A stretch of DNA of 64,000 nucleotides. Origin: Halorhabdus salina (GTDB lineage: Archaea > Halobacteriota > Halobacteria > Halobacteriales > Haloarculaceae). The notes under the pieces are model-generated. The model saw only the letters and a program-made list of their open reading frames with translations. It had not been told where the DNA came from and ran no database searches. The first letter of the stretch is position 1. The number at the start of each line of letters is the position of its first letter. This document shows positions 1 to 64,000 of the stretch, one piece after another. The position numbers were made by a program, and so were the translations under genes. Location of the stretch: the NCBI RefSeq assembly GCF_013839425.1, contig NZ_JACDNP010000001.1, positions 124,001-188,000 of the forward strand. The letters are read 5' to 3'.

Positions 1-735
1 GACGCGTCCACAGAAACAGGCGAAGCATCCGACTCGCCCGCAACGCCGGACGAGACAGTCGAGTCGGCCGCCCAACCGGACGAGAAAGTCGAATCGTCCA
101 CCGAACCGGACGAGACAGTCGAGTCGGCCGCCCAACCGGACGAATCGACCGAGACGACCGCCGCAGTCGACGAGTCGGTAGCGGCCACAACGGACGACGA
201 ACCGTCGACATCGACGGACGACGAGTCGGGGGATCTCGGTGACTTCGACGGCGAGTTCGAGATCGACGACGAGGAACGCGAGGAGATCAAATCCGAGTTC
301 GGGACGGAGTTTACCTCGGGGACGGAAGTTGAGGATCCCGGCGAGGCCGACATCGAAACGCCGGATCCGGAGGAGGTGGCCGAACAGGACACAGCCAAGA
401 CGGGAGACGGTGCCGAAGGGACAACACCGGCAGCAAGCGAGACTGCCACGGCCGATGAACCCGCCGACGTCACCGCTGAAGCGGCCGTCGAGGAGACAGA
501 ATCTGACGCCGACGAAAGCGCCGACAGTGACGCGGCCGACGTTGACCTCGAAGATGCGGTCATGGATGCGATGGCGGAGCTTGATGACGGCGACGGAGCC
601 GATCGAGAGGCCGTGATCGAGGCCGTCGTCGACGCCCAGGGCGTCACCGAGTCGGCCGTCGAGGATGCCATCCAGGACGCGCTGATGAACGGTCAGTGTT
701 ACGAGCCCGGTGAGGGCACGCTGAAGCCCATCTGA
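1..735 (+). CDS. RPA-associated protein (COG3390 family), C-terminal part
   Basis: The frame is open from the first base, so the N terminus and start lie outside the window; 244 residues are visible. The middle is an acidic Ser/Thr/Asp/Glu linker with a ten-residue repeat, and the last 60 residues form a compact helical domain ending LMNGQCYEPGEG followed by TLKPI. That ending and the coupled phosphoesterase downstream match the haloarchaeal rpa operon, in which an RPA large subunit, an RPA-associated protein and a phosphoesterase are encoded together. The protein would be part of the single-stranded-DNA-binding RPA complex in replication and repair. Its stop overlaps the next start (TGATG). 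Family assignment rests on the C terminus and context. Confidence 0.8.
   Translation, partial: DASTETGEASDSPATPDETVESAAQPDEKVESSTEPDETVESAAQPDESTETTAAVDESVAATTDDEPSTSTDDESGDLGDFDGEFEIDDEEREEIKSEFGTEFTSGTEVEDPGEADIETPDPEEVAEQDTAKTGDGAEGTTPAASETATADEPADVTAEAAVEETESDADESADSDAADVDLEDAVMDAMAELDDGDGADREAVIEAVVDAQGVTESAVEDAIQDALMNGQCYEPGEGTLKPI
46..143 (+). repeat. 30-bp in-frame tandem repeat in the RPA-associated protein
   Basis: Units begin at 46, 76 and 106, with a partial fourth at 136, exactly 30 bases apart. Each encodes a variant of PDETVESAAQ. The first and third units are nearly identical and the second differs at several positions. The repeat lengthens the acidic linker by whole codons, so the reading frame is kept. 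Confidence 0.9.
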
Positions 736-1490
736 TGGTCGTCGAGCCGGTCCCCGACGCGCCCGCCGCAGTGGTCGATTTGCCCGACGAGCGCGCATTG
801 GTTCTCGCAGATGTCCACGCCGGCATCGAGGCCGGCCTCCGCCGGGAGGGAGTCGAAGTCCCGTCCCAGGCGGACGATAGACGAGCAGCCATCGAAGCAC
901 TGCTGGATCGAACGACGCCGGATCGGGTTGTGATTGTGGGCGATCTCGGACACACCATCGGGAGCCCCGAGCGGGCGGAACGGGCTGAGATACTGGATAT
1001 CGTCGAGACAGTTACCGATCGGGTCCCACTGACGCTCCTAAAGGGCAACCACGACGGCGAGATCGAATCGGTGTTCGGTGATCGCGAGGCCGTGACGATC
1101 ACCGGCGGGGACGGCATTCGGCTGGGCGACGTGGGCTTCGCGCACGGACACACCTGGCCGGCACCGGACGTGCTGAGGGCCGAAACGATCTGTATCGGCC
1201 ACGAGCATCCGGTCGTCCGACTGGAAGACGACGTTGGCGGGGCACGTAAGGAGCGGGTGTGGCTCCGTGGCAGGCTCGATCCGACTCCGTTTGAGGACCA
1301 CTTCGGCGATGAGTGCCCGCCGATCGACGGCGAACTCGTCGTCTGCCCGGCGTTCAACGATCTCTCGGGTGGCACGTGGATCAACGTCGCCGGGCAGTCC
1401 TTTCTCTCGCCGTTCCTGCCGGGAGGGCTGGTCAGCGGTGACGCGTATCTCCTCAACGGGACGCGGCTGGGCCCGTACGAACGCGTTTAA
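735..1490 (+). CDS. rpe: RPA-operon metallophosphoesterase (calcineurin-like)
   Basis: The 251-residue protein has the calcineurin-type two-metal motifs in order: D26 and H28 in LADVHAG, VGDLGH, GNHD at residues 104-107, GFAHGH, and CIGHEHP near residue 155. Family members hydrolyse phosphodiesters or phosphomonoesters; in Haloferax the homologous gene is co-transcribed with rpa1 and its associated protein, which ties it to DNA repair. The ATG overlaps the stop of the upstream gene, so translation is probably coupled. The substrate cannot be read from sequence. The gene ends immediately next to the convergent MgtC-like gene, with no spacer. Confidence 0.9.
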   Translation: MVVEPVPDAPAAVVDLPDERALVLADVHAGIEAGLRREGVEVPSQADDRRAAIEALLDRTTPDRVVIVGDLGHTIGSPERAERAEILDIVETVTDRVPLTLLKGNHDGEIESVFGDREAVTITGGDGIRLGDVGFAHGHTWPAPDVLRAETICIGHEHPVVRLEDDVGGARKERVWLRGRLDPTPFEDHFGDECPPIDGELVVCPAFNDLSGGTWINVAGQSFLSPFLPGGLVSGDAYLLNGTRLGPYERV

Positions 1491-2744
1491 TCAGACGACG
1501 AGCACGACCGCGCCGCTCACGACGACCACCCCGAGGACAGTTGTGACGAGGACGCCGAGGCGGTAGGTGCCAAGCACCCAGACCAGCGCGACCTTGACGG
1601 CAGTGTTCGCGATGGCGGCGATGACGATGGCCGTCGTCGCTGCTGCCGCCGTGATCGCGTCCTGAGCGGCGAGTTGACTCGCCGTGATCGTCATCGCATC
1701 GACGTCGGCCAGCCCGGAGAAAAAGGCAGTAGCGTACAATCCGGAGGTACCGAACCACTCGCTTGCTGACTCCGAGACAAGCAACACAACCGCGAAGATC
1801 GCCCCAAAGAGTAGCGCCGGTCGGAGACGAAACGGGTTCTTGAGTCGCTCCGGCTCCACCGTCTCGCTCGCTCTCGTCTGCCAGTAGAGTCCACCAGCCG
1901 CAATCGCGCCGACGACGGTCATCCCACCGAGGGGCAACGCCACGCGCGAAACGAGGCCGGGATTGACGACGGCGACCTCGACGAGCGCGCGGGGAAACAT
2001 GACGATCGACGCCGTGACGACCGCAAACGCACAGACGCGAGTGATCGTCTGGTTCTGGACCGCCTTCTCGGCCATCGAGACGGTCGTCGCGGTCGAGGAA
2101 ACGAAGCCGCCGACGATCCCCGTGATCGCGATGCCCCGTTCCAGCCCCAGGATCCGACCCAGGACGTACGCCACAAAGCCCAGGCCCGTGACAAAGACGA
2201 CCATCAGCCAGACGAATCGTGGGTTAAGGCCGTACAGCGCGTCGATCGACCGATCCGGGAGCGCCGGAAGGACGACGAGCACGACTAGGATGAACTTCGC
2301 CGACGCGCGGCGTTCGCTCGCCTCGATCCGGTCTGCGAACTCGTGGATCGGATCTTTGACCGACAGCAGGACCGTCACGGCCCCGCCGACGACGATCGCC
2401 ACGACCCCACCCCGGGCGGAGTGGGTCGTCATCGCACCGAGCAGGACCGTCACCAGCGCGGCCACCAGCGTCGTCAGCCCGATGTCACCCTCGATGAGGA
2501 CTTTCCCGACGTACGCGATCGTCAGCGGGAGCGCGAGAATGACGATCGCGACCGGGAGCACAGTCGGGAAGAACGCCTCGATGAGCGCGCCATAGAGCGC
2601 GATCAGCGGAAAGGTTCGACTCCCGGCAAACGTGCCGCCCGACTCGCTCTGCTCGCGCTCCAGTCCGATGAGTGCGCCGAGTCCGAGCGCGAGGGCGAGG
2701 CGGACGAGCACGTCGCCCAGTGGGGCAGTCGCCGGATCGACCAT
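1491..2744 (-). CDS. MgtC/SapB-DUF4010 family integral membrane protein
   Basis: The 417-residue protein is almost entirely hydrophobic, with about a dozen predicted membrane segments. The N-terminal quarter carries the MgtC signature LGLGALIGLERE and the remainder matches the DUF4010 domain, a common archaeal fusion. MgtC proteins are linked to growth at low magnesium and to phosphate or membrane-potential homeostasis, but no transport activity is established for the fused form. It converges on rpe and is divergent from the universal stress gene. The ATG at 2744 gives the expected N terminus. Confidence 0.85.
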   Translation of the reverse strand: MVDPATAPLGDVLVRLALALGLGALIGLEREQSESGGTFAGSRTFPLIALYGALIEAFFPTVLPVAIVILALPLTIAYVGKVLIEGDIGLTTLVAALVTVLLGAMTTHSARGGVVAIVVGGAVTVLLSVKDPIHEFADRIEASERRASAKFILVVLVVLPALPDRSIDALYGLNPRFVWLMVVFVTGLGFVAYVLGRILGLERGIAITGIVGGFVSSTATTVSMAEKAVQNQTITRVCAFAVVTASIVMFPRALVEVAVVNPGLVSRVALPLGGMTVVGAIAAGGLYWQTRASETVEPERLKNPFRLRPALLFGAIFAVVLLVSESASEWFGTSGLYATAFFSGLADVDAMTITASQLAAQDAITAAAATTAIVIAAIANTAVKVALVWVLGTYRLGVLVTTVLGVVVVSGAVVLVV

Positions 2745-2810
2745 CGTCTACTTGTTCTGCTCGAATGATTGTTAACTTGGCCCCCGGGTTGACACCCACT
2801 CGAATCGAGA

Positions 2811-2816
2811 TTTATA
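2811..2816 (+). promoter_or_regulatory. TATA element of the universal stress gene
   Basis: TTTATA lies 24-29 bases before the ATG at 2840, the usual spacing for a leaderless haloarchaeal transcript. It supports the ATG at 2840 over the in-frame upstream alternatives. Confidence 0.75.
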
Positions 2817-2839
2817 GTCCCCGGGGTTCGAGTCAACGT

Positions 2840-3256
2840 ATGGCAGTACTGGTACCATACGACAGTTCGGAGCCGGCCAGGGACGCTCTCGAGGAGGCCG
2901 TGGGCGAGTATGGCGACGACCGTATCGTCCTTCTGCGCGTGATAGAAGTCGCCGATGACACCTTCCAGGCGGGATTCGGTCTCATCCGGGACAGTCTCGA
3001 TGACGACCCCGAGCAACTGGCCGAAGATGTCGCTGACGAGGTGTTGGAAATCCTCGAAGCGACGGACGGCGACTACGACGTCGAGACGACGGTCGGAAAG
3101 CCCGAAAGAGAGATCGTCCGCTACGCCGAGGACCACGACGTCGATCGGATCGTGATGGGGAGTCACGGCCGGGACGGCGTCTCGCGAATCCTGCTCGGGA
3201 GCGTCGCCGAGAAAATCGTCCGTCGGTCGCCGGTGTCGGTCACTGTCGTCCGGTGA
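2840..3256 (+). CDS. Universal stress protein, UspA family
   Basis: The 138-residue single-domain protein begins MAVLVPYDSSEPARDAL, the typical first strand and helix of UspA folds. It contains the nucleotide-binding loop GSHGRDGVSRILLGSVAE (G-2x-G-9x-G-S/T type) near the C terminus and ends SPVSVTVVR. This is the ATP-binding type of cytoplasmic stress protein. The longer upstream frame has no promoter support, whereas a TATA element fits this ATG exactly. Its physiological trigger is not visible in the sequence. Confidence 0.92.
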   Translation: MAVLVPYDSSEPARDALEEAVGEYGDDRIVLLRVIEVADDTFQAGFGLIRDSLDDDPEQLAEDVADEVLEILEATDGDYDVETTVGKPEREIVRYAEDHDVDRIVMGSHGRDGVSRILLGSVAEKIVRRSPVSVTVVR

Positions 3257-3274
3257 GGGGTCCGTCGGGCCCTC

Positions 3275-4045
3275 TCAAACGCGTTCCCGGGGCATGAGAT
3301 CCGAAACGTCCTGTTCGGCCAGCCACTCGGCAAGCGCGACGAGTTCGTCACTGGCGGCGTCGAACAGTTCCGCACCGATCTCGGCGCTGGCGTCCGTCTG
3401 GTCGCCGAAGACACCGTTTTCGCTGTTGTCGATCGAGTCGTAGAACGTCCGAGCCCCGTGGACCCGGCCGATGGCCTCGCTGACCTCGACGAGGCCGCCG
3501 TCGCGTGCGTCCTCCAGGCGATCCTCGTGGACGAGTTCGGGATAGAGATGCTGGATGAGTGCGGTCTCCTTCGGGCCACCGTGGGGGCCGTTGTGTTCGA
3601 AGGCCTGGTCGATCTGCTCGGGAATACTCTCGTCCCACATCCACTCCACTGCGAAGACGACGCCCTCGTTGCGAAGCTTGCGACCAACCTCTCGGAGGTG
3701 CCTGACGTTGCCGCCGTGGGCGTTGACATAGATGACGCGGTCGATACCGTGCTCGGTCAGGCTCCGCGTGATGCTCTCGACGTAGTCACGGAACGCCGAC
3801 GGGTCGGCCGAGGCCGTCCCGGGGAACTGCCGGTGATGGGTCGAGACGCCGATCTTGATCGTGGGTGTACAGAGATACCCGGTCCGATCGGCGGCTTCGC
3901 GGGCGAAGGCTTCGGCGATGAGATGATCCGTGCCCTCGGGGAGATGCGGGCCGTGTTGTTCCGTCGAACCCAGCGGCACCAGTGCGATCGATTCCGACGC
4001 AAAATAGGATTCCAGGTCGGGCCAGGCTTCCTCGGCGAGGTACAT
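3275..4045 (-). CDS. Creatininase-family amidohydrolase (possible ArfB)
   Basis: The 256-residue protein has the creatininase metal-site motifs LGSTEQHGPHLP (E29, H31), GTDHL (D40) and VNAHGGN, and a later Glu in GGPKETAL. The family hydrolyses cyclic or formyl amides with two metal ions. In archaea the best-studied member is ArfB, the deformylase in riboflavin and F420 biosynthesis that acts on a formylaminopyrimidine nucleotide, so that role is likely but not proven here. No riboflavin or F420 gene is next to it. It is transcribed away from the helicase gene from a shared 113-base spacer. Confidence 0.85.
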   Translation of the reverse strand: MYLAEEAWPDLESYFASESIALVPLGSTEQHGPHLPEGTDHLIAEAFAREAADRTGYLCTPTIKIGVSTHHRQFPGTASADPSAFRDYVESITRSLTEHGIDRVIYVNAHGGNVRHLREVGRKLRNEGVVFAVEWMWDESIPEQIDQAFEHNGPHGGPKETALIQHLYPELVHEDRLEDARDGGLVEVSEAIGRVHGARTFYDSIDNSENGVFGDQTDASAEIGAELFDAASDELVALAEWLAEQDVSDLMPRERV

Positions 4046-4158
4046 GGGTGCCGTTCAGAGTCCCGTCGGCAAGAACGTGTCCCAGAAGGGGCGACTGTGG
4101 GGCGCGAGAACACACCCTCCAATGCGTTTAATCGGTTCAGAACCGTACCAACGGTAGC

Positions 4159-6990
4159 ATGAGCGGGGCAACAGGCGACGGTGCCGCCGCGTTCACTCAC
4201 CTCGGCGAGGCTGTCCGCCGCGCGCTCTCGGAACGCGGATTCGCCACCCCGACCGAGCCACAGCGCCGGGCGATCCCGCCGCTTTCGGCCGGCAAAGACG
4301 CGCTGGTGATCGCCCCGACCGGGAGCGGCAAGACCGAGACCGCGATGTTACCCGTCTTCGATGCACTCGCGGACGACCCACCGGACGGGATCGGCGCGCT
4401 GTACGTGACCCCGCTGCGGGCCTTGAATCGGGACATGCGCGACCGTCTGGAGTGGTGGGGCGAGACGCTTGATCTGGAAGTCGACGTTCGCCACGGCGAC
4501 ACCTCCGACTATCGCCGCTCCCAACAGGCCGACGATCCGCCTGACGTGCTCGTGACGACCCCCGAGACGCTCCAGGCCATCCTCACGGGCGAGAAACTCC
4601 GGCTCGCGCTGGAATCGATCGAGCACGTCGTCATCGACGAGGTCCACGAACTCGCGGCCGCAAAACGCGGGGCGCAGTTGGCCATCGGCCTCGAACGCCT
4701 CCGGGAACTGGCTGGCCCGTTCCAGCGGATCGGCCTCTCGGCGACCGTCGGCGACCCCGAGGAAGTCGGCCGGTTTCTCACCGGTGATCGCGGTTGCGAA
4801 ATCGTCGAGATCGACGCCGGCAGCGCCCTCGAAATAGACGTCGTCCAGCCGACAGTCGAGGACGGCGACGATGAGATCGCCGGTCAGCTTGTCACCGATC
4901 CCGACGTCGCGAGTCACGTCAGGACGATCGACGAGCTGATCGCAACCCACGACTCGACGCTGGTGTTCGTCAACACGCGCCAGACAGCAGAAGCACTGGG
5001 ATCGCGACTCAAGGAGTATGGCACCGACCTGGGCATCCACCACGGCTCGCTGGCGACCGACGCTCGTGTCGAAGTCGAAGACCAGTTCAAGGCCGGCGAG
5101 TTGGATGCGCTGCTGTGTACCTCTTCGATGGAACTGGGCATCGACGTGGGCCGGGTCGATCACGTCATCCAGTACAACAGCCCCCGGCAGGTCTCCCGCC
5201 TCCTCCAGCGGGTCGGGCGTGCCGGCCACCGCCGGGATCGAACCTCGAAGGGGACGGTCGTCACGACGGGCCCGGACGAGACGTTCGAGGCGCTGGCGAT
5301 CGCCAGACAGGCCCAGGCCGGCGAGGTCGAACCGGCCGAGATCCACCACGGGAGTCGCGATACGGTGGCCAACCAGATCGCCGGAATTGTCATGGATCTC
5401 GGGGAGGTCACGGCCAGACGCACCTACGAGATCGTCACGCGAGCCTACCCGTTCGCCGATATTTCCGAGTCTGTGTTCCGTGAGATCGTCCGCGAACTCG
5501 CCGAGAATCGCGTCGTCTGGCTCGAGGAGGACGACGACGAACTCTCGAAACGACGGGGGACATGGCAGTACTTCTATCACAACCTCTCGATGATCCCCGA
5601 CGAGGCGACCTACGACGTCGAAGACGGGGCCAGCGGCACGCAGGTCGGGACCCTCGACGAGCGCTTCGTTGTCAACTTCGCCGCGCCGGGAGAGGTATTC
5701 GTCCAGCGCGGGGAGATGTGGCGCATCACCGAGATCGACGAGGAAGAAGAAGTCGTCAACGTCACGCCCATCGAGGACCCCGCCGGCGAGGTGCCGTCCT
5801 GGACCGGCCAGGAGATCCCCGTGCCCTACGACGTCGCCCAGGAGGTCGCCGAGATCCGGACGGTGGCGGCCGAACAACTCCGGGCCGGCGGGGATCGGGG
5901 GTCGGTGGCGCGCCACCTTGCAGGGAGATACGACGCCGAGAGGGGGACGCTCGAAGCCGCCCTCCAGCAGGTCGACGACCACGAGGGACCGATCCCGGGC
6001 CCCGAGCAAATCGTCGTCGAGTTCGAGGGTCGGGACGTCGTGGTCAACGCTGCCTTCGGCCACAAGGTCAACGAGACACTGGGGCGATTGCTGTCGGCAC
6101 TGCTGGGCCAGCGAACGGGGTCGTCGGTCGGCCTCGACGTCGATCCCTATCGGATCGGCCTGGAGGTGCCCCGGACGGTTACCGCCGGGGACGCAGTCGA
6201 GGTACTGGAGACGACTGATCCCGCACACGTCGAGGGATTGATCGAACTCAGCCTGAAAAACGCCGACGCACTGAAGTTCCGGCTCGCACAGGTCGCGGCG
6301 AAGTTCGGGTCGCTCAAGCGCTGGCGTGGGCGAGGCAGCCGGCGGTTCGGCCGCGACCGCCTGCTCGAAGCCTTGGAAGACACGCCGATGTACGACGAGG
6401 CCCTCCGGGAGTTGATCCACGAGAAACTCGCGATCAAACGGACGAGCGACATCCTCGCCGCGATCCAGGCCGGCGAGATCGACGTCGAGACCGTCGGCGG
6501 CCGGACGGCGATCGGCCTGGGCGGTCGCTCGGGTGGCACTGAACTGCTCTCACCCGAGAACGCCGATGCCAGCGTAATTCAGACGCTCAAAGACCGCATT
6601 CAGGACGACCGCGTGATCCTCTTCTGTGTCCACTGTGACTCGTACAAGCGGACCAAACCCGTCAAGCGCGTCCGCGACCAGCCTCGCTGTCCGGAGTGTG
6701 ATTCGACGCGGATCGCCGCGTTGAATCCCTGGGACGAGGAGACCGTCGCCGCGGTGCGGGCACCGGAGAAGGACGACGAGCAAGAGCGACGGACCCATCG
6801 CGCCCATCAGGCGGCCGATCTGGTCCAGAGCCACGGCAAGCAGGCGGTGATCGCCCTGGCAGGTCGCGGCGTCGGACCGACTAACGCCGCCCGGATTATC
6901 AACAAACTCCGGGAGAACGAAGATGAGTTCTACCGCGACATCCTCGAACGCGAACGAGAGTACGCCCGGACGCGGTCGTTCTGGGAGTAG
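4159..6990 (+). CDS. lhr: Lhr-family ATP-dependent helicase (SF2)
   Basis: The 943-residue protein has superfamily 2 helicase motifs in order: Walker A GSGKT at residues 55-59, DEVH at 160-163, LSATVG, then MELGIDVGRVDHV and LLQRVGRAGHR in the second RecA domain. A winged-helix and Lhr-core region follows. At the C terminus two cysteine pairs (CVHC 823-826, CPEC 844-847) form a zinc finger. Lhr helicases translocate 3'-5' on single-stranded DNA and unwind forked or RNA-DNA duplexes in repair. The length matches haloarchaeal Lhr1. An AT-rich TTTAAT element lies about 30 bases before the ATG. Confidence 0.92.
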   Translation: MSGATGDGAAAFTHLGEAVRRALSERGFATPTEPQRRAIPPLSAGKDALVIAPTGSGKTETAMLPVFDALADDPPDGIGALYVTPLRALNRDMRDRLEWWGETLDLEVDVRHGDTSDYRRSQQADDPPDVLVTTPETLQAILTGEKLRLALESIEHVVIDEVHELAAAKRGAQLAIGLERLRELAGPFQRIGLSATVGDPEEVGRFLTGDRGCEIVEIDAGSALEIDVVQPTVEDGDDEIAGQLVTDPDVASHVRTIDELIATHDSTLVFVNTRQTAEALGSRLKEYGTDLGIHHGSLATDARVEVEDQFKAGELDALLCTSSMELGIDVGRVDHVIQYNSPRQVSRLLQRVGRAGHRRDRTSKGTVVTTGPDETFEALAIARQAQAGEVEPAEIHHGSRDTVANQIAGIVMDLGEVTARRTYEIVTRAYPFADISESVFREIVRELAENRVVWLEEDDDELSKRRGTWQYFYHNLSMIPDEATYDVEDGASGTQVGTLDERFVVNFAAPGEVFVQRGEMWRITEIDEEEEVVNVTPIEDPAGEVPSWTGQEIPVPYDVAQEVAEIRTVAAEQLRAGGDRGSVARHLAGRYDAERGTLEAALQQVDDHEGPIPGPEQIVVEFEGRDVVVNAAFGHKVNETLGRLLSALLGQRTGSSVGLDVDPYRIGLEVPRTVTAGDAVEVLETTDPAHVEGLIELSLKNADALKFRLAQVAAKFGSLKRWRGRGSRRFGRDRLLEALEDTPMYDEALRELIHEKLAIKRTSDILAAIQAGEIDVETVGGRTAIGLGGRSGGTELLSPENADASVIQTLKDRIQDDRVILFCVHCDSYKRTKPVKRVRDQPRCPECDSTRIAALNPWDEETVAAVRAPEKDDEQERRTHRAHQAADLVQSHGKQAVIALAGRGVGPTNAARIINKLRENEDEFYRDILEREREYARTRSFWE

Positions 6991-7087
6991 CGGCGAGTCG
7001 AGACGGGTGTGCCAAAGCGGTTCGACTCGCGGGGCAATGCTCTTACCGAAGATAGCGAAACAGCCATTTCTGAAATCTGTTAGGACG

Positions 7088-7110
7088 TGGCGTGCAAGAT
7101 AGAGCGCATA
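7088..7110 (+). repeat. Left copy of island-flanking imperfect inverted repeat
   Basis: Read rightward this copy contains TGGCGTGCAA followed by ATAGAGCG. The same two blocks, in the same order and with one two-base length difference, occur on the other strand at 8664-8686. The pair encloses 1.6 kb carrying the zinc-ribbon and lipoprotein genes. Confidence 0.55.
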
Positions 7111-7119
7111 TCTTGCACG
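7091..7119. repeat. Perfect 11-bp stem-loop
   Basis: CGTGCAAGATA (7091-7101) pairs exactly with TATCTTGCACG (7109-7119) across a seven-base loop. No T-run follows, so a transcription terminator is unlikely. The left arm is part of the island-flanking inverted repeat. Confidence 0.85.
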
Positions 7120-7279
7120 ACTATCTGCTCACATAGCGGGCGAAGAGAATCGTTCGATAAAGAGTGTGAATGAATTGAACGACGTTTACGAATCCGCTCA
7201 CAGTCCCGTCGTGCCACCGTCGAAGCGTTTCCTTTTCAAAATGCCGCGCCGGGTGGGGTACCGATGTGTAGAATGGACG

Positions 7280-8317
7280 CTATTTGGGAAACGACCACGA
7301 GGCGGTGATGTTGCCAGTTAGGCTGGTGCGGAACGTATACTCGCTCGCTGAACTGGGCACCTCGAACAGGATCTTTCCCTGCCGAACGATGCCGGGAGCA
7401 ATCTCACCTCCTTGATACCGCTCATTCTCTGCCCTGTAGATACCCGCATCCACCTGTGAGTTTCCGGCAATCAAACTCATCGAATACGTGCCCGGAATCC
7501 TCACCGGGTTCTCGCCCACGTTTTCTGCGTAGACCTCGCAGATGACGAATTTATTCCCGTCGCTAGGGGTATGCTCCTGTTCGAAGTCTCCCGTCGTGTA
7601 CGTGTACCCGTTGTTTGTCGTCCAGTCTTGGAGTGATAGCCTATAGAGCGAGTTTCCAGCCCCAAACTGTATCCCTGACTCAAGACCCAAGTCCGAGTAA
7701 TCGAAGGTCTCGTGTTCGATTTCGCCGAGATTGATATTCCAAATCGCGGTCGGATCGTCGCCGTACGCGGACGTTGACTGGAGGACGAACTGTCCTTCCA
7801 TTTGCTTCGGCGGGACCGAGAACAGCGCGACACCCGTTCGCGACGAGCCGGGTTGAACCTCCTGAAACCCGTTATACGACTGCTGATTCAAGCCCGATGA
7901 ATACGTAATGTCGTACTGGTTCCCGTTAAGAAGGAACGCCGCAGTCGTTGGAACGTATACTGCCTCTCCACCTGTGTTTTCGACGTTGACGGTCACGAGG
8001 AGGTACGTGTGACCGGAGGTCTGGGGGACGGTCGAAGACAAGCGTCCCGACGTAGCCCAGACCAGCGCATCCTGCATCCGCGCGGATGTCGGGGTAATTC
8101 GAAGGCGGCCTGATTCTCCCGACGTAAACACCGCCGTGTTCCCGAGCCCGCCAAAATTGCGGGTCGCATCGTTCGGGGTAGATGTAGGATTTGATTGCTG
8201 GTTAGGTTCGGGGTCAGGTTCGGGGGTAGAAACCGACTTCGAACAGCCCGCTAGCCCCACCGCAACCATTGTCCCCGTTGCAACGAGGGCCTTCCGCCGA
8301 GTGATTCTCCTCGTCAT
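7280..8317 (-). CDS. Secreted lipoprotein with Tat-type signal and lipobox, uncharacterised
   Basis: From the ATG at 8317 the protein is 345 residues. It opens MTRRITRRKALVATG, a twin-arginine signal, then a hydrophobic core ending in the lipobox LAGC, and a Pro/Glu/Ser-rich linker. This predicts Tat export and lipid anchoring outside the cell membrane. The mature part is beta-rich, with two stretches resembling DUF4352-like immunoglobulin folds (phrases such as LLVTVNVENTGGEAVYVP and VICEVYAENVGENPVRIP), suggesting a duplicated domain. The upstream in-frame extension is rejected because it is another frame of the zinc-ribbon gene, whose stop overlaps this ATG. Function is unknown. Confidence 0.8.
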   Translation of the reverse strand: MTRRITRRKALVATGTMVAVGLAGCSKSVSTPEPDPEPNQQSNPTSTPNDATRNFGGLGNTAVFTSGESGRLRITPTSARMQDALVWATSGRLSSTVPQTSGHTYLLVTVNVENTGGEAVYVPTTAAFLLNGNQYDITYSSGLNQQSYNGFQEVQPGSSRTGVALFSVPPKQMEGQFVLQSTSAYGDDPTAIWNINLGEIEHETFDYSDLGLESGIQFGAGNSLYRLSLQDWTTNNGYTYTTGDFEQEHTPSDGNKFVICEVYAENVGENPVRIPGTYSMSLIAGNSQVDAGIYRAENERYQGGEIAPGIVRQGKILFEVPSSASEYTFRTSLTGNITASWSFPK

Positions 8318-8433
8318 GGGACATCCGATTCTAGCTTGTACGGGCTCCCACACTCCTCGCAGTTCGTCGGGTGGTGTTTCGATTTCAGCAGGTTCCCACA
8401 CTGGGTGCATTCCCATAGCTTCCCCTCAGGCAT
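8314..8433 (-). CDS. 39-residue zinc-ribbon microprotein
   Basis: On the minus strand an ATG at 8433 opens 39 codons beginning MPEGKLWECTQCGNLLKSK and continuing with CEECGSPYKLESDVP. Two CxxC pairs (C9/C12 and C25/C28) spaced twelve residues apart make a rubredoxin-like zinc ribbon with the usual aromatic residue before the first pair. The TGA overlaps the lipoprotein ATG (ATGA), so the two are probably co-translated. An AT-rich TTTGTTAA element about 30 bases upstream could be its TATA box. Haloarchaea encode many such zinc-finger microproteins; the role and partner of this one are unknown. Confidence 0.75.
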   Translation of the reverse strand: MPEGKLWECTQCGNLLKSKHHPTNCEECGSPYKLESDVP

Positions 8434-8747
8434 AGGTTAGAGACTGGTACGTAGACACTTAACAAATTGGAACATGGTGGTGTACCCACGTTCTCCGCCA
8501 CAGTATCGCCGTGCAGAGTCTCAAGAACGGGATGGACACTCGGATCATACAGAAATTCATGGGTCATTTTCTCTACCAAATTCTGGCTACAATCCAGGGT
8601 GTCATAGAACGATCCACAAGGGCTTCGTTTCAACGTAGAACTGGGCGAATACGCTGGTAAGTGTACGCTCTATATATTGCACGCCAGCTAGTAGCGATAT
8701 CAGCAGACTGTCCATTGTTTCACCAGGTTAGGCAAGAGCCGGGACAG
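8434..8747. other. Intergenic region, right edge of low-GC island
   Basis: This 314-base stretch holds the presumed promoter of the zinc-ribbon gene at its left end and the right copy of the inverted repeat at 8664-8686. An 82-codon leftward frame (8385-8633) exists, but it overlaps the zinc-ribbon gene in another frame and shows no recognisable domain, so I do not call it a gene. It may be decayed sequence of an inserted element. Confidence 0.5.
8664..8686 (-). repeat. Right copy of island-flanking imperfect inverted repeat
   Basis: The reverse complement of this stretch contains TGGCGTGCAA and then ATAGAGCG, matching 7088-7110. Ten and eight bases match exactly, with a two-base insertion between the blocks. 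No target-site duplication is obvious beside either copy. Confidence 0.55.
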
Positions 8748-9365
8748 CTATCGGTCACCACGGAGTGTTTGTGCGTCCTCCTCGCGCCAGGCGGCGCGCT
8801 TTCGGACGGCGACCCGGGAGACCACCAACCCAAACACCAGAATCAGCAGGCCAAAGACCAGAAACGAGCCGATGACAGCCTGGGAATCGCCGATCGTCGG
8901 ATTCGCCACGGCAGCGTCGCCGGCGAGCCCCCGCCCGAGTGCGACCAAAAGCGGCGTAATCGCGACCACTCCGCCCAGGACAGTAAGGCCACGACCCACG
9001 ATCAACGACGGCACCTGTGTTCTTGCCAAGAATCCGGCGGGAGCCATCCACGCACTCATGCCGACCAGTACCAGCGCGAGTGGATTCGGCGGGAGCACGC
9101 TCGAAAGCACGAACCCTGACAGCGGCGCGAAGGGAATCGAGATCGCCAGGGCTGTCGCGAGACGGAGTGGGTACGGGAGCGTCCGGCGACGACCCATACG
9201 GCTCGAATCGGCAGTAGAGAGAGTGCTATCGACGATTTCGTTCATCGCGGCCGACGACAGGTCGCCGTCGTCAGTGCGGATTTCGAGGCCACAGTCCGGA
9301 CAAATCCGGGCCCCCTCCAAAACAGCCTCGCAGGACGGACACCGATCCGCCGCTGAGTCGCTCAT
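8748..9365 (-). CDS. Zinc-ribbon membrane protein, uncharacterised
   Basis: From the ATG at 9365 the 205-residue protein has an N-terminal zinc ribbon (CPSC and CPDC) and a polar linker. Four predicted membrane segments follow and a basic C-terminal tail. Similar zinc-ribbon plus four-helix proteins are frequent in haloarchaea with no assigned function. A TATTTG element about 25 bases upstream favours this ATG over one 14 codons earlier. The zinc ribbon should face the cytoplasm, where it might bind protein or nucleic acid, but nothing in the sequence decides this. Confidence 0.75.
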   Translation of the reverse strand: MSDSAADRCPSCEAVLEGARICPDCGLEIRTDDGDLSSAAMNEIVDSTLSTADSSRMGRRRTLPYPLRLATALAISIPFAPLSGFVLSSVLPPNPLALVLVGMSAWMAPAGFLARTQVPSLIVGRGLTVLGGVVAITPLLVALGRGLAGDAAVANPTIGDSQAVIGSFLVFGLLILVFGLVVSRVAVRKRAAWREEDAQTLRGDR

Positions 9366-9482
9366 TGGCCGGAGTTGGACGGCCGGGTATTTGACGTTTG
9401 GCCGCACCGCCGTGTCGCGCTACCACCGGGCAGCCAGCAATCGACAGTGTGTTATTTGTACGCAACACCCGTGGCCCTACCT

Positions 9483-9602
9483 ATGGACAATAGGGTCCTC
9501 ACCGTCGTGCTCGCGAACGCACGCTCGCCGGTCGCCAGCCGGGAAACCGACACAGCAGAACTGGGATTTGGTCGCTTTCCCGGGGGTGTCTACGAGAGAT
9601 GA
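9483..9602 (+). CDS. Possible 39-residue leader protein before the dehydrogenase
   Basis: An ATG at 9483 opens 39 codons (MDNRVLTVVLANARSP and onward, ending GFGRFPGGVYER) and stops within ATGA shared with the dehydrogenase start. A TTATTTG element about 27-31 bases upstream fits a leaderless start here, so transcription probably begins at or near this ATG. The peptide matches no family I recognise, and it could equally be an untranslated leader. Confidence 0.35.
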   Translation: MDNRVLTVVLANARSPVASRETDTAELGFGRFPGGVYER

Positions 9603-10729
9603 GTCTACGTGTCGGTTTCCTCGGCTATCGGTTCATGGGTCGAGCGCACGCGAACGCCTTGGCTCGCCTGCCGATGTTCTTCCCGGACGCGCCGGCTGTC
9701 GAGCGCGCCGTGCTGATCGGTCGGGACGAGGAGGCACTGACGGAAGCGGTCGACCGGCTGGGGTTCGATCGGTACGTCACCGACTGGACGGCGGCGATCG
9801 ACGACATCGACATATTGTATAATCTCGGACCGAACAACCTCCACGCCGAGCCCTCGATCGCCGCCCTGGAGGACGACGTGCATGTCTTCTGTGAGAAACC
9901 GCTCGCTCACACCCTTGAGGCTGCCGAGGAGATGGCGGCGGCCGCCCGAACGAGCGACGGGCGGACGGGGATCGCGTTCAACTACCGGTTCGTCCCGGCG
10001 ATCCAGCTCGCCCGCGAGTTGATCGAGCGGGGCGAGCTGGGCGAGATCTACCACGTTCGCGCCCGATACCTCCAGGACTGGCTAGCCGATCCCGAGGCAC
10101 CCTGGAGCTGGCGTAACGATGAGTCAGTCGCCGGCTCGGGTGCGCTCGGGGATCTCGGTGCCCACTCGATCGACCTCGCGCAGTTCCTGCTCGCCGATCG
10201 CGTCGAACGCGTTTCGGGCCACTTGCGGACGTTCGTCGACGAGCGTCCGGTCCCTGACGGGGCGGGCGGAATCGACGGTGACGGCGGCGGATCCGAGACG
10301 CGGCCGGTTACCGTCGACGACGCCTTCAGCACCCAGGCGACCTTCGAGGGCGGCGCGATGGGGACGTTCGAAGCCTCCCGAATGGCGACGGGCCACGACA
10401 ACGGCAACGTGATCGAAGTCAACGGCTCGAAAGGGTCCCTCCGGTTCGACCTCGAACGGCTGAACGAACTGGACGTAAAGCGTCCGGACGGCCGCGGCTT
10501 CGAGACGGTCCTGGTGACCGAGGAGGACGACCCGTATGGCGACCGGTGGTGGCCGGCCGGTCACGTGCTGGGCTGGGAACACACGTTCGTCCACGAGAAC
10601 GCTGCGTTCCTCGACGCCGTCGAGTCAGGGAACAAGTACGAACCGGATTTCGAGGATGGCTTGCAGGTCCAGCGAGTGCTCGACGCGATCGAGCGATCCG
10701 ACGAGCGCGGCGAGCGAGTCGACGTCTGA
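9599..10729 (+). CDS. Gfo/Idh/MocA-family NAD(P)-dependent dehydrogenase
   Basis: The 376-residue protein begins MSLRVGFLGYRFMGRAHANA, a nucleotide-binding first strand of the GFO/IDH/MocA family. The EKP motif (FCEKPLAHT) supplying the conserved catalytic lysine lies near residue 100. The C-terminal half forms the substrate-binding sheet domain. Members oxidise or reduce sugars, inositols and related polyols, but the substrate cannot be told. The insert rich in Asp and Gly around residue 220 is a haloarchaeal surface loop. The ATG lies in ATGA after the possible leader peptide, and the MutS-family gene starts 43 bases downstream. Confidence 0.85.
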   Translation: MSLRVGFLGYRFMGRAHANALARLPMFFPDAPAVERAVLIGRDEEALTEAVDRLGFDRYVTDWTAAIDDIDILYNLGPNNLHAEPSIAALEDDVHVFCEKPLAHTLEAAEEMAAAARTSDGRTGIAFNYRFVPAIQLARELIERGELGEIYHVRARYLQDWLADPEAPWSWRNDESVAGSGALGDLGAHSIDLAQFLLADRVERVSGHLRTFVDERPVPDGAGGIDGDGGGSETRPVTVDDAFSTQATFEGGAMGTFEASRMATGHDNGNVIEVNGSKGSLRFDLERLNELDVKRPDGRGFETVLVTEEDDPYGDRWWPAGHVLGWEHTFVHENAAFLDAVESGNKYEPDFEDGLQVQRVLDAIERSDERGERVDV

Positions 10730-10772
10730 CTGGAGGGCAAACGACTTGTCGGCCCCCGCTGAGCATTGGGAC

Positions 10773-12527
10773 ATGGACCTGGAGGACTACTGGGGCGTCG
10801 GACCCAAGACCCGCGAGCTGCTGGCCGAGCAGCTGGGTGTCGAGAACGCCATCACGGCGATCGAGAGCGGTGACCTCCGGGCGTTGACCGAGGCCGGACT
10901 GAGCCGGGGCCGGGCGACGCGTATCCTCCGGCGGACCGACGGCGGCGCAATGGACGTGCTGGCGACCCGGGACACCCGCGAGGTGTACAAGTCGGTACTC
11001 GATCTCGTCGCCGAGTTCGCCGTCACGCAACACGCCGGAGACAGTATCCGCCTGCTGACCCCGCGATCGACGCGAGCGGACATGGAAGCACACCTCGAAG
11101 CCGTCATCGAGGCCAGAGACGCCTGGCAGGACCTCTCGGAAGCCGATCGAGAACGCATCACCGAGGCCTTCGAGGCCTACGATAGCGTCGAAGGCGGTGA
11201 CCTGGCAGGCGTCCGGGCCGCACTGACTCTCAAGGAAGCCGGCGTGACTACCGGCCCGTTCGAGCCGCTCGGCGACCTCGACACCGAGCGCCTGGCCGTC
11301 GGGGCCGAGACACTGGAAGCACTGTCCGCGGGCGGCGTCGCCGAGGGGGCCGACGAGCGCTTAGACGACCTCCGGAGCCAGCGTGGTGCCGTCGAAGACA
11401 TGGCTGCAAACCCCGAACGCGTCATCGAGGCCGTCCGCGAAACCGGTGTCGGCGGCGGCGACGCCTTCCGTGAGTCGTTCGTCCGCCACGTCGTCGAGGA
11501 GACCGGCGTCGACGTCGAGGCAGTCCGCGACGCGACGCCCCGGGAAGCCGCCGACGCCACTGACTTCGTCGCCGAGGCGCTGCGGACTCTCGCCGCCGAC
11601 CGTCGGGAGGCCGTGACCGAACGGGAACGGACGGTCAGCGACCAGTTCGAGACGACGCTTTCGGCCGCCCGCGAGGCGATCGACCGGGCCGTCGAAACAG
11701 TCGACGAGATCGCAATCGCCGTCTCGCTGGCTCGCTTCGCCATCGCATTCGATCTCACGGCACCGACGTACGTCGAGGACCGGGACGTCATCGCCGTCGA
11801 GAACGCCCGCAATCTGTCGCTGCTGGGAGCCGAGGAAGCAGTCCAACCGATCACCTACGCCATCGGCGATCACACCCTCTCGGTCGATCGGGCCCGAAAG
11901 CCGCCGGATGGCGATCGCGTGGCCGTCCTGACTGGGGCAAACAGCGGTGGGAAGACGACGCTACTGGAGACGCTCTGTCAGGTCCAGTTGCTCGCCCAGA
12001 TGGGCCTGCCCGTCCCGGCCGAGACAGCGGAGGTCGGGATCGTCGACGCGATCGTCTTCCACCGCCGGCACGCGAGTTTCAACGCCGGCGTGCTCGAATC
12101 GACGCTCCGATCGGTCGTGCCCCCGCTGACCGACGAGGGCCGGACGCTGATGCTCGTCGACGAGTTCGAAGCGATTACGGAACCGGGCAGTGCCGCCGAC
12201 CTCCTGCACGGTCTGGTGACGTTGACCGTCGATCGGGCGGCCCTCGGCGTGTTCGTCACGCACCTGGCCGACGACCTTGAGCCGTTGCCGCCGACCGCCC
12301 GGACTGACGGCATCTTTGCCGAAGGACTGACGACCGACCTCGAACTGGAAGTTGACTATCAACCGCGCTTCGAGACGGTCGGCCGCTCGACGCCGGAGTT
12401 CATCGTCTCGCGGCTCGTCGCCGATGCCGACGATCGGACCGAACGCTCCGGGTTCCAAACACTCGCCGAGGCTGTCGGTGAGCAGGCCGTCCAGCGGACG
12501 CTGTCTGACGCCGAGTGGTCGGCCTAA
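10773..12527 (+). CDS. MutS-family ATPase with N-terminal helix-hairpin-helix
   Basis: From the ATG at 10773 the protein has 584 residues. It starts with a helix-hairpin-helix type segment (YWGVGPKTRELLAEQLGV), continues through a long helical region, and ends in a MutS-type ABC ATPase: Walker A GANSGGKTT at residues 388-396, Walker B LMLVDEFEA, and the helical tail. The mismatch-recognition domain of MutS1 is absent, so it resembles the archaeal MutS5/MutS2-like group, whose role in recombination or repair is unresolved. A longer frame beginning inside the dehydrogenase gene is rejected because it overlaps that gene out of phase. Confidence 0.85.
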   Translation: MDLEDYWGVGPKTRELLAEQLGVENAITAIESGDLRALTEAGLSRGRATRILRRTDGGAMDVLATRDTREVYKSVLDLVAEFAVTQHAGDSIRLLTPRSTRADMEAHLEAVIEARDAWQDLSEADRERITEAFEAYDSVEGGDLAGVRAALTLKEAGVTTGPFEPLGDLDTERLAVGAETLEALSAGGVAEGADERLDDLRSQRGAVEDMAANPERVIEAVRETGVGGGDAFRESFVRHVVEETGVDVEAVRDATPREAADATDFVAEALRTLAADRREAVTERERTVSDQFETTLSAAREAIDRAVETVDEIAIAVSLARFAIAFDLTAPTYVEDRDVIAVENARNLSLLGAEEAVQPITYAIGDHTLSVDRARKPPDGDRVAVLTGANSGGKTTLLETLCQVQLLAQMGLPVPAETAEVGIVDAIVFHRRHASFNAGVLESTLRSVVPPLTDEGRTLMLVDEFEAITEPGSAADLLHGLVTLTVDRAALGVFVTHLADDLEPLPPTARTDGIFAEGLTTDLELEVDYQPRFETVGRSTPEFIVSRLVADADDRTERSGFQTLAEAVGEQAVQRTLSDAEWSA

Positions 12528-12586
12528 AGACCCCGCGTGTTGGGGGTCGCCCGGTACAGGGCTTGGGGCCGTACTGATCGAGAGTG

Positions 12587-13234
12587 ATGACTACGGGGGA
12601 TGGCTCCGTGCGCCTCGACGTCGAGACCGGCCGACATCTAGTCGAACACGCTCGGGCGATCGTGACCGCGGCCGCGACCGACAAATCACCGCCGCCAGCC
12701 CCGGATATCGACGTTCTCGACGAGGAACGTGGGGTGTTCGTGACGCTGAACAAGGACGGTCAGCTTCGCGGCTGTATCGGCCGTCCACGTCCGGACCAGC
12801 CCCTGGCGGAGGGCTTGCGAGCGGCAGCCGTCGGTGCGGCGACCGAGGATCCACGTTTCCCGCCGCTTTCACCCGACGAACACGATCGGATCACCGTCTC
12901 GGTGAGCGTTCTGACCCCGCCGGAGACGGTTTCGGGAAACGAACCCGCCGCGATCGAAATCGGACGGGACGGACTGATCGTCTCGACGGGGCGACGGACC
13001 GGCCTCCTCCTGCCACAGGTCGCGGTCGATCAGGGGTGGTCGGCCGAACAGTTCCTCGCTCAGACGGCCCGGAAAGCCGGCCTTTCGAGGGACGACTGGC
13101 AGGAAGACGAAACGGCCATCAAGCGCTTTTCGGCGCAGGTCTTCACCGAGGAGTCACCGAACGGGCCCGTCTCCGTCGAAGAGTATACGCGCCCGGCAGG
13201 CCAGTCGCCCACCGATGAGCGGGCGACAGATTGA
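12587..13234 (+). CDS. AMMECR1-domain protein
   Basis: The 215-residue protein contains the invariant AMMECR1 motif LRGCIG near residue 63 and the downstream block LLLPQVAVDQGW. The family is conserved from archaea to humans. Bacterial and archaeal relatives are suspected of acting with MEMO and radical SAM proteins, but no activity is established. I chose ATG 12587 over the GTG one codon earlier. It begins 59 bases after the MutS-family gene and is followed by the DUF357 gene, so the three may form one transcription unit. Confidence 0.9.
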   Translation: MTTGDGSVRLDVETGRHLVEHARAIVTAAATDKSPPPAPDIDVLDEERGVFVTLNKDGQLRGCIGRPRPDQPLAEGLRAAAVGAATEDPRFPPLSPDEHDRITVSVSVLTPPETVSGNEPAAIEIGRDGLIVSTGRRTGLLLPQVAVDQGWSAEQFLAQTARKAGLSRDDWQEDETAIKRFSAQVFTEESPNGPVSVEEYTRPAGQSPTDERATD

Positions 13235-13260
13235 GGGGGCGACCCTGAATAGGTCGGCCT

Positions 13261-13545
13261 ATGCCCGCCGATCTCACAGAAAAGACCGACCGCTACGAGC
13301 GATTGCTGGCGACGGCACTCGAAGAAGCGACAGTCCTCCCGCCAGAGACGACGCCACTCGGCGACGCAGCGACCGACTACCTGGAAATGGCCCGCTCGTA
13401 TCTTGAAGACGGTCGCCACTTCCGGGCCGAAGACGACCCAGTCAACGCGTTGGCAGCGTTCTCCTACGGTCACGCATGGCTCGATGCGGGCGCCCGAATC
13501 GGCCTGTTCGATGTCCCCGAAGCGGGTCACCTTTTTACGGTATAA
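13261..13545 (+). CDS. DUF357 family protein
   Basis: The 94-residue, all-helical protein ends with the DUF357 signature: ALAAFSYGHAWLDAGARIG, preceded by a conserved YLEDGRHFRAEDDP helix. DUF357 proteins are confined to archaea and have no known function; their fold resembles helical-repeat protein-binding modules. The gene follows AMMECR1 by 26 bases in the same direction and is probably co-transcribed with it. Confidence 0.85.
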   Translation: MPADLTEKTDRYERLLATALEEATVLPPETTPLGDAATDYLEMARSYLEDGRHFRAEDDPVNALAAFSYGHAWLDAGARIGLFDVPEAGHLFTV

Positions 13546-13619
13546 CTCGACTGGAAGAACCCCCGCGTACCTGTAACCATGAGCCTAGTTGGCGTGTGGC
13601 GATAAGGGTTTGGGAAAGA

Positions 13620-13679
13620 TTTATAAGTCTTTTGGACTTACTATAGGTTACGTAAGGCAATCGAGAGTACTAATATTTT
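13620..13679 (+). promoter_or_regulatory. Two candidate TATA elements upstream of tfb
   Basis: TTTATAAG (13620-13627) and TAATATTTT (13671-13679) are the only strong AT-rich boxes before the TFB start at 13707. The nearer one would give a leader of about ten bases, the farther one about sixty. Two boxes may allow alternative basal factors to act on this gene. Confidence 0.55.
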
Positions 13680-13706
13680 CCTCTACGGTTGCCCGCGTCC
13701 CCCATC

Positions 13707-14702
13707 ATGAGCGAAATCACGACACCCCTGTACACCCGAGACAAACAAAGCGAGCAATCGAACGAACAGCGCGAGCAAACTGACGAACAGACCCAGAGCG
13801 AGCAGGAGCACTGCCCGGAGTGTGGTGGCAGCCTCCGGTCGGACTCCGAACGCGGAGAGACGGTTTGCAGTGAGTGTGGACTGGTCGTCGAGGAAGACGA
13901 AATCGATCCAGGGCCTGAGTGGCGGGCCTTCGACTCCAAGGAGAAAGACGAAAAGAGCCGGGTCGGTGCGCCCACCACCAATATGATGCACGACAAGGGC
14001 CTCTCGACGAACATCGGCTGGCAGGACAAAGACGCCTACGGCAATTCGCTGTCCAGCCGCCAGCGCGAGAAAATGCAGCGCCTCCGGACCTGGAACGAGC
14101 GCTTCCGCACGCGAGATAGCAAAGAGCGAAATCTCAAGCAGGCCTTAGGCGAGATCGATCGTATGGCTTCGGCACTGGGTCTGCCCGAAAACGTCCGTGA
14201 GACCGCTTCGGTGATCTATCGCCGTGCACTCGACGAGGATCTCCTGCCCGGCCGTTCCATCGAAGGGGTCTCGACCGCCTCGCTGTACGCTGCCGCGCGT
14301 CAGGCGGGCGTCCCGCGGAGTCTCGACGAGTTCACGCGAGTTTCCCGCGTCGAGCGCATGGAGCTGACCCGGACCTACCGGTACGTCGTTCGTGAGTTGA
14401 ATCTGGAGATCCAACCCGCAGATCCCGAGAGCTACGTCCCCCGCTTTACCTCAGATTTAGACCTCCCGGAGGAAGTCACCAATCGCGCGCGTGATCTGCT
14501 CTCTTCGGCGCGGGAAGCAGGGATCCTCAGCGGAAAGAGTCCCGTCGGACTGGCCGCAGCATCGATCTATGCGGCGGCATTGCTATGTAACGAGCGGATT
14601 ACGCAGAGTGAGATCTCGGACGTCGCGAGCATTTCCGAAGTCACGATCCGGAATCGCTACAAGGAACTACTCGAAAGCGAAGAATCACTCAACAGTATCT
14701 AA
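13707..14702 (+). CDS. tfb: Transcription initiation factor TFB
   Basis: From ATG 13707 the protein has 331 residues. A glutamine- and glutamate-rich N-terminal stretch precedes the zinc ribbon (C36, C39, C54, C57). The B-finger/linker WRAFDSKEKDEKSRVG and two cyclin-like repeats follow, with the second-repeat helix-turn-helix (TQSEISDVASISEVTIRNRY) at the end. TFB binds the TBP-TATA-BRE complex and recruits RNA polymerase. Haloarchaea carry several TFBs with different promoter sets, and the Gln-rich N terminus is unusual enough to distinguish this paralogue. An upstream TTG start six codons earlier is less likely. Confidence 0.95.
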   Translation: MSEITTPLYTRDKQSEQSNEQREQTDEQTQSEQEHCPECGGSLRSDSERGETVCSECGLVVEEDEIDPGPEWRAFDSKEKDEKSRVGAPTTNMMHDKGLSTNIGWQDKDAYGNSLSSRQREKMQRLRTWNERFRTRDSKERNLKQALGEIDRMASALGLPENVRETASVIYRRALDEDLLPGRSIEGVSTASLYAAARQAGVPRSLDEFTRVSRVERMELTRTYRYVVRELNLEIQPADPESYVPRFTSDLDLPEEVTNRARDLLSSAREAGILSGKSPVGLAAASIYAAALLCNERITQSEISDVASISEVTIRNRYKELLESEESLNSI

Positions 14703-14831
14703 GGCAGGCGGTGGTAGTCGCCACCACCGACGTAGCGGCGCTTCCGTGCCACGTTTCGATAACCACAATCGTGATTCCCCCAGCCGTCGTCGGGCACAAG
14801 AGACTTATTGATCGACAGTGACTTCTCGGTC

Positions 14832-15152
14832 ATGGTACTGGAAAATATCGATCCGACGCAATTAGGGGCCCAAATGGGCGGCAGCGCCATCGTCGGGGCC
14901 GTGATCGGCTTTGCCGCCAAGAAAATCGCCAAAATCATCGCGATTATTATCGGGCTGGAACTGATGTTGTTCAAGTTCCTCGAATCGCGTGGTGTCCTTA
15001 CTGTGAACTGGGATCGCCTCACCAACGCCTCTGCGGATCTCTCCGAACAGGGTGCCCAGGTCGGCCAGACGGTCATCGAAACGTTCGTCTCGACGGCCGG
15101 GATCGGCGCGAGTTTCGCCGGCGGCTTCATGCTCGGCTTCAAAAAAGCGTAA
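14832..15152 (+). CDS. FUN14 family membrane protein
   Basis: The 106-residue protein has two glycine-rich hydrophobic segments (GGSAIVGAVIGFAAKKIAK and the C-terminal GIGASFAGGFMLGFKKA) around an amphipathic middle, as in FUN14 proteins. Eukaryotic FUNDC1 is a mitophagy receptor; archaeal homologues have no known role. An ACTTATTGA element 23-31 bases before ATG 14832 indicates a leaderless transcript and supports this start over one eight codons upstream. Confidence 0.82.
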   Translation: MVLENIDPTQLGAQMGGSAIVGAVIGFAAKKIAKIIAIIIGLELMLFKFLESRGVLTVNWDRLTNASADLSEQGAQVGQTVIETFVSTAGIGASFAGGFMLGFKKA

Positions 15153-15263
15153 TCGGCTGGTCGATCAGCGGTTTCTCAATTGCACTCAACGTGTCTCATG
15201 GAGACGTACTGATTGGCCCCTCCTCTGAGACACTGTACGATACGGAATCCGCGAATCGCGTTC

Positions 15264-16121
15264 TCACGCTTCCGGCCCATCAGCCACCGACTCGACGGGA
15301 ATCTCGAACAGTCGCGCACCACAGGAGTCACAGGAAACCGTGGCGACTTCGTACTCCGAACAGCAGGAGGTCGTCGTCTCGGTGTCAAAGGACGTCGGTC
15401 CGTCACAGGCCGGACACTGCTCGATGTACAGCCGCAGACCGCCGGCGAGTTGGCCTCGCTGGGCCGGCGAGAGATCAGCCCAGGCGTCGTACCGATCGGC
15501 GAGCACGGTACATCCAGCCACGTCGGCGACCATGGCAGCCCGTGACTCCCACCGACCCATGAGCCGATCGTCGAGTCGAACGATCGTCGCTTGCTCGGTT
15601 TCCTCGACCTGAATCGTGCCCTCAACGCCGAAGGCCGTCTCGATATGCGCCGGAAGATCCGCGGTCGCATCGACCTCGTCGATGGCAGCCTTCCACGCCG
15701 TGGTGAAGCTGTCGGTCAGTTCGAAATCCTCGCCAGTCTCGTCGAATTGCAGCGCTGCAGCGTCCAAGAGGATACCTTCGATGTCCAGTTGCTGGTCCCC
15801 ATCGAGCATCGCCTGATCGGTCGGGCCCGGTTCTTTGCCGAACAGTTCCAGCAGCCACGGTGGAAAGTACCGCTTCGTCACCGTCGGTGTCCCCGGAACG
15901 AGATAGCCCCGGAGCCAGATCTGGACGAGACCGAGCAGCGTCGCTAGTCCCCCGGCGATAGTGGCGATCGGCAGCGACTGTCCTACTGCGAGCACTCCCA
16001 CGGCCACCAGTTGGCCACCCAAGATAGCGATGAGCGTGTTCGTGACGGTACACGGGAGACACCGGTTGTCGCCGGTGTACTCCGGCTGCCGGTACCGGTC
16101 GACGAATGAGTGGCGCGACAT
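15264..16121 (-). CDS. Membrane-anchored zinc-ribbon protein, uncharacterised
   Basis: The 285-residue protein begins with a cysteine pair (CLPC) next to the first of two membrane segments (TLIAILGGQLVAVGVLAVG and SLPIATIAGGLATLLGLVQI). A soluble, acidic domain follows and a C-terminal ribbon with CPAC, a CC pair and CDSC. I recognise the general plan from haloarchaeal genomes but no named family. The two cysteine-rich ends may bind zinc. It stands alone, transcribed toward the FUN14 gene. Confidence 0.65.
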   Translation of the reverse strand: MSRHSFVDRYRQPEYTGDNRCLPCTVTNTLIAILGGQLVAVGVLAVGQSLPIATIAGGLATLLGLVQIWLRGYLVPGTPTVTKRYFPPWLLELFGKEPGPTDQAMLDGDQQLDIEGILLDAAALQFDETGEDFELTDSFTTAWKAAIDEVDATADLPAHIETAFGVEGTIQVEETEQATIVRLDDRLMGRWESRAAMVADVAGCTVLADRYDAWADLSPAQRGQLAGGLRLYIEQCPACDGPTSFDTETTTSCCSEYEVATVSCDSCGARLFEIPVESVADGPEA

Positions 16122-16205
16122 CAGCCGCTAATTGATAGCGGGCCGATAATAAATATTCGATCGTTTCGCGCCCACCGCAGCCAGAACAGACGATCGAATG
16201 TCGCG

Positions 16206-16931
16206 TTATCGTGTCTTGATGTCGTCTTCGTCTTTGATGATCTGTGTCTCGGCATTGCCACTGGAAACTTCGTTGGCCAGATCGTAGAAGTCGTTTTGGA
16301 GGCCAGCTGGGAACGTCAACACGCCGACCCAGGAGCCATCAGCCTGCCACTCCTCGCTTTCGAGATCGCCGAACTCCCGGATTCTGGCCTGGCCGCTACC
16401 CGCGTAATCAGCCGGCAACTGGACAGCAACCGTCACCTCGTCGAAACGGATCGGAATAATCGGTCGAAGTTCCGCTAAGGCGTCGTCGACCTGGTTCTCG
16501 ACCGGTTCCATCGGATCGACCTGAAAGCCTGCCTCTTCGAGGGCGGACTTGATACGATCTGGCGGGTGTGGCGCGTCGTCCATCTGCGGGTTGACGGCGT
16601 TTCGGGTGATCCGCTGGACGAGTTCGCGGTGCTTGCGCTCTTGCATCTCGCGGCGCTGGTCGGCAGTGATCTGAATCTCTCCTTCTGTGATGACCTGTGG
16701 GATAATTTCTATCGAATCCGTCGTCTCGAAAACCTCTTCGAGGGACTCCTCGGGCGGACGGTCGCCCCGCGAAGCGTCTTCGAAGACATCCTCGGCGGCG
16801 ATGACGTCCTCGAGTTCGTCATCGAACTCGTCGCGCTTGATCGCCAGGGCCGCATCCGGGTCAATGAGTACCTCAAAGCGCTGGCCATGTGACTCGAGCC
16901 GGGCCGTCACTGCCTCGTCAAGCGATATCAT
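16206..16931 (-). CDS. Ribosome assembly factor SBDS
   Basis: From ATG 16931 the 241-residue protein has the three SBDS domains: the N-terminal FYSH domain (MISLDEAVTARLESHGQRFEV is its opening segment), the central helical block with RITRNAVNPQMDDAPHPPDRI, and a ferredoxin-like C-terminal domain. SBDS acts with the EF-2-like GTPase to release the anti-association factor aIF6 from the 50S subunit. It lies 128 bases downstream of psmA in the same direction, an arrangement widespread in Euryarchaeota, where RNase P, proteasome and exosome genes cluster. An in-frame start 18 codons earlier lacks homology. Confidence 0.95.
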   Translation of the reverse strand: MISLDEAVTARLESHGQRFEVLIDPDAALAIKRDEFDDELEDVIAAEDVFEDASRGDRPPEESLEEVFETTDSIEIIPQVITEGEIQITADQRREMQERKHRELVQRITRNAVNPQMDDAPHPPDRIKSALEEAGFQVDPMEPVENQVDDALAELRPIIPIRFDEVTVAVQLPADYAGSGQARIREFGDLESEEWQADGSWVGVLTFPAGLQNDFYDLANEVSSGNAETQIIKDEDDIKTR

Positions 16932-17059
16932 ACCGTGACGTACACAATCCCCCGACAAAGGTGTTTCCGAACGGCCGCGTGACAAAATGGCACCACGGTA
17001 AAAATACGGGCGGCGGCACCAAAAGCGGTGGTTCGTTACTCGTCCTCCGCAGCGTCTGA

Positions 17060-17893
17060 CTACTCGGTGTCCTCGGTTTCGTCGTCCGACTCGTCGGCGT
17101 CCTCGTCCGTCTCCTCGCCCTCCGCTTGATCATCTGCTCCCTCGGCTTCCTTGTCGGCTTCAGCAGGGAGCAAGCCGAGATCGTCGAGATGGGCTTCTTT
17201 CTGCTCGTCAGTGAGTTCACCGAACTGGGCGTCGTCGACGCTGATCGTTGCGACGCCGATCCCTTCCGGGGTGAGTTCGTCGTCGTTGACCGAGGCCATC
17301 GCTTCGAGTGCGAGCGCGACGCCCGCTTCGAGGTCCATCTCCTCGTCGTAGTTCGCTTCGAGATACTCCCGAGTGTCGCCGCGATCGGCACCGATCGCGA
17401 GTGCCTTCCACTCGTAGGGGGTTCCCGAGGGATCAGTCTCGTACAGTCGGGGTTCGCCGTTGCTGACGCCAGCGATAATCAGTGCGACGCCGAACGGCCG
17501 GGCCCCTCCGATCTGGGTGTACTGCTGGATGTGATCGGTTACCTGCTTGGTGAGCGTTTCGACGCCGATCGCTTCGCCATACCGGAGCTGGTTGACCTGT
17601 GCTTGCCGGCGAGCGAAATCGATAAGCTGGCGAGCGTCGGCGACGTGGCCAGCCGAGGCGATACCGATGTGGTCGTCTGCCTTGTGGATTTTCTCGACGG
17701 ACGAACGCTCCATCAACGGCGAGCGGATGCGCTTGTCCACCGCGAGGACGACACCATCGGCCGTCCTGACGCCGATACTCGCCGTTCCGCGCTTGACGGC
17801 CTCCCGTGCGTATTCGACTTGGTAGAGGCGACCATCCGGCGAGAAGATCGTGATTCCGCGGTCGTAGGCCTGCTGTTGGGATTGTCCCTGCAT
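17060..17893 (-). CDS. psmA: Proteasome subunit alpha
   Basis: The 277-residue protein has the alpha-subunit N-terminal gate and helix (YDRGITIFSPDGRLYQVEYA) and the Ntn-hydrolase fold (TASIGVRTADGVVLAVDKRI), with no catalytic threonine, as expected. The last 45 residues are a very acidic tail of Glu, Asp and Ala typical of haloarchaea. Seven copies form each outer ring of the 20S core particle and admit substrates delivered by PAN/Cdc48. It starts two bases after the rnp2 stop, so it shares that transcript. Confidence 0.97.
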   Translation of the reverse strand: MQGQSQQQAYDRGITIFSPDGRLYQVEYAREAVKRGTASIGVRTADGVVLAVDKRIRSPLMERSSVEKIHKADDHIGIASAGHVADARQLIDFARRQAQVNQLRYGEAIGVETLTKQVTDHIQQYTQIGGARPFGVALIIAGVSNGEPRLYETDPSGTPYEWKALAIGADRGDTREYLEANYDEEMDLEAGVALALEAMASVNDDELTPEGIGVATISVDDAQFGELTDEQKEAHLDDLGLLPAEADKEAEGADDQAEGEETDEDADESDDETEDTE

Positions 17894-17895
17894 AG

Positions 17896-18375
17896 TTACT
17901 CAAGATCGCGTTGCGTCGCCCCGACGAACCCCTCGTCGATCCGCACGTCGACGCGGCCGTTCCGGACGACGGCAGATCGATCGGCACCCGCAAAGGCGAC
18001 GTCGCTGTGCTCGGTGGCTTCCGGGCGACTTCCTAAATACTTTTCCTCACACGCACGCACCGTGCCGCTGACGCCGCTGACGCGGACGCCGACCGGCTCG
18101 TCAGCGACGTCCGCCAGACAGGCCAGGACGGCGCGGGCGTCCGCGGTCGCGCCACGGCGTGTCCGAACGATGGCGTTGCCTTGCCCGTCCTCGAATGTGA
18201 ACTGTTCGACGGTGAGATCGACCCGGGACGATCCCACGTCACCGAGTAGATTCTGGGCCGCGAACCACAGTTCCCGCTGGAACGCCCGTCGATCGATCGC
18301 TGTGTTCGGCCAGGACTCCAACTCGACAGCGAGATACCGCCAGCGCTGACGGACGTGTTTCGGGAGTGGATTCAC
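17896..18375 (-). CDS. rnp2: RNase P protein component 2 (Pop5/Rpp14 family)
   Basis: The 159-residue protein opens MNPLPKHVRQRWRYLAVELE, the archaeal Pop5 signature, and continues with an RRM-like fold (FEDGQGNAIVRTRRG). Pop5 pairs with Rpp30 to support the catalytic domain of RNase P RNA in 5' maturation of tRNA. It overlaps the upstream methyltransferase by four bases and is followed two bases later by psmA. Its partner rnp3 lies at 20032-20733, separated from this operon by an opposite-strand gene. Confidence 0.93.
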   Translation of the reverse strand: MNPLPKHVRQRWRYLAVELESWPNTAIDRRAFQRELWFAAQNLLGDVGSSRVDLTVEQFTFEDGQGNAIVRTRRGATADARAVLACLADVADEPVGVRVSGVSGTVRACEEKYLGSRPEATEHSDVAFAGADRSAVVRNGRVDVRIDEGFVGATQRDLE

Positions 18376-18995
18376 GAGTCCTCCCCCACCGCCCGTTCAG
18401 CGACCAGCACGCCAACCTGGTCGTGGACTCGCTCGACGGCCGACAGGGCGAACCCGGCCGAAGTGAGCGCGTCAGCCAACGTTCCGACCGTCGCCGGGTC
18501 GTCCACTTCAGGGGAGTAAAACGGCTCCGACGGATCGGCCTCGCCGAACAGCATGACGTCGCCGAGGACGAACCGCCGCGGGCCAAGCGCCGCGATCGAC
18601 TCGATTGCCTCGCCTTTCGCTTCGTCGTCGAGATGGTGCATCGCGAAGTTCGAGACGACGATGTCGACGGCGGCGTCGGCCGACACATTCGGCTCACGGA
18701 ATCGACCGGTTCCAAAGGAAGCGTTGTCGATACCGGCATCGGCGGCTTTCTCGCTGGCCTGTTCAAGCATCCCCTCGCTGATGTCCCGACCGATCACCTC
18801 GCTGGCCGAGTCAGCCAGTGCGAGTGCGATCGCTCCCGTCCCAGTCCCCAGATCGAGCACGACGTCGTCCGGTTCGGGCGCGGCGTGGTCGATCACTAAA
18901 TCGGCGGCCGCCCGATACTCCGGGCTCCCCTCCTGGTCGTAAGTGTCTGCGACCTTGTCGAAGCGGGCGGCGTGATCCTCGATGGAGCGTTTCAT
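18372..18995 (-). CDS. Class I SAM-dependent methyltransferase
   Basis: The 207-residue protein has the Rossmann methyltransferase motif I VLDLGTGTGAIALALA, acidic motif II (VIGRDISEGML) and motif IV (VDIVVSNFAMHHLDDE). The substrate is unknown; its constant position beside RNase P and proteasome genes in haloarchaea suggests an RNA or translation-related target, but this is inference. Its stop overlaps the rnp2 start, so it leads the rnp2-psmA transcript. The 129-base spacer upstream is shared with the divergent GAF gene. Confidence 0.85.
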   Translation of the reverse strand: MKRSIEDHAARFDKVADTYDQEGSPEYRAAADLVIDHAAPEPDDVVLDLGTGTGAIALALADSASEVIGRDISEGMLEQASEKAADAGIDNASFGTGRFREPNVSADAAVDIVVSNFAMHHLDDEAKGEAIESIAALGPRRFVLGDVMLFGEADPSEPFYSPEVDDPATVGTLADALTSAGFALSAVERVHDQVGVLVAERAVGEDS

Positions 18996-19124
18996 ACCGT
19001 CAGTTGCGGATCGAAGGCTTTCAACGCCACGGGACAGCCGCCGCCATCACGGCTGCGGTGGGCGTCTGCGCCAACGGTCTGAACCACCGGAAGGCTAAAT
19101 GGGCCAGTCTACGTGGTCGATTGC

Positions 19125-20018
19125 ATGGACCAGCGCCACCTCTACGGGGCGACGTTCGGAATCGTCGGCGTGTTACTCGCGGGCGTCCAGTTGCTACATG
19201 CAACCGAACAGACCGAGGTACCGATCGCGATCGTCGTCGACGGCGCCCCGTTCGCCTTGCTGGGCCTCTCGCTGTCCTTTGCCGGCTACTGGCTGGCCAG
19301 TAACGAAGAATTCGGCGGAGACCTTCCGCGGATCGCCGCCTGGGCCGTCGGCGGAACGCTCCTGTTGGCGTCGGTCGCTGCACTGACGCTGTTCAGCCAG
19401 CGCGTCGCAACGGGAACCCTCCAACGAGCGACGTACATCACGACCGACAGCATCACAGTCGGTGCCGTCGCCGGGACCGTTGTCGGCCTCTACGACGCAC
19501 AGAGTCAACGCCACTTCCGGGAACTGGAGGCCGAGCGGGACCGGACCGAGGAGTTCGCCCGCAAGGCGGCCGACCTCAACAATTACGGACGCGCCCTCGC
19601 CCAGGCGACGAGCGTCGAAGAAGTCAGCGCCTACTGCATCGAAGGCCTCTCCTCGCTACTGGGCCTCTCAGAGACCGCATTCGTCGAAGTCGGGCCCGAA
19701 GACGCACCGATCACCTCCAGTACAGTCTCGAACGGATCCGAAGCGCAACTCCGGGTGATCGCCCGAGAGGCGGCCGAAGACGACCGTGTCGTGGCCGTTC
19801 ACGAAAACGGGAACGTGCCCGAGGACGTCGCCTCCGTACTCACGGTCAGGCTCGAAAACACGGCCGCGACGACCGGCGTGCTCATCGCGGCCAGAACCAC
19901 GACTGAGCCGATCTCGACCGAGGACGAGCAATTGCTGGAACTGCTGGCCTCACACGCGAGCATGGTGCTCAACCGTATTTACACCGAGCATGGCAGGAAC
20001 CCAATTGACAGCCGCTGA
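19125..20018 (+). CDS. Membrane sensor with C-terminal GAF domain, no kinase
   Basis: From ATG 19125 the 297-residue protein has about four hydrophobic segments in the first 120 residues, a helical signalling linker (DAQSQRHFRELEAERDRTEEF) and then a GAF-like domain (residues about 155-290). It ends right after the GAF domain: no histidine kinase, cyclase or output domain follows. A GTG four codons earlier is possible, but CTAAAT about 30 bases upstream fits the ATG. The gene is opposite in direction to, and inserted within, the RNase P gene group. It may report to a separate kinase; its ligand is unknown. Confidence 0.7.
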   Translation: MDQRHLYGATFGIVGVLLAGVQLLHATEQTEVPIAIVVDGAPFALLGLSLSFAGYWLASNEEFGGDLPRIAAWAVGGTLLLASVAALTLFSQRVATGTLQRATYITTDSITVGAVAGTVVGLYDAQSQRHFRELEAERDRTEEFARKAADLNNYGRALAQATSVEEVSAYCIEGLSSLLGLSETAFVEVGPEDAPITSSTVSNGSEAQLRVIAREAAEDDRVVAVHENGNVPEDVASVLTVRLENTAATTGVLIAARTTTEPISTEDEQLLELLASHASMVLNRIYTEHGRNPIDSR

Positions 20019-20031
20019 TCACCAGCAGCGG

Positions 20032-20733
20032 TCAGCGGTCGTCTGACGCCTCGCGACGGACGCCCGGTTCGACAAAATGCTCGCTTGTGCGCTCGCGGTT
20101 ACGCGTTGTGAGAGTCCCCCAAGCTGCCAGACCCGACTCGATCCACGACTCCGAACAATCGAGGGCTTCACCCAGGCCAGCCAGGTCTCTCGGCGCGCGC
20201 AATTGGAGATGGGTTCGTGGATCGGCACTGACGACGTAGGGGGCGTCGTACTCCTGGATGAGATCGCGCAGTTTGGTCAGATCCCGGAGGGCACTGACGC
20301 GTTGACCGCCCTCGGCCCGTAATACCTCTCGTAGCGACCACTCTATGTGGACGCTGTTTTCGGCAGCCGTCTTGACGACGACGTGATCGACGTCGCCGTC
20401 CCCCGCCATCGGATGAGCGAGGACGTCGACTGCCGGCTGTTCGACGGCGAAGCGATTCATGTCGAGGTCGCCGCCGTGGACTGCGACGATCGTCTTCGAC
20501 TCGCGATGGTTGCCGACAAACCCGCTGGCACGGGAGCGATCCTCGGCGCGGACCTCCACGCCCGAAACGACGTCGATACCATAGGTGTCGGCGATCGATG
20601 CCCGATCGTAGTCGGGCAGGGCGTCGCCGTGATTACGGATGACAATCCCCGCAAAGCCGTATTCGGCAGCGGTCGAGGCAAGCCGGGAAACGGTGCTTTC
20701 GCCGTCCGGCCTGGCGTGGACCGCCTCGTACAT
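20032..20733 (-). CDS. rnp3: RNase P protein component 3 (Rpp30 family)
   Basis: From ATG 20733 the protein has 233 residues and a PHP-like TIM barrel: MYEAVHARPDGESTVSRLAS, GFAGIVIRNHGD, VLAHP and NSVHIEWSLREVLR. Rpp30 binds Pop5 in the archaeal RNase P holoenzyme that trims tRNA precursors. Its start overlaps the stop of the upstream DUF54 gene by one base. A GTG one codon earlier is also possible. Its usual downstream neighbours, methyltransferase and rnp2, are displaced about 1 kb by the membrane GAF gene. Confidence 0.92.
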   Translation of the reverse strand: MYEAVHARPDGESTVSRLASTAAEYGFAGIVIRNHGDALPDYDRASIADTYGIDVVSGVEVRAEDRSRASGFVGNHRESKTIVAVHGGDLDMNRFAVEQPAVDVLAHPMAGDGDVDHVVVKTAAENSVHIEWSLREVLRAEGGQRVSALRDLTKLRDLIQEYDAPYVVSADPRTHLQLRAPRDLAGLGEALDCSESWIESGLAAWGTLTTRNRERTSEHFVEPGVRREASDDR

Positions 20734-21164
20734 CACGACCCCTCGAAGGTCTCGCGGACGTTCGCGACAGCCCGGTCTTTCTTGGCCGGATACGCCTCGA
20801 CTTTGCCCCGAAGTGTGATACCATCCCCACGCTCGACGGTCCCGTTGTAGGCCGCTTGCTTGTCGAGTGTCAGGAAGAACGAACAGTTCTCGTCGATTCG
20901 ATCCTCGAGTTGGTCGAGAAATCGCGTCCGTTCAGTCTCGCCTAGGGAATCGATTTGTGCGAGGACGTGTCTGATCTCGTCGGCCCGTTCCAGCCGCGTC
21001 GAGAGGATGAGGATGCGATCCCCGTGGTGGCCTTCGGTCTCGGCGCGCTCTATGGGCGCATCCTCGGGCAGGAACGTCCGCAAAGCGCCCTCGATACGCG
21101 CATCGTCCTCGGTCGCATAGCAGAACGTCCGCAGATCGACGTAGTGGAACGGGACCGTCGACAT
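20733..21164 (-). CDS. RNA-binding protein, COG1325/DUF54 exosome-associated family
   Basis: From ATG 21164 the 143-residue protein opens MSTVPFHYVDLRTFCYATED and contains the DUF54 pattern GHHGDRILILSTRLERADEI and FLTLDKQAAYNGT. The family is described as a putative RNA-binding protein encoded next to exosome or RNase P genes in archaea. Translation is coupled to rnp3 through the overlapping TGATG. The in-frame 49-residue upstream extension is an out-of-phase reading of the preceding gene and is rejected. Confidence 0.85.
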   Translation of the reverse strand: MSTVPFHYVDLRTFCYATEDDARIEGALRTFLPEDAPIERAETEGHHGDRILILSTRLERADEIRHVLAQIDSLGETERTRFLDQLEDRIDENCSFFLTLDKQAAYNGTVERGDGITLRGKVEAYPAKKDRAVANVRETFEGS

Positions 21165-21171
21165 CGAGCGA

Positions 21172-21408
21172 TCAGGCGTCCGACTCGTCGGTTGGTTCCT
21201 CGTCCTCGGCTTCGTCGTCAGCGTCGGCCTCGGGGGCAGCCTCCAAAGCGTCTTCCGGGACGCCCTGCTCGCGGCCCTCCTCGAACTCGACGGTGTAGGT
21301 CGCGTCCCCAAACATCGTCTCCATGATCTGGGTGACGGTCCCGGTCTCGCCGTCGAAATCGCTGTGTTCGTCGTGCAAGGTGACGTGATCGTCTTCTTCG
21401 AATGCCAT
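21172..21408 (-). CDS. Small acidic SH3-like protein (DUF1918-like)
   Basis: From ATG 21408 the 78-residue protein has a beta-rich core (DHVTLHDEHSDFDGETGTVT, then ATYTVEFEEGREQGVPEDAL) resembling KOW/SH3-like small domains annotated as DUF1918 in haloarchaea. About twenty acidic residues finish it. It is seven bases upstream of the DUF54 gene and so heads the rnp3 transcript. The fold suggests nucleic-acid or protein binding; no function is known. Confidence 0.75.
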   Translation of the reverse strand: MAFEEDDHVTLHDEHSDFDGETGTVTQIMETMFGDATYTVEFEEGREQGVPEDALEAAPEADADDEAEDEEPTDESDA

Positions 21409-21583
21409 ACGCCTCGCTACTGGAGTGGCGACCAAAAAGGGACTGATTCGGCTTACGCGCCAGTTCGTGGGGTCGAACACTTAAGCCAGTGACCGTCCAA
21501 GTTCTGGGCATGATTATTCGAACGTTCGGTGGCGGGCGATCGGATCGCGGACGGACGACAGCCGACTGCGGACGTTCGGGCGG

Positions 21584-22144
21584 ATGACGGTCGTCGACAA
21601 TCTGTGGTATCGGGCCCAAGAGGCCGCCCAGCAGGCCGAGCAGACGTATCACCGGCTCCGTGAGGAGGCCACCGACGTCATGGAATTTACCCGGACGCGG
21701 CGGGTCTCTCGGCCCCGCTTCGAGACGATCACAGCCCGGATTCAGGACAACGGTCTCCCATATGGTGCCCACACTGTCACGACCAACGACGACGCGCTGT
21801 TGCTCGTTCGACACGAGGCCGTTGGCAAGTGGGTCCTGCCAGGCGGCGAAATAAGTGGTGACGAATCGTTCCAGGCGGCCGCCAGGCGCGAACTCCGCGA
21901 GGAAGCGGGCGTCGACGGGTCCTATGAGGGACTCGAGCTACTCGGGCGGGTGGAATTCTACTGTGACGAATACGAGACGTGGGGCGTCCTCCCGATCTAC
22001 GAGGCCCAGGCCCAAACGGCTGGCCTGACGGTCGAAGATCCCGATGCCGAGATCACCGACGCCGACTGGTTCGAGACGTTGCCCGACGATACCCGCGACG
22101 AGGATGTCCTCTCACGGTGGCTCGAAACGCGCGCTAGGGACTGA
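21584..22144 (+). CDS. NUDIX hydrolase
   Basis: The 186-residue protein carries a complete Nudix box at residues 88-110 (GEISGDESFQ, then REL and EEAG), preceded by the strand GKWVLPG. Nudix enzymes hydrolyse nucleoside diphosphates linked to another group. The N-terminal 50 residues are helical and may dimerise or define the substrate, which is not predictable. It is divergent from the SH3-like gene across a 175-base spacer. Confidence 0.92.
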   Translation: MTVVDNLWYRAQEAAQQAEQTYHRLREEATDVMEFTRTRRVSRPRFETITARIQDNGLPYGAHTVTTNDDALLLVRHEAVGKWVLPGGEISGDESFQAAARRELREEAGVDGSYEGLELLGRVEFYCDEYETWGVLPIYEAQAQTAGLTVEDPDAEITDADWFETLPDDTRDEDVLSRWLETRARD

Positions 22145-22292
22145 ACTCGGCTACGCGGACGGTCACTCCAGCCACGGCAAACATGGCGGAAAGCAGACGC
22201 TGGGCGTGACACTGATCCGAAAGGGGTCGATCCGACAGCCACAGGTCGGGCCCCACATCGGGGGACCTGCCTGATCGACCCGGGATTGTACC

Positions 22293-22373
22293 TCAGTCCC
22301 CGTTCAATTTCTTCGCCATAGCGACTACGAGGGCGACAACGATCAGGGCGGCCAGTAGTTTCTTTTTCGACAT
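22293..22373 (-). CDS. 26-residue single-span membrane microprotein
   Basis: An ATG at 22373 on the minus strand opens 26 codons: MSKKKLLAALIVVALVV, then AMAKKLNGD. A basic N terminus, about fifteen hydrophobic residues and a basic C terminus make a single membrane span with positive charges on both sides. A strong AT box (CGTTTTTACG, read on the minus strand at 22397-22406) sits about 25-33 bases upstream, the spacing of a leaderless haloarchaeal promoter. No homologue is known to me. Small size makes chance occurrence possible, but promoter and composition agree. Confidence 0.5.
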   Translation of the reverse strand: MSKKKLLAALIVVALVVAMAKKLNGD

Positions 22374-22395
22374 CACCTAAACGGTCTATCCAGCA

Positions 22396-22406
22396 ACGTA
22401 AAAACG
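22396..22406 (-). promoter_or_regulatory. TATA element of the 26-residue microprotein
   Basis: Read on the minus strand this is CGTTTTTACGT, placed about 23-33 bases before ATG 22373. It is the only AT-rich box between the NUDIX and pyrI genes. Confidence 0.5.
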
Positions 22407-22503
22407 TTTCTGGAAACCCAGCCACTCCTGCGTGCTTGCAGTGAAACACCCCAGCCCTGAACGGATCGACCAACAACCCAATCGACGACGGACAGGTCAC
22501 CAG

Positions 22504-22962
22504 TCAGTCGATCAGGTCGGCGATGTCGTCACGGACGATCGTCCCACAGTACGCACAGCGCACGCCCTCAGCAAGCACATCGAAGCGTGATTCGACCGGT
22601 TCGTTCCCGGTCGTGATACAATTGCGGTTGGGGCACGAAAGGACCCCGGCGACCTCCTCGGGCCGGGAAACGCGGTCTTTCTCGACGACCTCGAAGTCCC
22701 TGATGATGTTGATCGTTGCTGCCGGCGCGATCAAGGAAAGCACGTCGAGCTCGGCCTGGCTCAGCTCCCGGTCTTCGACCTTAACGATGTCTTTCGTTCC
22801 CAGGCGATCGCTCGGTGCGTTCATGACGATACTCACGGTGTCACCGTCCCCACCCTCGATGCCGAGAATCGAGAGGACGTGCATCGCTTCCCCGCCCGTG
22901 ATGTGATCGATGACGGTCCCGCGCGGGATCTTACTGACGCGGAGTTGTTCGTCGTCGCTCAT
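22504..22962 (-). CDS. pyrI: Aspartate carbamoyltransferase regulatory chain
   Basis: The 152-residue protein has the regulatory-chain allosteric domain ([18 protein letters not shown]) and a C-terminal zinc domain with CPNRNC and CAYC. It binds pyrimidine and purine nucleotides and holds catalytic trimers together in the ATCase holoenzyme, the committed step of UMP synthesis. The ATG overlaps the pyrB stop by four bases, so the two chains are translated together in fixed ratio. Confidence 0.96.
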
Positions 22963-23876
22963 GCCGACTCACCCTCCAACATGAGATCGAGGAGTGCCAT
23001 TCTGACCGGCACCCCGTTGTGGGCCTGTTCGAAGAACTGTGCGTGCTCTGTCGCATCGACGTCGTGATCGATCTCGTCGACGCGTGGCAGGGGATGGAGG
23101 ACGGTCACGTCGTCGTTGACCTCCTCCAGGGTCTGGGCGTCGATCTGGTACTCGCCGGCGACGGCCCGGTATTCGCTTTCGTCCGGGAAGCGCTCTTTTT
23201 GGATCCGGGTGACGTACAGGACGTCCAGGCTGGAAAGAATTGGTTCGAGTTCAGTGTGTTCGCGGATCGTCGCCCCCTCCTCGTGGAGGTCGTAGCGAAC
23301 CGACCGGGGGAGTTTGAGGCTTTCCGGGCTGATGAAGTGCTGGGTCGCGTCGAAGTTTGTCAGCGCGTGGGCCAGGGAGTGGACGGTCCGCCCGTACTTC
23401 AGATCGCCCATGATACCGATCGTGAGGTCATCAAGGCCGGCATTCTCGCGAATCGTATAGAGATCTAAGAGCGTCTGGGTCGGATGCTGGCCAGCCCCAT
23501 CGCCCGCGTTGATGAGCGGCACGTCGACGAACTCGCTGGCCATCTTGGCTGAGCCCTCACTCGGATGGCGCATGACCAGGGCATCGGCGTAGCCTTCGAC
23601 GACCCGGACAGTGTCTGCGAGACTTTCCCCTTTCTCGACGCTCGAATACTCAACGGGGCCCATATCCACCACGTCTCCGCCGAGGCGCTTGATCGCCGCC
23701 GTGAAACTCATCTTCGTCCGCGTGCTCGGCTCGAAAAAGAGGAGCCCGAGCAGCGCACCGGGGTGGCGCTGGGTGAACGCCGCCGGATTGTCGTCGATCT
23801 CGGCCGCGCGATCCAACACCTCCTCGATGTCGGCCCGCGAGAGTTGTTTCGCGCTGATGATGTGGTCGTGAGGCAT
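22959..23876 (-). CDS. pyrB: Aspartate carbamoyltransferase catalytic chain
   Basis: The 305-residue protein has the carbamoyl-phosphate loop [11 protein letters not shown], the second loop [12 protein letters not shown] and the C-terminal [10 protein letters not shown] aspartate-binding segment. It condenses carbamoyl phosphate and aspartate to carbamoyl aspartate in the cytoplasm. It is the first gene of pyrB-pyrI. The 137-base spacer upstream is shared with the divergent KaiC-like gene. Confidence 0.97.
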
Positions 23877-24013
23877 CGATCACATCCCCGCTCGCCTGGT
23901 TCTTGAATCTCCCGACACGCCAGTCCTGGTCGGGAAAATAGCGCCAGGAGGTCGCCACGGTCGCTGAATCCGGAATCTTTAATCACGTGGCACCCCATGG
24001 TTGTAAATGACAC

Positions 24014-24643
24014 ATGGCCGATCGGCTCCGGACCGGGATCGATGTCCTCGACCGGAAACTCGACGGCGGGCTCCCGTCCGGCTCCATTGTAGTGCTGAAC
24101 GCGACGCCAGCCAGCCAGGCCGAGTTGTTTCTCTACGAACTGACGGCGACGCGGGGCACGCTGTATCTCTCACTGGATCGATCCGAGCAGGCGATCAAGG
24201 ACAGTCTCGAACAGTCCCCAACGGCCACCGGCCAACCGACGGTCAGGCACGTCTCCGGCGAGGCACCGCTTGACAACGCCGGCAAACTCGTCAGCGCGCT
24301 TCCGGAGACCTCGAACCTCATCATCGACCCCCTGGATGTCCTCGAAGCACAGGAACCACCCTCCCGGTTCCGGAGCTTCATGAACGACCTCCAGAACCAC
24401 ATCTTCAACACCGGCAGCCTCGCCGTCCTGCACTGTCTGGACGGTCGGGGCGTCCCCCCATTACGGGATACGACCGAGCACTTCGCCGATGTCGTCTTCG
24501 ACCTCCACACCACGATCGCCAACGACGAAGTTGAAAACCGCCTGGCGATCCCCAAGTTCCGCGGCGGTCGGGCCCCGACCAGCGTCATCAAACTCGACCT
24601 GGTCGAGGAGGTCAGCATCGACACCAGCCGCGATATCGCCTGA
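24014..24643 (+). CDS. RAD55/KaiC-like RecA-fold protein lacking Walker A
   Basis: The 209-residue protein begins like a KaiC/RAD55 ATPase (GIDVLDRKLDGGLPSGSIVV), but the position of the GxxxxGK[ST] P-loop reads LNATPASQAE, with no lysine. Other family strands remain: GTLYLSLDRSE and NLIIDPLDVLE. It is therefore probably catalytically dead and may bind nucleotide weakly or act through protein contacts. Haloarchaea encode similar degenerate members, sometimes annotated as HTR-like regulators. No operon partner is visible; a T-run follows the stop within ten bases. Confidence 0.75.
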   Translation: MADRLRTGIDVLDRKLDGGLPSGSIVVLNATPASQAELFLYELTATRGTLYLSLDRSEQAIKDSLEQSPTATGQPTVRHVSGEAPLDNAGKLVSALPETSNLIIDPLDVLEAQEPPSRFRSFMNDLQNHIFNTGSLAVLHCLDGRGVPPLRDTTEHFADVVFDLHTTIANDEVENRLAIPKFRGGRAPTSVIKLDLVEEVSIDTSRDIA

Positions 24644-24652
24644 ACCACGACC

Positions 24653-24657
24653 TTTTT
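24653..24657 (+). terminator. T-run after the KaiC-like gene
   Basis: TTTTT lies ten bases beyond the stop codon, as in archaeal intrinsic termination. The stem-loop island begins immediately after it. Confidence 0.5.
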
Positions 24658-24660
24658 ACT

Positions 24661-24930
24661 GCGGTGAGTTCGCTTCGCGAACAGCGTGGCGGCGTTCGCC
24701 GCCACGTCATCCGGTTGCGGGCCATCTGGCCCGCAACCCACCCTTTGCAAAAAGCTCGACCAAAAACATCTCCGAGCGCCGCAGGCGGCGCTCGGAGTGT
24801 TCTCGTGAGCGATAGCGAACGAGAGCTCGTCAGTGCTTGCTCTGACGGTGAACCGGCTCGCTGCTCACGGTTGCACCGTTCGCATAGATCGAGATCGTCG
24901 CGATCTCGCTTCGCTCGCCGGACAGGCGGC
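24661..24930. repeat. Stem-loop island A: run of seven perfect short hairpins
   Basis: This non-coding stretch (part of a 316-base gap) holds consecutive perfect inverted repeats at 24668-24682, 24686-24705, 24713-24738 (12-bp arms, two-base loop), 24770-24797 (13-bp arms, two-base loop), 24801-24824, 24829-24846 and 24890-24908. Frames in it lack domain content and are byproducts of GC-rich palindromes. The units share no common sequence, so it is not a CRISPR array. A similar island lies at 40271-40638. Its function is unknown. Confidence 0.85.
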
Positions 24931-24959
24931 CGGAATACCGTTTTGTCAGTTGCACACCT

Positions 24960-25274
24960 ATGGCCGGTATGGATCGGGACGCGAACGTGGACGCTGATGC
25001 GATCCGTCAGCGGGCGTGGATCGAGTACAGAGAGCCCGAAACCGCGCGGGTCGAAGATCCCGTCTGGGTGGCCGAAGACAGCGAAAGCGGCTGTCTAGCC
25101 ATCGGCGACGTCCGGATCGAAGCCGTGGGGAATCTGGTTGCTACTGTCGAGGAGTATGAACGATCGGATACCGACACGCCGTTGCTGAAAGCTCGCGGGC
25201 AATCGATGCCGCGCCGATTGGGCCGGGAAAATCGAACTGCGCCGTTGCTCGATCGATTGTTACCCTGGCGATGA
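24960..25274 (+). CDS. Small hypothetical protein
   Basis: The 104-residue protein is acidic in its first three quarters, with predicted strands (CLAIGDVRIEAVGNLVATVE), and ends in a basic, proline-rich tail (PRRLGRENRTAPLLDRLLPW). I recognise no family. Codon use is like that of neighbouring genes, with GC-rich third positions, which favours a real gene. An ATG three codons later is an alternative start. It is followed after 18 bases by the convergent FKBP gene. Confidence 0.55.
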   Translation: MAGMDRDANVDADAIRQRAWIEYREPETARVEDPVWVAEDSESGCLAIGDVRIEAVGNLVATVEEYERSDTDTPLLKARGQSMPRRLGRENRTAPLLDRLLPWR

Positions 25275-25292
25275 TTCGGTCGGATCCGGTCC

Positions 25293-26255
25293 TTAGGCTT
25301 CGTCGACGTCCAGTTCCTCGGCGAGTTCGTCGGCGTCGACGTCAGCGTCTTCGAGCGCCTCTTCGAGATCGCCGCCGCCGGCACCGCCCATGCCGCCCAT
25401 CATGCCGCCCATACCGCCCATCATGCCGGCACCCTCACCGAGGGTCTCCTGGACGATGATGCGGTCGATGTCGAGCAGGTCGATGAACTGCTGGGCGATC
25501 TGCTGTTTGCCCATCATCCACTGCTGGTTCATCGACAGCTGGGGCGTGGCCTCGATGTACAGCGTGTCCTTCTCGACTTCGACGGTCTCGGTGACCGGCC
25601 CATCCTCGTCGTCGAGTTCCTCGCTCTCTTCGAGGTCTTCGGGATCGTCGACGACTTCTTCTTCTTCCTCGACATCGGTCTGGAACCAGACATCCAGATC
25701 CATGCCGAGCATGGTCTCGAGCAGGCTCTCAGCCTTTGCCTCGCGATCATCGACCGTGTCGACGACTTCGTACTCGTACTCGACGTCTTCACCCGCAAGT
25801 GGGTGGTTGAAGTCAACACGGGCGCGCCCGCCGATGATCGTCTCGACGTGGCCGTGCTCGCCGTCGACGTCGACGTGCGCACCGGGGTAGCGGTCGTCCT
25901 CTGGGATCTTGTTGGCGCTGACGGTCCGGACTTCTTCCTCGTCGTACGCGCCAAAGGCATCCTCGGCGTCGACGACGGCCGAGCCCTCGTCACCGACGTC
26001 CGCCCCGATGACTGCCTCCTCGACAGGTTCGAAGAGGTGGCCTTCGCCGAGCACGATCGTCCGGGGTTCGAACTCCTCGTCCTCGCCGACGCCTTCCTCG
26101 TCGGCGATCTCCTGACTGGTCGTATCGACGAGGCTGCCGTCCTCGACGGTCCGGGCGGTGTATTCCAGTGTAACGAAGTCACCCTCCGCTAGACCGGCCG
26201 CCTCGTCGCTTTGCGCATTATCGTCGGCCGTCTCGGCTGTGGAATCGTCGCTCAT
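25293..26255 (-). CDS. FKBP-type peptidyl-prolyl isomerase with Gly-Met tail
   Basis: The 320-residue protein has a SlyD-like FKBP domain: FVTLEYTARTVEDGSLVDTT, then the insert-in-flap region and the motif RVDFNHPLAG. An acidic linker follows, then a second alpha/beta domain, a run of Gly and Met (GMMGGMGGMMGGMGG) and an acidic helix of Glu, Asp and Ala. FKBPs speed proline isomerisation during folding, and SlyD-type insert domains act as chaperones. The Gly-Met run resembles the flexible GGM tails of group I chaperonins. It probably acts in the cytoplasm, as no signal peptide is present. Confidence 0.93.
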   Translation of the reverse strand: MSDDSTAETADDNAQSDEAAGLAEGDFVTLEYTARTVEDGSLVDTTSQEIADEEGVGEDEEFEPRTIVLGEGHLFEPVEEAVIGADVGDEGSAVVDAEDAFGAYDEEEVRTVSANKIPEDDRYPGAHVDVDGEHGHVETIIGGRARVDFNHPLAGEDVEYEYEVVDTVDDREAKAESLLETMLGMDLDVWFQTDVEEEEEVVDDPEDLEESEELDDEDGPVTETVEVEKDTLYIEATPQLSMNQQWMMGKQQIAQQFIDLLDIDRIIVQETLGEGAGMMGGMGGMMGGMGGAGGGDLEEALEDADVDADELAEELDVDEA

Positions 26256-26359
26256 ACCGGAAAAGAGTCCCGTTGCACTCTTAAGGACAACGTTTCGGGG
26301 CTATCGACGGCGAGTCCGGATGCGTGCAGTTTTTGGCCTGTAGGCCGCTGTCCCTGCCC

Positions 26360-26905
26360 ATGTACGAGGTAGAGGTAAAGGTGCGGGCTGACCACGAAAC
26401 AGTCCGGCAGGCACTGATCGACGCTGGGGCTGACCCACTCGGGACGATCCGACAGGTCGACACGTACTACGACGCGCCCCACCGGGACTTCGCGGCGACT
26501 GACGAGGCATTGCGGGTCCGCCGAGAACACCGCCACGGCGAGACAACGGCGAAACTCACCTATAAGGGCCCGAAGATCGACAGTGAGTCAAAGAGCCGCC
26601 AAGAAGCCGAAACGACAGTCGGAAACGGCGAGACGGCCGACGAAATCGTCCGTGGACTCGGGTTCGAACCCGCCACCACCGTCGAGAAAGAACGACATCG
26701 ATACACCCTCGGCGAGTACACCGTTACACTCGATGACGTCGCCGACCTCGGGGAATTCGTCGAGATCGAAACCGACGTCGACGACGAGAGTGCCGTCGAA
26801 AGCGCCCGGGAATCCCTCCAGGGGAGGCTGGCGGACCTCGGGTTGGACCCGGACGAAAGCATCCGGACATCCTATCTTGGCCTGCTTTTGAATAACTCAG
26901 AGTAA
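26360..26905 (+). CDS. CYTH-domain protein, class IV adenylate cyclase-like
   Basis: From ATG 26360 the 181-residue protein starts with the CYTH signature EVEVKVRA. The Arg, Lys and Glu residues of the triphosphate tunnel are visible in RVRRE, LTYKGPK, RQEAE and EIETDV. Members include CyaB adenylate cyclase, thiamine triphosphatase and inorganic triphosphatases; archaeal ones are annotated as CyaB, but the true substrate is untested. The twelve-codon upstream extension is rejected. Confidence 0.88.
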   Translation: MYEVEVKVRADHETVRQALIDAGADPLGTIRQVDTYYDAPHRDFAATDEALRVRREHRHGETTAKLTYKGPKIDSESKSRQEAETTVGNGETADEIVRGLGFEPATTVEKERHRYTLGEYTVTLDDVADLGEFVEIETDVDDESAVESARESLQGRLADLGLDPDESIRTSYLGLLLNNSE

Positions 26906-26965
26906 TTGAACGCGGGCAGAAGGTTTCCGTAAGTTATAGACGGTACGGCAGGCAATCTGGTAGTA

Positions 26966-28171
26966 ATGACTGACCGGAACATTCGCGTCACGCCAGCCAG
27001 CGGGTTGGCCGTCGAGGATCAGCGGGTCGAAATCGTCGAGCGCAAAGGGCTGGGCCATCCGGATTCGATCTGTGACGGCGTCGCCGAGCGCGTCTCGCAG
27101 GCGCTGGCCCGGACGTACCTCGACCGAGTCGGAAAGGTACTCCACTACAACACCGACGAGACACAACTCGTCGCTGGAACGTCCGCCCCGGCCTTTGGCG
27201 GCGGCGAAGTGATCGAACCGATCTACCTGTTGCTCGTCGGCCGCGCGACCAAGGAGTTCCAGGGCCAGCGGATTCCGACGGACACGATCGCCCTGGAGGC
27301 CGCACGGGAGTATCTCGACGAGGCCTTTCCCCATCTCGACATCGGCTCGGACGTGATCGTCGATGTCCGACTCGGCGAGGGAAGCGGCGACCTCCAAGAA
27401 GTGTTCGGCGAGGACGGCGCGGCCATCCCGATGGCTAACGACACCTCCTATGGGGTCGGCCACGCGCCACTGACCGAAACTGAACAGATCGTCCTCAACA
27501 CAGAACGTCAGCTCAACGCAGAGTACGCCCTCGAGAATCCCGAAATCGGCCAGGACATCAAGGTGATGGGTAAACGCGAAGGCGACCACATCGACGTGAC
27601 CGTGGCCGCCGCGACGGTCGACGCCCACGTCGACAATATCCACGAGTACCGCGACGCCGTCGAGGGCGTCCGGGAGTACGTGACCGACCTCGCCGGCGAG
27701 TACACGGAACGGTCGATCAACGTCGACGTGAACACGGCCGACGACTACGAGGAAGGCGCGATCTACCTGACGACGACCGGCACGAGCGCCGAACAGGGTG
27801 ACGACGGCTCGGTCGGCCGGGGCAACCGCGCCAACGGTCTCATCACGACGAACCGACCGATGAGTATGGAAGCCACGAGCGGGAAGAACCCCGTCAACCA
27901 CATCGGGAAGATCTACAACCTGCTGAGCACCGAGATCGCCCAGTCGGTCGTCGCGGAGGTCGATGGGATCAGACAGTTGCAGGTGCGCCTGCTCAGCCAG
28001 ATCGGCTCGCCGATCGACGATCCCCACGTCGCCGACGCCTCGATCATCACCGAAGACGGCGTCGACGTCGCCGACGTCGAGGACGACGTCTCTGCCATCA
28101 TCGACGAAGAACTCGCCGACATCACCGACATCACCGAACGCGTCATCGAGGGCGACCTCTCGACGTTCTGA
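26966..28171 (+). CDS. mat: Methionine adenosyltransferase, archaeal type
   Basis: The 401-residue protein matches the archaeal S-adenosylmethionine synthetase, which is unrelated in primary sequence to most bacterial Met[27 protein letters not shown], and [13 protein letters not shown]. It converts methionine and ATP to S-adenosylmethionine, the donor for the several methyltransferases in this window. GTTATA about 30 bases upstream is the likely TATA box. The gene is alone on its transcript. Confidence 0.97.
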
Positions 28172-28246
28172 GCAGCCGAGTCGGGAACTGATCGCGGAGG
28201 GTCCGCTGTCGAAGCCTGTTTACTTGCCCACGGAGTACGCTCGACC

Positions 28247-29449
28247 ATGCATCCACCGGGGGCCGACACCGTCGTCGTTCGTCACGGCGAGGTCGGCATC
28301 AAGAGCGACCAGGTGCGGATGAAAATGGAGTTTCAGCTCCAGGAGAACCTCAACGCACTGCTTACCGATCGTGGACTCCCGGGCGATACCGGCTGTGAAC
28401 GGAACCGGCTCTACGTTCGGACTACCGAAGACGCCATCGAGGCCGCGACTGCGGCAGCCACCGAGACACCGGGCGTCGTCTCGGCGAGTCCCGCACTGAC
28501 TATCGACCCGACGATGGACGCGATCACGGACGCGCTCGTCGAGACGACGACCGCCAACTACGACGGCGGCCCCTTCGCCGTGCGGGCGCGGCGGGCCGGC
28601 GGCGACGACGTCCACGACTTTTCGAGTCGGGACATCGAGAACGAAGGCGGCGCAACTATCTGGGACGCCATCGAATCGATTGGCGAGACGCCCGAAGTCG
28701 ACCTCGACGATCCCGAATTCACCGTTTTCGTCGAAGCCCGTCCCGATGAAGCGTTCGTCTTTCTCGAAAAACGATCGGGGCCGGGTGGGCTCCCACTCGG
28801 GACGCAAAAACCCCTCGTCGCGCTGCTCAGCGGCGGGATCGACTCGCCCGTCGCCGCCTGGCAAGCGATGACCCGTGGCGCGCCGGTCATCCCAGTGTAC
28901 GTCGATCTTGGGGCCTACGGCGGTGTCGACCACCGCGCCCGAGCAGAAGCGGCCGCCGGGACGCTCGCTCGGCGCGCGCCGAATTTCGATCTGCAGCTGT
29001 ACGTCATCGACGGCGGCGAGGCCGTCGAGCGGTTGATGACCGAAGTTGAGGACACGCGGATGCTGTCGCTGCGGCGGTTCATGTACCGGGCCGCCGAACG
29101 CGTCGCCCGCGACGTCGGCGCGGTCGGGATCGTCACCGGCGAGTCGATCGGCCAGAAGTCCAGCCAGACGGCGGCCAACATCGCCGTCACAGACGCCGTG
29201 ACCGACCTCCCGATGCATCGCCCGCTCGTGACGACCGACAAGACCGACATCATCGCTCAGGCCCGGGAACTGGGCACGTACGACGACGCGACTGTCCCCG
29301 CGGGCTGCAACCGGGTCGCGCCCGACAAGCCCGAAACCCACGCCGATCCAGCAGCGGTCAAGGGTGCCGAGCCAGCGGATCTGCTGGCACTGGCCGACAA
29401 TGCCGGATCGAATCCGACAGCCGTCGACTCGCCGGTGGATGCCGAGTGA
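28247..29449 (+). CDS. thiI: tRNA 4-thiouridine synthase ThiI
   Basis: The 400-residue protein has an N-terminal ferredoxin-like plus THUMP region (VVVRHGEVGIKSDQVR) that binds tRNA, then the ATP pyrophosphatase P-loop ALLSGGIDSPVAAW. A later GESIGQKSSQTAAN segment follows. It adenylates U8 of tRNA and inserts sulfur. The rhodanese domain of the bacterial enzyme is absent, as in other archaea, so sulfur delivery must differ; Cys in VPAGCNRVAPDKPETHA may take part. GTTTACTTG about 30 bases upstream is a plausible TATA box. Confidence 0.94.
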   Translation: MHPPGADTVVVRHGEVGIKSDQVRMKMEFQLQENLNALLTDRGLPGDTGCERNRLYVRTTEDAIEAATAAATETPGVVSASPALTIDPTMDAITDALVETTTANYDGGPFAVRARRAGGDDVHDFSSRDIENEGGATIWDAIESIGETPEVDLDDPEFTVFVEARPDEAFVFLEKRSGPGGLPLGTQKPLVALLSGGIDSPVAAWQAMTRGAPVIPVYVDLGAYGGVDHRARAEAAAGTLARRAPNFDLQLYVIDGGEAVERLMTEVEDTRMLSLRRFMYRAAERVARDVGAVGIVTGESIGQKSSQTAANIAVTDAVTDLPMHRPLVTTDKTDIIAQARELGTYDDATVPAGCNRVAPDKPETHADPAAVKGAEPADLLALADNAGSNPTAVDSPVDAE

Positions 29450-29549
29450 CGTCGCGCCCGGCGACAGCGGGAACCATGGACGGGCGCGCTCGCCGACTGC
29501 CCGCTTCGAGACGGAACGGTTTTTGAATGCCGAGACGGACAACCAGTCG

Positions 29550-30050
29550 ATGACGCGCGTCTGCCTGCTCGGCACGGACGACGTTGCCCTCCGGCAGACG
29601 CTACGCTCCCACGAGACCGCCCGCGACGCGTTGTGGACCTACGACCTGACGGAGCCCTACCGGAACGCCGTCGAAGTCGAGACAATGAGTCTCGGGGCCA
29701 CAATCACCCTGCTGAATGATCTCAACTGGTATCTCGTCCGCTACGTCGCGGACACGCTCGTCAGCGAACCGAGCGTGAGCGAGACGGAGTGGCTGTCCCG
29801 CGAGCTAGCGACGGAAATCCGCGACGGCCGCGTCGACCCGGACGAATCGGACCGCTACCTGAAAGTCTACGGCATGCTCGAACCAGACGACAGCGACGGT
29901 GACGAGACAGCCGGCGCGGTGACCTCCGCTCGACGACTCGTCGAGCCGATGTACGTGACCCGAACGGACGACTCGATCCCGGCCTACGACCTGCGTGACG
30001 TGACCGACACCGTCGTCGTTCGCGTGACCGAATCGGAGTTCAGCGGCTGA
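29550..30050 (+). CDS. DUF5804 family protein
   Basis: From ATG 29550 the 166-residue protein begins MTRVCLLGTDDVALRQTLRS and belongs to the haloarchaeal family DUF5804. It is soluble, acidic and mixed alpha/beta; no catalytic motif is visible. A TTTTTGAAT box about 27 bases upstream fits a leaderless start and rejects the longer frame overlapping thiI. The stop abuts the end of the convergent permease gene without spacer. Confidence 0.8.
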   Translation: MTRVCLLGTDDVALRQTLRSHETARDALWTYDLTEPYRNAVEVETMSLGATITLLNDLNWYLVRYVADTLVSEPSVSETEWLSRELATEIRDGRVDPDESDRYLKVYGMLEPDDSDGDETAGAVTSARRLVEPMYVTRTDDSIPAYDLRDVTDTVVVRVTESEFSG

Positions 30051-30701
30051 TTATTCCTCGAAGGCGAGCACTCGCCCGCCCCGTTCAGTCCCGGCGAGCG
30101 CGTACAGAAGCAGTGCCAGAATGATCGTCACCACAACAGCGATGACGACGCGGGCGAGGACAATCCACGCATCGAAGAAGGCGAGGCCGAACGGGACCCG
30201 GCCGAGGCCGATCACGCTGTAGCCGATCAGCATCGCCAACATGGCTGGATAACTCGCCCCGCGATCGGCGACGCCCCGAATGATCGGATAGGTCCCGTAG
30301 GGACCACCTGGCAGGAGACCACCGAGCAGTCCCGCGAGGACGACCCCTTTCGGGCCCGCGGCCTCGCCAAGCCAGTCGGCCAGGGCGTCCCGGGGGAGGA
30401 CTGTCTCCAAGGCGCTGGCGATGAGCAGGGAGGCAAGAATGAGCGTGAACATGCGTCCGAACGTGCCGATGCCGGACGCGGCGCTCTCTCGGGCCGCGGT
30501 CGGATCAGTGAGAACGAGCCAGGTGAACACGGCAACAGCACTGAGGACCACGACGCGCTGGCCCCACTGTCTTCCGACGAGGAGATTGAAAACGTCGGTG
30601 CGGTCAATTTCAGTCAGTGCTCGACCGAGTTGCCGGCGAACGGCGCGACCGACGGCGCGTCCCTGGGCGGCCCGGCCGGCGAGCCATTCACGGACCGTCA
30701 T
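30051..30701 (-). CDS. Half-size permease A (COG0701-like, paralogue of next gene)
   Basis: The 216-residue membrane protein has about four to five hydrophobic segments and the motifs GEAAGPKG, GLLGGLLPGGPYGTYPI and LAMLIGYSVIGLGRVPFGL. The Pro-Gly-Gly-Pro loop resembles the permease family of COG0701 (DUF318), some members of which export organoarsenicals, but full-length permeases are about twice this size. It differs from its paralogue by a basic N-terminal extension of about 35 residues. It overlaps the paralogue by four bases. A paired transporter is likely; the substrate is unknown. Confidence 0.75.
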   Translation of the reverse strand: MTVREWLAGRAAQGRAVGRAVRRQLGRALTEIDRTDVFNLLVGRQWGQRVVVLSAVAVFTWLVLTDPTAARESAASGIGTFGRMFTLILASLLIASALETVLPRDALADWLGEAAGPKGVVLAGLLGGLLPGGPYGTYPIIRGVADRGASYPAMLAMLIGYSVIGLGRVPFGLAFFDAWIVLARVVIAVVVTIILALLLYALAGTERGGRVLAFEE

Positions 30702-31210
30702 ACGAGGAGGAACACCCCCACGGAGACGACGACGGTAGCGGGCACGGCGATCGCGAGTCGGAGGGCGACCGTCTTCGTATCGAAAAAGACCAGACCGTAG
30801 GGGACGCGTCCAACACCTATCGCGCCGTACCCGATCAACATGGCCAGGACCGCCCCGACACCGGCCCCCGCAGCACCGACGCCACTAATCAGTGGGTAGA
30901 CGGCGTAGGGTCCACCGGGGAGCGTCCCGCCCAGCAGCCCCGAGAGTACAGTCCCACCCGGACCGGCGGCTTCCCCAAGTACGCCACGAATCGCTGCGGC
31001 CGGGACAAGGGTCTCGACGGCCGAGGCGAGCAAGAGGGCCGCGATGATGAGCGTGAACAACCGCCCGAACAGAACGAGGCCGTTGCGGACCGCCGCTGTT
31101 GCGTCTCCAGGACGGGTCGCGAAAAGATAGCCGTACAGTGCGATCGCCCCGAGTACGACCACGCGCTGGCCGGGACCACTGCCGACCACGAGATCGAGTA
31201 GCGACGTCAT
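30698..31210 (-). CDS. Half-size permease B (COG0701-like)
   Basis: From ATG 31210 the 170-residue protein is nearly all membrane and repeats the signature of the next gene: GEAAGPGG, GLLGGTLPGGPYAVYPL and LAMLIGYGAIGVGRVPYGL. The two genes are clear tandem paralogues and overlap by ATGA, so equal production and heterodimer formation are likely. The upstream in-frame extension of eighteen residues lacks homology with the partner and is rejected. It is divergent from nothing; the convergent regulator gene ends to its right. Confidence 0.75.
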   Translation of the reverse strand: MTSLLDLVVGSGPGQRVVVLGAIALYGYLFATRPGDATAAVRNGLVLFGRLFTLIIAALLLASAVETLVPAAAIRGVLGEAAGPGGTVLSGLLGGTLPGGPYAVYPLISGVGAAGAGVGAVLAMLIGYGAIGVGRVPYGLVFFDTKTVALRLAIAVPATVVVSVGVFLLV

Positions 31211-31280
31211 CCTTGTCGTCTTGACAGGGCGACGTGGAAAACGATACGGTACGGAAGAAACCAAGACAGGAACTCCCGGG

Positions 31281-32936
31281 TCAGGACTCTACGTTCATCC
31301 GCGCCGTGTAGGGCGGAATCGGTTCGACGAACCCGACGATGTCGAAGTCGGCAGGATGGCCGTTCTCCAGCGTCGTGGCGTGAATCGAGAGTCCAATCAG
31401 TTCCCCGTCGCTGTCGTAGGCGTCGATTTCGAAGCCGGATATCGACCCGACCGTCCCGAGGCGATCGAGAAACGTCTCCCGGCGATCCGGGTTCGCGTAC
31501 AGTTCCGTCGCCAGATCGTCGGCGCTCTCGATGGCGTCCGCAGGCGATTCATAGCCCAGCATGGTGGCCATCCGCTCGTTGACGTCGTGGACCTCGCCGT
31601 CGGCGTCAGTCCGGAAAATGCCGAACGGTGCCAGTTCGAACAGTGTCTCGTAGTGTTGCAATTCGCGTTCGCGGGTTCGCTGGTCAGTGACGTCTCGCAC
31701 GACGCCATCGAAGTACCGCTCACCATCCTCTTCGGTCATGATACCGGTCACTGACGCCCAGAACGGCTCTCCAGAACGACGCTCCAGGCGCAAATCCATG
31801 TCCTGAACGAGTCCCTCCTCCCGCAATGTCGTCGTGAACTGCTCGCGGTCGTCTGGGTCTGCATAGAACGCTTCGAACGGTTCCCCGAGGAGGTCAGCCG
31901 CGGCCTCAGCACCGAAGAGATCGGCCAGTGCTGGATTGGCCTCGATCAGCGTGCCGTCGGGCAAGGGTGAGTTCCGGTAGACGCCTTCCGGAATGTTCGA
32001 GATGATGCGCTCGTAGCGCTGCTGGCGTTCGTGGAGTTCGATCCGGTAAATCGCGTGAGCGAGGTCGTCGCCGATCTCAGCCAGTAGTTCCCGTTCGCGC
32101 CAGTCGAAGGCGTCCGCCTCGTCTGCGTACAGACAGAAGACGCCATAGCGATCCCCCTCGTAGACGATTGGGAGCGCCGCTGCCGATCGGTAATCGCGCT
32201 CGTCGACGACCGCGGGCCACTGGTCAGTCCCATCGGTCCGTGCCGTTTTGATGTCGCCCGTGTCGAGAGCGTCCCACGCGGGACAGGCTGCCGTCTCAGT
32301 CCAGTCTGAAAGTACCGCGTCATCGACGCGGTCTTCGTCTTCACACCCGGCACTGGCCCTGACGGTCAGCGAGTCTCCACCAGAGTGAGGCTCGACGATA
32401 CAGGCGAGGCGATACGGATCGGCGTCGACGACGATATCACAGACGTGGCGCTCGATTTCCGGCCGGTCGTGTGATCGTACGAGTGCCTGATTGACGTCCC
32501 TGAGGATGGTCCGGATGCGGTCGAGGCTGCTCGCCCGCTGGCTGGCTCGATACTGCTCGACGGCGTTGCGTGCCCGGTTAGCGAGGAGTTCGTACTGCTC
32601 GCTGCCGGTGTCTTTCTGGAGATAGTCGGTCACGCCGCTTGCGATCGCCTCACTGGCAACCTCCTCGCTCCCTTTGCCGGTGAACAGAATAAAGGGGAGA
32701 TCGGGAAACGATTCCCGGACGGCTTCGAGCAGTTCGATGCCGTCCATCCCCGGCATGTCGTAGTCACTGACCACGCAGTCGACGGTCGACTCGTCGAGAC
32801 GATCCAACGCCTGGGCAGGCTCCGTCACGGTGATCGGCTCGATGGCCTCGTCAGCGCGCTCGAGGTATGAGGCCGTCAGCTCGACCAGGTCTGCTTCGTC
32901 ATCGACACAGAGTACCGTGACGACCTCTCCGACCAT
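31281..32936 (-). CDS. Receiver-GAF-PAS-PAS regulator without kinase domain
   Basis: From ATG 32936 the 551-residue protein has a receiver domain (acidic pocket D12-D13, phosphoacceptor D58 in SDYDMP), a GAF domain near residues 140-310 and two PAS domains near 320-540. The second PAS domain contains the phrase FELAPFGIFRTDADGEV. No histidine kinase, DNA-binding or cyclase output is present, so signalling must pass through partner proteins. An AT-rich ATTATTATG box upstream supports the start; a GTG five codons earlier is the alternative. Its receiver and last PAS domain are closely paralogous to the protein at 34080-34850 on the far side of cysK. Confidence 0.88.
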   Translation of the reverse strand: MVGEVVTVLCVDDEADLVELTASYLERADEAIEPITVTEPAQALDRLDESTVDCVVSDYDMPGMDGIELLEAVRESFPDLPFILFTGKGSEEVASEAIASGVTDYLQKDTGSEQYELLANRARNAVEQYRASQRASSLDRIRTILRDVNQALVRSHDRPEIERHVCDIVVDADPYRLACIVEPHSGGDSLTVRASAGCEDEDRVDDAVLSDWTETAACPAWDALDTGDIKTARTDGTDQWPAVVDERDYRSAAALPIVYEGDRYGVFCLYADEADAFDWRERELLAEIGDDLAHAIYRIELHERQQRYERIISNIPEGVYRNSPLPDGTLIEANPALADLFGAEAAADLLGEPFEAFYADPDDREQFTTTLREEGLVQDMDLRLERRSGEPFWASVTGIMTEEDGERYFDGVVRDVTDQRTRERELQHYETLFELAPFGIFRTDADGEVHDVNERMATMLGYESPADAIESADDLATELYANPDRRETFLDRLGTVGSISGFEIDAYDSDGELIGLSIHATTLENGHPADFDIVGFVEPIPPYTARMNVES

Positions 32937-33023
32937 AAACGGGGCCGACACAGTCCCCCATCATAATAATTGTGGAAAATAATCCGGAAACCTGCCCGCC
33001 CAGACGGGATCAAGAGATATACC

Positions 33024-33932
33024 TCAGTCGAACAATCCAGTCGAAAGATACCGCTCGCCGCTGTCCCAAAAGACTGTCACGATCAATGGCGGCTCCGACG
33101 CGTCCGGGTCTGCGCGTTCCTCGGCGACATCCCTGGCGATGACGCCCATCGCGCCGCTGGATTGACCGACGAGAATGCCCTCCTCATGGGCCAGACGGCG
33201 ACACTCCGCCTCGGCGCCTTCGAGATCGATCGTCCGCACCTCGTCGAGTAGTTCACGATCCAGATTCTCGCTGACGAAACCCGGTCCCATCCCCTGGAAG
33301 TCATCAGAGCCGGACTCGCCGGTCGAGAGAACGGCGTTGGATTCGGGTTCGACGGCGATGACGTCCACGTCCGGGAACGCTTCCTTGAGTCGTCGCGCGT
33401 TCCCGCTGATCGTTCCACCCGTCCCGACGCCGGCGACGAACGCGTCGATCGTCCGGTCGCCGATCTGTTCGAGGATTTCGAGGGCTGTCGTCTCGTAATG
33501 GGCTTGGGGATTGGCCGGGTTCTCGAACTGGCGGGGCTGGAACATGCCCGCCTCGGCTTCGAGTTCGTCCGCCCGCTCGCGGGCAGTCGTCATATCCCCG
33601 GCGACGAGTTCGAGATCGGCACCATACGCCTTCATGAGACGACGACGCTCGACGGACATGTCTTCGGGCATGACGAGCGTCACGTCGTATCCCTTCGCGG
33701 CCCCCACCAGTGCGATCCCGATGCCCGTGTTCCCGCTCGTGGGCTCGACGATACTGTCGCCGGCTTCGAGTTCACCCGCCCGTTCGGCAGCCTCGATCAT
33801 ACCCAGCGCGGGACGATCCTTCGCCGAACCGCCCGGATTGAACGACTCGACCTTCGCAGCGATGGTCGCCCCTGGCGGCGAGGTAAGCTCGACCAGTGGC
33901 GAGCCGATCGTCTCCAGAATCGACGTGTCCAT
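33024..33932 (-). CDS. cysK: Cysteine synthase (O-acetylserine sulfhydrylase family)
   Basis: The 302-residue PLP enzyme has the lysine that forms the Schiff base at K38 in GGSAKDRPA, the substrate loop EPTSGNTGIG and the phosphate-binding GVGTGGTISG. It replaces the acetyl or phosphate group of activated serine with sulfide, giving cysteine. Cystathionine beta-synthase-type specificity cannot be excluded. An AGATTTACG box about 26 bases before the ATG fits a leaderless promoter, so it is not simply part of the regulator transcripts on either side. Confidence 0.93.
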   Translation of the reverse strand: MDTSILETIGSPLVELTSPPGATIAAKVESFNPGGSAKDRPALGMIEAAERAGELEAGDSIVEPTSGNTGIGIALVGAAKGYDVTLVMPEDMSVERRRLMKAYGADLELVAGDMTTARERADELEAEAGMFQPRQFENPANPQAHYETTALEILEQIGDRTIDAFVAGVGTGGTISGNARRLKEAFPDVDVIAVEPESNAVLSTGESGSDDFQGMGPGFVSENLDRELLDEVRTIDLEGAEAECRRLAHEEGILVGQSSGAMGVIARDVAEERADPDASEPPLIVTVFWDSGERYLSTGLFD

Positions 33933-34079
33933 TGCGAATGGCTAGCGCTGTGGGACGTAAATCTCTCCCGGACACCGGCAGGATCTACCGTCGACGACGC
34001 TCGGATCAACGTCCCAGCTCGGACACGTCTCGACGACCCAGGAGTGTCGCGGGGTGGCCAAACGACCGGCTGCCCAGCG

Positions 34080-34850
34080 TCACTCCAGTTCGGACTCCGG
34101 CACGCGCCAGGTGTAGCCGACGATCTCGAACGGCCGATCGTCGGGGTCGTCCAGCACCGTCGCATTCATGCGAAAGGTGCGTGTTTCGCCCGACTTCGAG
34201 ATGGCTTCGTACTCGAAGTTTGTAACGGTCCCCTCGGTAGCCAGTCGGTCGATGAGCGTCTCGCGTCGCTCCGGAGAGCTGTACAGTTCCTGGGCGAGAT
34301 CGTTATAGGCGTCGACTGCTGCCGACGGTGTCTCGTAACCGACGAGGGTGGCCATCGCTTCGTTAACCTCGTAGACCGTTCCGTCCGACGCGGTTCGAAA
34401 TATCCCGACCGGGGCGACGTCGAACAGCTTCTCGTACCGCTTTAGTTCCCGGTTGCGCCGTTGCTGTGAGACGGCGTTTTCGATGCGATTGACCAGCAAC
34501 GCGTATCGCTCCGTTCCGCCCCCTTTCTGTAGATAGTCGGTGACGCCGCGAGCGATCGCTTCGCTCGCGACTTCCTCGCTCCCCTTGCCGGTGAAGAGAA
34601 TGAACGGGAGCTCGGCATGTTCAGCCCGAATCGCGTCAAGTAATTCGAGGCCGTCCATGTGAGGCATGTCGTAGTCGCTGACGACACAGTCGACTGGATT
34701 GCTCGATAGTCGATCGAGGACCGCGGTGGGATCTGTCTCCGTGATGATTTCGAATCGCTCTGCGCTACGCTGGAGGACGGTTTCGCTCAACGCGAGAAAG
34801 TCCGGCTCGTCATCGACACAGAGTACAGTGACCACATCCTCCTCCGACAT
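34080..34850 (-). CDS. Receiver-PAS regulator
   Basis: From ATG 34850 the 256-residue protein has a receiver domain (D13-D14, phosphoacceptor D59 in SDYDMPHMDG) and one PAS domain (FDVAPVGIFRTASDGTV). It lacks an output domain. Both parts match the first and last domains of the regulator at 31281-32936, including the run FILFTGKGSEEVASEAIA, so the two arose by duplication, with GAF and one PAS gained or lost. CTTATG about 26 bases upstream supports this start over one nine codons earlier. Confidence 0.88.
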   Translation of the reverse strand: MSEEDVVTVLCVDDEPDFLALSETVLQRSAERFEIITETDPTAVLDRLSSNPVDCVVSDYDMPHMDGLELLDAIRAEHAELPFILFTGKGSEEVASEAIARGVTDYLQKGGGTERYALLVNRIENAVSQQRRNRELKRYEKLFDVAPVGIFRTASDGTVYEVNEAMATLVGYETPSAAVDAYNDLAQELYSSPERRETLIDRLATEGTVTNFEYEAISKSGETRTFRMNATVLDDPDDRPFEIVGYTWRVPESELE

Positions 34851-35282
34851 GTCAGCAGATAGGTTGGGTGAACCCATAAGTGTAGTGTGAGAGGCACAGT
34901 CGCCATTCGAGCGCGACTGCGTTCACGGTTTGCCCACGATCATCGGGTGAGCGAACCGAAGCCCGGCCCCGGCGAGCGATAAGGCTTTGTGGGGCGGGTT
35001 GCGTGACTCTGTACCATGAGCGGGGCCCGACGGGGAACCGACTGCACGTACTCCATCTGGACGAACAGGCATCGGACCCGGCTGCCGGACTGGTGATCCT
35101 GAGCGTCTGTGATGGCAACGTTCGCCGACGTGAACGTATCCCATTCGTCCGTCGATCAGTGACGTCGCGTTCCAGTCAGTACCCGACCAGAGCAAAGCGA
35201 GCGGTGAACCCCTGCACGGTCGAGACAGGCTACGTTCACCACTTTCGCGACCGTTAAACGGCTCGCCACCGAACTGTGAGCC
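34851..35282. other. 432-base intergenic region with no supported gene
   Basis: Several short frames cross the region on both strands, but none shows a domain, promoter or sustained codon bias. The left end holds the promoter of the receiver-PAS gene, and the right end holds TTAAAC (35254-35259), which fits the thioredoxin-fold gene. Nothing else is recognisable. Confidence 0.6.
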
Positions 35283-35657
35283 ATGCCACTCGAAACGCTA
35301 GAACCCAATCCGGTCTGGAACGCTGACGCTCACGAAGACATTGTCGAAACCCTGGCGAGGGTTGGGGACGTAACGTACCGCGTATGGGGCGGTGACTGGT
35401 GTGGCGACTGTCGATCACTGCTGCCGGACTTTGGTGCCGCGCTCGAAGCCGCAGGCGTCCCCGAAGAACGCATCGAACACCACCCTGTCGACCAGGACAA
35501 GGAGGGCGAGGGTGTCGAGGAATACGGGATCGAATACATTCCGACGGTCGTCGTCGAGCGCGACGGAGAAGAGCTCGCCCGCTTCGTCGAGGACGAGGGT
35601 CAACCGATCGCCAGCTATCTGGCGAGCCAACTCGAATCAGTCGAGTCGGCGGTCTGA
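35283..35657 (+). CDS. Thioredoxin-fold protein, WCGDC active site
   Basis: The 124-residue protein has the active-site motif WCGDC (C40, C43) and the cis-proline region YIPTVVV. The variant Gly-Asp pair between the cysteines differs from classical thioredoxin (Gly-Pro) and occurs in small archaeal thioredoxin-like oxidoreductases. It is cytoplasmic, without signal peptide. It faces the DUF255 gene, which also carries a thioredoxin domain; the two are convergent, 12 bases apart. Confidence 0.88.
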   Translation: MPLETLEPNPVWNADAHEDIVETLARVGDVTYRVWGGDWCGDCRSLLPDFGAALEAAGVPEERIEHHPVDQDKEGEGVEEYGIEYIPTVVVERDGEELARFVEDEGQPIASYLASQLESVESAV

Positions 35658-35669
35658 CCCGGAATCGCG

Positions 35670-37871
35670 CTATTCGTCACCGTCAAACCACGCAAGTGCC
35701 GACTCGACGTCGGAAAGCGGGCGTGAACAGGTGAAATCCTGGCAAGCGTAGATCGTCGGCCGGCCGTCCTGGGCCGCTCGCTCGGCAAATATCGGCGGAG
35801 CCGTCTCGTGACCGAACTGGTCGAGCCACGCCTTTAGCCCGTCGTCAATCGGCGGTCGCCGGGCCAAGATCCGATTCGGCAGATACGTTCCGCCGATACG
35901 CTCGCGCCACGATTCGGGGACAGTCTCGGCGGCCACCGTCAGCTCGCTTGCCCCACTGGTCGCGTGGTCGGCCGCCAACACCAGCGAGGCATGTTGGAGC
36001 GGATCGGCTGCGATCGCGTCGTGGTGGGTCGATAGCACCGACCGGGCGACCGACTCGAAGCGATCGTGCGGGGCGAACGCCGACAGCGAGAGTAACACGT
36101 CCACTGCGACGCCGGCACTCGACGGGGTCGAGCGGTCGGTCACTTCCTGGGGCCGTGCGAGCAGGTCAGTCCCACCGGCCTCAGTGAAGTACAGTGTTCC
36201 TGGGTCTTCGTCCCAAAAGCGAGACTCGATTTCACGGGCAAGGTCGAGTGCAAATCCGAGGTGGTCGGGGTCGCCAGTCGCCTGATAGCAGTCGAATGCC
36301 CCACGGGCGAGAAACGCGTAGTCTTCCAGATAGCCATCGATCTGGATGTCGCCATCCGCATAGCGGCGTTTCAGCAGTCCATCGTCGCCATCCCAGAGGT
36401 GTTCCCGAACGAATTCGAGTGCCTCGCTCGCTCGAGCTCCCCAGTCGCCATCAAGCGCAAGCGCACCCTCGGCGAGCGCCGAGATTGCCAGGCCGTTCCA
36501 GCCGGCCAGGACTTTCTCGTCTCTCGACGGACGCGTCCGTTCCGAGCGCGCTTCGAACAGTTGCTCGCGGGCCCGTTCGAGGCGCTGTGTGACTTCCTCA
36601 ATATCGAGTTCCGACTGGGTCGCCAGTTCCTCGTGGCCGGCACTGATCGTCAGCACTGTCTGTCCGTCTTCGAAGTTACCGTCCTCGGTGATCCCGAATC
36701 GTTCCAGCGCCAGGGAAGCATCCGTCTCGTCGTCGATCGCCGCCCGGACTTGCTTGGGTGTCCAGACGTAGAATCTCCCCTCTTCACCGTCACTTCGAGC
36801 GTCGAGGGTGCTGTAAAAGCCGCCGCCAGGATGAGAGAGCTCTCGATCGAGGAATTCGAAGGTCTCGCGAGCCACACGGGCGTAGCGCTCCTTCCCGGTC
36901 GCCCGGTAGCCCTCGATGAACGCCCGCGGGATCTCCGCGTTGTCGTAGAGCATCTTTTCGAAGTGTGGGACCGTCCAGGATCGATCGGTCGCATAGCGGT
37001 GGAACCCACCGCCGACGTGATCGTACAGCCCCCCCATCGCCATCGCGTCCAGCGTTTCTGTGAGGACAGCGCTGTATTCTCGGGGTCCAGTGTCCTCCTC
37101 GTCGCTGTCAGCGAGTTCACTGCCGTTGATTCCCTCCAGGCCACCGTTGTCTTTGGTGGGAGTGCCGTCCTCGATTCGGGCCTCAGCACGCCCCAAGAGT
37201 TGTAGGCGCGCCGGCTGTGGGAACTTCGGTCCACCTCGCCCGAAGCCGCCGTGTTCACGGTCGGCCTGCCTGAGGGTCGACGCTGCGGCGGCTTCGAGAA
37301 GCTCGCCGCCTGCGTCGTCGTCGTCCATCTCGGCCGGGGAGTCCGGCGTTCCTTCTAACTGTCCGGCGATCGCATCGGCCCACTGATCGGCTCGCTGTTG
37401 GACATTCTCCCGATCATTTACCCACGTCTCGTTGAGGTCAGCAAGTAACTGCTCGAAGCCCGGCCGTCCGCCTTGCGGATCGGGCGGAAAGTACGTCCCC
37501 ACATAAAAGGGCCGCCTGTCCGGCGTGAGCCAAACTGACAGTGGCCAGCCACCTTGCTGGCCGAGGACCTGTGCGAGCGTCTGGTAAATTCGGTCGACAT
37601 CTGGCCGTTCCTCGCGGTCGACCTTGATCGGAACGAAGTGGTCGTTGAGTGTCTCCGCGACCGCAGGGTCGGAAAAACTTTCTTCCTCCATGACATGACA
37701 CCAGTGGCACGACGAGTAACCGATCGAGAGGAATATCGGACGGTCCTCGCGCTCGGCCGCCTCGAGAGCCTGGTCGTCCCAAGGCTGCCAGTTGACCGGG
37801 TTGTCGGCGTGTTGGGTCAGGTACGGACTCGCCTCGTCGTCGAGGCGGTTTCGATCTGTAGGTGTGGACAT
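35670..37871 (-). CDS. DUF255 thioredoxin-domain protein (YyaL/Spermatogenesis-associated 20 type)
   Basis: The 733-residue protein opens with the DUF255 signature [17 protein letters not shown] and the motif [14 protein letters not shown], holding the CHWC redox pair. A long alpha/alpha-barrel region similar to N-acylglucosamine epimerases and glycosidases ([13 protein letters not shown]) follows. Members are widespread from bacteria to humans; the reaction is unknown. The length is normal for the family. It is divergent from purD over a 100-base spacer. Confidence 0.92.
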
Positions 37872-37971
37872 GGCCGTCTGTCAGAGTCCGACGGGTAAAC
37901 CCGTGGCGTCGCCGGCGAGGTTCGCACCGCCAAGAGCAACCTTTACACTCCCCTAGTGTGGCCCTTCTCCC

Positions 37972-39264
37972 ATGACAGAAACGGTACTGCTGATCGGGGG
38001 CGGCGGCCGGGAGCACGCGATTGCCCGCGCACTCGCTGACTCGGACTGTGCGCTGTATGCCGCCGCTGGCAACCGCAACCCCGGGATCGCCAGCCTGGCG
38101 GATGGCTTCGAGACGCTGGAGACGACCAATCCAGAAGCCGTCACGACCTACGCCAACAAGGTCGAAGCCACGTTGGCCATCGTCGGTCCGGAAGCACCCC
38201 TCGAGGCAGGTGTCGCCGACGCGCTGGGCGACGCTGGCGTCTATGCCTTCGGTCCACAGCAGGCAGAGGCCCGCATCGAGACAGACAAGGGCTTCCAGCG
38301 CCGGTTCATGGACCGCCACGACATCGCTGGCTGTCCAGACTTCGAGGAGTTCACCGACAGCGAGGCCGCCTGTACGTATATCGATGAGTACGACGGCGAC
38401 CTAGTCGTCAAACCGGCGGGACTTACCGGCGGGAAGGGCGTCCGCGTCATCGGCGATCAGGTGACACCCGCGGAAGCCAAGGCATACATTCGCGACTCCG
38501 ACCACGATCGACTTGTCCTCGAAGAACGCCTCGTGGGAGAGGAGTTTACCGTCCAAGCGCTGGTGGCCAACGGCGACATTCGGGTCACGCCCGCCGTCCA
38601 GGATCACAAACGTGCCTACGAGGGCGACGAAGGACCGAACACTGGGGGAATGGGCTCTTACAGCGACGCGAGCCTCGAACTGCCGTTCATGGACCGCGAC
38701 GAGTATCTCGAAGCCGTCGATATTCTTCAGGAGACCGTCGACGCCCTCGAGGGCTACAAGGGCGTCCTCTACGGGCAGTTCATGCTCACTGCCGACGGGC
38801 CAAAAGTCGTCGAATTTAACGCCCGCTTCGGTGATCCCGAGGCGATGAACACCCTCCCAGTCATGGAGACGGACCTGCTTGATGTGCTCGTGGCAGCCCG
38901 CGAGAACGAGTCACTGCCCCAACTCCAGTTTCAGCCCCAGGCGACCGTCTGCAAATACGCGGTACCCGACGGCTATCCGACTGATCCAGAAGCCGGCGCG
39001 AAGGTCCAGCTCTCGCCCAAGAGTGCGAGTGACGCACTGCTGTACTACGCCAGCGTCGAGGAGCGAGAGGACGGCATCTACACGACGACCTCTCGCTCGT
39101 TCGCCGTCGTCGGCGTCGCCGATTCGATCACTGACGCCGAAGCGATCGCCACCGAGGCATTGGAGAGTGCGGGAACTGAGGGACTGCGCGTTCGCTGGGA
39201 CATCGGCACGCCCGATCTGGTGCAGTCGCGACTCGGTCACATGGACGAGCTGCGCGGTGAGTGA
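37972..39264 (+). CDS. purD: Phosphoribosylamine-glycine ligase
   Basis: The 430-residue ATP-grasp enzyme has the N-terminal LLIGGGGREHAIARAL loop, the ATP-grasp segment KPAGLTGGKGVRV and the metal-site block EFNARFGDPEA. It joins glycine to phosphoribosylamine in purine synthesis. The length is normal. The gene is single on its transcript; the downstream region leads into the toxin-antitoxin island. Confidence 0.97.
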   Translation: MTETVLLIGGGGREHAIARALADSDCALYAAAGNRNPGIASLADGFETLETTNPEAVTTYANKVEATLAIVGPEAPLEAGVADALGDAGVYAFGPQQAEARIETDKGFQRRFMDRHDIAGCPDFEEFTDSEAACTYIDEYDGDLVVKPAGLTGGKGVRVIGDQVTPAEAKAYIRDSDHDRLVLEERLVGEEFTVQALVANGDIRVTPAVQDHKRAYEGDEGPNTGGMGSYSDASLELPFMDRDEYLEAVDILQETVDALEGYKGVLYGQFMLTADGPKVVEFNARFGDPEAMNTLPVMETDLLDVLVAARENESLPQLQFQPQATVCKYAVPDGYPTDPEAGAKVQLSPKSASDALLYYASVEEREDGIYTTTSRSFAVVGVADSITDAEAIATEALESAGTEGLRVRWDIGTPDLVQSRLGHMDELRGE

Positions 39265-39340
39265 TCGCGCCCTGGCATTGTCGCTTCGTTCCCCGAGGTG
39301 TGCAGATCACGGATCGTCTCACGCTGGCTGTCCGGAGAAG

Positions 39341-39370
39341 TTTTATGACAATTACAGACATACACTGACA
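39341..39370 (+). promoter_or_regulatory. Promoter and candidate operator of the toxin-antitoxin pair
   Basis: TTTTAT (39341-39346) is the likely TATA box. Starting inside it, the pentamers TGACA (39346), AGACA (39356) and TGACA (39366) recur exactly every ten bases, one turn of the DNA helix. They lie between TATA and the expected start site, where a bound antitoxin would block initiation. The repeat is seen directly; its use as an operator is inference. Confidence 0.6.
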
Positions 39371-39380
39371 TAGCAGATAG

Positions 39381-39740
39381 ATGCCGATCCAGCTACATCC
39401 GGACGATGAGACAGCAGGTTCTCCACCAGTCAAACCGGGGACGAATGCCCACGAACTACTGGTTGTCCTCTTGGAACACCAGGATATGGGATTCAGTCCG
39501 AAGGAACTTGCGGAGTTGACGGACGTAGCCCATTCGAGCGTCCACAAGACGCTCTCCCGAATGGAAGACCGGGGACTCGTCCGGAAAGTTGACTCCTATT
39601 GGGCAGTTGCTGACGACATCGCGGCTTCCGAAGTTGCATCCGTCGTGAGCCTGCAGAGTATTCAGGACGCCTACGGGGATGACGCGTACGGTGACGACGA
39701 GTGGGTGGAGTCGGCCAGCGATCTCGGCGAGAACGCGTAA
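39381..39740 (+). CDS. Winged-helix antitoxin or regulator (MarR-like)
   Basis: The 119-residue protein has a MarR/TrmB-like winged helix at residues about 22-75: the recognition helix lies in AELTDVAHSSVHKTLSRMED and the wing in GLVRKVDSYWAV. An acidic C-terminal tail contains a duplicated YGDDA block. It is immediately followed by a PemK/MazF-family gene, with one base position between stop and start. Antitoxins often combine DNA binding with toxin binding through a flexible tail, so this is the probable antitoxin and repressor. Confidence 0.8.
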   Translation: MPIQLHPDDETAGSPPVKPGTNAHELLVVLLEHQDMGFSPKELAELTDVAHSSVHKTLSRMEDRGLVRKVDSYWAVADDIAASEVASVVSLQSIQDAYGDDAYGDDEWVESASDLGENA

Positions 39741-40070
39741 ATGGCCTACGCACAGGGGAGCGTGGTCATCGCGCCAGCGACATTCAAAGGCGGCCGACGG
39801 CCATATCTCGTCGTCTCGAATGCAGATCGACCGTTCTTTGGCGACCGGTATACCGTCGCCGTCGTCACGTCGACCGAACGAGAGTCTGCGGTCCCGATCG
39901 CCGAGCAGTCACTGACAGCAGGCGAACTCAAAACCTACCCGAGTTACGTCAGTCCGTGGTCGATGCACGTCTTTCCCGATCAAGAGATCACGAAACGTGT
40001 TGCTCAGGTCGATATGGAGACGATGCAAGCGGTTGCAGAGACGATCCGGACGTTCACTCGCGTGCTGTAA
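39741..40070 (+). CDS. PemK/MazF-family toxin (putative endoribonuclease)
   Basis: The 109-residue protein has the PemK/MazF barrel pattern: GSVVIAPATFKGGRRPYLVV, then VAVVTSTERES and a C-terminal helix (MQAVAETIRTFTRVL). The conserved Arg-Pro and Thr-Ser positions of the catalytic face are present. MazF toxins cleave single-stranded mRNA or tRNA at short sequences and arrest growth. The strict adjacency to the winged-helix gene forms a type II-like module with a non-MazE antitoxin. Whether the nuclease is active cannot be judged from sequence. Confidence 0.82.
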   Translation: MAYAQGSVVIAPATFKGGRRPYLVVSNADRPFFGDRYTVAVVTSTERESAVPIAEQSLTAGELKTYPSYVSPWSMHVFPDQEITKRVAQVDMETMQAVAETIRTFTRVL

Positions 40071-40695
40071 AACGGTGAGTGGCCGTAGCCGTTCGCTGTT
40101 GGTCTACCGAGCCCTCGCTCACTTCGCGCGACTCGGCACCGGCGCTTCTGTATCCGCGCGAACAATGCGAGTGCGGTTCACTCGGCGCGACCCTTGAGAG
40201 CGCCGAGCGTGTTTTTCTCCACGTTTTTGCGCGCCGAGAGGGGCGCCTTGGTGTCCCTCTGGCGGTGCGAACGGCGACTTCGTCGCCGTGAGCAGAGAGT
40301 GGTACCCGCAGCGAACGGAGTGAGTGAGGACACCCGAACGAGTAAAAAGAGGTAGTGCGCCGAAAGACTCGCTTCGCTCGTCTTTCGAGCCCTGCCTCGC
40401 TCCGCTCGACAGGACGCCGGAAGAGCAAGCTCTTCCGTGCCCTCGCTCACTCGCTTGCACTCGTTCGCGAGGACGCCTGAAGACTCTCGTCGGTCGTCTT
40501 CCGAACCCTGCCTCGCTTCGCTCGGCAAGATGCCGAGAGAGCAAGCACTCTCGAACCCTCGCTCGCTTCGCTCGCGAGGACGCCCGGCCGGGAGTTCACC
40601 GAACGGAGTGAGGTGAACGTTGACAGACGAAGTCTGTCAGGAGTGAGCGAAGCCGTCGCCTTCGCGAACTACGGGCGGCGCACGACCGAAGGGAG
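40071..40695. repeat. Stem-loop island B: second run of short perfect hairpins
   Basis: This 625-base gap has no credible gene. It carries perfect inverted repeats at 40271-40289, 40361-40387, 40419-40436, 40479-40501, 40534-40553, 40594-40618 and 40622-40638, with loops often built from CTTCG or AAGC. Frequent CGCTTCGCTCG-like words give the region a patchwork look. The frames that cross it (for example 40119-40544, minus) are palindrome artefacts. It lies between the toxin gene and the tRNA-Gly 3'-end copy. Confidence 0.85.
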
Positions 40696-40717
40696 TGCGC
40701 CGGCCGGGAATTGAACC
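40696..40717 (-). repeat. Direct copy of the tRNA-Gly 3' end (attachment-site-like)
   Basis: These 22 bases are identical to 40824-40845, which are the discriminator, acceptor 3' strand and T-arm part of tRNA-Gly. Identity stops abruptly on both sides. Duplication of a tRNA 3' end is the classic footprint of tyrosine-integrase insertion, giving attL and attR. No integrase gene is present in the window. Confidence 0.75.
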
Positions 40718-40793
40718 AGAGCCAGAGGGTCCTGCTCGTCGCTTCGCTCCTGCGCGGGCTGCCACTGGCAGGGCTCAATTCCCTCATATTACA

Positions 40794-40822
40794 TTTGCCG
40801 CTCACGGGTTGTTCGCGGCAAA
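40794..40822. repeat. 8-bp stem-loop directly beyond the tRNA-Gly 3' end
   Basis: TTTGCCGC (40794-40801) pairs with GCGGCAAA (40815-40822) across thirteen bases. It lies one base past the tRNA 3' end in the direction of transcription. It may help termination or 3' processing. Confidence 0.6.
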
Positions 40823-40823
40823 A

Positions 40824-40894
40824 TGCGCCGGCCGGGAATTGAACCCGGGTCGAGAGCTTGGAAGGCTCTTGTCATACCACTAGACCACCGGCGC
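40824..40894 (-). tRNA. tRNA-Gly (anticodon UCC)
   Basis: The 71-base minus-strand sequence folds as a standard tRNA. Acceptor GCGCCGG pairs with CCGGCGC, with discriminator A. The anticodon stem AGAGC/GCTCT surrounds loop CTTCCAA with anticodon TCC. The T-arm is CCGGG-TTCAATT-CCCGG. CCA is not encoded. No clear TATA box precedes it within fifty bases; instead the upstream side holds partial copies of its own 5' end. It appears to be a used integration site. Confidence 0.96.
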
Positions 40895-41020
40895 TCGTTC
40901 ACTGCGTTCACTCGCGCCGAGCATCGACGGACTGCGTCCGTCTCAACACCGGCGCTCGTTCACTGCGTTCACTCGCGCGCCGAGGATCGCAAATCCGTCG
41001 GATTTGCTCACCACCGGCGC
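40885..41020. repeat. Repeated tRNA-Gly 5'-end fragments upstream of the tRNA
   Basis: A 32-base block covering the tRNA 5' end and its flank (40886-40917) recurs exactly at 40947-40978. A ten-base core, CCACCGGCGC, is seen in the tRNA (40885-40894) and again at 41011-41020. Between them is a perfect hairpin GCAAATCCG/CGGATTTGC at 40989-41007. The rest of the 216-base gap up to 41110 has no gene. Confidence 0.8.
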
Positions 41021-41110
41021 GTGACTGCAACGGAACTCGATCACAGCTACCTGTGTCGAGCCCGCGATTGCATCCGAACGTAACTCAGCCCTCGTTAAGG
41101 GTGTTTCCTT

Positions 41111-41755
41111 TCAGAATGGTTCAGGCCGAACCGTCCCGTAGCAGTTCCCACTCGAAATTTCCAACTCGACCAGCGAAAGATCACTCGCCGCTACGTCTGA
41201 TCTGAACTCTGCAGGCGCATAGATGTGATAAAAGCGCGGCACGGTCTCACTGCCAGGCAGCGTCCACTCGACAGTCGTATCGAAACCAGTCTCCGCGTCC
41301 GCCGCCGCGTCGAATCTGTCGTGAGCCGTGCTCCAGGCACTGACGAGGGCTCGCCCGTCGGAATCGAGGACGCGCGCAAGTTCGTCCAGACTGGCGATCC
41401 GCGCCTCTCGTGACGGGAGATGATGCAGCGTTGCGACGTAGACGGCAAGATCGACACGCCCGCTTGCGATCGGTAGCCGAGCGGCGTCACCGAGCAGCAA
41501 CGAGGCATCGGGAACTCGCTTCGTCGCGGCGTCGAGTAGCGATCGACTCACGTCCACCCCGAGGACTCGATCAGCTCGCTGCTGGAGTGTTTCGACGTGG
41601 CGGCCGTTGCCACAGCCGATGTCGAGGGCCAGATTCGTCTGGGCAGCGTCGTCGACGAACGCCTCGACTTCGGGCCAGGCGTACTCGCGGGTCTTCGAGA
41701 AGTGCTCGCCGATGCGATCGTATGTTTGACGCACGTCCGCGCGGGAGCGATCCAT
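41111..41755 (-). CDS. TRM9-like tRNA wobble-uridine methyltransferase
   Basis: The 214-residue protein begins VRQTYDRIGEHFSKTREYAW, typical of the Trm9/ABH8 family. SAM motif LALDIGCGNGRHVETL, the loop LPIASGRVDLAVYVATLHHL and the late motif RFYHIYAPAEF follow. Eukaryotic Trm9 finishes carboxymethyl modifications at the wobble uridine; archaeal relatives probably act on tRNA, though the product is not known. It starts six bases after the tyrS stop, so it shares that transcript. Confidence 0.85.
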   Translation of the reverse strand: MDRSRADVRQTYDRIGEHFSKTREYAWPEVEAFVDDAAQTNLALDIGCGNGRHVETLQQRADRVLGVDVSRSLLDAATKRVPDASLLLGDAARLPIASGRVDLAVYVATLHHLPSREARIASLDELARVLDSDGRALVSAWSTAHDRFDAAADAETGFDTTVEWTLPGSETVPRFYHIYAPAEFRSDVAASDLSLVELEISSGNCYGTVRPEPF

Positions 41756-41761
41756 CGCCGA

Positions 41762-42799
41762 TCAGTCGTACTTCTCGGGGTAGGCTTTGGCCAGCAGTTT
41801 GGGCTGAGCCATCAGGCGTTCCCGGATCGGGTCGACGATGTCGCCGATGTACTCCCCGGCAGCGTTCTTCAGATCCTGGGGATGGAGTTCCTCGCTGACG
41901 AAGTCGGCTTCCAGGTCCTCGTAGGTCTCGTAGGTGAGGTTCCCACCGTATTCCTCGGGCCGCTCGACGACGAAGGCCTCACCGCGTTCGTCGAGGATCG
42001 GGAAGACGAGATAGCGGACGTACTCGAGCACGCCGTTGCCCTCCACCTCGCCCATCGGGCAGTAGGCGCCACCGATCTTCTCGGCGACTGTTTCGGGATC
42101 GTCCGTGAGTTCGACCTTCGAGGATTCCTCCGAGGCACTCATCTTCCCACCCGTCAGCCCTGAGAGCAGCGGCGCGAAGACACACGTCGGGGCCTTGCCG
42201 CCGTGTTCGGGCAAGATCTCCCGGGAGAGCATATAGATGCCCCGCTGGTCGATCCCGCCGTAGGCCACGTCGGCGTCCAGCGCATCAACGTCCAACGTTT
42301 GCATCAGGGGATAAACCAGCCCGCCGAGATTGGGCGAGTCAGATTCCCGGACGACTTCGCTCGCGGCCCGCTGGGCGCGGGCGATCGTCGTCTCGGCGGT
42401 CATCCGCAGCAGTTCGAGACTGTACTCCCGATCGAGTTCGAACTCGCGCCCGCGCACGAAGGAGATCTGCTCGGGGTCGGCCCCGGCCGCCTCGACCATC
42501 GCCCGGATCGTTTCCTCGTAGTACTCAGACCGCGCTTCCAGGAGGTCAAACGGGCTCTTTGCATCGTCGAGGTGGGCGTGGAGGTCGGCGATCAGTACCG
42601 TCACGTCCATCCCGGCGTGGAGGAAGTCTGCCAGTTTGCGGATCGTCGTGAAGTGTCCGATGTGCATCTCGCCCGTCGGCGCGTAGCCGATGTACACCGA
42701 CGGGTCCTCGCGCTCCTCGAACAACTCCCTGAGTTCCTCCTCGGTGACGACCTCCGCAGTGTTGCGGGTCGCCAGCTCGACGCGCTCGTCCGTGTCCAT
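41762..42799 (-). CDS. tyrS: Tyrosyl-tRNA synthetase
   Basis: The 345-residue class I synthetase has the HIGH-type motif GEMHIGHF, tyrosine-pocket segment YPLMQTLDVDALDADVAYGG and the KMSKS variant GGKMSAS. It lacks the C-terminal RNA-binding domain of the bacterial enzyme, as is normal for archaea. It charges tRNA-Tyr. It is probably co-transcribed with the TRM9-like gene. Confidence 0.97.
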   Translation of the reverse strand: MDTDERVELATRNTAEVVTEEELRELFEEREDPSVYIGYAPTGEMHIGHFTTIRKLADFLHAGMDVTVLIADLHAHLDDAKSPFDLLEARSEYYEETIRAMVEAAGADPEQISFVRGREFELDREYSLELLRMTAETTIARAQRAASEVVRESDSPNLGGLVYPLMQTLDVDALDADVAYGGIDQRGIYMLSREILPEHGGKAPTCVFAPLLSGLTGGKMSASEESSKVELTDDPETVAEKIGGAYCPMGEVEGNGVLEYVRYLVFPILDERGEAFVVERPEEYGGNLTYETYEDLEADFVSEELHPQDLKNAAGEYIGDIVDPIRERLMAQPKLLAKAYPEKYD

Positions 42800-42868
42800 A
42801 CGCGTTCGTCCGGAGTCCGTCCCTAAAACGATTCGTTTCCCGGTTCGGACATCGCCACTGACCGACGA

Positions 42869-43912
42869 TCACTCCTCGCTTTCGGAGACCCGCCGCCGGT
42901 GGACGATCCCCTGGTTGTTCGCTGTGTTGGCGGCGAAATTGCGGAACGCATCGCCCACGTCAAGGTCGGACAGGACGGCAGGCCGCCCTTCGTCGCCGCG
43001 CTGGCGGATCTCGGGATCAAGTGGGATCGAACCCAGGAACGGCATGTCGACGTCGGCGGCGAACTCCTCGCCGCCACCCTCGCCGAAGATGGCGTGGTCG
43101 CTGCCACAGTCCGGGCACTTGAAGGAGCTCATGTTCTCGACGATTCCCAGCACGGGTGTCTCGTGGCGGCCGAACATCTCCAGGCCCTTGCGAGCGTCGT
43201 CGATGGCGACGCCCTGCGGGGTCGTGACGATCACCGCACCCGTGACAGGGACGGTCTGCAGCATCGTGAGTTGCGTGTCGCCGGTCCCCGGCGGGAGGTC
43301 GACGACCAGATAGTCCAGGTCGCCCCATTCGACGTCCTCAAACAGCTGCGTCAGCGTCTGGTGGACCATCGGGCCCCGCCAGATCACGGGGTCGTCCTCG
43401 CCAAGCAAGAAGTCCATGCTCATGAGTTTCATCCCGTGTTTCTCTGGCGGGATGATGCGCTCGTCTTCGGTGGCTTCGGGGCGCTCGTGGGCGTCGAGCA
43501 TCCGCGGGACGTTCGGTCCGTAGATGTCAGCGTCGAACAGCCCGACTCGGGCGCCCCGATCGGCGAGTCCCGCTGCGAGATTGACCGAGACCGTGCTCTT
43601 GCCGACGCCGCCTTTCCCGGAGGCGACGGCGATCACGTTCTGCACGCCGGGCAAGACATCGCCCTCGGCTTCGCGTTCAACCGTCGCTGACAGATCCACA
43701 GCAAGATCGGGTGCTGCATCGCCGATCACCTCGCGAACGCGGTCAGCGATCGCCGTCTCGGTCGGCGAGAAGGGCGCCCCGAGGGCGAGATCGATACGAG
43801 CAGCCCCGTTATCCAGTTCGACGTCGTTGACCAGCCCCAGCGAGACAATATCGTCACCCAGCTCCGGGTCCTCGACCGATTTCAGCAACTCCCGCAGTTC
43901 TGCTTCGTCCAT
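42869..43912 (-). CDS. Mrp/NBP35 ATPase, iron-sulfur cluster carrier
   Basis: From ATG 43912 the 347-residue protein has an N-terminal DUF59/MIP18 domain (LLKSVEDPELGDDIVSLGLV). The deviant Walker A ASGKGGVGKSTV, the switch VVDLPPGTGD and the cluster-binding pair CPDC follow. Mrp proteins form dimers that carry a 4Fe-4S cluster between CxxC pairs and transfer it to target enzymes. The upstream extension of 26 residues is rejected because family members begin near MDEAEL. It is 69 bases upstream of tyrS, in the same direction. Confidence 0.94.
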   Translation of the reverse strand: MDEAELRELLKSVEDPELGDDIVSLGLVNDVELDNGAARIDLALGAPFSPTETAIADRVREVIGDAAPDLAVDLSATVEREAEGDVLPGVQNVIAVASGKGGVGKSTVSVNLAAGLADRGARVGLFDADIYGPNVPRMLDAHERPEATEDERIIPPEKHGMKLMSMDFLLGEDDPVIWRGPMVHQTLTQLFEDVEWGDLDYLVVDLPPGTGDTQLTMLQTVPVTGAVIVTTPQGVAIDDARKGLEMFGRHETPVLGIVENMSSFKCPDCGSDHAIFGEGGGEEFAADVDMPFLGSIPLDPEIRQRGDEGRPAVLSDLDVGDAFRNFAANTANNQGIVHRRRVSESEE

Positions 43913-43986
43913 GCATCGCGATAGGCCCCGAGCGAGCGAAAAGGCTTGTGACCCCGCCTCGGTCGGCCGTGCTCGGTCACTGACGA

Positions 43987-44709
43987 TCAACGATCCACCG
44001 GTTCGCCAGGACCGATCGTGAACGCACAGTCGGCCGCCAGCCTGAGAACAGCCCGATCGCCGAGTTCGACATCGCTGAGTCGTTGGCCGATCGAATGGTC
44101 CCCAAACGAGACCGACGCCCGGGAACTCGCCGGCCAGGCCCCTGCCCGTCCCCGCAATGCCGTGGGCTCCCGGAGGAGTTCGCCGTCCGATTCGGTGAAG
44201 TTGTAGCCCGAGAACCGGATCGGCACGGTCGGCGGTCGCTGGATCGACGCGGTGAGCAATTCCGTCCCGTCAGCGGTGACTCTCGCCGTCCGCGTCCGGC
44301 CATCGTCAGTCACGTCAATGTTGACGACGAGCTTCGGATAGCCCCAGATGTCGACACCGAAGGCGCGGGCGGGTTCGGTCGTCACCGGGAGCGTGTAGAC
44401 GTAGCCACTGACGGGGCGACGTAGCAGCGAGACAAACGGGACGGTTCGCCGCCCAGCTTCGACGGCGGGAATCAGGACACCCACCTCGTCGTACGACGAG
44501 ATGGTCTCGTCGCCGACGCGGTCGTACCGGACGATGAGTACCGTCAGCGCAGCCCGATCGGATCGCATGCCGACGGGTTGGAGCCCGACCGGGAGCAGGC
44601 CCAGTAGGTCGTCTCGATCCGCCGGGAAAACAGCCCCCGCGATCGTCGCCGAGAGTGAGACTGGCAGTTCGAACGTGTGGCCGGTCGAGACCGTGATAGA
44701 CTCGCTCAT
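43987..44709 (-). CDS. Acetoacetate decarboxylase-family protein
   Basis: From ATG 44709 the 240-residue protein matches the ADC fold: YDEVGVLIPAVEAGRRTVPF and the late motif FGVDIWGYPKLVV. Classical ADC uses a Lys Schiff base to decarboxylate acetoacetate; distant relatives act on other beta-keto or cyclic compounds, so the substrate remains open. The start overlaps the end of the SDR gene by four bases, indicating one transcript and a joint pathway. Confidence 0.82.
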   Translation of the reverse strand: MSESITVSTGHTFELPVSLSATIAGAVFPADRDDLLGLLPVGLQPVGMRSDRAALTVLIVRYDRVGDETISSYDEVGVLIPAVEAGRRTVPFVSLLRRPVSGYVYTLPVTTEPARAFGVDIWGYPKLVVNIDVTDDGRTRTARVTADGTELLTASIQRPPTVPIRFSGYNFTESDGELLREPTALRGRAGAWPASSRASVSFGDHSIGQRLSDVELGDRAVLRLAADCAFTIGPGEPVDR

Positions 44710-45548
44710 TCGGCAATCATCCTCCGGAATCGACACAGGGCCCCAAGCGCGCCCATGGTCACACGCTGTCCGAGATCCTGGATCGGTTCTGGTAGCCATC
44801 GGGTCGCCAGAATCAGCTTCGCCGGCAGGCCAACGGGATAGCGAGCGGCCGGCGTTTCGGCCGTCGAAGCGTCGTAGATCGTCGCTGCGACCCGCTCGGG
44901 CGAAACAGCGAGTGGCCCGCCGCCAAGCAGCCCAGTACCATCGAGGGCGTCGTAGATGTTCGCGTATCTGTTCGAGCGCTCGAATCCGGCAAGGTGACGG
45001 TCGGATGCGGCAGCGAGGTCGGTGTCGACCCAGGCGGGTTCGATTAGCGTCACGTGCACATTCTGGGTCGCGACTTCCACGCGAAGCGTGTCGAGCATCC
45101 CCTCGACGGCGTGTTTCGACGCTGCATACGCACCCATTCCGGGGGTCGTCACGCGCCCATGCGTGCTCGAGACTGCAATAGCTGTCCCGTCCCGCTGGCG
45201 CAACAGCGGCAGCGCGGTCGTGATCGTTCGGAGGGTGCCGTGGACGTTGACCGCGAACTGTCGGTCGATTCGCTCGGGTGGGAGGTCTTCGAGTGGGCCT
45301 GGCTGGCAGTAGCCGGCGTTGGCGACCACCGCATTGAGTCCGCCAGCCTCCTCGCGAATCCGCTCGAAAATATGATCCAGATCGTTCTGGTCAGTCACGT
45401 CTACCGTCGCCGTGTGACAGCCCTCCAGCGTCGCGAGACCGTCGACATCGACGTCAGTGGCGTAGACCTGCCAGCCGCGAGTCCCAAACTGCTGGGCCGT
45501 CGCCCGGCCGATCCCGGAGGCAGCGCCTGTCACGAGAACGGTATCCAT
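44706..45548 (-). CDS. Short-chain dehydrogenase/reductase
   Basis: From ATG 45548 the 280-residue protein has the cofactor motif TGAASGIG, the NAG motif (VVANAGYC), the catalytic Ser in VSSTHG and Tyr-Lys in YAASK. The Asp at the end of the second strand (ATDVDVDG) favours NAD. Together with the downstream ADC-like gene it could oxidise a hydroxyacid or alcohol to a keto compound that is then decarboxylated; this is inference from the overlap. Confidence 0.88.
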   Translation of the reverse strand: MDTVLVTGAASGIGRATAQQFGTRGWQVYATDVDVDGLATLEGCHTATVDVTDQNDLDHIFERIREEAGGLNAVVANAGYCQPGPLEDLPPERIDRQFAVNVHGTLRTITTALPLLRQRDGTAIAVSSTHGRVTTPGMGAYAASKHAVEGMLDTLRVEVATQNVHVTLIEPAWVDTDLAAASDRHLAGFERSNRYANIYDALDGTGLLGGGPLAVSPERVAATIYDASTAETPAARYPVGLPAKLILATRWLPEPIQDLGQRVTMGALGALCRFRRMIAE

Positions 45549-45678
45549 CGACGGAACGATTGTCTCCACGGAGCAAAGTCGTTGCGCCCGTGGCCCCGGT
45601 CGTCACCTCATCGAGGTGTGCTGTCACGCAACCGTACGTGATATACCCTCACACCGATAGGGCGACCCTTTCGTTGCG

Positions 45679-45686
45679 TTTATATA
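45679..45686 (+). promoter_or_regulatory. Strong TATA element of the tRNA-Ser / ribosomal protein operon
   Basis: TTTATATA is the best TATA box in the region. It would start transcription near 45710, placing tRNA-Ser about 55 bases into the transcript, followed by rps13. Thus the tRNA is probably processed from a long polycistronic RNA. Confidence 0.7.
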
Positions 45687-45766
45687 CCGACGACGGATAC
45701 CGAATAGTACGCATCGTGCAGGGGCACCGGCCCCGAGTCCGCGAGGGCGCAAGTACGTGACAGCGA

Positions 45767-45849
45767 GTCGTGGTAGCCAAGCGGCCCAAGGCGCATGGTT
45801 GCTAACCATGTGGCGTAAAGCCTCCGGGGTTCGAATCCCCGCCACGACG
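45767..45849 (+). tRNA. tRNA-Ser (anticodon GCU)
   Basis: The 83-base class II tRNA has acceptor GTCGTGG pairing with CCACGAC, discriminator G and anticodon loop TTGCTAA (anticodon GCT, reading AGC and AGU). A long variable arm (near TGGCGTAAAGCCTC) and T-arm CGGGG-TTCGAAT-CCCCG complete it. It lies 17 bases before rps13. Confidence 0.96.
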
Positions 45850-45866
45850 TTTCACGATCCCAACAT

Positions 45867-46391
45867 ATGAGCGCAGAAGACCCAGACGCGGACGTGCCGG
45901 AGGACGACGAAGACTTCCGGTACTTCGTCCGCATCGGACAGGCAGACCTCGACGGGACGAAGTCCGTCGAACGAGCCCTGACAGACTTGAACGGCATCGG
46001 CCAGCGCGCGGCCCGCATTATCGCCAACGACGTCGACATCGACCGCCGGGAGACCTTCGGTCGGCTTGAAGACGATCAGATCGAAGCTATCGTCGATTGC
46101 GTCGAAGGGTTTGCCGACGAGGTGCCCGACTGGCTGGCAAACCACCGTAACGACTTCTTCGACGGGGAGACGACCCACGAGATCGGGAACGATCTCAACC
46201 TCATCCGGCGGCAGGATATCAACCGGATGAAGATGATCAATGCCTACAAAGGCGTTCGCCACAAGCGAGGGCAGAAGGTCCGTGGCCAGCGGACGAAGTC
46301 CACTGGCCGGACCGAAGGTACGATCGGCGTCAACGTCGAGGCGATCAAGGAAGAACGCGCAGAAGAAGAAGCCGCGGAGGATGAAGAATAA
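45867..46391 (+). CDS. rps13: 30S ribosomal protein S13
   Basis: The 174-residue protein has the S13 helix-two-turns-helix ([16 protein letters not shown]) and the basic tail [20 protein letters not shown], then an acidic haloarchaeal extension. It contacts 16S rRNA and the P-site tRNA at the subunit head. It opens the classical S13-S4-S11-RpoD block and its stop overlaps the rps4 start by one base. Confidence 0.98.
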
Positions 46392-46900
46392 TGGCACTCG
46401 GCTCAAACACCAAGTTCTACGAGACGCCCAACCACCCCTTCCAAGGCGAGCGTATCGCCGACGAAATGGGGTTGACCGGGCAGTACGGCCTCAAGAACAA
46501 AGAAGAGCTCTGGCGTGCCCAATCGGAACTGCGAGGGTATCGCCGCGAAGCCCGTCGGTTGCTCGGTCGGGACGCCGACGAGCGCGAAGCCGAGGAGTTC
46601 CTCGGTCGCCTCAAGCGACTCGGCATTCTCGGTGACGAGGACCGCCTCGACGACGTTCTATCGCTGGAAGTGACGGATGTCCTCGAACGGCGACTCCAGA
46701 CGGTCATCTACCGGAAAGGGTTGGCCAATACGGTCGATCAGGCCCGACAGTTCATCACGCACGGCCACATTCTGGTCGAGGGACGGCGCGTCTCGATCCC
46801 CTCGAAGATGGTGGCCGTCGCCGAGGAATCGGGCATCGAGTTCGACGAGGCGAGTCCGCTCGCCGACGATCTCCACCCAGAACGCGCGGAGGAACGATAA
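46391..46900 (+). CDS. rps4: 30S ribosomal protein S4
   Basis: The 169-residue protein has the S4 RNA-binding domain ([20 protein letters not shown], and [20 protein letters not shown]). It binds the 5' domain of 16S rRNA early in assembly. Start and stop are tightly coupled with rps13 (TAATG) and rps11 (one-base gap). Confidence 0.98.
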
Positions 46901-46901
46901 T

Positions 46902-47288
46902 ATGGCAGAAGACGACGGCAAGTGGGGCATTGCCCACGTGCACGCATCGTTCAACAACACGATCATTACGATCACCGACCAGACCGGCGCCGAAACGCTG
47001 GCGAAGAGTTCGGGCGGGACGGTCGTCAAGCAGAACCGTGACGAGGCCTCGCCGTACGCGGCGATGCAGATGGCCGAAACGGTCGCCGAACAAGTACAGC
47101 AACGAGGTATCGACGGTGTGCACGTTCGTGTGCGCGGCCCCGGCGGGAATCAACAGCAGAACCCCGGGCCGGGCGCCCAGGCGACCATCCGGGCGCTGGC
47201 CCGTGCAGGTCTGGAGATCGGCCGGATCGAAGACGTGACCCCGATCCCGCACGACGGCACCCGCAGTCCAAAGTCGAGTGGATTCTAA
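46902..47288 (+). CDS. rps11: 30S ribosomal protein S11
   Basis: From ATG 46902 the 128-residue protein has [15 protein letters not shown] near its start, [20 protein letters not shown] in the RNA-binding loop and the C-terminal [10 protein letters not shown]. It sits on the 30S platform beside the mRNA exit. A longer frame from inside rps4 is rejected. Confidence 0.98.
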
Positions 47289-47289
47289 C

Positions 47290-48033
47290 ATGGCCGAGTA
47301 CGACGTCACGTTCATCGAACGCGAGGAACGCGAGGCCCGGTTCCTGATCCGGGGCGTCACCCCCGCGTTCGCCAACGGCATCCGGCGGGCGATGATCGCA
47401 GACGTGCCGACGTTCAGTATCGACACTGTCCGCGTCATCGAGAACTCGAGCGTGATGTTCGACGAGCAGATCGGCCTTCGGCTCGGGCTAGTACCGTTGA
47501 CAACCCCACTCGGTGACTTCGACATCGGTGACGAAGTGACCCTAGCCCTGGACGTCGAAGGTCCCGGAACGGCGTACTCCGGCGATCTGGTGGCAAACGA
47601 CGAGATGGTCGAAGCTGCCGATACGGACATCCCGATCATCGAGCTCAAAGAGGATCAGCGGCTCGAACTCGAAGCCGATGCCGTTCTCGAGACGGGCCGA
47701 GACCACGCCAAACATCAGGGCGGTGTGGCGGTCTCCTATCGACACCTCCAGGGCGTCGAGAACGTTGGCGAACGCGATGAGTTCGCCGACGACGAGTCCC
47801 ACATCATTCGAGGTGTCATCGAAGACGACGGTGATCTGATTCCCACCGAGGACTTTGGCAACGATCTGACGAACCGCTATCCCGACACCGAAGTCAAGGT
47901 TGAAGACGTCCCGGGAGCGTTCGTCTTCCACGTCGAAACGGACGGTTCGTTCGACGTCGACACGCTCGTGACCGAAGCGACGGCCACGCTCCGGTCCCGG
48001 GCCGAAGCACTGACAGACGCGGTTGCACTGTAA
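47290..48033 (+). CDS. rpoD: DNA-directed RNA polymerase subunit D
   Basis: From ATG 47290 the 247-residue protein matches archaeal subunit D (homologue of Rpb3 and bacterial alpha): [19 protein letters not shown] and the C-terminal assembly helix [11 protein letters not shown]. It pairs with subunit L to seed polymerase assembly. There is no cysteine anywhere in the protein, so the iron-sulfur cluster found in D of some archaea is absent. Confidence 0.98.
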
Positions 48034-48150
48034 CGATGATTCGCCCCCAAAAACCGACATCGACGGCGCCCGCTGCCCCCCGTGGTGCGAGCGGCGCGAC
48101 CGTCAGGACCGAAAGCGGTTTGAAGGGGCAGGCAAAACCGAAATACGCGT

Positions 48151-48235
48151 GCAGGGATAGCCAAGTCTGGCCAACGGCGCAGCGTTCAGGGCGCTGTCCC
48201 GTAGGGGTCCGCAGGTTCAAATCCTGCTCCCTGCA
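48151..48235 (+). tRNA. tRNA-Leu (anticodon CAG)
   Basis: The 85-base class II tRNA has acceptor GCAGGGA pairing with TCCCTGC, discriminator A, and anticodon loop TTCAGGG giving CAG. A long variable arm (GTCCCGTAGGGGTCC) and T-arm CAGG-TTCAAAT-CCTG follow. It lies between rpoD and rpl18e in the same direction, 18 bases before the latter. Confidence 0.95.
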
Positions 48236-48241
48236 CTTTTC

Positions 48242-48248
48242 AGGAGGA
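48242..48248 (+). promoter_or_regulatory. Strong Shine-Dalgarno site before rpl18e
   Basis: AGGAGGA ends five bases before ATG 48254. Such strong sites are uncommon in haloarchaea, where many mRNAs are leaderless. It fits a gene preceded by a processed tRNA, which cannot be leaderless. Confidence 0.75.
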
Positions 48249-48253
48249 ACGTT

Positions 48254-48604
48254 ATGAGTAAAAGTAATCCGAGACTGCGTAGTCTCATCGCCGACCTGAA
48301 GTCGGCCGCCCGCGAGGGCGACGGAGACGTCTGGAGCGACGTCGCCGAGCGCTTAGAAAAACCGCGGCGCACCCACGCGGAAGTCAACCTGGGCCGCATC
48401 GAGCGATACGCCCAGGAAGACGAAACCGTGATTGTGCCCGGAAAAGTGCTCGGCAGCGGCGTCTTGCAGAAAGACGTCACCGTCGCTGCCGTTGACTTCT
48501 CGTCGACGGCCGAGCGGAAGATCGACCAGGTTGGCGAAACGCTACAGCTAGAACAGGCACTCGAACAATTCCCCAACGGCTCGAACGTCCGGGTGATTCG
48601 ATGA
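48254..48604 (+). CDS. rpl18e: 50S ribosomal protein L18e
   Basis: The 116-residue protein contains [15 protein letters not shown] and [13 protein letters not shown], typical of L18e (related to bacterial L15). It binds 23S rRNA. It begins the L18e-L13-S9-RpoN-RpoK block, and its stop overlaps the rpl13 start (ATGA). Confidence 0.97.
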
Positions 48605-49038
48605 GCATTGCAACGATCGACGCAGACATCGTCGTCGATGGCCGCGACTGTATCATGGGCCGGGTCGCCAGCCAAGTCGCCGAGCGCGCCATGGACGGCG
48701 AGACCGTCGCCGTGGTCAACGCCGAACACGCCGTGATTACCGGCGACGACCAGGATGTCTACGAGACATACAAAAAACGGACGGACGTCGGCAACGAGCA
48801 GGGCAGAGCGTACCCCAAACGACCCGACGGCATGTTCAAGCGAGCGATCCGTGGGATGGTGCCCCACAAGAAACAGCGTGGTCGCGAGGCTTTCGAAAAC
48901 GTCCGCGTGTACCTGGGCAACCCGTACGACGAGGAGCCGACGGTACTGGACGGGACGTCGCTGGATCGACTGTCGAACATCAGATTCGTCCAACTGGGCG
49001 ACCTCTCGGCACGACTGGGAGCCAAGGTAACATGGTAA
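48601..49038 (+). CDS. rpl13: 50S ribosomal protein L13
   Basis: The 145-residue protein has [20 protein letters not shown] and [20 protein letters not shown], standard for L13. It overlaps rpl18e by four bases and rps9 by seven, so the genes are translated in relay. Confidence 0.98.
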
Positions 49039-49430
49039 CGAACACGTCAGGCAAGAAGAAGACTGCCGTTGCCCGCGCAACCGTCTCGGAAGGCGAGGGC
49101 AAGGTCCGAATCAACTCCCAGCCCGTCGAGCTATTCGACCCGGAGCTGGCGCAACTGAAAATGCTGGAGCCGTTCCGCATCGCCGAAGACGAGCTCCGAG
49201 CGGCCGTCGACGTCGACGTGACCGTCGAGGGCGGTGGCGTAATGGGACAGGCCGACGCCGCACGAACGGCGATCGCACGCGGACTGGTCGAACACACCAA
49301 CGACGCGGAGCTCCGGGACGCCTACATGGCCTTTGACCGGTCGCTGCTGGTCAACGACGTTCGCCAGAGCGAGTCCAAGAAGTGGGGCGGCCCCGGAGCC
49401 CGCGCGCGATACCAAAAATCTTACCGCTGA
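49032..49430 (+). CDS. rps9: 30S ribosomal protein S9
   Basis: The 132-residue protein contains [17 protein letters not shown] and the C-terminal RNA-reaching tail [17 protein letters not shown], whose last arginine touches the P-site tRNA. The start lies inside the end of rpl13. Confidence 0.98.
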
Positions 49431-49444
49431 GGTGAACGAACGTC

Positions 49445-49639
49445 ATGATGATACCGGTCCGATGTTTCACCTGTGGCACCGTAATCGCCGGACACTGGGA
49501 AGAATTCAAAGAACGCGCCAGGGAGGGAGACGAAGATCCCGAGGTCGTGCTGGACGAACTTGGCGTCGAACGGCACTGCTGTCGGCGGATGCTCGTCTCC
49601 CACGAGGATCTGGTTGACGTCGTGGCACCCTACCAATGA
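49445..49639 (+). CDS. rpoN: DNA-directed RNA polymerase subunit N
   Basis: The 64-residue zinc protein starts [18 protein letters not shown] and has the CFTC pair and HCCRRM cluster of Rpb10 homologues. It bridges subunits D and L with the large subunits. A GAGGTGA sequence near 49430-49436 may serve as ribosome site. Its stop overlaps the rpoK start (ATGA). Confidence 0.98.
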
Positions 49640-49815
49640 CTGGCGATCAAGACTACAACCGCTACGAGAAGGCTCGCGTCCTGGGCGCACGGGCGCTGCA
49701 GGTAGCATACGGGGCGCCGGTACTGATCGACACCGACCAGACCCAGCCGATCCTCATCGCGGCCGAGGAGTACGACGCTGGGGTCCTGCCGTTCACAATC
49801 AATCGAGGTAACTAA
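49636..49815 (+). CDS. rpoK: DNA-directed RNA polymerase subunit K
   Basis: The 59-residue protein reads [36 protein letters not shown] and ends LPFTINRGN, matching archaeal subunit K (homologue of Rpb6 and bacterial omega). It clamps the large subunits during assembly. It is easily missed because of its length. It overlaps rpoN by four bases and ends two bases before eno. Confidence 0.97.
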
Positions 49816-49817
49816 CA

Positions 49818-51023
49818 ATGACGCTTATCACCAACGTAACACTCCGACGCGTACTGGATTCGCGAGGCAACCCGACTGTTGAAGCCGATGTCACCACCGA
49901 GAGCGGTGGCTTCGGTCGTGCGGCCGCACCGAGCGGTGCGAGCACGGGCGAACACGAAGCGATCGAACTCCCGCCGAGCGAGGCCATCGCGAACGCCCGC
50001 GACCTGGCCGTCCCGCGACTGGAAGGTGAGGTCTACGCCGGGAACCAGCGCGAAGTCGACGCCGCACTGCACGCCGCCGACGGGACCGACGACTTCTCGG
50101 AGATCGGCGCCAACTCCGCCGTCTCCATCTCGATGGCCGCCGCAAAGGCCGGCGCTGACGTGCTGGGTGCGCCGCTGTACCAGCACCTCGGCGGCACCTT
50201 CCGTGGCGATCAGTTCCCGACGCCGCTCGGGAACGTCGTCGGCGGTGGCGAACACGCCGAGGAAGCGACGAACATTCAGGAGTACCTCTCGGCACCTGTC
50301 GGCGCACCGAGCGTCACGGAAGCCATCTTCGCCAACGCGGAGGTCCACGCCGAGATCAGTTCGATTCTCGAGGGTCGCGGCGTGCCCGTCAACAAGGGCG
50401 ACGAGGGTGCGTGGGCGCCGCCGATCGGCGACGACGAGGCCTTCGAGGTCGTTGCAGAGGCGACCGACCGAATCAGTGAGGAACGCGGCTTCGAGATCAG
50501 CTTCGGGCTGGACATGGCCGCCGCCGAGATGTACGACGCTGAGGCAGAGGAGTACGTCTATGAAGGCGAGCCCAACCGCTCGACCCAGGAGCAGATCGAC
50601 TACGTCGTCGAGATGGTCGAAGAGTACGACCTCGCCTACGTCGAGGATCCCCTCGACGAAAACGACTTCGAGGCATTCGCCGAGCTGACCGAACGCGTTG
50701 GCGACCAGACGCTCATCTGTGGCGACGACCTCTACGTGACGAACGTCGAGCGCCTTCAGGAAGGTATCGACCTGGGCTCGTCGAACTCCATCCTCATCAA
50801 GCCCAACCAGATCGGGACGTTGACCGACGCGGTCGACGCGATCGAACTGGGATCGAAGAACGGCATCGAGTCGGTCGTCTCCCACCGGTCGGGTGAGACC
50901 GAGGATACGACGATCGCCCACCTGGCCGTCGGCGCGGCCGCCCCCTACATCAAGACGGGGACGGTGGCCGGCGAGCGGACGGCCAAGCTGAACGAACTCA
51001 TCAGGATCGAAGAGAACGCATGA
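49818..51023 (+). CDS. eno: Enolase
   Basis: The 401-residue enzyme has the enolase motifs [16 protein letters not shown], the metal and catalytic segments [12 protein letters not shown] and [13 protein letters not shown], and [16 protein letters not shown]. It interconverts 2-phosphoglycerate and phosphoenolpyruvate. Its position between polymerase and S2 genes is conserved in Euryarchaeota. Its stop overlaps the rps2 start. Confidence 0.98.
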
Positions 51024-51826
51024 GCGACGACGACGAGACAGACATCGAAGCAGACGAACCCGAGGCCGCCTCGGAATCCGCCGGAGAGGCCAGCGCGGTC
51101 GCCGAGGAAAGTACGCCCGAGGCGGACAGCGGAGAGCCGTCGGGCGACGACGAGGTCGGGGAACAGGCAGTAGAGCAAGCAGCGGCAGACGAGGCCGAAG
51201 ACGTCCCCAGCCAGGACGAGGACGTCATGCCGGACGAGCAGGCCGAGGCGGACCTGCTGATCCCGGTCGACGATTACCTCTCTGCTGGTGTCCACATCGG
51301 GACCCAGCAGAAGACCACGGACATGGATCGGTTCATCCACCGCGTCCGGACCGACGGGCTGTACGTGCTGGACGTCTCGATGACCGATACGCGCATCCGG
51401 AAGGCCGCGGACTTCCTGGCTAACTACGAGCCAGAGCAGATCCTCGTGGCCTCCTCCCGGCAGTACGGTCGCTTCCCGGCCGAGAAGTTCGCCGACGCAG
51501 TCGGTGCGCGCGCCCGGACCGGTCGGTTCATCCCCGGGACGCTCACCAACCCCGACTACGAGGGCTACATCGAGCCCGACGTCGTGGTCGTGACCGACCC
51601 GATCGGTGACGCCCAGGCCGTCAAAGAGGCCATCACGGTCGGCATTCCCGTGATCGCCATGTGTGACTCTAACAACACGACCGGCAACGTCGATCTGGTC
51701 GTCCCGACCAACAACAAGGGTCGACGTGCGCTGTCGGTCGTCTACTGGCTGCTAGCCAACGAGACGCTCGATCGACGCGGTGCCAAACCGGCCTACAGCC
51801 TCGACGACTTCGAGAGCGACCTGTAA
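51020..51826 (+). CDS. rps2: 30S ribosomal protein S2
   Basis: The 268-residue protein has an N-terminal extension of about 75 residues made mainly of Asp, Glu, Ala and Ser. The S2 core follows: [20 protein letters not shown], the helical pair region and [21 protein letters not shown]2 joins late at the 30S head-body junction. The acidic extension is a halophilic trait, longer than in many relatives. Confidence 0.97.
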
Positions 51827-51939
51827 GTCGATACCACGCAGTTTCGAATTTGTTTTCTCTCGGTTCGTTCGGACAGACCTGGCTCCGTCGATCTCTCCGG
51901 TTACCAAAGGCATTACACCGAACCGAACTGTGTGATAGT

Positions 51940-53529
51940 ATGGCACGATCTCGGACGACAGCCCTCTTTTGGGGGGCGGGAGCCCTCGCGTGGGTCCTGG
52001 GGATGGTCGCCGCGCGGCCGTTAGTGGGCGGCGATCCGACGCTGGTCGTCGCCCAGACGGTGATCGAAGCTGCACCCGGTTCGATCGCGACGTGGGCGAT
52101 CGAAACGTTCGGCAAATACGCCCAGTGGCTACTGGTCGTGGGGGTTTCGCTCGGGATCGTCGGCGCTGGTGGGGCGATCGGCATCGCACTCGATCGAGGT
52201 GGCTTCAATATCCGGCGGCGAGTGCAGGCGGCATACGCGATCGCACTGGGCGTGTTCGCGATCACGGCCAGTGGCTTCTACGTCGCTGGTGACGGAATTT
52301 CGAGTCGGTGGCTGCTCGCGACCGTCCTCGCGGTCGTGCCGCCCGGCGCAGTCTGGTGGGCACAGGTCGGCCCGCGAGGACCGGTCGGTCGCCGGCGCGC
52401 CATGCGACGGATGAGTGGGGCCGCCGGGACAGTGCTCGCCGGCGGTGTCCTGGCCCGCGTCCTCGGGGAGTCTCGCTCCGTCGGCGGCGTCCAGCCAGAC
52501 ACGGAGCTCGACCCAGTGGACGAAAAGACGGAGACCGGAACGACGACACCAGCACCGACGGGCACGCCCGGCAAGGAAACACTCGAATCACGGAGCGAAA
52601 CCGATGGCATTGTCGTGACTCGGGCCAATAGCGACGACGCGTTCGGATTCGACTTCGAGGGGATGCCCGATCGCGTCGGGACGGCCCAAGACCACTACGT
52701 CGTGGACAAAAATATCTCGGCTCCGACCGTCAACACCCAACAGTGGGAGTTGACCATCGACGGGGCTGTCATGGATCGTCGAACGCTCAGTTACGACGAG
52801 TTGCGCGAGCATCCGGCCGCCCGCGAACTGACGCTGACGATGGTCTGTATCTCGAATACGGTCGGTGGCGATCTGATCAGTACGACTGACTGGACCGGTA
52901 TCCCAATCAAGACACTCCTCGAAGAGACTGGCGTCCAAACGGACGCCATCGACATCGTCACCCACGCGGCCGACGGCTATTCGGAGGCCCTGCCGTGGTC
53001 GGTCGTCTCCGATCGAGAGGACATCTTCCTGGCGTTTGGCATGGATGGGAAAACACTCCCAAGGAGCCACGGGTTCCCGGCCCGGTTGCTCATCCCCGGT
53101 CGGTACGGAATGAAATCGACCAAGTGGGTGACGGATATCGAAGTCTCGACCGCCGATCACGAGGCCTACTGGGAGCAACGAGGGTGGGACGAGCGTGCGG
53201 TTATCAATACGCTCTCGTACATAAGAGCAATCCAGCGTCGGGGCGAACAGATCGCCGTGGGTGGGGTCGCCTACGCAGGCATTCGCGGCATCGAACGCGT
53301 CGAAGTGAGTCTCGACGATGGCAAGACGTGGGCCGATGCCACCCTCGAGGCGGCCCCCTCACCATATGCCTGGCACCGCTGGCGCTACGAATTCACGCAA
53401 CCAAACGCGGAAGCACTGAACGTTCGCGTGCGAGCGACTGACAGCGAGGGGAATCGACAGCGAGGCGTGCGGTCCAATCCACACCCGGGCGGATCGACCG
53501 GGCGGCACTCCGTGACGCTCTCGCTGTAG
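51940..53529 (+). CDS. Membrane-anchored sulfite-oxidase-type molybdopterin oxidoreductase
   Basis: From ATG 51940 the 529-residue protein has about four membrane helices in the first 170 residues and then a Thr/Pro/Glu linker. The molybdopterin domain has the family cysteine at C303 in MVCISNTVGG, and the cofactor contacts HGFPARLLIPGRYGMK. The C-terminal dimerisation domain of sulfite oxidase (VEVSLDDGKTW) finishes it. It probably oxidises or reduces a small substrate outside the membrane; the substrate is unknown. It is the first gene of a cassette that separates rps2 from mvk. Confidence 0.88.
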   Translation: MARSRTTALFWGAGALAWVLGMVAARPLVGGDPTLVVAQTVIEAAPGSIATWAIETFGKYAQWLLVVGVSLGIVGAGGAIGIALDRGGFNIRRRVQAAYAIALGVFAITASGFYVAGDGISSRWLLATVLAVVPPGAVWWAQVGPRGPVGRRRAMRRMSGAAGTVLAGGVLARVLGESRSVGGVQPDTELDPVDEKTETGTTTPAPTGTPGKETLESRSETDGIVVTRANSDDAFGFDFEGMPDRVGTAQDHYVVDKNISAPTVNTQQWELTIDGAVMDRRTLSYDELREHPAARELTLTMVCISNTVGGDLISTTDWTGIPIKTLLEETGVQTDAIDIVTHAADGYSEALPWSVVSDREDIFLAFGMDGKTLPRSHGFPARLLIPGRYGMKSTKWVTDIEVSTADHEAYWEQRGWDERAVINTLSYIRAIQRRGEQIAVGGVAYAGIRGIERVEVSLDDGKTWADATLEAAPSPYAWHRWRYEFTQPNAEALNVRVRATDSEGNRQRGVRSNPHPGGSTGRHSVTLSL

Positions 53530-53540
53530 TTGTCATCAAT

Positions 53541-54359
53541 TCAGACACCGACCATTCCGCGAGCAAGCGCGAGACCAGTCCGGTAATACGATGGCCGGGT
53601 GACGCGATCGTGTTCTTCGCGAGTGAGCTTGAAGTCGAAGATGTCGAGGTTCTCCGCGAGGTGGTCCCGGGAGGTCGACATCGGAATCGTCGCGACGTTT
53701 TCGTGCTGGGTCGCCCAGCGGATCGCGACCTGTGGTCCGGTCTTTTCGTAGCGGTCACCGAGGCTCTCAAGCAGTTCGTCACCGAGCAGTCCGCCGTTGG
53801 CCAGCGGGCTATAGGCCGTCAGCATGACATCGTTGTCCTGACAATACGAGAGCAGTTCGCGCTGGGGCCACCACGGGTGAAAGAGTACCTGGTCGGTCAG
53901 GATCGGTGCATCCGAGAGCTCCCTCGCGCGCTCCAGGCGGTCTTTCCCGAAATTGCTGACGCCGATGTGGCGAGTCATCCCGCGATCGACGGCCTCGTTC
54001 AGCCCAGTCATGACATCTTCGAGGTCGGCGAGTGGATGTGGCCAGTGAATCAACAACAAATCGACGTAGTCGGTCCCCAGTGCTTCGAGGCTGTCCTCGA
54101 CCGAGGTGACGATCGATTCGACCGAACGATGGGTCGGGTTGACCTTGGTGGTGAGGAAGATATCTTCGCGATCGACGTCTGCTTCCTCGATCGCTCGACC
54201 GACACCCGATTCGTTTTCGTACAGTTGCGCAGTGTCGACGTGGCGATATCCCAACTCCAGGGCGTTGCTGACCGCGTCGTAGGCAGTTTCGGTGGCCATT
54301 TGCCACGTGCCGACGCCGATCGACGGGACACGTGCGTCTGAGACAGTGACGTATTCCAT
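53541..54359 (-). CDS. Aldo/keto reductase
   Basis: From ATG 54359 the 272-residue TIM-barrel enzyme has the catalytic Asp and Tyr in DTAQLYENE, Lys in LTTKVNPTH and His in LLIHWPHP. The NADPH-binding end contains TIPMSTSRDHLAENL. It reduces aldehydes or ketones with NADPH. It faces the oxidoreductase gene, ending 11 bases away. An upstream TTG start nine codons earlier is unlikely. Confidence 0.92.
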   Translation of the reverse strand: MEYVTVSDARVPSIGVGTWQMATETAYDAVSNALELGYRHVDTAQLYENESGVGRAIEEADVDREDIFLTTKVNPTHRSVESIVTSVEDSLEALGTDYVDLLLIHWPHPLADLEDVMTGLNEAVDRGMTRHIGVSNFGKDRLERARELSDAPILTDQVLFHPWWPQRELLSYCQDNDVMLTAYSPLANGGLLGDELLESLGDRYEKTGPQVAIRWATQHENVATIPMSTSRDHLAENLDIFDFKLTREEHDRVTRPSYYRTGLALARGMVGV

Positions 54360-54401
54360 CAAGGGGACTTCGGGTGCCACCGTCAAGAAGCCACGGGCAC
54401 C

Positions 54402-54743
54402 TCACGGAAGTATGCGACTCACGGTGGCACGGTTCTTTGCCACCCAGCGGTAGCCTCGCTCGCGTGCCCAGGCGTACCCCGGAACGGCCCGGATTGCCCT
54501 GAAAAAGCCGGGCGGGACGAGTTCGGTCTTGGCCAGCCCACGCTCGACGGCTTCGCCACAGGAGTAGACAGTCTCGTCGGTGACGAGGTGGGCACACTCG
54601 CGGTAGTCTTCGGGCAACCGATCGCGGAGTGCTTCCGACAACTCGCTGAATCCCACGATCTCGACGCGACCGTGACGCGCGACGAAGCGGGCCGACCGGG
54701 TACAGAAGCCACAGTCGTCGTCGTAGACGAGCGTCGGAGCCAT
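54402..54743 (-). CDS. DCC family thiol-disulfide protein (DUF393)
   Basis: The 113-residue protein opens with the family motif YDDDCGFCTRSARF (C11, C14) and carries the later VYSCGEAVERGLA and GYAWARERGYRWVAKNR blocks. Members are thioredoxin-like in outline and are presumed disulfide oxidoreductases. It is 42 bases upstream of the aldo/keto reductase gene in the same direction and may share its transcript. Confidence 0.88.
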   Translation of the reverse strand: MAPTLVYDDDCGFCTRSARFVARHGRVEIVGFSELSEALRDRLPEDYRECAHLVTDETVYSCGEAVERGLAKTELVPPGFFRAIRAVPGYAWARERGYRWVAKNRATVSRILP

Positions 54744-54829
54744 ACGATAGCTACGAGTGCCAGGAATAAAGAGTCACGTACCGCAAAGAAGGCGACAGGT
54801 ATAGGCGACACTTGGGCAAACGAGCTACT

Positions 54830-55036
54830 ATGGAAGCCTGGAAAGTGATGCTCGCTACGAGCGGCATCCTTCTCGGATTCGCCGTCATCGCCTCGATCAC
54901 GAACGTCTCGCTGACCGGGCCGACCGCCGCCGCCATCGTGGTCGTCGTCGGCATCGCAAGCGTAGTGCTGTACGTGACAATGAAACACGGCTACCAGCTC
55001 GGCCGAAAACTCGGCGAGAATATGGGCGAGGACTGA
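54830..55036 (+). CDS. Small two-span membrane protein
   Basis: From ATG 54830 the 68-residue protein has two hydrophobic helices (VMLATSGILLGFAVIASI and AAAIVVVVGIASVVLYVT) and a polar tail (KHGYQLGRKLGENMGED). No family is recognised. GGTATAGG about 30 bases upstream is a plausible promoter. The DUF5518 gene follows after 41 bases, so they may act together. Confidence 0.6.
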   Translation: MEAWKVMLATSGILLGFAVIASITNVSLTGPTAAAIVVVVGIASVVLYVTMKHGYQLGRKLGENMGED

Positions 55037-55077
55037 TCGGGGATATCTTCTTGCGGGTCGCCAGCGTTGGCCCACTC

Positions 55078-55452
55078 ATGGCTGAAGGGAATACACTTCT
55101 CAACGCAGTACTGGGCGCGGTCGCGACGGCACTCCTGGCGTTTGTCCCGTTGTCACCACTGCTGGGTGGTGCCGTCGCGGGCTATCTGCACGGTGGTGAT
55201 CAGTCCGACGCGATCACCGTCGGCGCTCTGGCTGGGTCGTTCGCGGCGATTCCACTCGTGTTCGTCTTGGCGTTGCTGGGTTCGATCATTCCGTTTCTTC
55301 CGGCATTGGGCATCCCCGGCTCGATTTCGGCACTGGTCGGCATCGTTGCGTTCCTGGCCGTCCTCGCGCTGCTCGCCTACACGGTCGGCCTGAGTGCGCT
55401 CGGTGGCCTCCTCGGCAAGTACGTCGCCAGGGAGACCGATATCGAGATCTGA
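55078..55452 (+). CDS. DUF5518 family membrane protein
   Basis: From ATG 55078 the 124-residue protein has three to four hydrophobic segments and the opening GAVATALLAFVPLSPLLGGA with GYLHGGD, typical of DUF5518 in haloarchaea. It probably forms a small membrane bundle; no activity is known. It precedes mvk by 47 bases in the same direction. Confidence 0.75.
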   Translation: MAEGNTLLNAVLGAVATALLAFVPLSPLLGGAVAGYLHGGDQSDAITVGALAGSFAAIPLVFVLALLGSIIPFLPALGIPGSISALVGIVAFLAVLALLAYTVGLSALGGLLGKYVARETDIEI

Positions 55453-55499
55453 ACGACCGGTTCACAACGCCCATTACGGTCCCCCGGAAAACCCCGAGC

Positions 55500-56492
55500 A
55501 TGGTTACAGCGAGCGCGCCGGGGAAAGTGTATCTGTTCGGCGAACACGCCGTCGTCTACGGCGAGCCCGCCGTCCCCTGTGCGATCGAGCGCCGGGCGTC
55601 AGTGACGGCGACCGAACGATACGACGACGCCTTACGGGTCTACGCGGGCGATCTGACCCTGGACGGGTTCACTGTCGAATACAGCGGCGACACGACCGGA
55701 CGACCGGACGTCGACGTCGAACAACCGCTGCTGGACGCGGCAATGGGCTACGTCAACGAAGCGATCGAACAGGCACGGGACGCCGCTGATCGACCGAACG
55801 CGGGCTTCGACGTCACGATCGACAGTGCGATCCCACTCGGTGCCGGATTGGGATCCTCGGCAGCCGTCGTCGTCGCCGCGATCGATGCGGCGACGCGAGA
55901 ACTGGGCGAGCCACTCCCCGCCAAAGCGGTCGCCGATCGCGCCTATCAGGTCGAACGCGCCGTCCAGGACGGCGAGGCGTCGCGTGCGGACACCTTCTGC
56001 TCGGCGATGGGCGGGGCCGTTCGCGTCGAAGGTGATGACTGTCGGCGACTGCCCGACGTGCCGACCCTCCCGTTCGTGATCGGCTACGACGGCGGGTCGG
56101 GTGACACCGGCGCACTCGTTTCGGACGTTCGCGCGCTACGCGAGGAGTATGATTTCGCCGCAGATACGGTCGGGGCGATCGGCGATCTCGTCCGTCACGG
56201 GGAAGGAGCCATCGCCGAGGCGGACCTGGCGGAACTCGGTCGGCTCATGAACGTCAACCACGGCCTCTTATCGGCGCTTGGCGTCTCGGCCCGCTCGCTG
56301 GATTCGATGGTCTGGGCGGCCCGCGAAGCAGGCGCGCTGGGTGCGAAACTCACCGGGGCTGGTGGGGGCGGCTGTATCGTCGCACTCGACGAGACAGCGG
56401 CGACGAAACGGGCACTCGACTACACGCCCGGCTGTGAGGAAGCGTTCAGGGCGGAACTGGACACCGACGGCGTCCGGGTGGAAGACCAATGA
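55500..56492 (+). CDS. mvk: Mevalonate kinase
   Basis: The 330-residue GHMP kinase has the N-terminal ASAPGKVYLFGEHAVVYG, the ATP loop PLGAGLGSSAAVV and the C-terminal KLTGAGGGGCIVAL. It phosphorylates mevalonate for the archaeal lipid pathway. The next gene, ipk, supplies a later step, and idsA further down uses the product. The stop is 25 bases before ipk. Confidence 0.96.
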   Translation: MVTASAPGKVYLFGEHAVVYGEPAVPCAIERRASVTATERYDDALRVYAGDLTLDGFTVEYSGDTTGRPDVDVEQPLLDAAMGYVNEAIEQARDAADRPNAGFDVTIDSAIPLGAGLGSSAAVVVAAIDAATRELGEPLPAKAVADRAYQVERAVQDGEASRADTFCSAMGGAVRVEGDDCRRLPDVPTLPFVIGYDGGSGDTGALVSDVRALREEYDFAADTVGAIGDLVRHGEGAIAEADLAELGRLMNVNHGLLSALGVSARSLDSMVWAAREAGALGAKLTGAGGGGCIVALDETAATKRALDYTPGCEEAFRAELDTDGVRVEDQ

Positions 56493-56517
56493 GTCAAAGA
56501 CTGCGGGGGAAGACGGC

Positions 56518-57261
56518 ATGACGACCGTCCTCAAACTCGGCGGGAGCGTCATCACGGAGAAAGAGTCGCCCGAAACCATCGACGAAGCGGCGCTGACAGC
56601 GGCGGCCGATGCCATCGCCGGCAGCAACGTCGAGGATCTGATCGTGGTCCACGGCGGCGGCAGCTTCGGTCACCATCACGCCGAGCGCTACGGCGCCAGC
56701 GCCACGGAGGGCACCGACGACGCCGCGGGCGTCTACGCGATTCACGACGCCATGGGGCAACTCAACAGCGCGGTCGTCGAGGCCCTCCAGTCGGCCGGCG
56801 TCCCGGCGGTCCCGGTCCACCCGTTCTCGCTCGCCTACCGGGACAGGGACGGCGAAACGACACTCCCGACGGACGGCATCGAAGGACTTCGCGCGGAAGG
56901 GTTCGTCCCGGTGCTGTTCGGTGACGTGGTCGTCCAGTCCGGCGCGGGCGCGACGATCCTGAGCGGCGACGAGATCGCGGTCATACTCGCCCGCTCGCTG
57001 TCGGCAGACCGGATCGGCCTCTGTTCGAGCGTGCCGGGCGTACTCGACGAATCGGGGGCAGTAATCGACCGAATCGACGACTTCACGACTGTGGCCGACG
57101 CCGTCGGGGCCAGCGAGGCGACCGACGTGACCGGCGGGATGGCCGGGAAAGTCCAGGCGTTGCTGGACGTGTCGATCCCGGCCTCGATCTTTGGCCCCGA
57201 TGGGGTGTCGGCGTTTCTGGGCGGCGAACGTCCGGGGACGCTGATCGTCGGCGGCAGGTGA
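56518..57261 (+). CDS. ipk: Isopentenyl phosphate kinase
   Basis: From ATG 56518 the 247-residue amino-acid-kinase-fold enzyme has VLKLGGSVITEKE, the substrate histidine in VVHGGGSFGHHHA and the ADP site DVTGGMAGKV. It converts isopentenyl phosphate to the diphosphate in the modified archaeal mevalonate pathway. A longer upstream frame is an out-of-phase reading of mvk and is rejected. Confidence 0.96.
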   Translation: MTTVLKLGGSVITEKESPETIDEAALTAAADAIAGSNVEDLIVVHGGGSFGHHHAERYGASATEGTDDAAGVYAIHDAMGQLNSAVVEALQSAGVPAVPVHPFSLAYRDRDGETTLPTDGIEGLRAEGFVPVLFGDVVVQSGAGATILSGDEIAVILARSLSADRIGLCSSVPGVLDESGAVIDRIDDFTTVADAVGASEATDVTGGMAGKVQALLDVSIPASIFGPDGVSAFLGGERPGTLIVGGR

Positions 57262-57310
57262 GAGGGCGACGCCCGTAATTTACTTCCCTGCGGTTTCCGT
57301 TTGCCAGGGT

Positions 57311-58390
57311 ATGACAGCGATCAATCCGAAAGCGAGTGCCCGCTACTGGGCACGGCTGTTCGGGTACTTCCTGGTCCTCGCGGTGATCGGTGGCGGCTTC
57401 ACGGGCGGCGGCATCTATCTGCTCGACGAGGCCGAAGCATTCCCTGGCGGCCCGGGTGTAGATGTCGGTACAGAACTGGCAGCCGGTGGCGTCCTCACGG
57501 CCGTCGGCGTCCTACTGGTACTGGCTGGCTTCTTGACGATTGTGCTCAACGTCGTCGCCGACGGCGTCCGGGCCGGTGTCGAGGCGGCAAGTGGCCCAAC
57601 TGAGACGGTTGCCAGCGACGCCGAGACAGCCGACGAACCAGCAACAGACGACGTTGAGACAAAGACATTTGCCCCAGGTGAGACTGCATCAGCACCACAA
57701 GCCGGTGGCGACCAGCAGCACGTAGTGTCAGCCCAGGCACGAGCCAGCGCGGAAGACGACGAAGCCTGGAAGCGTGAGGTCGAGCAGAAACTCGAGACAG
57801 AAGGCGAGCGAGCGAGTGGCGAACGCGCCGCCCAGCGTCCGGAACAGACGGCAACCGACGACGAGAGTCCGCCAGCGGAGAGCCAGTCCGGCGGTCAGGA
57901 ACGGCCCGGCGCGAGCGAGCCAGTCACCCGAAACGCCCCGGCGGAACCTGGCCGCGACACCGATGAATCACCAGCGGAGGACCAACTTCCCGACCAGTCA
58001 GCCGAAGACGAGCGGGAGACGATGACTCCGGCCGATAGCGAAGACACTGGCGCAGACGAGGCCGACGAGTGGGTCAGTGCCGAGAAAGTCCAGGGAGAGC
58101 AGCCAACCACCGAGCCCAGCGAGCAACCGGGTGGTCCAAGTGACGAGCCGGCAGCCGAGGAGCTCCCCGAAGAGGGCGGGGACGCTGACAAGCCACAAGA
58201 GCCCAGAGACGCCAGCGACCTCTTTGGAACTGACACGGCAGAAACAGGCGAGACGGACGACGAATCGTCGGACAATCCACTCGCCCCGGACACCATCGAA
58301 CCGCAGGACGACACACCGTCTGACCCCTTCGCGGACGCCGATGAGTCGGCCGAGAGTGATGACGAGGAAACCAACCACGAGCCACAGTAG
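57311..58390 (+). CDS. Membrane protein with long acidic disordered tail
   Basis: The 359-residue protein has two membrane segments (YFLVLAVIGGGFTGGGIYLL and LTAVGVLLVLAGFLTIVLNV) within its first 90 residues. About 270 residues of Glu, Asp, Ser, Thr and Pro follow without globular pattern. Similar proteins occupy the ipk-rnj interval in other haloarchaea, to my knowledge without assigned function. The tail should be cytoplasmic or surface exposed and highly charged; it contains no sequence repeat of fixed period. Confidence 0.7.
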   Translation: MTAINPKASARYWARLFGYFLVLAVIGGGFTGGGIYLLDEAEAFPGGPGVDVGTELAAGGVLTAVGVLLVLAGFLTIVLNVVADGVRAGVEAASGPTETVASDAETADEPATDDVETKTFAPGETASAPQAGGDQQHVVSAQARASAEDDEAWKREVEQKLETEGERASGERAAQRPEQTATDDESPPAESQSGGQERPGASEPVTRNAPAEPGRDTDESPAEDQLPDQSAEDERETMTPADSEDTGADEADEWVSAEKVQGEQPTTEPSEQPGGPSDEPAAEELPEEGGDADKPQEPRDASDLFGTDTAETGETDDESSDNPLAPDTIEPQDDTPSDPFADADESAESDDEETNHEPQ

Positions 58391-58681
58391 CGACGGCTGG
58401 TCGAACCCGCACGGTTTTTATCGCCCCGCCACATAGACCCTCGTAACCGAGCGTTCGGCCGCCCGACTGCGGACGTGGCGGCCGGCGGATGCACGTCGAT
58501 CGACCGTCGCGCCGGTGTCGGGCACGACTGCCCCACCGGCGTCGGGTCGGCTGGCCAGTGACCGATCGCTGGCTCGCCGGTCCAACGGTCCTCGCGGACG
58601 ACGGTCGGCAGTCGCTGAACTCGACCGCGGACCGTCGGCCCGCCACAGCCTCCGTCGGGTGGCCCACTCGGAGGAGCAACT
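58391..58681 (+). promoter_or_regulatory. Long leader of rnj with TATA and Shine-Dalgarno site
   Basis: GTTTTTAT near 58412-58419 is the only TATA-like box in this spacer, which would give a leader of over 200 bases. GGAGG (58670-58674) lies seven bases before ATG 58682, a good ribosome site. The two frames crossing the spacer have no domain. A long structured leader could allow post-transcriptional control of this RNase. Confidence 0.55.
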
Positions 58682-60025
58682 ATGGAAATCGAGATTGCCA
58701 CCATTGGCGGCTACGAGGCAGTGGGACGACAGATGACTGCGGTGCGGGCGGGCGAAGATGTCGTGATCTTCGACATGGGCCTGAACCTCTCGAAGGTCCT
58801 GATCCACGACAACGTCGAGACCGAGCGGATGCACAGCCTGGACCTGATCGACATGGGGGCGATCCCGGACGATCGCGTCATGAGCGAGATTGAAGGCGAC
58901 GTCAAGGCCATCGTGCCCACGCACGGTCACCTCGACCACATCGGCGCGATTTCGAAGCTGGCCCATCGCTACGACGCGCCGATCATGGCGACACCCTTTA
59001 CGATCGAGCTCGTCAAACAGCAGATCCAGGGCGAGGAGAAGTTCAGTGTCGAAAACGACCTCGTGAAGATGGACGCTGGCGCCACCACGTCGATCGGTGA
59101 CGACGGCGTCGAACTCGAGTTCGTCAACGTCACCCACTCGATCATCGACGCGATCAACCCCGTGCTTCATACGCCCGAGGGCGCAGTCGTCTACGGGCTA
59201 GACAAGCGCATGGACCACGACCCGGTCGTCGGCGACCCGATCGACATGGATCGGTTCCGCGAGATCGGCGACGAAGGCGTCCTCTGTTACATCGAGGACT
59301 GTACGAACGCCCAGAAGAAAGGCCGGACACCAAGCGAGTCCGTCGCGCGACGGCACCTCAAAGACGTCATGTACAGTATGGAGGACTACGACGGTGGGAT
59401 CGTCGCGACAACGTTCTCCAGCCACATCGCCCGTGTAAAGAGTCTTGTCGAGTTCGCCGAAGACATCGGCCGCAAGCCAGTCTTGCTCGGCCGCTCGATG
59501 GAGAAGTACTCCGGAACGGCCGAACGGCTCGATTTCGTCGAATTCCCTGACGATCTGGGGATGTACGGCCACCGCAAATCCGTCGATCGCACGTTCAAGC
59601 GAATTATGAGCGAGGGCAAGGAGAACTTCCTCCCGATCGTCACCGGCCACCAGGGCGAGCCACGCGCGATGCTCACCCGGATGGGGCGTGGCGACACGCC
59701 CTACGAACTCGAAGAGGGCGATAAGGTCATCTTCTCGGCCCGCGTCATTCCCGAGCCGACCAACGAGGGCCAGCGCTACCAGAGCGAGACGCTGCTCAAG
59801 ATGCAGGGCGCCCGTATTTACGACGAAGTCCACGTCTCGGGCCACCTCAACCGCGAGGGCCACTACGAGATGCTTGACGCCCTCAACCCCGACAACGTCA
59901 TCCCGGCCCATCAGGACATGGAAGGGTTCGCGCCGTACGTCGATCTCGCCGAGAGCGAGGGTTACGAGCTCGGTGAGGACCTGCACGTCACGCGAAACGG
60001 TAACGTGATCACGCTGGTCGAATAA
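58682..60025 (+). CDS. rnj: Ribonuclease J (5'-3' exoribonuclease)
   Basis: The 447-residue metallo-beta-lactamase/beta-CASP protein has the metal motif HGHLDH (H81, H83, D85, H86) and the beta-CASP positions in [11 protein letters not shown] and [26 protein letters not shown] and PAHQDMEGF follow. Archaeal RNase J trims RNA from the 5' end and helps mRNA turnover. Length agrees with archaeal members, which lack the bacterial C-terminal domain. The stop is four bases before idsA. Confidence 0.96.
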
Positions 60026-60029
60026 TCAG

Positions 60030-61076
60030 ATGGCGATGACGGATACCGACGACTCGGCCGCGGTAATGGAGGCCATCGAGTGGCGTCGCGGGCAGGTCAA
60101 CGAGGCCATCCCGGAGAACCTCCCGGTTGTCGAGCCGACGAAACTCTACGAGGCCTCGCGGTATCTGCTCGACGCCGGCGGCAAGCGCCTTCGGCCGACG
60201 ATCCTGTTACTCGCAGCGGAGTCGCTCGCCGATGTCCCGCCGCGCAGTGCCTCGTACCGTGACTTTCCCGCCACGGGCGACCGGATCAACATGATGTCGG
60301 CGGCAGTGAGCATCGAGATCATCCAGTCGTTTACGCTCATCCACGATGATATCATGGATGACGACGCCATGCGGCGGGGTGTCCCAGCCGTTCACGAGGA
60401 GTTCGACCTCTCGACAGCGATTCTCGCTGGCGACACGCTCTATGCGAAGGCCTTCGAGAACATGCTCGAAACCGGAGCGACCGGGGATCGATCCGTCCGG
60501 GCGCTCTCTGAACTGGCGACGACCTGCACGCAGATCTGTGAGGGCCAATCGCTGGACATCGAATTCGAGACCTACGACGAGGTCACGACCGAGAACTACT
60601 TAGAAATGGTCGAACTCAAGACTGCCGTGCTCTATGCGGCGGCAGCCTCGATCCCGGCGATCCTCATGGGGGAAGACGATCATATTGACGCCCTCTATCA
60701 GTACGGCCTCAACATCGGCCGTGGCTTCCAGATCCAGGACGACCTGCTTGATCTGACCACGCCTTCCGAGAAACTGGGCAAACAGCGCGGAAGCGACCTC
60801 GTCGAGGGAAAGCGGACGATCATCACCGTCCACGCCCGCCAGCAAGGCGTCGACGTGGATTCGCTGGTCCCCGCCGAGGACGTAGACGCAGTCGAAGAGG
60901 AGACAATCGAAGAGGCGGTCGCCGTCCTCGAAGACGCGGGAAGTATCGACTTCGCCCGCGAGACTGCCGAAGGGCTCATCCAAGACGGGAAAGACAACCT
61001 CGACGTATTGCCGGACAACGAGGCGCGTGATCTCCTGGAAGGGATTGCGGACTTCCTGATCGAACGGGAATACTGA
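60030..61076 (+). CDS. idsA: Polyprenyl diphosphate synthase (geranylgeranyl/farnesylgeranyl)
   Basis: The 348-residue prenyltransferase has the first Asp-rich motif LIHDDIMDDD and the second QIQDDLLDLT, together with GGKRLRPTILLL. It condenses isopentenyl diphosphate units to the C20 or C25 chain of archaeal lipids. The residues five and four before the first motif (FT in SFTLIHDD) influence chain length but do not settle it. It lies four bases after rnj. ATG 60036 is an alternative start. Confidence 0.95.
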   Translation: MAMTDTDDSAAVMEAIEWRRGQVNEAIPENLPVVEPTKLYEASRYLLDAGGKRLRPTILLLAAESLADVPPRSASYRDFPATGDRINMMSAAVSIEIIQSFTLIHDDIMDDDAMRRGVPAVHEEFDLSTAILAGDTLYAKAFENMLETGATGDRSVRALSELATTCTQICEGQSLDIEFETYDEVTTENYLEMVELKTAVLYAAAASIPAILMGEDDHIDALYQYGLNIGRGFQIQDDLLDLTTPSEKLGKQRGSDLVEGKRTIITVHARQQGVDVDSLVPAEDVDAVEEETIEEAVAVLEDAGSIDFARETAEGLIQDGKDNLDVLPDNEARDLLEGIADFLIEREY

Positions 61077-61144
61077 GTCGACGGCCCAGCCGAACGGATC
61101 CGCAATCGGCCGAGTTTTATCCCCCAGGCCGGTTAAGAGCGGGC

Positions 61145-62893
61145 ATGGACGACGATCTTCGCGAGCGCGTTGCAGCAACCGCTGAGGAGAGCGCGCTGTT
61201 CAACGCGTTGAAACACGATAGCGACGCCCAAGTGGGGGCGATCATGGGGCCGCTGATGGGTGACAATCCGGAATTTCGGGAATTCGGCGACGAGATTCCG
61301 GGAGTCATCGCACCCGTCGTCGAGCGCGTCAACGACCGCTCGACCGAGGAAAAACGCGAGCGGCTGGCCGAACTTGCACCGGAACGTCTCGAAGAACTCG
61401 ATGCGGAAGACGAGAGCGAGGACCATGCTCTCCCCGACCTTCCCAACGCCGACGCATACGACGAGATCCGGATGCGCGTCGCTCCGAATCCGAACGGCCC
61501 CTGGCACATCGGTCACGCCCGGATGGCCGCCGTCGTCGGCACCTACAAGGACCGCTACGACGGGTACTTCCTCTGCCGGTTCGACGACACCGATCCCGAG
61601 ACCAAACGACCCGATCTCGACGCCTACGACGAGATTCTCGACGCCATCGAGTACCTCGGGTTCACGCCGAATCGAGTTCTCAAGGCCAGCGACCGCCTGG
61701 AGACCTACTACGCTTACGCGCGGGATCTGATCGATCTCGGTGGGGCCTACACGTGTTCGTGTCCGGCCGAGGACTTCTCCAATCTGAAAAATAACGGTGA
61801 GTCCTGTCCCCATCGTGAGAAGGATCCCGAGACCGTCCGCGACGAGTTCCAGGGCATGATCGATGGGCTCTACGAGCCTGGAGAGATGGTCCTGCGGATC
61901 AAGACCGACATCGAACACAAGAACCCGGCCCTACGTGATTGGGTCGCGTTCCGCCTTATCGATACGCCACATCCCCGCGAGGAAGCAGCGGAGTATCGCT
62001 GCTGGCCAATGCTGGACTTCCAGAGTGGCATCGACGACCACCTCACGGGGGTCACCCACATCATTCGTGGGATCGACCTCCAGGATTCGGCAAAGCGCCA
62101 GCAGTTCGTCTATGACTACTTCAACTGGGAGTATCCCGAGGTGATCCACTGGGGCCACGTCCAGGTCGACGCCTTCGACGTGCCGATGAGCACCTCAACG
62201 ATCAAGGAACTGATCGAGGGCGGCGAGCTGGACGGCTGGGACGACCCGCGCGCGCCGACGATCGCCAGCCTCCGCCGACGTGGGATCAGCGGGGAGGCTA
62301 TCGTCGAGGCGATGACTGAACTCGGAACCTCGACCAGCAACGTCGACCTGGCGATGTCCTCGATCTACGCGACCAACCGCGAATTGATCGACGACGACGC
62401 CGACCGGGCGTTTTTCGTCCGGGACGGGGTCGAAATGGATCTCTCCGGCGGCCCCGAACGCGGTCAACCACCGATCCATCCCAACCACGAGGAGCGCGGC
62501 AAGCGGACGATCCCAGTCGGTTCGGCAGTGCTAATCGAGGCGGCGGACCTGCCGCCCGAGGGCGAACGCGTCTGGCTGAAAGGGTACGGCTGTGTCCGCC
62601 GGACGGACGAGCGAGCGTTCGAATACACCGACGACGACATCGAGGTCGTTCGCGAGGGTGACGTGGACGTCATCCACTGGGTGCCGGCGACGACGAGTGT
62701 CCGTGCGCGACTGCGGACGCCCGACGGTGACGTCACGGGTCACGTCGAACCTGGATTGCTCGGCTACGACGAAGACGACATGGTCCAGTTCGTCCGCATC
62801 GGCTTCGCACGGCTAGACGCCGTACCCGAAGCGACCGACCCGACGGACATCGGTGCGGACGACGAACTGATCGCGTACTTCGCGCATCCGTGA
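61145..62893 (+). CDS. gltX: Glutamyl-tRNA synthetase, archaeal type
   Basis: The 582-residue class I synthetase has an N-terminal helical domain of about 105 residues and the HIGH-type motif PNPNGPWHIGHARM from residue 114. The KMSKS variant MSTST starts at residue 348, and a beta-barrel anticodon domain follows. The archaeal enzyme also charges tRNA-Gln, which is then amidated. TTTTAT precedes the ATG by about 30 bases, so it may have its own promoter though it follows idsA closely. Confidence 0.96.
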   Translation: MDDDLRERVAATAEESALFNALKHDSDAQVGAIMGPLMGDNPEFREFGDEIPGVIAPVVERVNDRSTEEKRERLAELAPERLEELDAEDESEDHALPDLPNADAYDEIRMRVAPNPNGPWHIGHARMAAVVGTYKDRYDGYFLCRFDDTDPETKRPDLDAYDEILDAIEYLGFTPNRVLKASDRLETYYAYARDLIDLGGAYTCSCPAEDFSNLKNNGESCPHREKDPETVRDEFQGMIDGLYEPGEMVLRIKTDIEHKNPALRDWVAFRLIDTPHPREEAAEYRCWPMLDFQSGIDDHLTGVTHIIRGIDLQDSAKRQQFVYDYFNWEYPEVIHWGHVQVDAFDVPMSTSTIKELIEGGELDGWDDPRAPTIASLRRRGISGEAIVEAMTELGTSTSNVDLAMSSIYATNRELIDDDADRAFFVRDGVEMDLSGGPERGQPPIHPNHEERGKRTIPVGSAVLIEAADLPPEGERVWLKGYGCVRRTDERAFEYTDDDIEVVREGDVDVIHWVPATTSVRARLRTPDGDVTGHVEPGLLGYDEDDMVQFVRIGFARLDAVPEATDPTDIGADDELIAYFAHP

Positions 62894-63133
62894 ACTGACC
62901 GAGTACGGCCCGACAAAATACTGAAACGGACGAACTGTCACGGAGCCACTTCCATCAACGAATTCAGGCAACGTCCGAACGTTCCCACTGTTCCTGTCGT
63001 ACGAAGCGCTCCCAATGGACAGCCACCGTGGTTTTCGAGATGACTTCGAATGGCGGTTAAACTATCTCCCAGATGAAAGAGTGGCTATTAATAAATAAGT
63101 ACTATCTTATTCGCTATAGTCATCAAAAATATT

Positions 63134-63140
63134 ATATAAT
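63134..63140 (+). promoter_or_regulatory. TATA element of the PEP-hydrolase-family gene
   Basis: TATATAA lies 27-33 bases before ATG 63167 in a markedly AT-rich 80-base stretch. The remainder of the 273-base spacer (62894-63166) contains no gene. Confidence 0.7.
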
Positions 63141-63166
63141 AGGTGAGTGATGACAACGAGTGACGT

Positions 63167-64000
63167 ATGAAATTCACACGTCAGGAATCACAGGAGCGAC
63201 TTCAGGAAACGGTGTCGAACGGCGAGCCGATCATCGGTGCGGGCGCGGGCACTGGCATCTCCGCGAAGTTCGCCGAACGTGGTGGGGTAGACCTGTTGAT
63301 TATTTATAATTCCGGGCGGTACCGGATGAACGGTCGTGGATCGCTGGCAGGCCTGTTGCCGTACGGCGATGCCAACGAGATCGTTGTCGAGATGGGTCAC
63401 GAAGTCATCCCGGTCGTCGAGGACACGCCAGTACTTGCGGGTGTCAACGGGACGGACCCCTTCAGGGAGATGGACGTGTTCATCGAAGATCTGAAACATC
63501 GCGGGTTCTCGGGCGTTCAGAACTTTCCGACGGTGGGGCTTATCGATGCTGACAGCGGGTTCCGCCAGAACCTGGAGGAGACAGGTATGGGTTACGACAA
63601 AGAGGTGGACATGATCCAGGAAGCAGCCGAGCAGGACATGTTGACCTGTCCGTACGTCTTCACCGAGGAGCAAGCCCGCGAGATGGCCGAAGTCGGCGCT
63701 GATGTGATCGTCTCGCATATGGGTCTGACGACGTCGGGAGATATCGGAGCAGAAACGTCTCTCGACCTCGAGACTGCAGCGGATCGAGTCCAGGCCCATC
63801 ACGACGCTGCCACGGCGGTCGACGAAGATGTCATGGTGATCTGCCACGGTGGCCCGATCGCCTGGCCCGAGGACGCGAGATACGTTCTGGAAAACACCGA
63901 GGGCGTCGTCGGGTTCTTCGGTGCGTCCAGCATCGAACGTCTCCCTACCGAGGAAGCCATCGAGAACCAGGCCCGGGAGTTCAAGGAGATCGATCTCTGA
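63167..64000 (+). CDS. Phosphoenolpyruvate hydrolase-family TIM-barrel protein
   Basis: The 277-residue protein, complete to its TGA at the window edge, has [20 protein letters not shown] near the start. [21 protein letters not shown], the segment [20 protein letters not shown] and a late [13 protein letters not shown] follow, matching the family known as PEP hydrolase or TIM-barrel signal transduction protein (COG5564). It often accompanies a Tm-1-like ATP-binding protein, which would lie beyond the window if present. The family is mostly bacterial and fungal, so gene transfer is possible. Confidence 0.85.

What the first reader, a model, noticed from the sequence alone, without database searches (positions are those of the whole stretch)
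39338..40070. Winged-helix/MazF-type toxin-antitoxin module with helically phased operator
Seen: a MarR-like winged-helix gene is followed immediately by a PemK/MazF-family gene. The pentamers TGACA, AGACA and TGACA recur every ten bases from the TATA box to the predicted start site. Known: MazF toxins normally pair with AbrB-type MazE or RHH antitoxins. Inference: here a winged-helix protein serves as antitoxin and repressor, with the acidic duplicated C-terminal tail binding the toxin. The module sits in an apparent integration island, where such systems often stabilise mobile DNA.
Basis: partly seen in the sequence, partly recalled or inferred. Interest (0 to 1): 0.62.

Follow-up and report, generated by a model that had tools for sequence, protein, structure and literature searches.

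The report
Winged-helix MazF toxin-antitoxin with phased operator
This is a two-gene toxin-antitoxin module, carried by about three quarters of the salt-loving archaea tested, in which a predicted RNA-cutting MazF toxin is always preceded by a winged-helix DNA-binding protein that probably neutralises it through a short tail and probably silences both genes by lining up on repeats spaced one DNA turn apart.

Summary
A 119-aa winged-helix gene (39381-39740) abuts a PemK/MazF gene (39741-40070; Pfam 37.6 bits, cut-off 23.1). TGACA/AGACA/TGACA lie at 39346, 39356 and 39366.

The main inference survives comparative tests. In 12 whole genomes 61 of 61 toxins of this family have the winged-helix gene directly upstream; in a wider set 126 of 128 do. 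The family occurs in 220 of 292 haloarchaeal genomes. The tail Trp (W108) is invariant in 117/117 antitoxins; the toxin Arg20 is invariant and position 43 is Thr or Ser. AlphaFold2 leaves the tail disordered in the antitoxin alone (pLDDT 42-48) but orders it (81-84) when the stop is read through into the toxin.

The phased repeat is a real phylogenetic footprint: at least 3 copies of [GT]AC[AG] at 9-10 bp in 85/118 loci, 0/29 canonical haloarchaeal mazEF promoters and 0/277 other ORF upstreams. Lys56 of the recognition helix goes with GAC repeats (20/20), other residues with TAC (86/86); only two independent switches.

Corrections: the tail duplication is clade-specific, and the "island" is a slot of about 0.85 kb beside tRNA-Gly. 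Toxicity, neutralisation and DNA binding are untested. I found no description of the pair in the library searched. Verdict: new variant of MazEF-type systems.

The parts
39341..39348 (+). TATA-like box (TTTTATGA), overlapping operator copy 1
   Evidence: Sequence; TTTAT conserved in close orthologues
39346..39350 (+). operator copy 1, TGACA
39356..39360 (+). operator copy 2, AGACA (GAC invariant in 17/17 orthologues)
39366..39370 (+). operator copy 3, TGACA (invariant in 17/17 orthologues), near the inferred transcription start
   Evidence: start site inferred from the TATA distance
39375..39379 (+). degenerate operator copy 4 (AGATA; GAC present at this place in 94% of close orthologues)
39381..39740 (+). 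winged-helix antitoxin/repressor gene, 119 aa
   Evidence: Pfam MarR_2 above cut-off; obligate partner
39531..39569 (+). recognition helix, residues 51-63, with Lys56 (39546-39548), the residue that co-varies with the operator core
   Evidence: AF2 helix 51-63; co-variation
39678..39737 (+). C-terminal tail, residues 100-119, with invariant Trp108 (39702-39704); predicted toxin-binding segment
   Evidence: W in 117/117; disordered alone, ordered next to toxin
39741..40070 (+). MazF/PemK-family toxin gene, 109 aa, with Arg20 (39798-39800) and Thr43 (39867-39869) at the MazF active-site positions
   Evidence: Pfam PemK_toxin above cut-off; conservation; alignment to B. subtilis EndoA; Foldseek
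40696..40717 (.). 22-nt exact duplicate of the tRNA-Gly 3' end (att-like scar); beside, not flanking, the pair
40824..40894 (-). tRNA-Gly(TCC), right-hand neighbour of the variable slot

Best explanation
A type II toxin-antitoxin operon of the MazEF kind whose antitoxin has a winged-helix DNA-binding domain instead of AbrB or RHH. Proposed mechanism: (1) the toxin is a MazF-fold mRNA endonuclease; (2) the antitoxin's disordered C-terminal tail folds onto the toxin, anchored by Trp108, and blocks it; (3) the winged helices, alone or bridged by toxin dimers, sit side by side on one face of DNA on 3-4 direct repeats spaced 9-10 bp that run from the TATA box to the start codon, shutting out TBP/TFB and RNA polymerase, so the pair represses itself; (4) the recognition helix reads the repeat core, Lys56 going with G in GAC and Pro/Val/Thr with T in TAC; (5) loss of the labile antitoxin frees the toxin and the promoter. 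Shown by sequence: the gene order, obligate pairing, conserved active-site and tail residues, conserved operator and residue-operator co-variation. Predicted: the MazF fold and tail ordering. Inferred: all activities.
For: Pairing: 126/128 loci, 61/61 toxins in 12 whole genomes, 12/12 more divergent haloarchaeal loci, on plasmids and chromosomes. Toxin: PemK_toxin above cut-off; Foldseek best hits are all MazF; R20, P31, P72 and W73 invariant or nearly so, position 43 is T in 94% and S in the rest; R20 and T43 align with the Arg and Thr columns of B. subtilis EndoA. Tail: W108 in 117/117, an acid within 3 residues before it in 112/117; pLDDT 42-48 alone against 81-84 with a new helix 106-111 next to the toxin. 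All 29 canonical haloarchaeal MazF partners, of two other N-terminal types, also carry an acidic tail with Trp. Operator. Specificity: K56 with GAC 20/20, non-K with TAC 86/86, with two co-incident changes on the tree.
Against: No experiment shows toxicity, neutralisation or DNA binding. The tail prediction is from a covalent read-through, not a true complex, uses a different alignment from the control, and no coordinates were available to check contacts. The K56/operator link rests on only two independent switches (sign test p = 0.5). In four divergent loci (L174-L177) the tail lacks Trp. 21 of 82 antitoxin-family hits lack a toxin found by the profile; some are followed by divergent or broken PemK-like ORFs, others look solitary.
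Confidence: 0.85

Rival explanations
1. The winged-helix protein is only the operon's repressor; neutralisation comes from elsewhere (another antitoxin or an RNA), or the toxin is regulated only by transcription.
For: Solitary antitoxin-family genes exist (21 of 82), so the DNA-binding part may have a life of its own. The operator evidence alone would fit a pure repressor.
Against: The tail beyond the winged helix carries an invariant Trp (117/117), is predicted to order only next to the toxin, and resembles the Trp-bearing acidic tails of two unrelated MazF partners in haloarchaea (29/29). The pairing is essentially without exception.
Confidence: 0.08
2. The MazF-fold protein is not a toxin but a domesticated ribonuclease or a co-regulator, and the pair is a stress regulator.
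For: Sequence similarity to characterised MazF is remote (best PDB profile E 0.003), and 2-9 copies per genome could suit regulation.
Against: The active-site Arg is invariant and position 43 is only Thr or Ser. Distribution is patchy (220/292 genomes) and partly on plasmids. The pair is absent at this site in same-genus genomes, and relatives include copies with premature stops: addiction-module behaviour.
Confidence: 0.07
3. The 10-bp repeats are a general haloarchaeal promoter feature or a site for another regulator, not the operator of this antitoxin.
For: They overlap the TATA box and start region, where general factors bind.
Against: 0/277 upstreams of other ORFs and 0/29 canonical mazEF promoters show them. 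The core base co-varies with a residue in this antitoxin's recognition helix.
Confidence: 0.06

Closest known systems
MazEF / PemIK type II toxin-antitoxin systems (AbrB-type MazE), including the canonical haloarchaeal mazEF loci
   Same: Antitoxin gene first, toxin directly after; MazF/PemK fold with the same active-site Arg and Thr positions; acidic, Trp-bearing antitoxin tail (29/29 canonical haloarchaeal partners).
   Different: DNA-binding domain is a winged helix, not AbrB; operator is a 9-10-bp phased direct repeat that canonical haloarchaeal mazEF promoters lack (0/29); the toxins form a separate, weakly similar subfamily.
MazF partners listed by Makarova et al. 2009 (PMC2701414): AbrB, RHH, XF1863, CcdA-like, PHD
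   Same: Alternative antitoxin folds for one toxin superfamily.
   Different: No winged-helix partner of MazF was found in the passages read.
HTH/wHTH antitoxins of other toxins (AbiEi, MqsA, Panacea-HTH proteins; PMC7319586, PMC10440598)
   Same: An HTH or winged-helix antitoxin protein that represses its own operon.
   Different: Toxins are unrelated to MazF (nucleotidyltransferase, MqsR and others); AbiEi operators are inverted repeats (PMC7319586 abstract).
Regulators that bind tandem direct repeats head to tail (PhoB on pho boxes; omega repressor of omega-epsilon-zeta) - from general knowledge, not tested here
   Same: Direct repeats near one helical turn, overlapping the promoter, which suggests side-by-side binding.
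   Different: PhoB is a response regulator with about 11-bp spacing; omega is an RHH protein on 7-bp repeats; neither is a MazF antitoxin.

Membership tests
Type II TA system, MazEF/PemIK kind | Two small adjacent genes, antitoxin first, co-oriented, with little or no gap | tested here: met
   Gap 0 in the window; within about -20..+4 nt in nearly all 126 pairs
Type II TA system, MazEF/PemIK kind | Toxin of the PemK/MazF family and fold | tested here: met
   Pfam PemK_toxin 37.6 bits over cut-off 23.1; Foldseek top hits all MazF
Type II TA system, MazEF/PemIK kind | Active-site Arg and Thr | tested here: met
   R20 invariant, position 43 T (94%) or S; aligned to B. subtilis EndoA
Type II TA system, MazEF/PemIK kind | Antitoxin C-terminal tail binds the toxin | tested here: inconclusive
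   Invariant W108; tail ordered only next to toxin in AF2; no direct binding evidence
Type II TA system, MazEF/PemIK kind | Toxin arrests growth and antitoxin rescues | not testable with these tools
   Needs expression experiments
Canonical MazE (AbrB-type antitoxin) | AbrB/SpoVT DNA-binding domain | tested here: not met
   Only winged-helix families match the antitoxin
MarR family regulator | Winged-helix domain matching the family model | tested here: met
   MarR_2 36.5 bits over cut-off 27
MarR family regulator | N- and C-terminal dimerisation helices around the winged helix | tested here: not met
   AF2: residues 1-21 not helical and low in confidence; one helix 78-98 then a disordered tail
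MarR family regulator | Inverted-repeat operator | tested here: not met
   Conserved sites are direct repeats at 9-10 bp
tRNA-targeted integration island | att repeats flanking the cargo, with an integrase | tested here: not met
   22-nt tRNA duplication lies 40696-40717, outside the pair; no integrase recognised on reading the ORFs of 33000-47000 (no profile search was made)

The most novel reading that the evidence does not exclude
The antitoxin protomers bind as a head-to-tail helical array on one face of the promoter, one winged helix per 9-10 bp, with MazF dimers bridging neighbours, so that promoter output reads the toxin:antitoxin ratio through array length. This would be a mode of TA autoregulation distinct from palindrome-bound dimers, with a one-residue specificity switch (Lys56 versus Pro/Val) that keeps paralogous modules in one genome insulated from each other.
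Probability: 0.35. Interest if true: 0.72.

Novelty: new variant of a known kind. Interest (0 to 1): 0.6.

Why it matters
About three quarters of the haloarchaeal genomes sampled carry this module, up to nine copies each in the genomes checked, yet the antitoxin is annotated only as a MarR family regulator or HTH protein. It adds a DNA-binding fold to the partners of MazF and suggests that the toxin-binding tail stays while the DNA-binding domain is swapped. It also offers a testable protein-DNA code: a conserved phased operator whose core base follows one residue of the recognition helix, in archaea whose paralogous modules must avoid cross-talk.

Tried and rejected
Chance origin of the repeats: rejected by shuffles, 277 other ORF upstreams, and 29 canonical mazEF promoters. 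General MazF partner: canonical haloarchaeal MazF have AbrB-type or another small antitoxin, so the winged-helix pairing is subfamily-specific. Phage origin: no match in phages or viral contigs; plasmids yes. Defence-system membership: PADLOC gave only weak HTH matches and nothing for the toxin. Genome-wide sites for the window's antitoxin: seven pattern matches; one (L190) lies before an ABC-transporter ATPase and overlaps its start, and was not pursued. The tree-based test of K56 against operator core has only two independent contrasts, so it is not significant by itself. Literature: no description of a winged-helix/MazF pair in the held library; subscription papers are not covered.

Full report
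What is there. ORF 39381-39740 (119 aa) is a winged-helix protein (Pfam MarR_2, 36.5 bits, cut-off 27) and ORF 39741-40070 (109 aa) a PemK/MazF protein (37.6 bits, cut-off 23.1). The stop of the first touches the ATG of the second, in frame. NCBI's toxin models do not hit the toxin. In related plasmid records the toxin is named PemK/MazF or hypothetical and the partner MarR family regulator or HTH protein.

Pairing. Twelve close homologues (64-77% identity) all have the winged-helix gene 1-6 nt upstream. The same genome holds two more pairs, at 21-26% toxin identity, with the same order. A profile of the toxins found the family in 220 of 292 haloarchaeal genomes at E <= 1e-5. Of 128 toxin hits in fetched loci, 126 have an antitoxin-profile match directly upstream on the same strand. 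In 12 whole genomes searched with both profiles, 61 of 61 toxins are paired (one 22-residue fragment left out), and 61 of 82 antitoxin-family genes have such a toxin. Of the 21 others, several precede divergent or broken PemK-like ORFs that the profile missed (L204, L206, L211, L214 by reading), and others look solitary. Twelve more divergent haloarchaeal loci are all paired. Outside the class one locus (L162) is paired, one (L161) has a partner with a similar tail but no winged helix recognised by the profile, and distant MazF genes (L163-L168) have other partners.

Antitoxin tail. In 117 non-redundant antitoxins the winged helix is followed by a variable helix and a tail with an invariant Trp (W108), preceded by an acid within three residues in 112. 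AlphaFold2 on the antitoxin alone gives a confident winged helix and a disordered tail (pLDDT 42-48). On the natural read-through of the stop into the toxin, with 29 equally read-through pairs plus single genes as alignment, the tail reaches 81-84 and forms helix 106-111 and a short strand. Four divergent loci (L174-L177) lack the Trp. As a cross-check, 29 of 29 canonical haloarchaeal MazF partners, of AbrB type and of a second small type, also carry a Trp in an acidic C-terminus. The tail thus looks like the constant part and the DNA-binding domain the exchangeable part; whether by swap or convergence is open.

Toxin. Foldseek of the fused model returns MazF structures from the first hit on (4hke, 1ne8, 4mdx; target TM 0.67-0.83 among the listed hits). 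Arg20 is invariant and position 43 is Thr (94%) or Ser; they align with the Arg and Thr columns of B. subtilis EndoA.

Operator. The three pentamers lie at 39346, 39356 and 39366. In 17 orthologues of the clade the consensus is TTTATGACg-N5-aGACa-N5-TGACA-N5-nGACa, with GAC invariant in copies 2 and 3; copy 4 is degenerate in the window. Best-match scores of upstream regions rise at spacing 10, and less at 9, and not at 7, 8 or 11-13. With [GT]AC[AG] as unit, 85 of 118 loci have at least three copies (spacing 10 in 126 steps, 9 in 86, 11 in 1), against 0.25% of shuffles, 0 of 277 other ORF upstreams, 1.15% of random window 70-mers and 0 of 29 canonical mazEF promoters. The median array runs from -34 to -7 from the start codon, over TATA box and start site. 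Direct repeats one turn apart imply side-by-side binding in one orientation rather than on a palindrome; this is inference.

Code. Loci with GAC repeats have Lys at residue 56 of the recognition helix (20/20); loci with TAC repeats have Pro, Val, Thr or Ser (86/86; two mixed arrays left out). On a tree built without the recognition helix, K56 and GAC each need two changes, at the same places, the second in L079/L083. The match is exact but gives only two independent contrasts, so it is suggestive. The window's paralogues L002 and L003 use TAC operators, so the three modules of this genome would be insulated from each other if the code holds.

Surroundings. The pair sits between purD (37972-39264) and tRNA-Gly (40824-40894). 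No homologous DNA follows purD within 1.5 kb in four same-genus genomes. In a fifth (G140) purD is followed by about 0.58 kb of unrelated sequence, then the same repeat-rich stretch, tRNA-Gly and methyltransferase gene. So the TA pair fills a small variable slot. A 22-nt exact copy of the tRNA-Gly 3' end lies at 40696-40717, a likely integration scar, but it does not flank the pair. No phage or viral-contig relatives were found; 25 haloarchaeal plasmid records have the toxin.

Known or new. Makarova et al. 2009 list AbrB, RHH, XF1863, CcdA-like and PHD partners for MazF-type toxins; no winged-helix partner appears in the passages read (PMC2701414). The NetFlax paper (PMC10440598) describes modular antitoxins with exchangeable neutralising elements, which fits the reading here, but the passages found do not describe this pair. 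No paper in the held library describes it. It works like a MazEF system and shares the toxin family. It fails the AbrB test for canonical MazE and the inverted-repeat and dimerisation-helix tests for MarR. I file it as a new variant of a known kind, with function inferred.

Noticed in passing
40696-40717 and 40824-40845: Exact 22-nt duplication of the tRNA-Gly 3' end, 128 bp apart, in a repeat-rich non-coding stretch (40100-41080) partly shared with a same-genus genome; looks like an old integration scar.
   Followed up: partly
L190:1501-1525: A TGACG/AGACA/AGACA triple with 10-bp phasing overlaps the start of an ABC-transporter ATPase gene elsewhere in the same genome, preceded by a TATA-like stretch; a possible second target of the antitoxin or chance.
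   Followed up: partly
L016-L045: Canonical haloarchaeal MazF have two kinds of partner (AbrB-type, and a second small type with a conserved TDDRGR-YLGTEYANKRVTVAVVEVE stretch); all 29 resolved end in an acidic tail with Trp.
   Followed up: partly
L056, L075, L084: Two winged-helix/MazF modules of different subclades lie within about 0.4 kb of each other in opposite orientation, convergent (G160) or divergent (G075).
   Followed up: no
L174-L177: Divergent branch whose antitoxins lack the tail Trp (ending near QYGEERLEDLQTD) with correspondingly divergent toxins; may use another anchor residue.
   Followed up: no
L161: In a genome of the same phylum outside the class, the toxin's upstream partner has a similar tail (YGRNPDWGENLEDLGEV) but no winged helix recognised by the profile; frameshift or a different N-terminal domain.
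   Followed up: no
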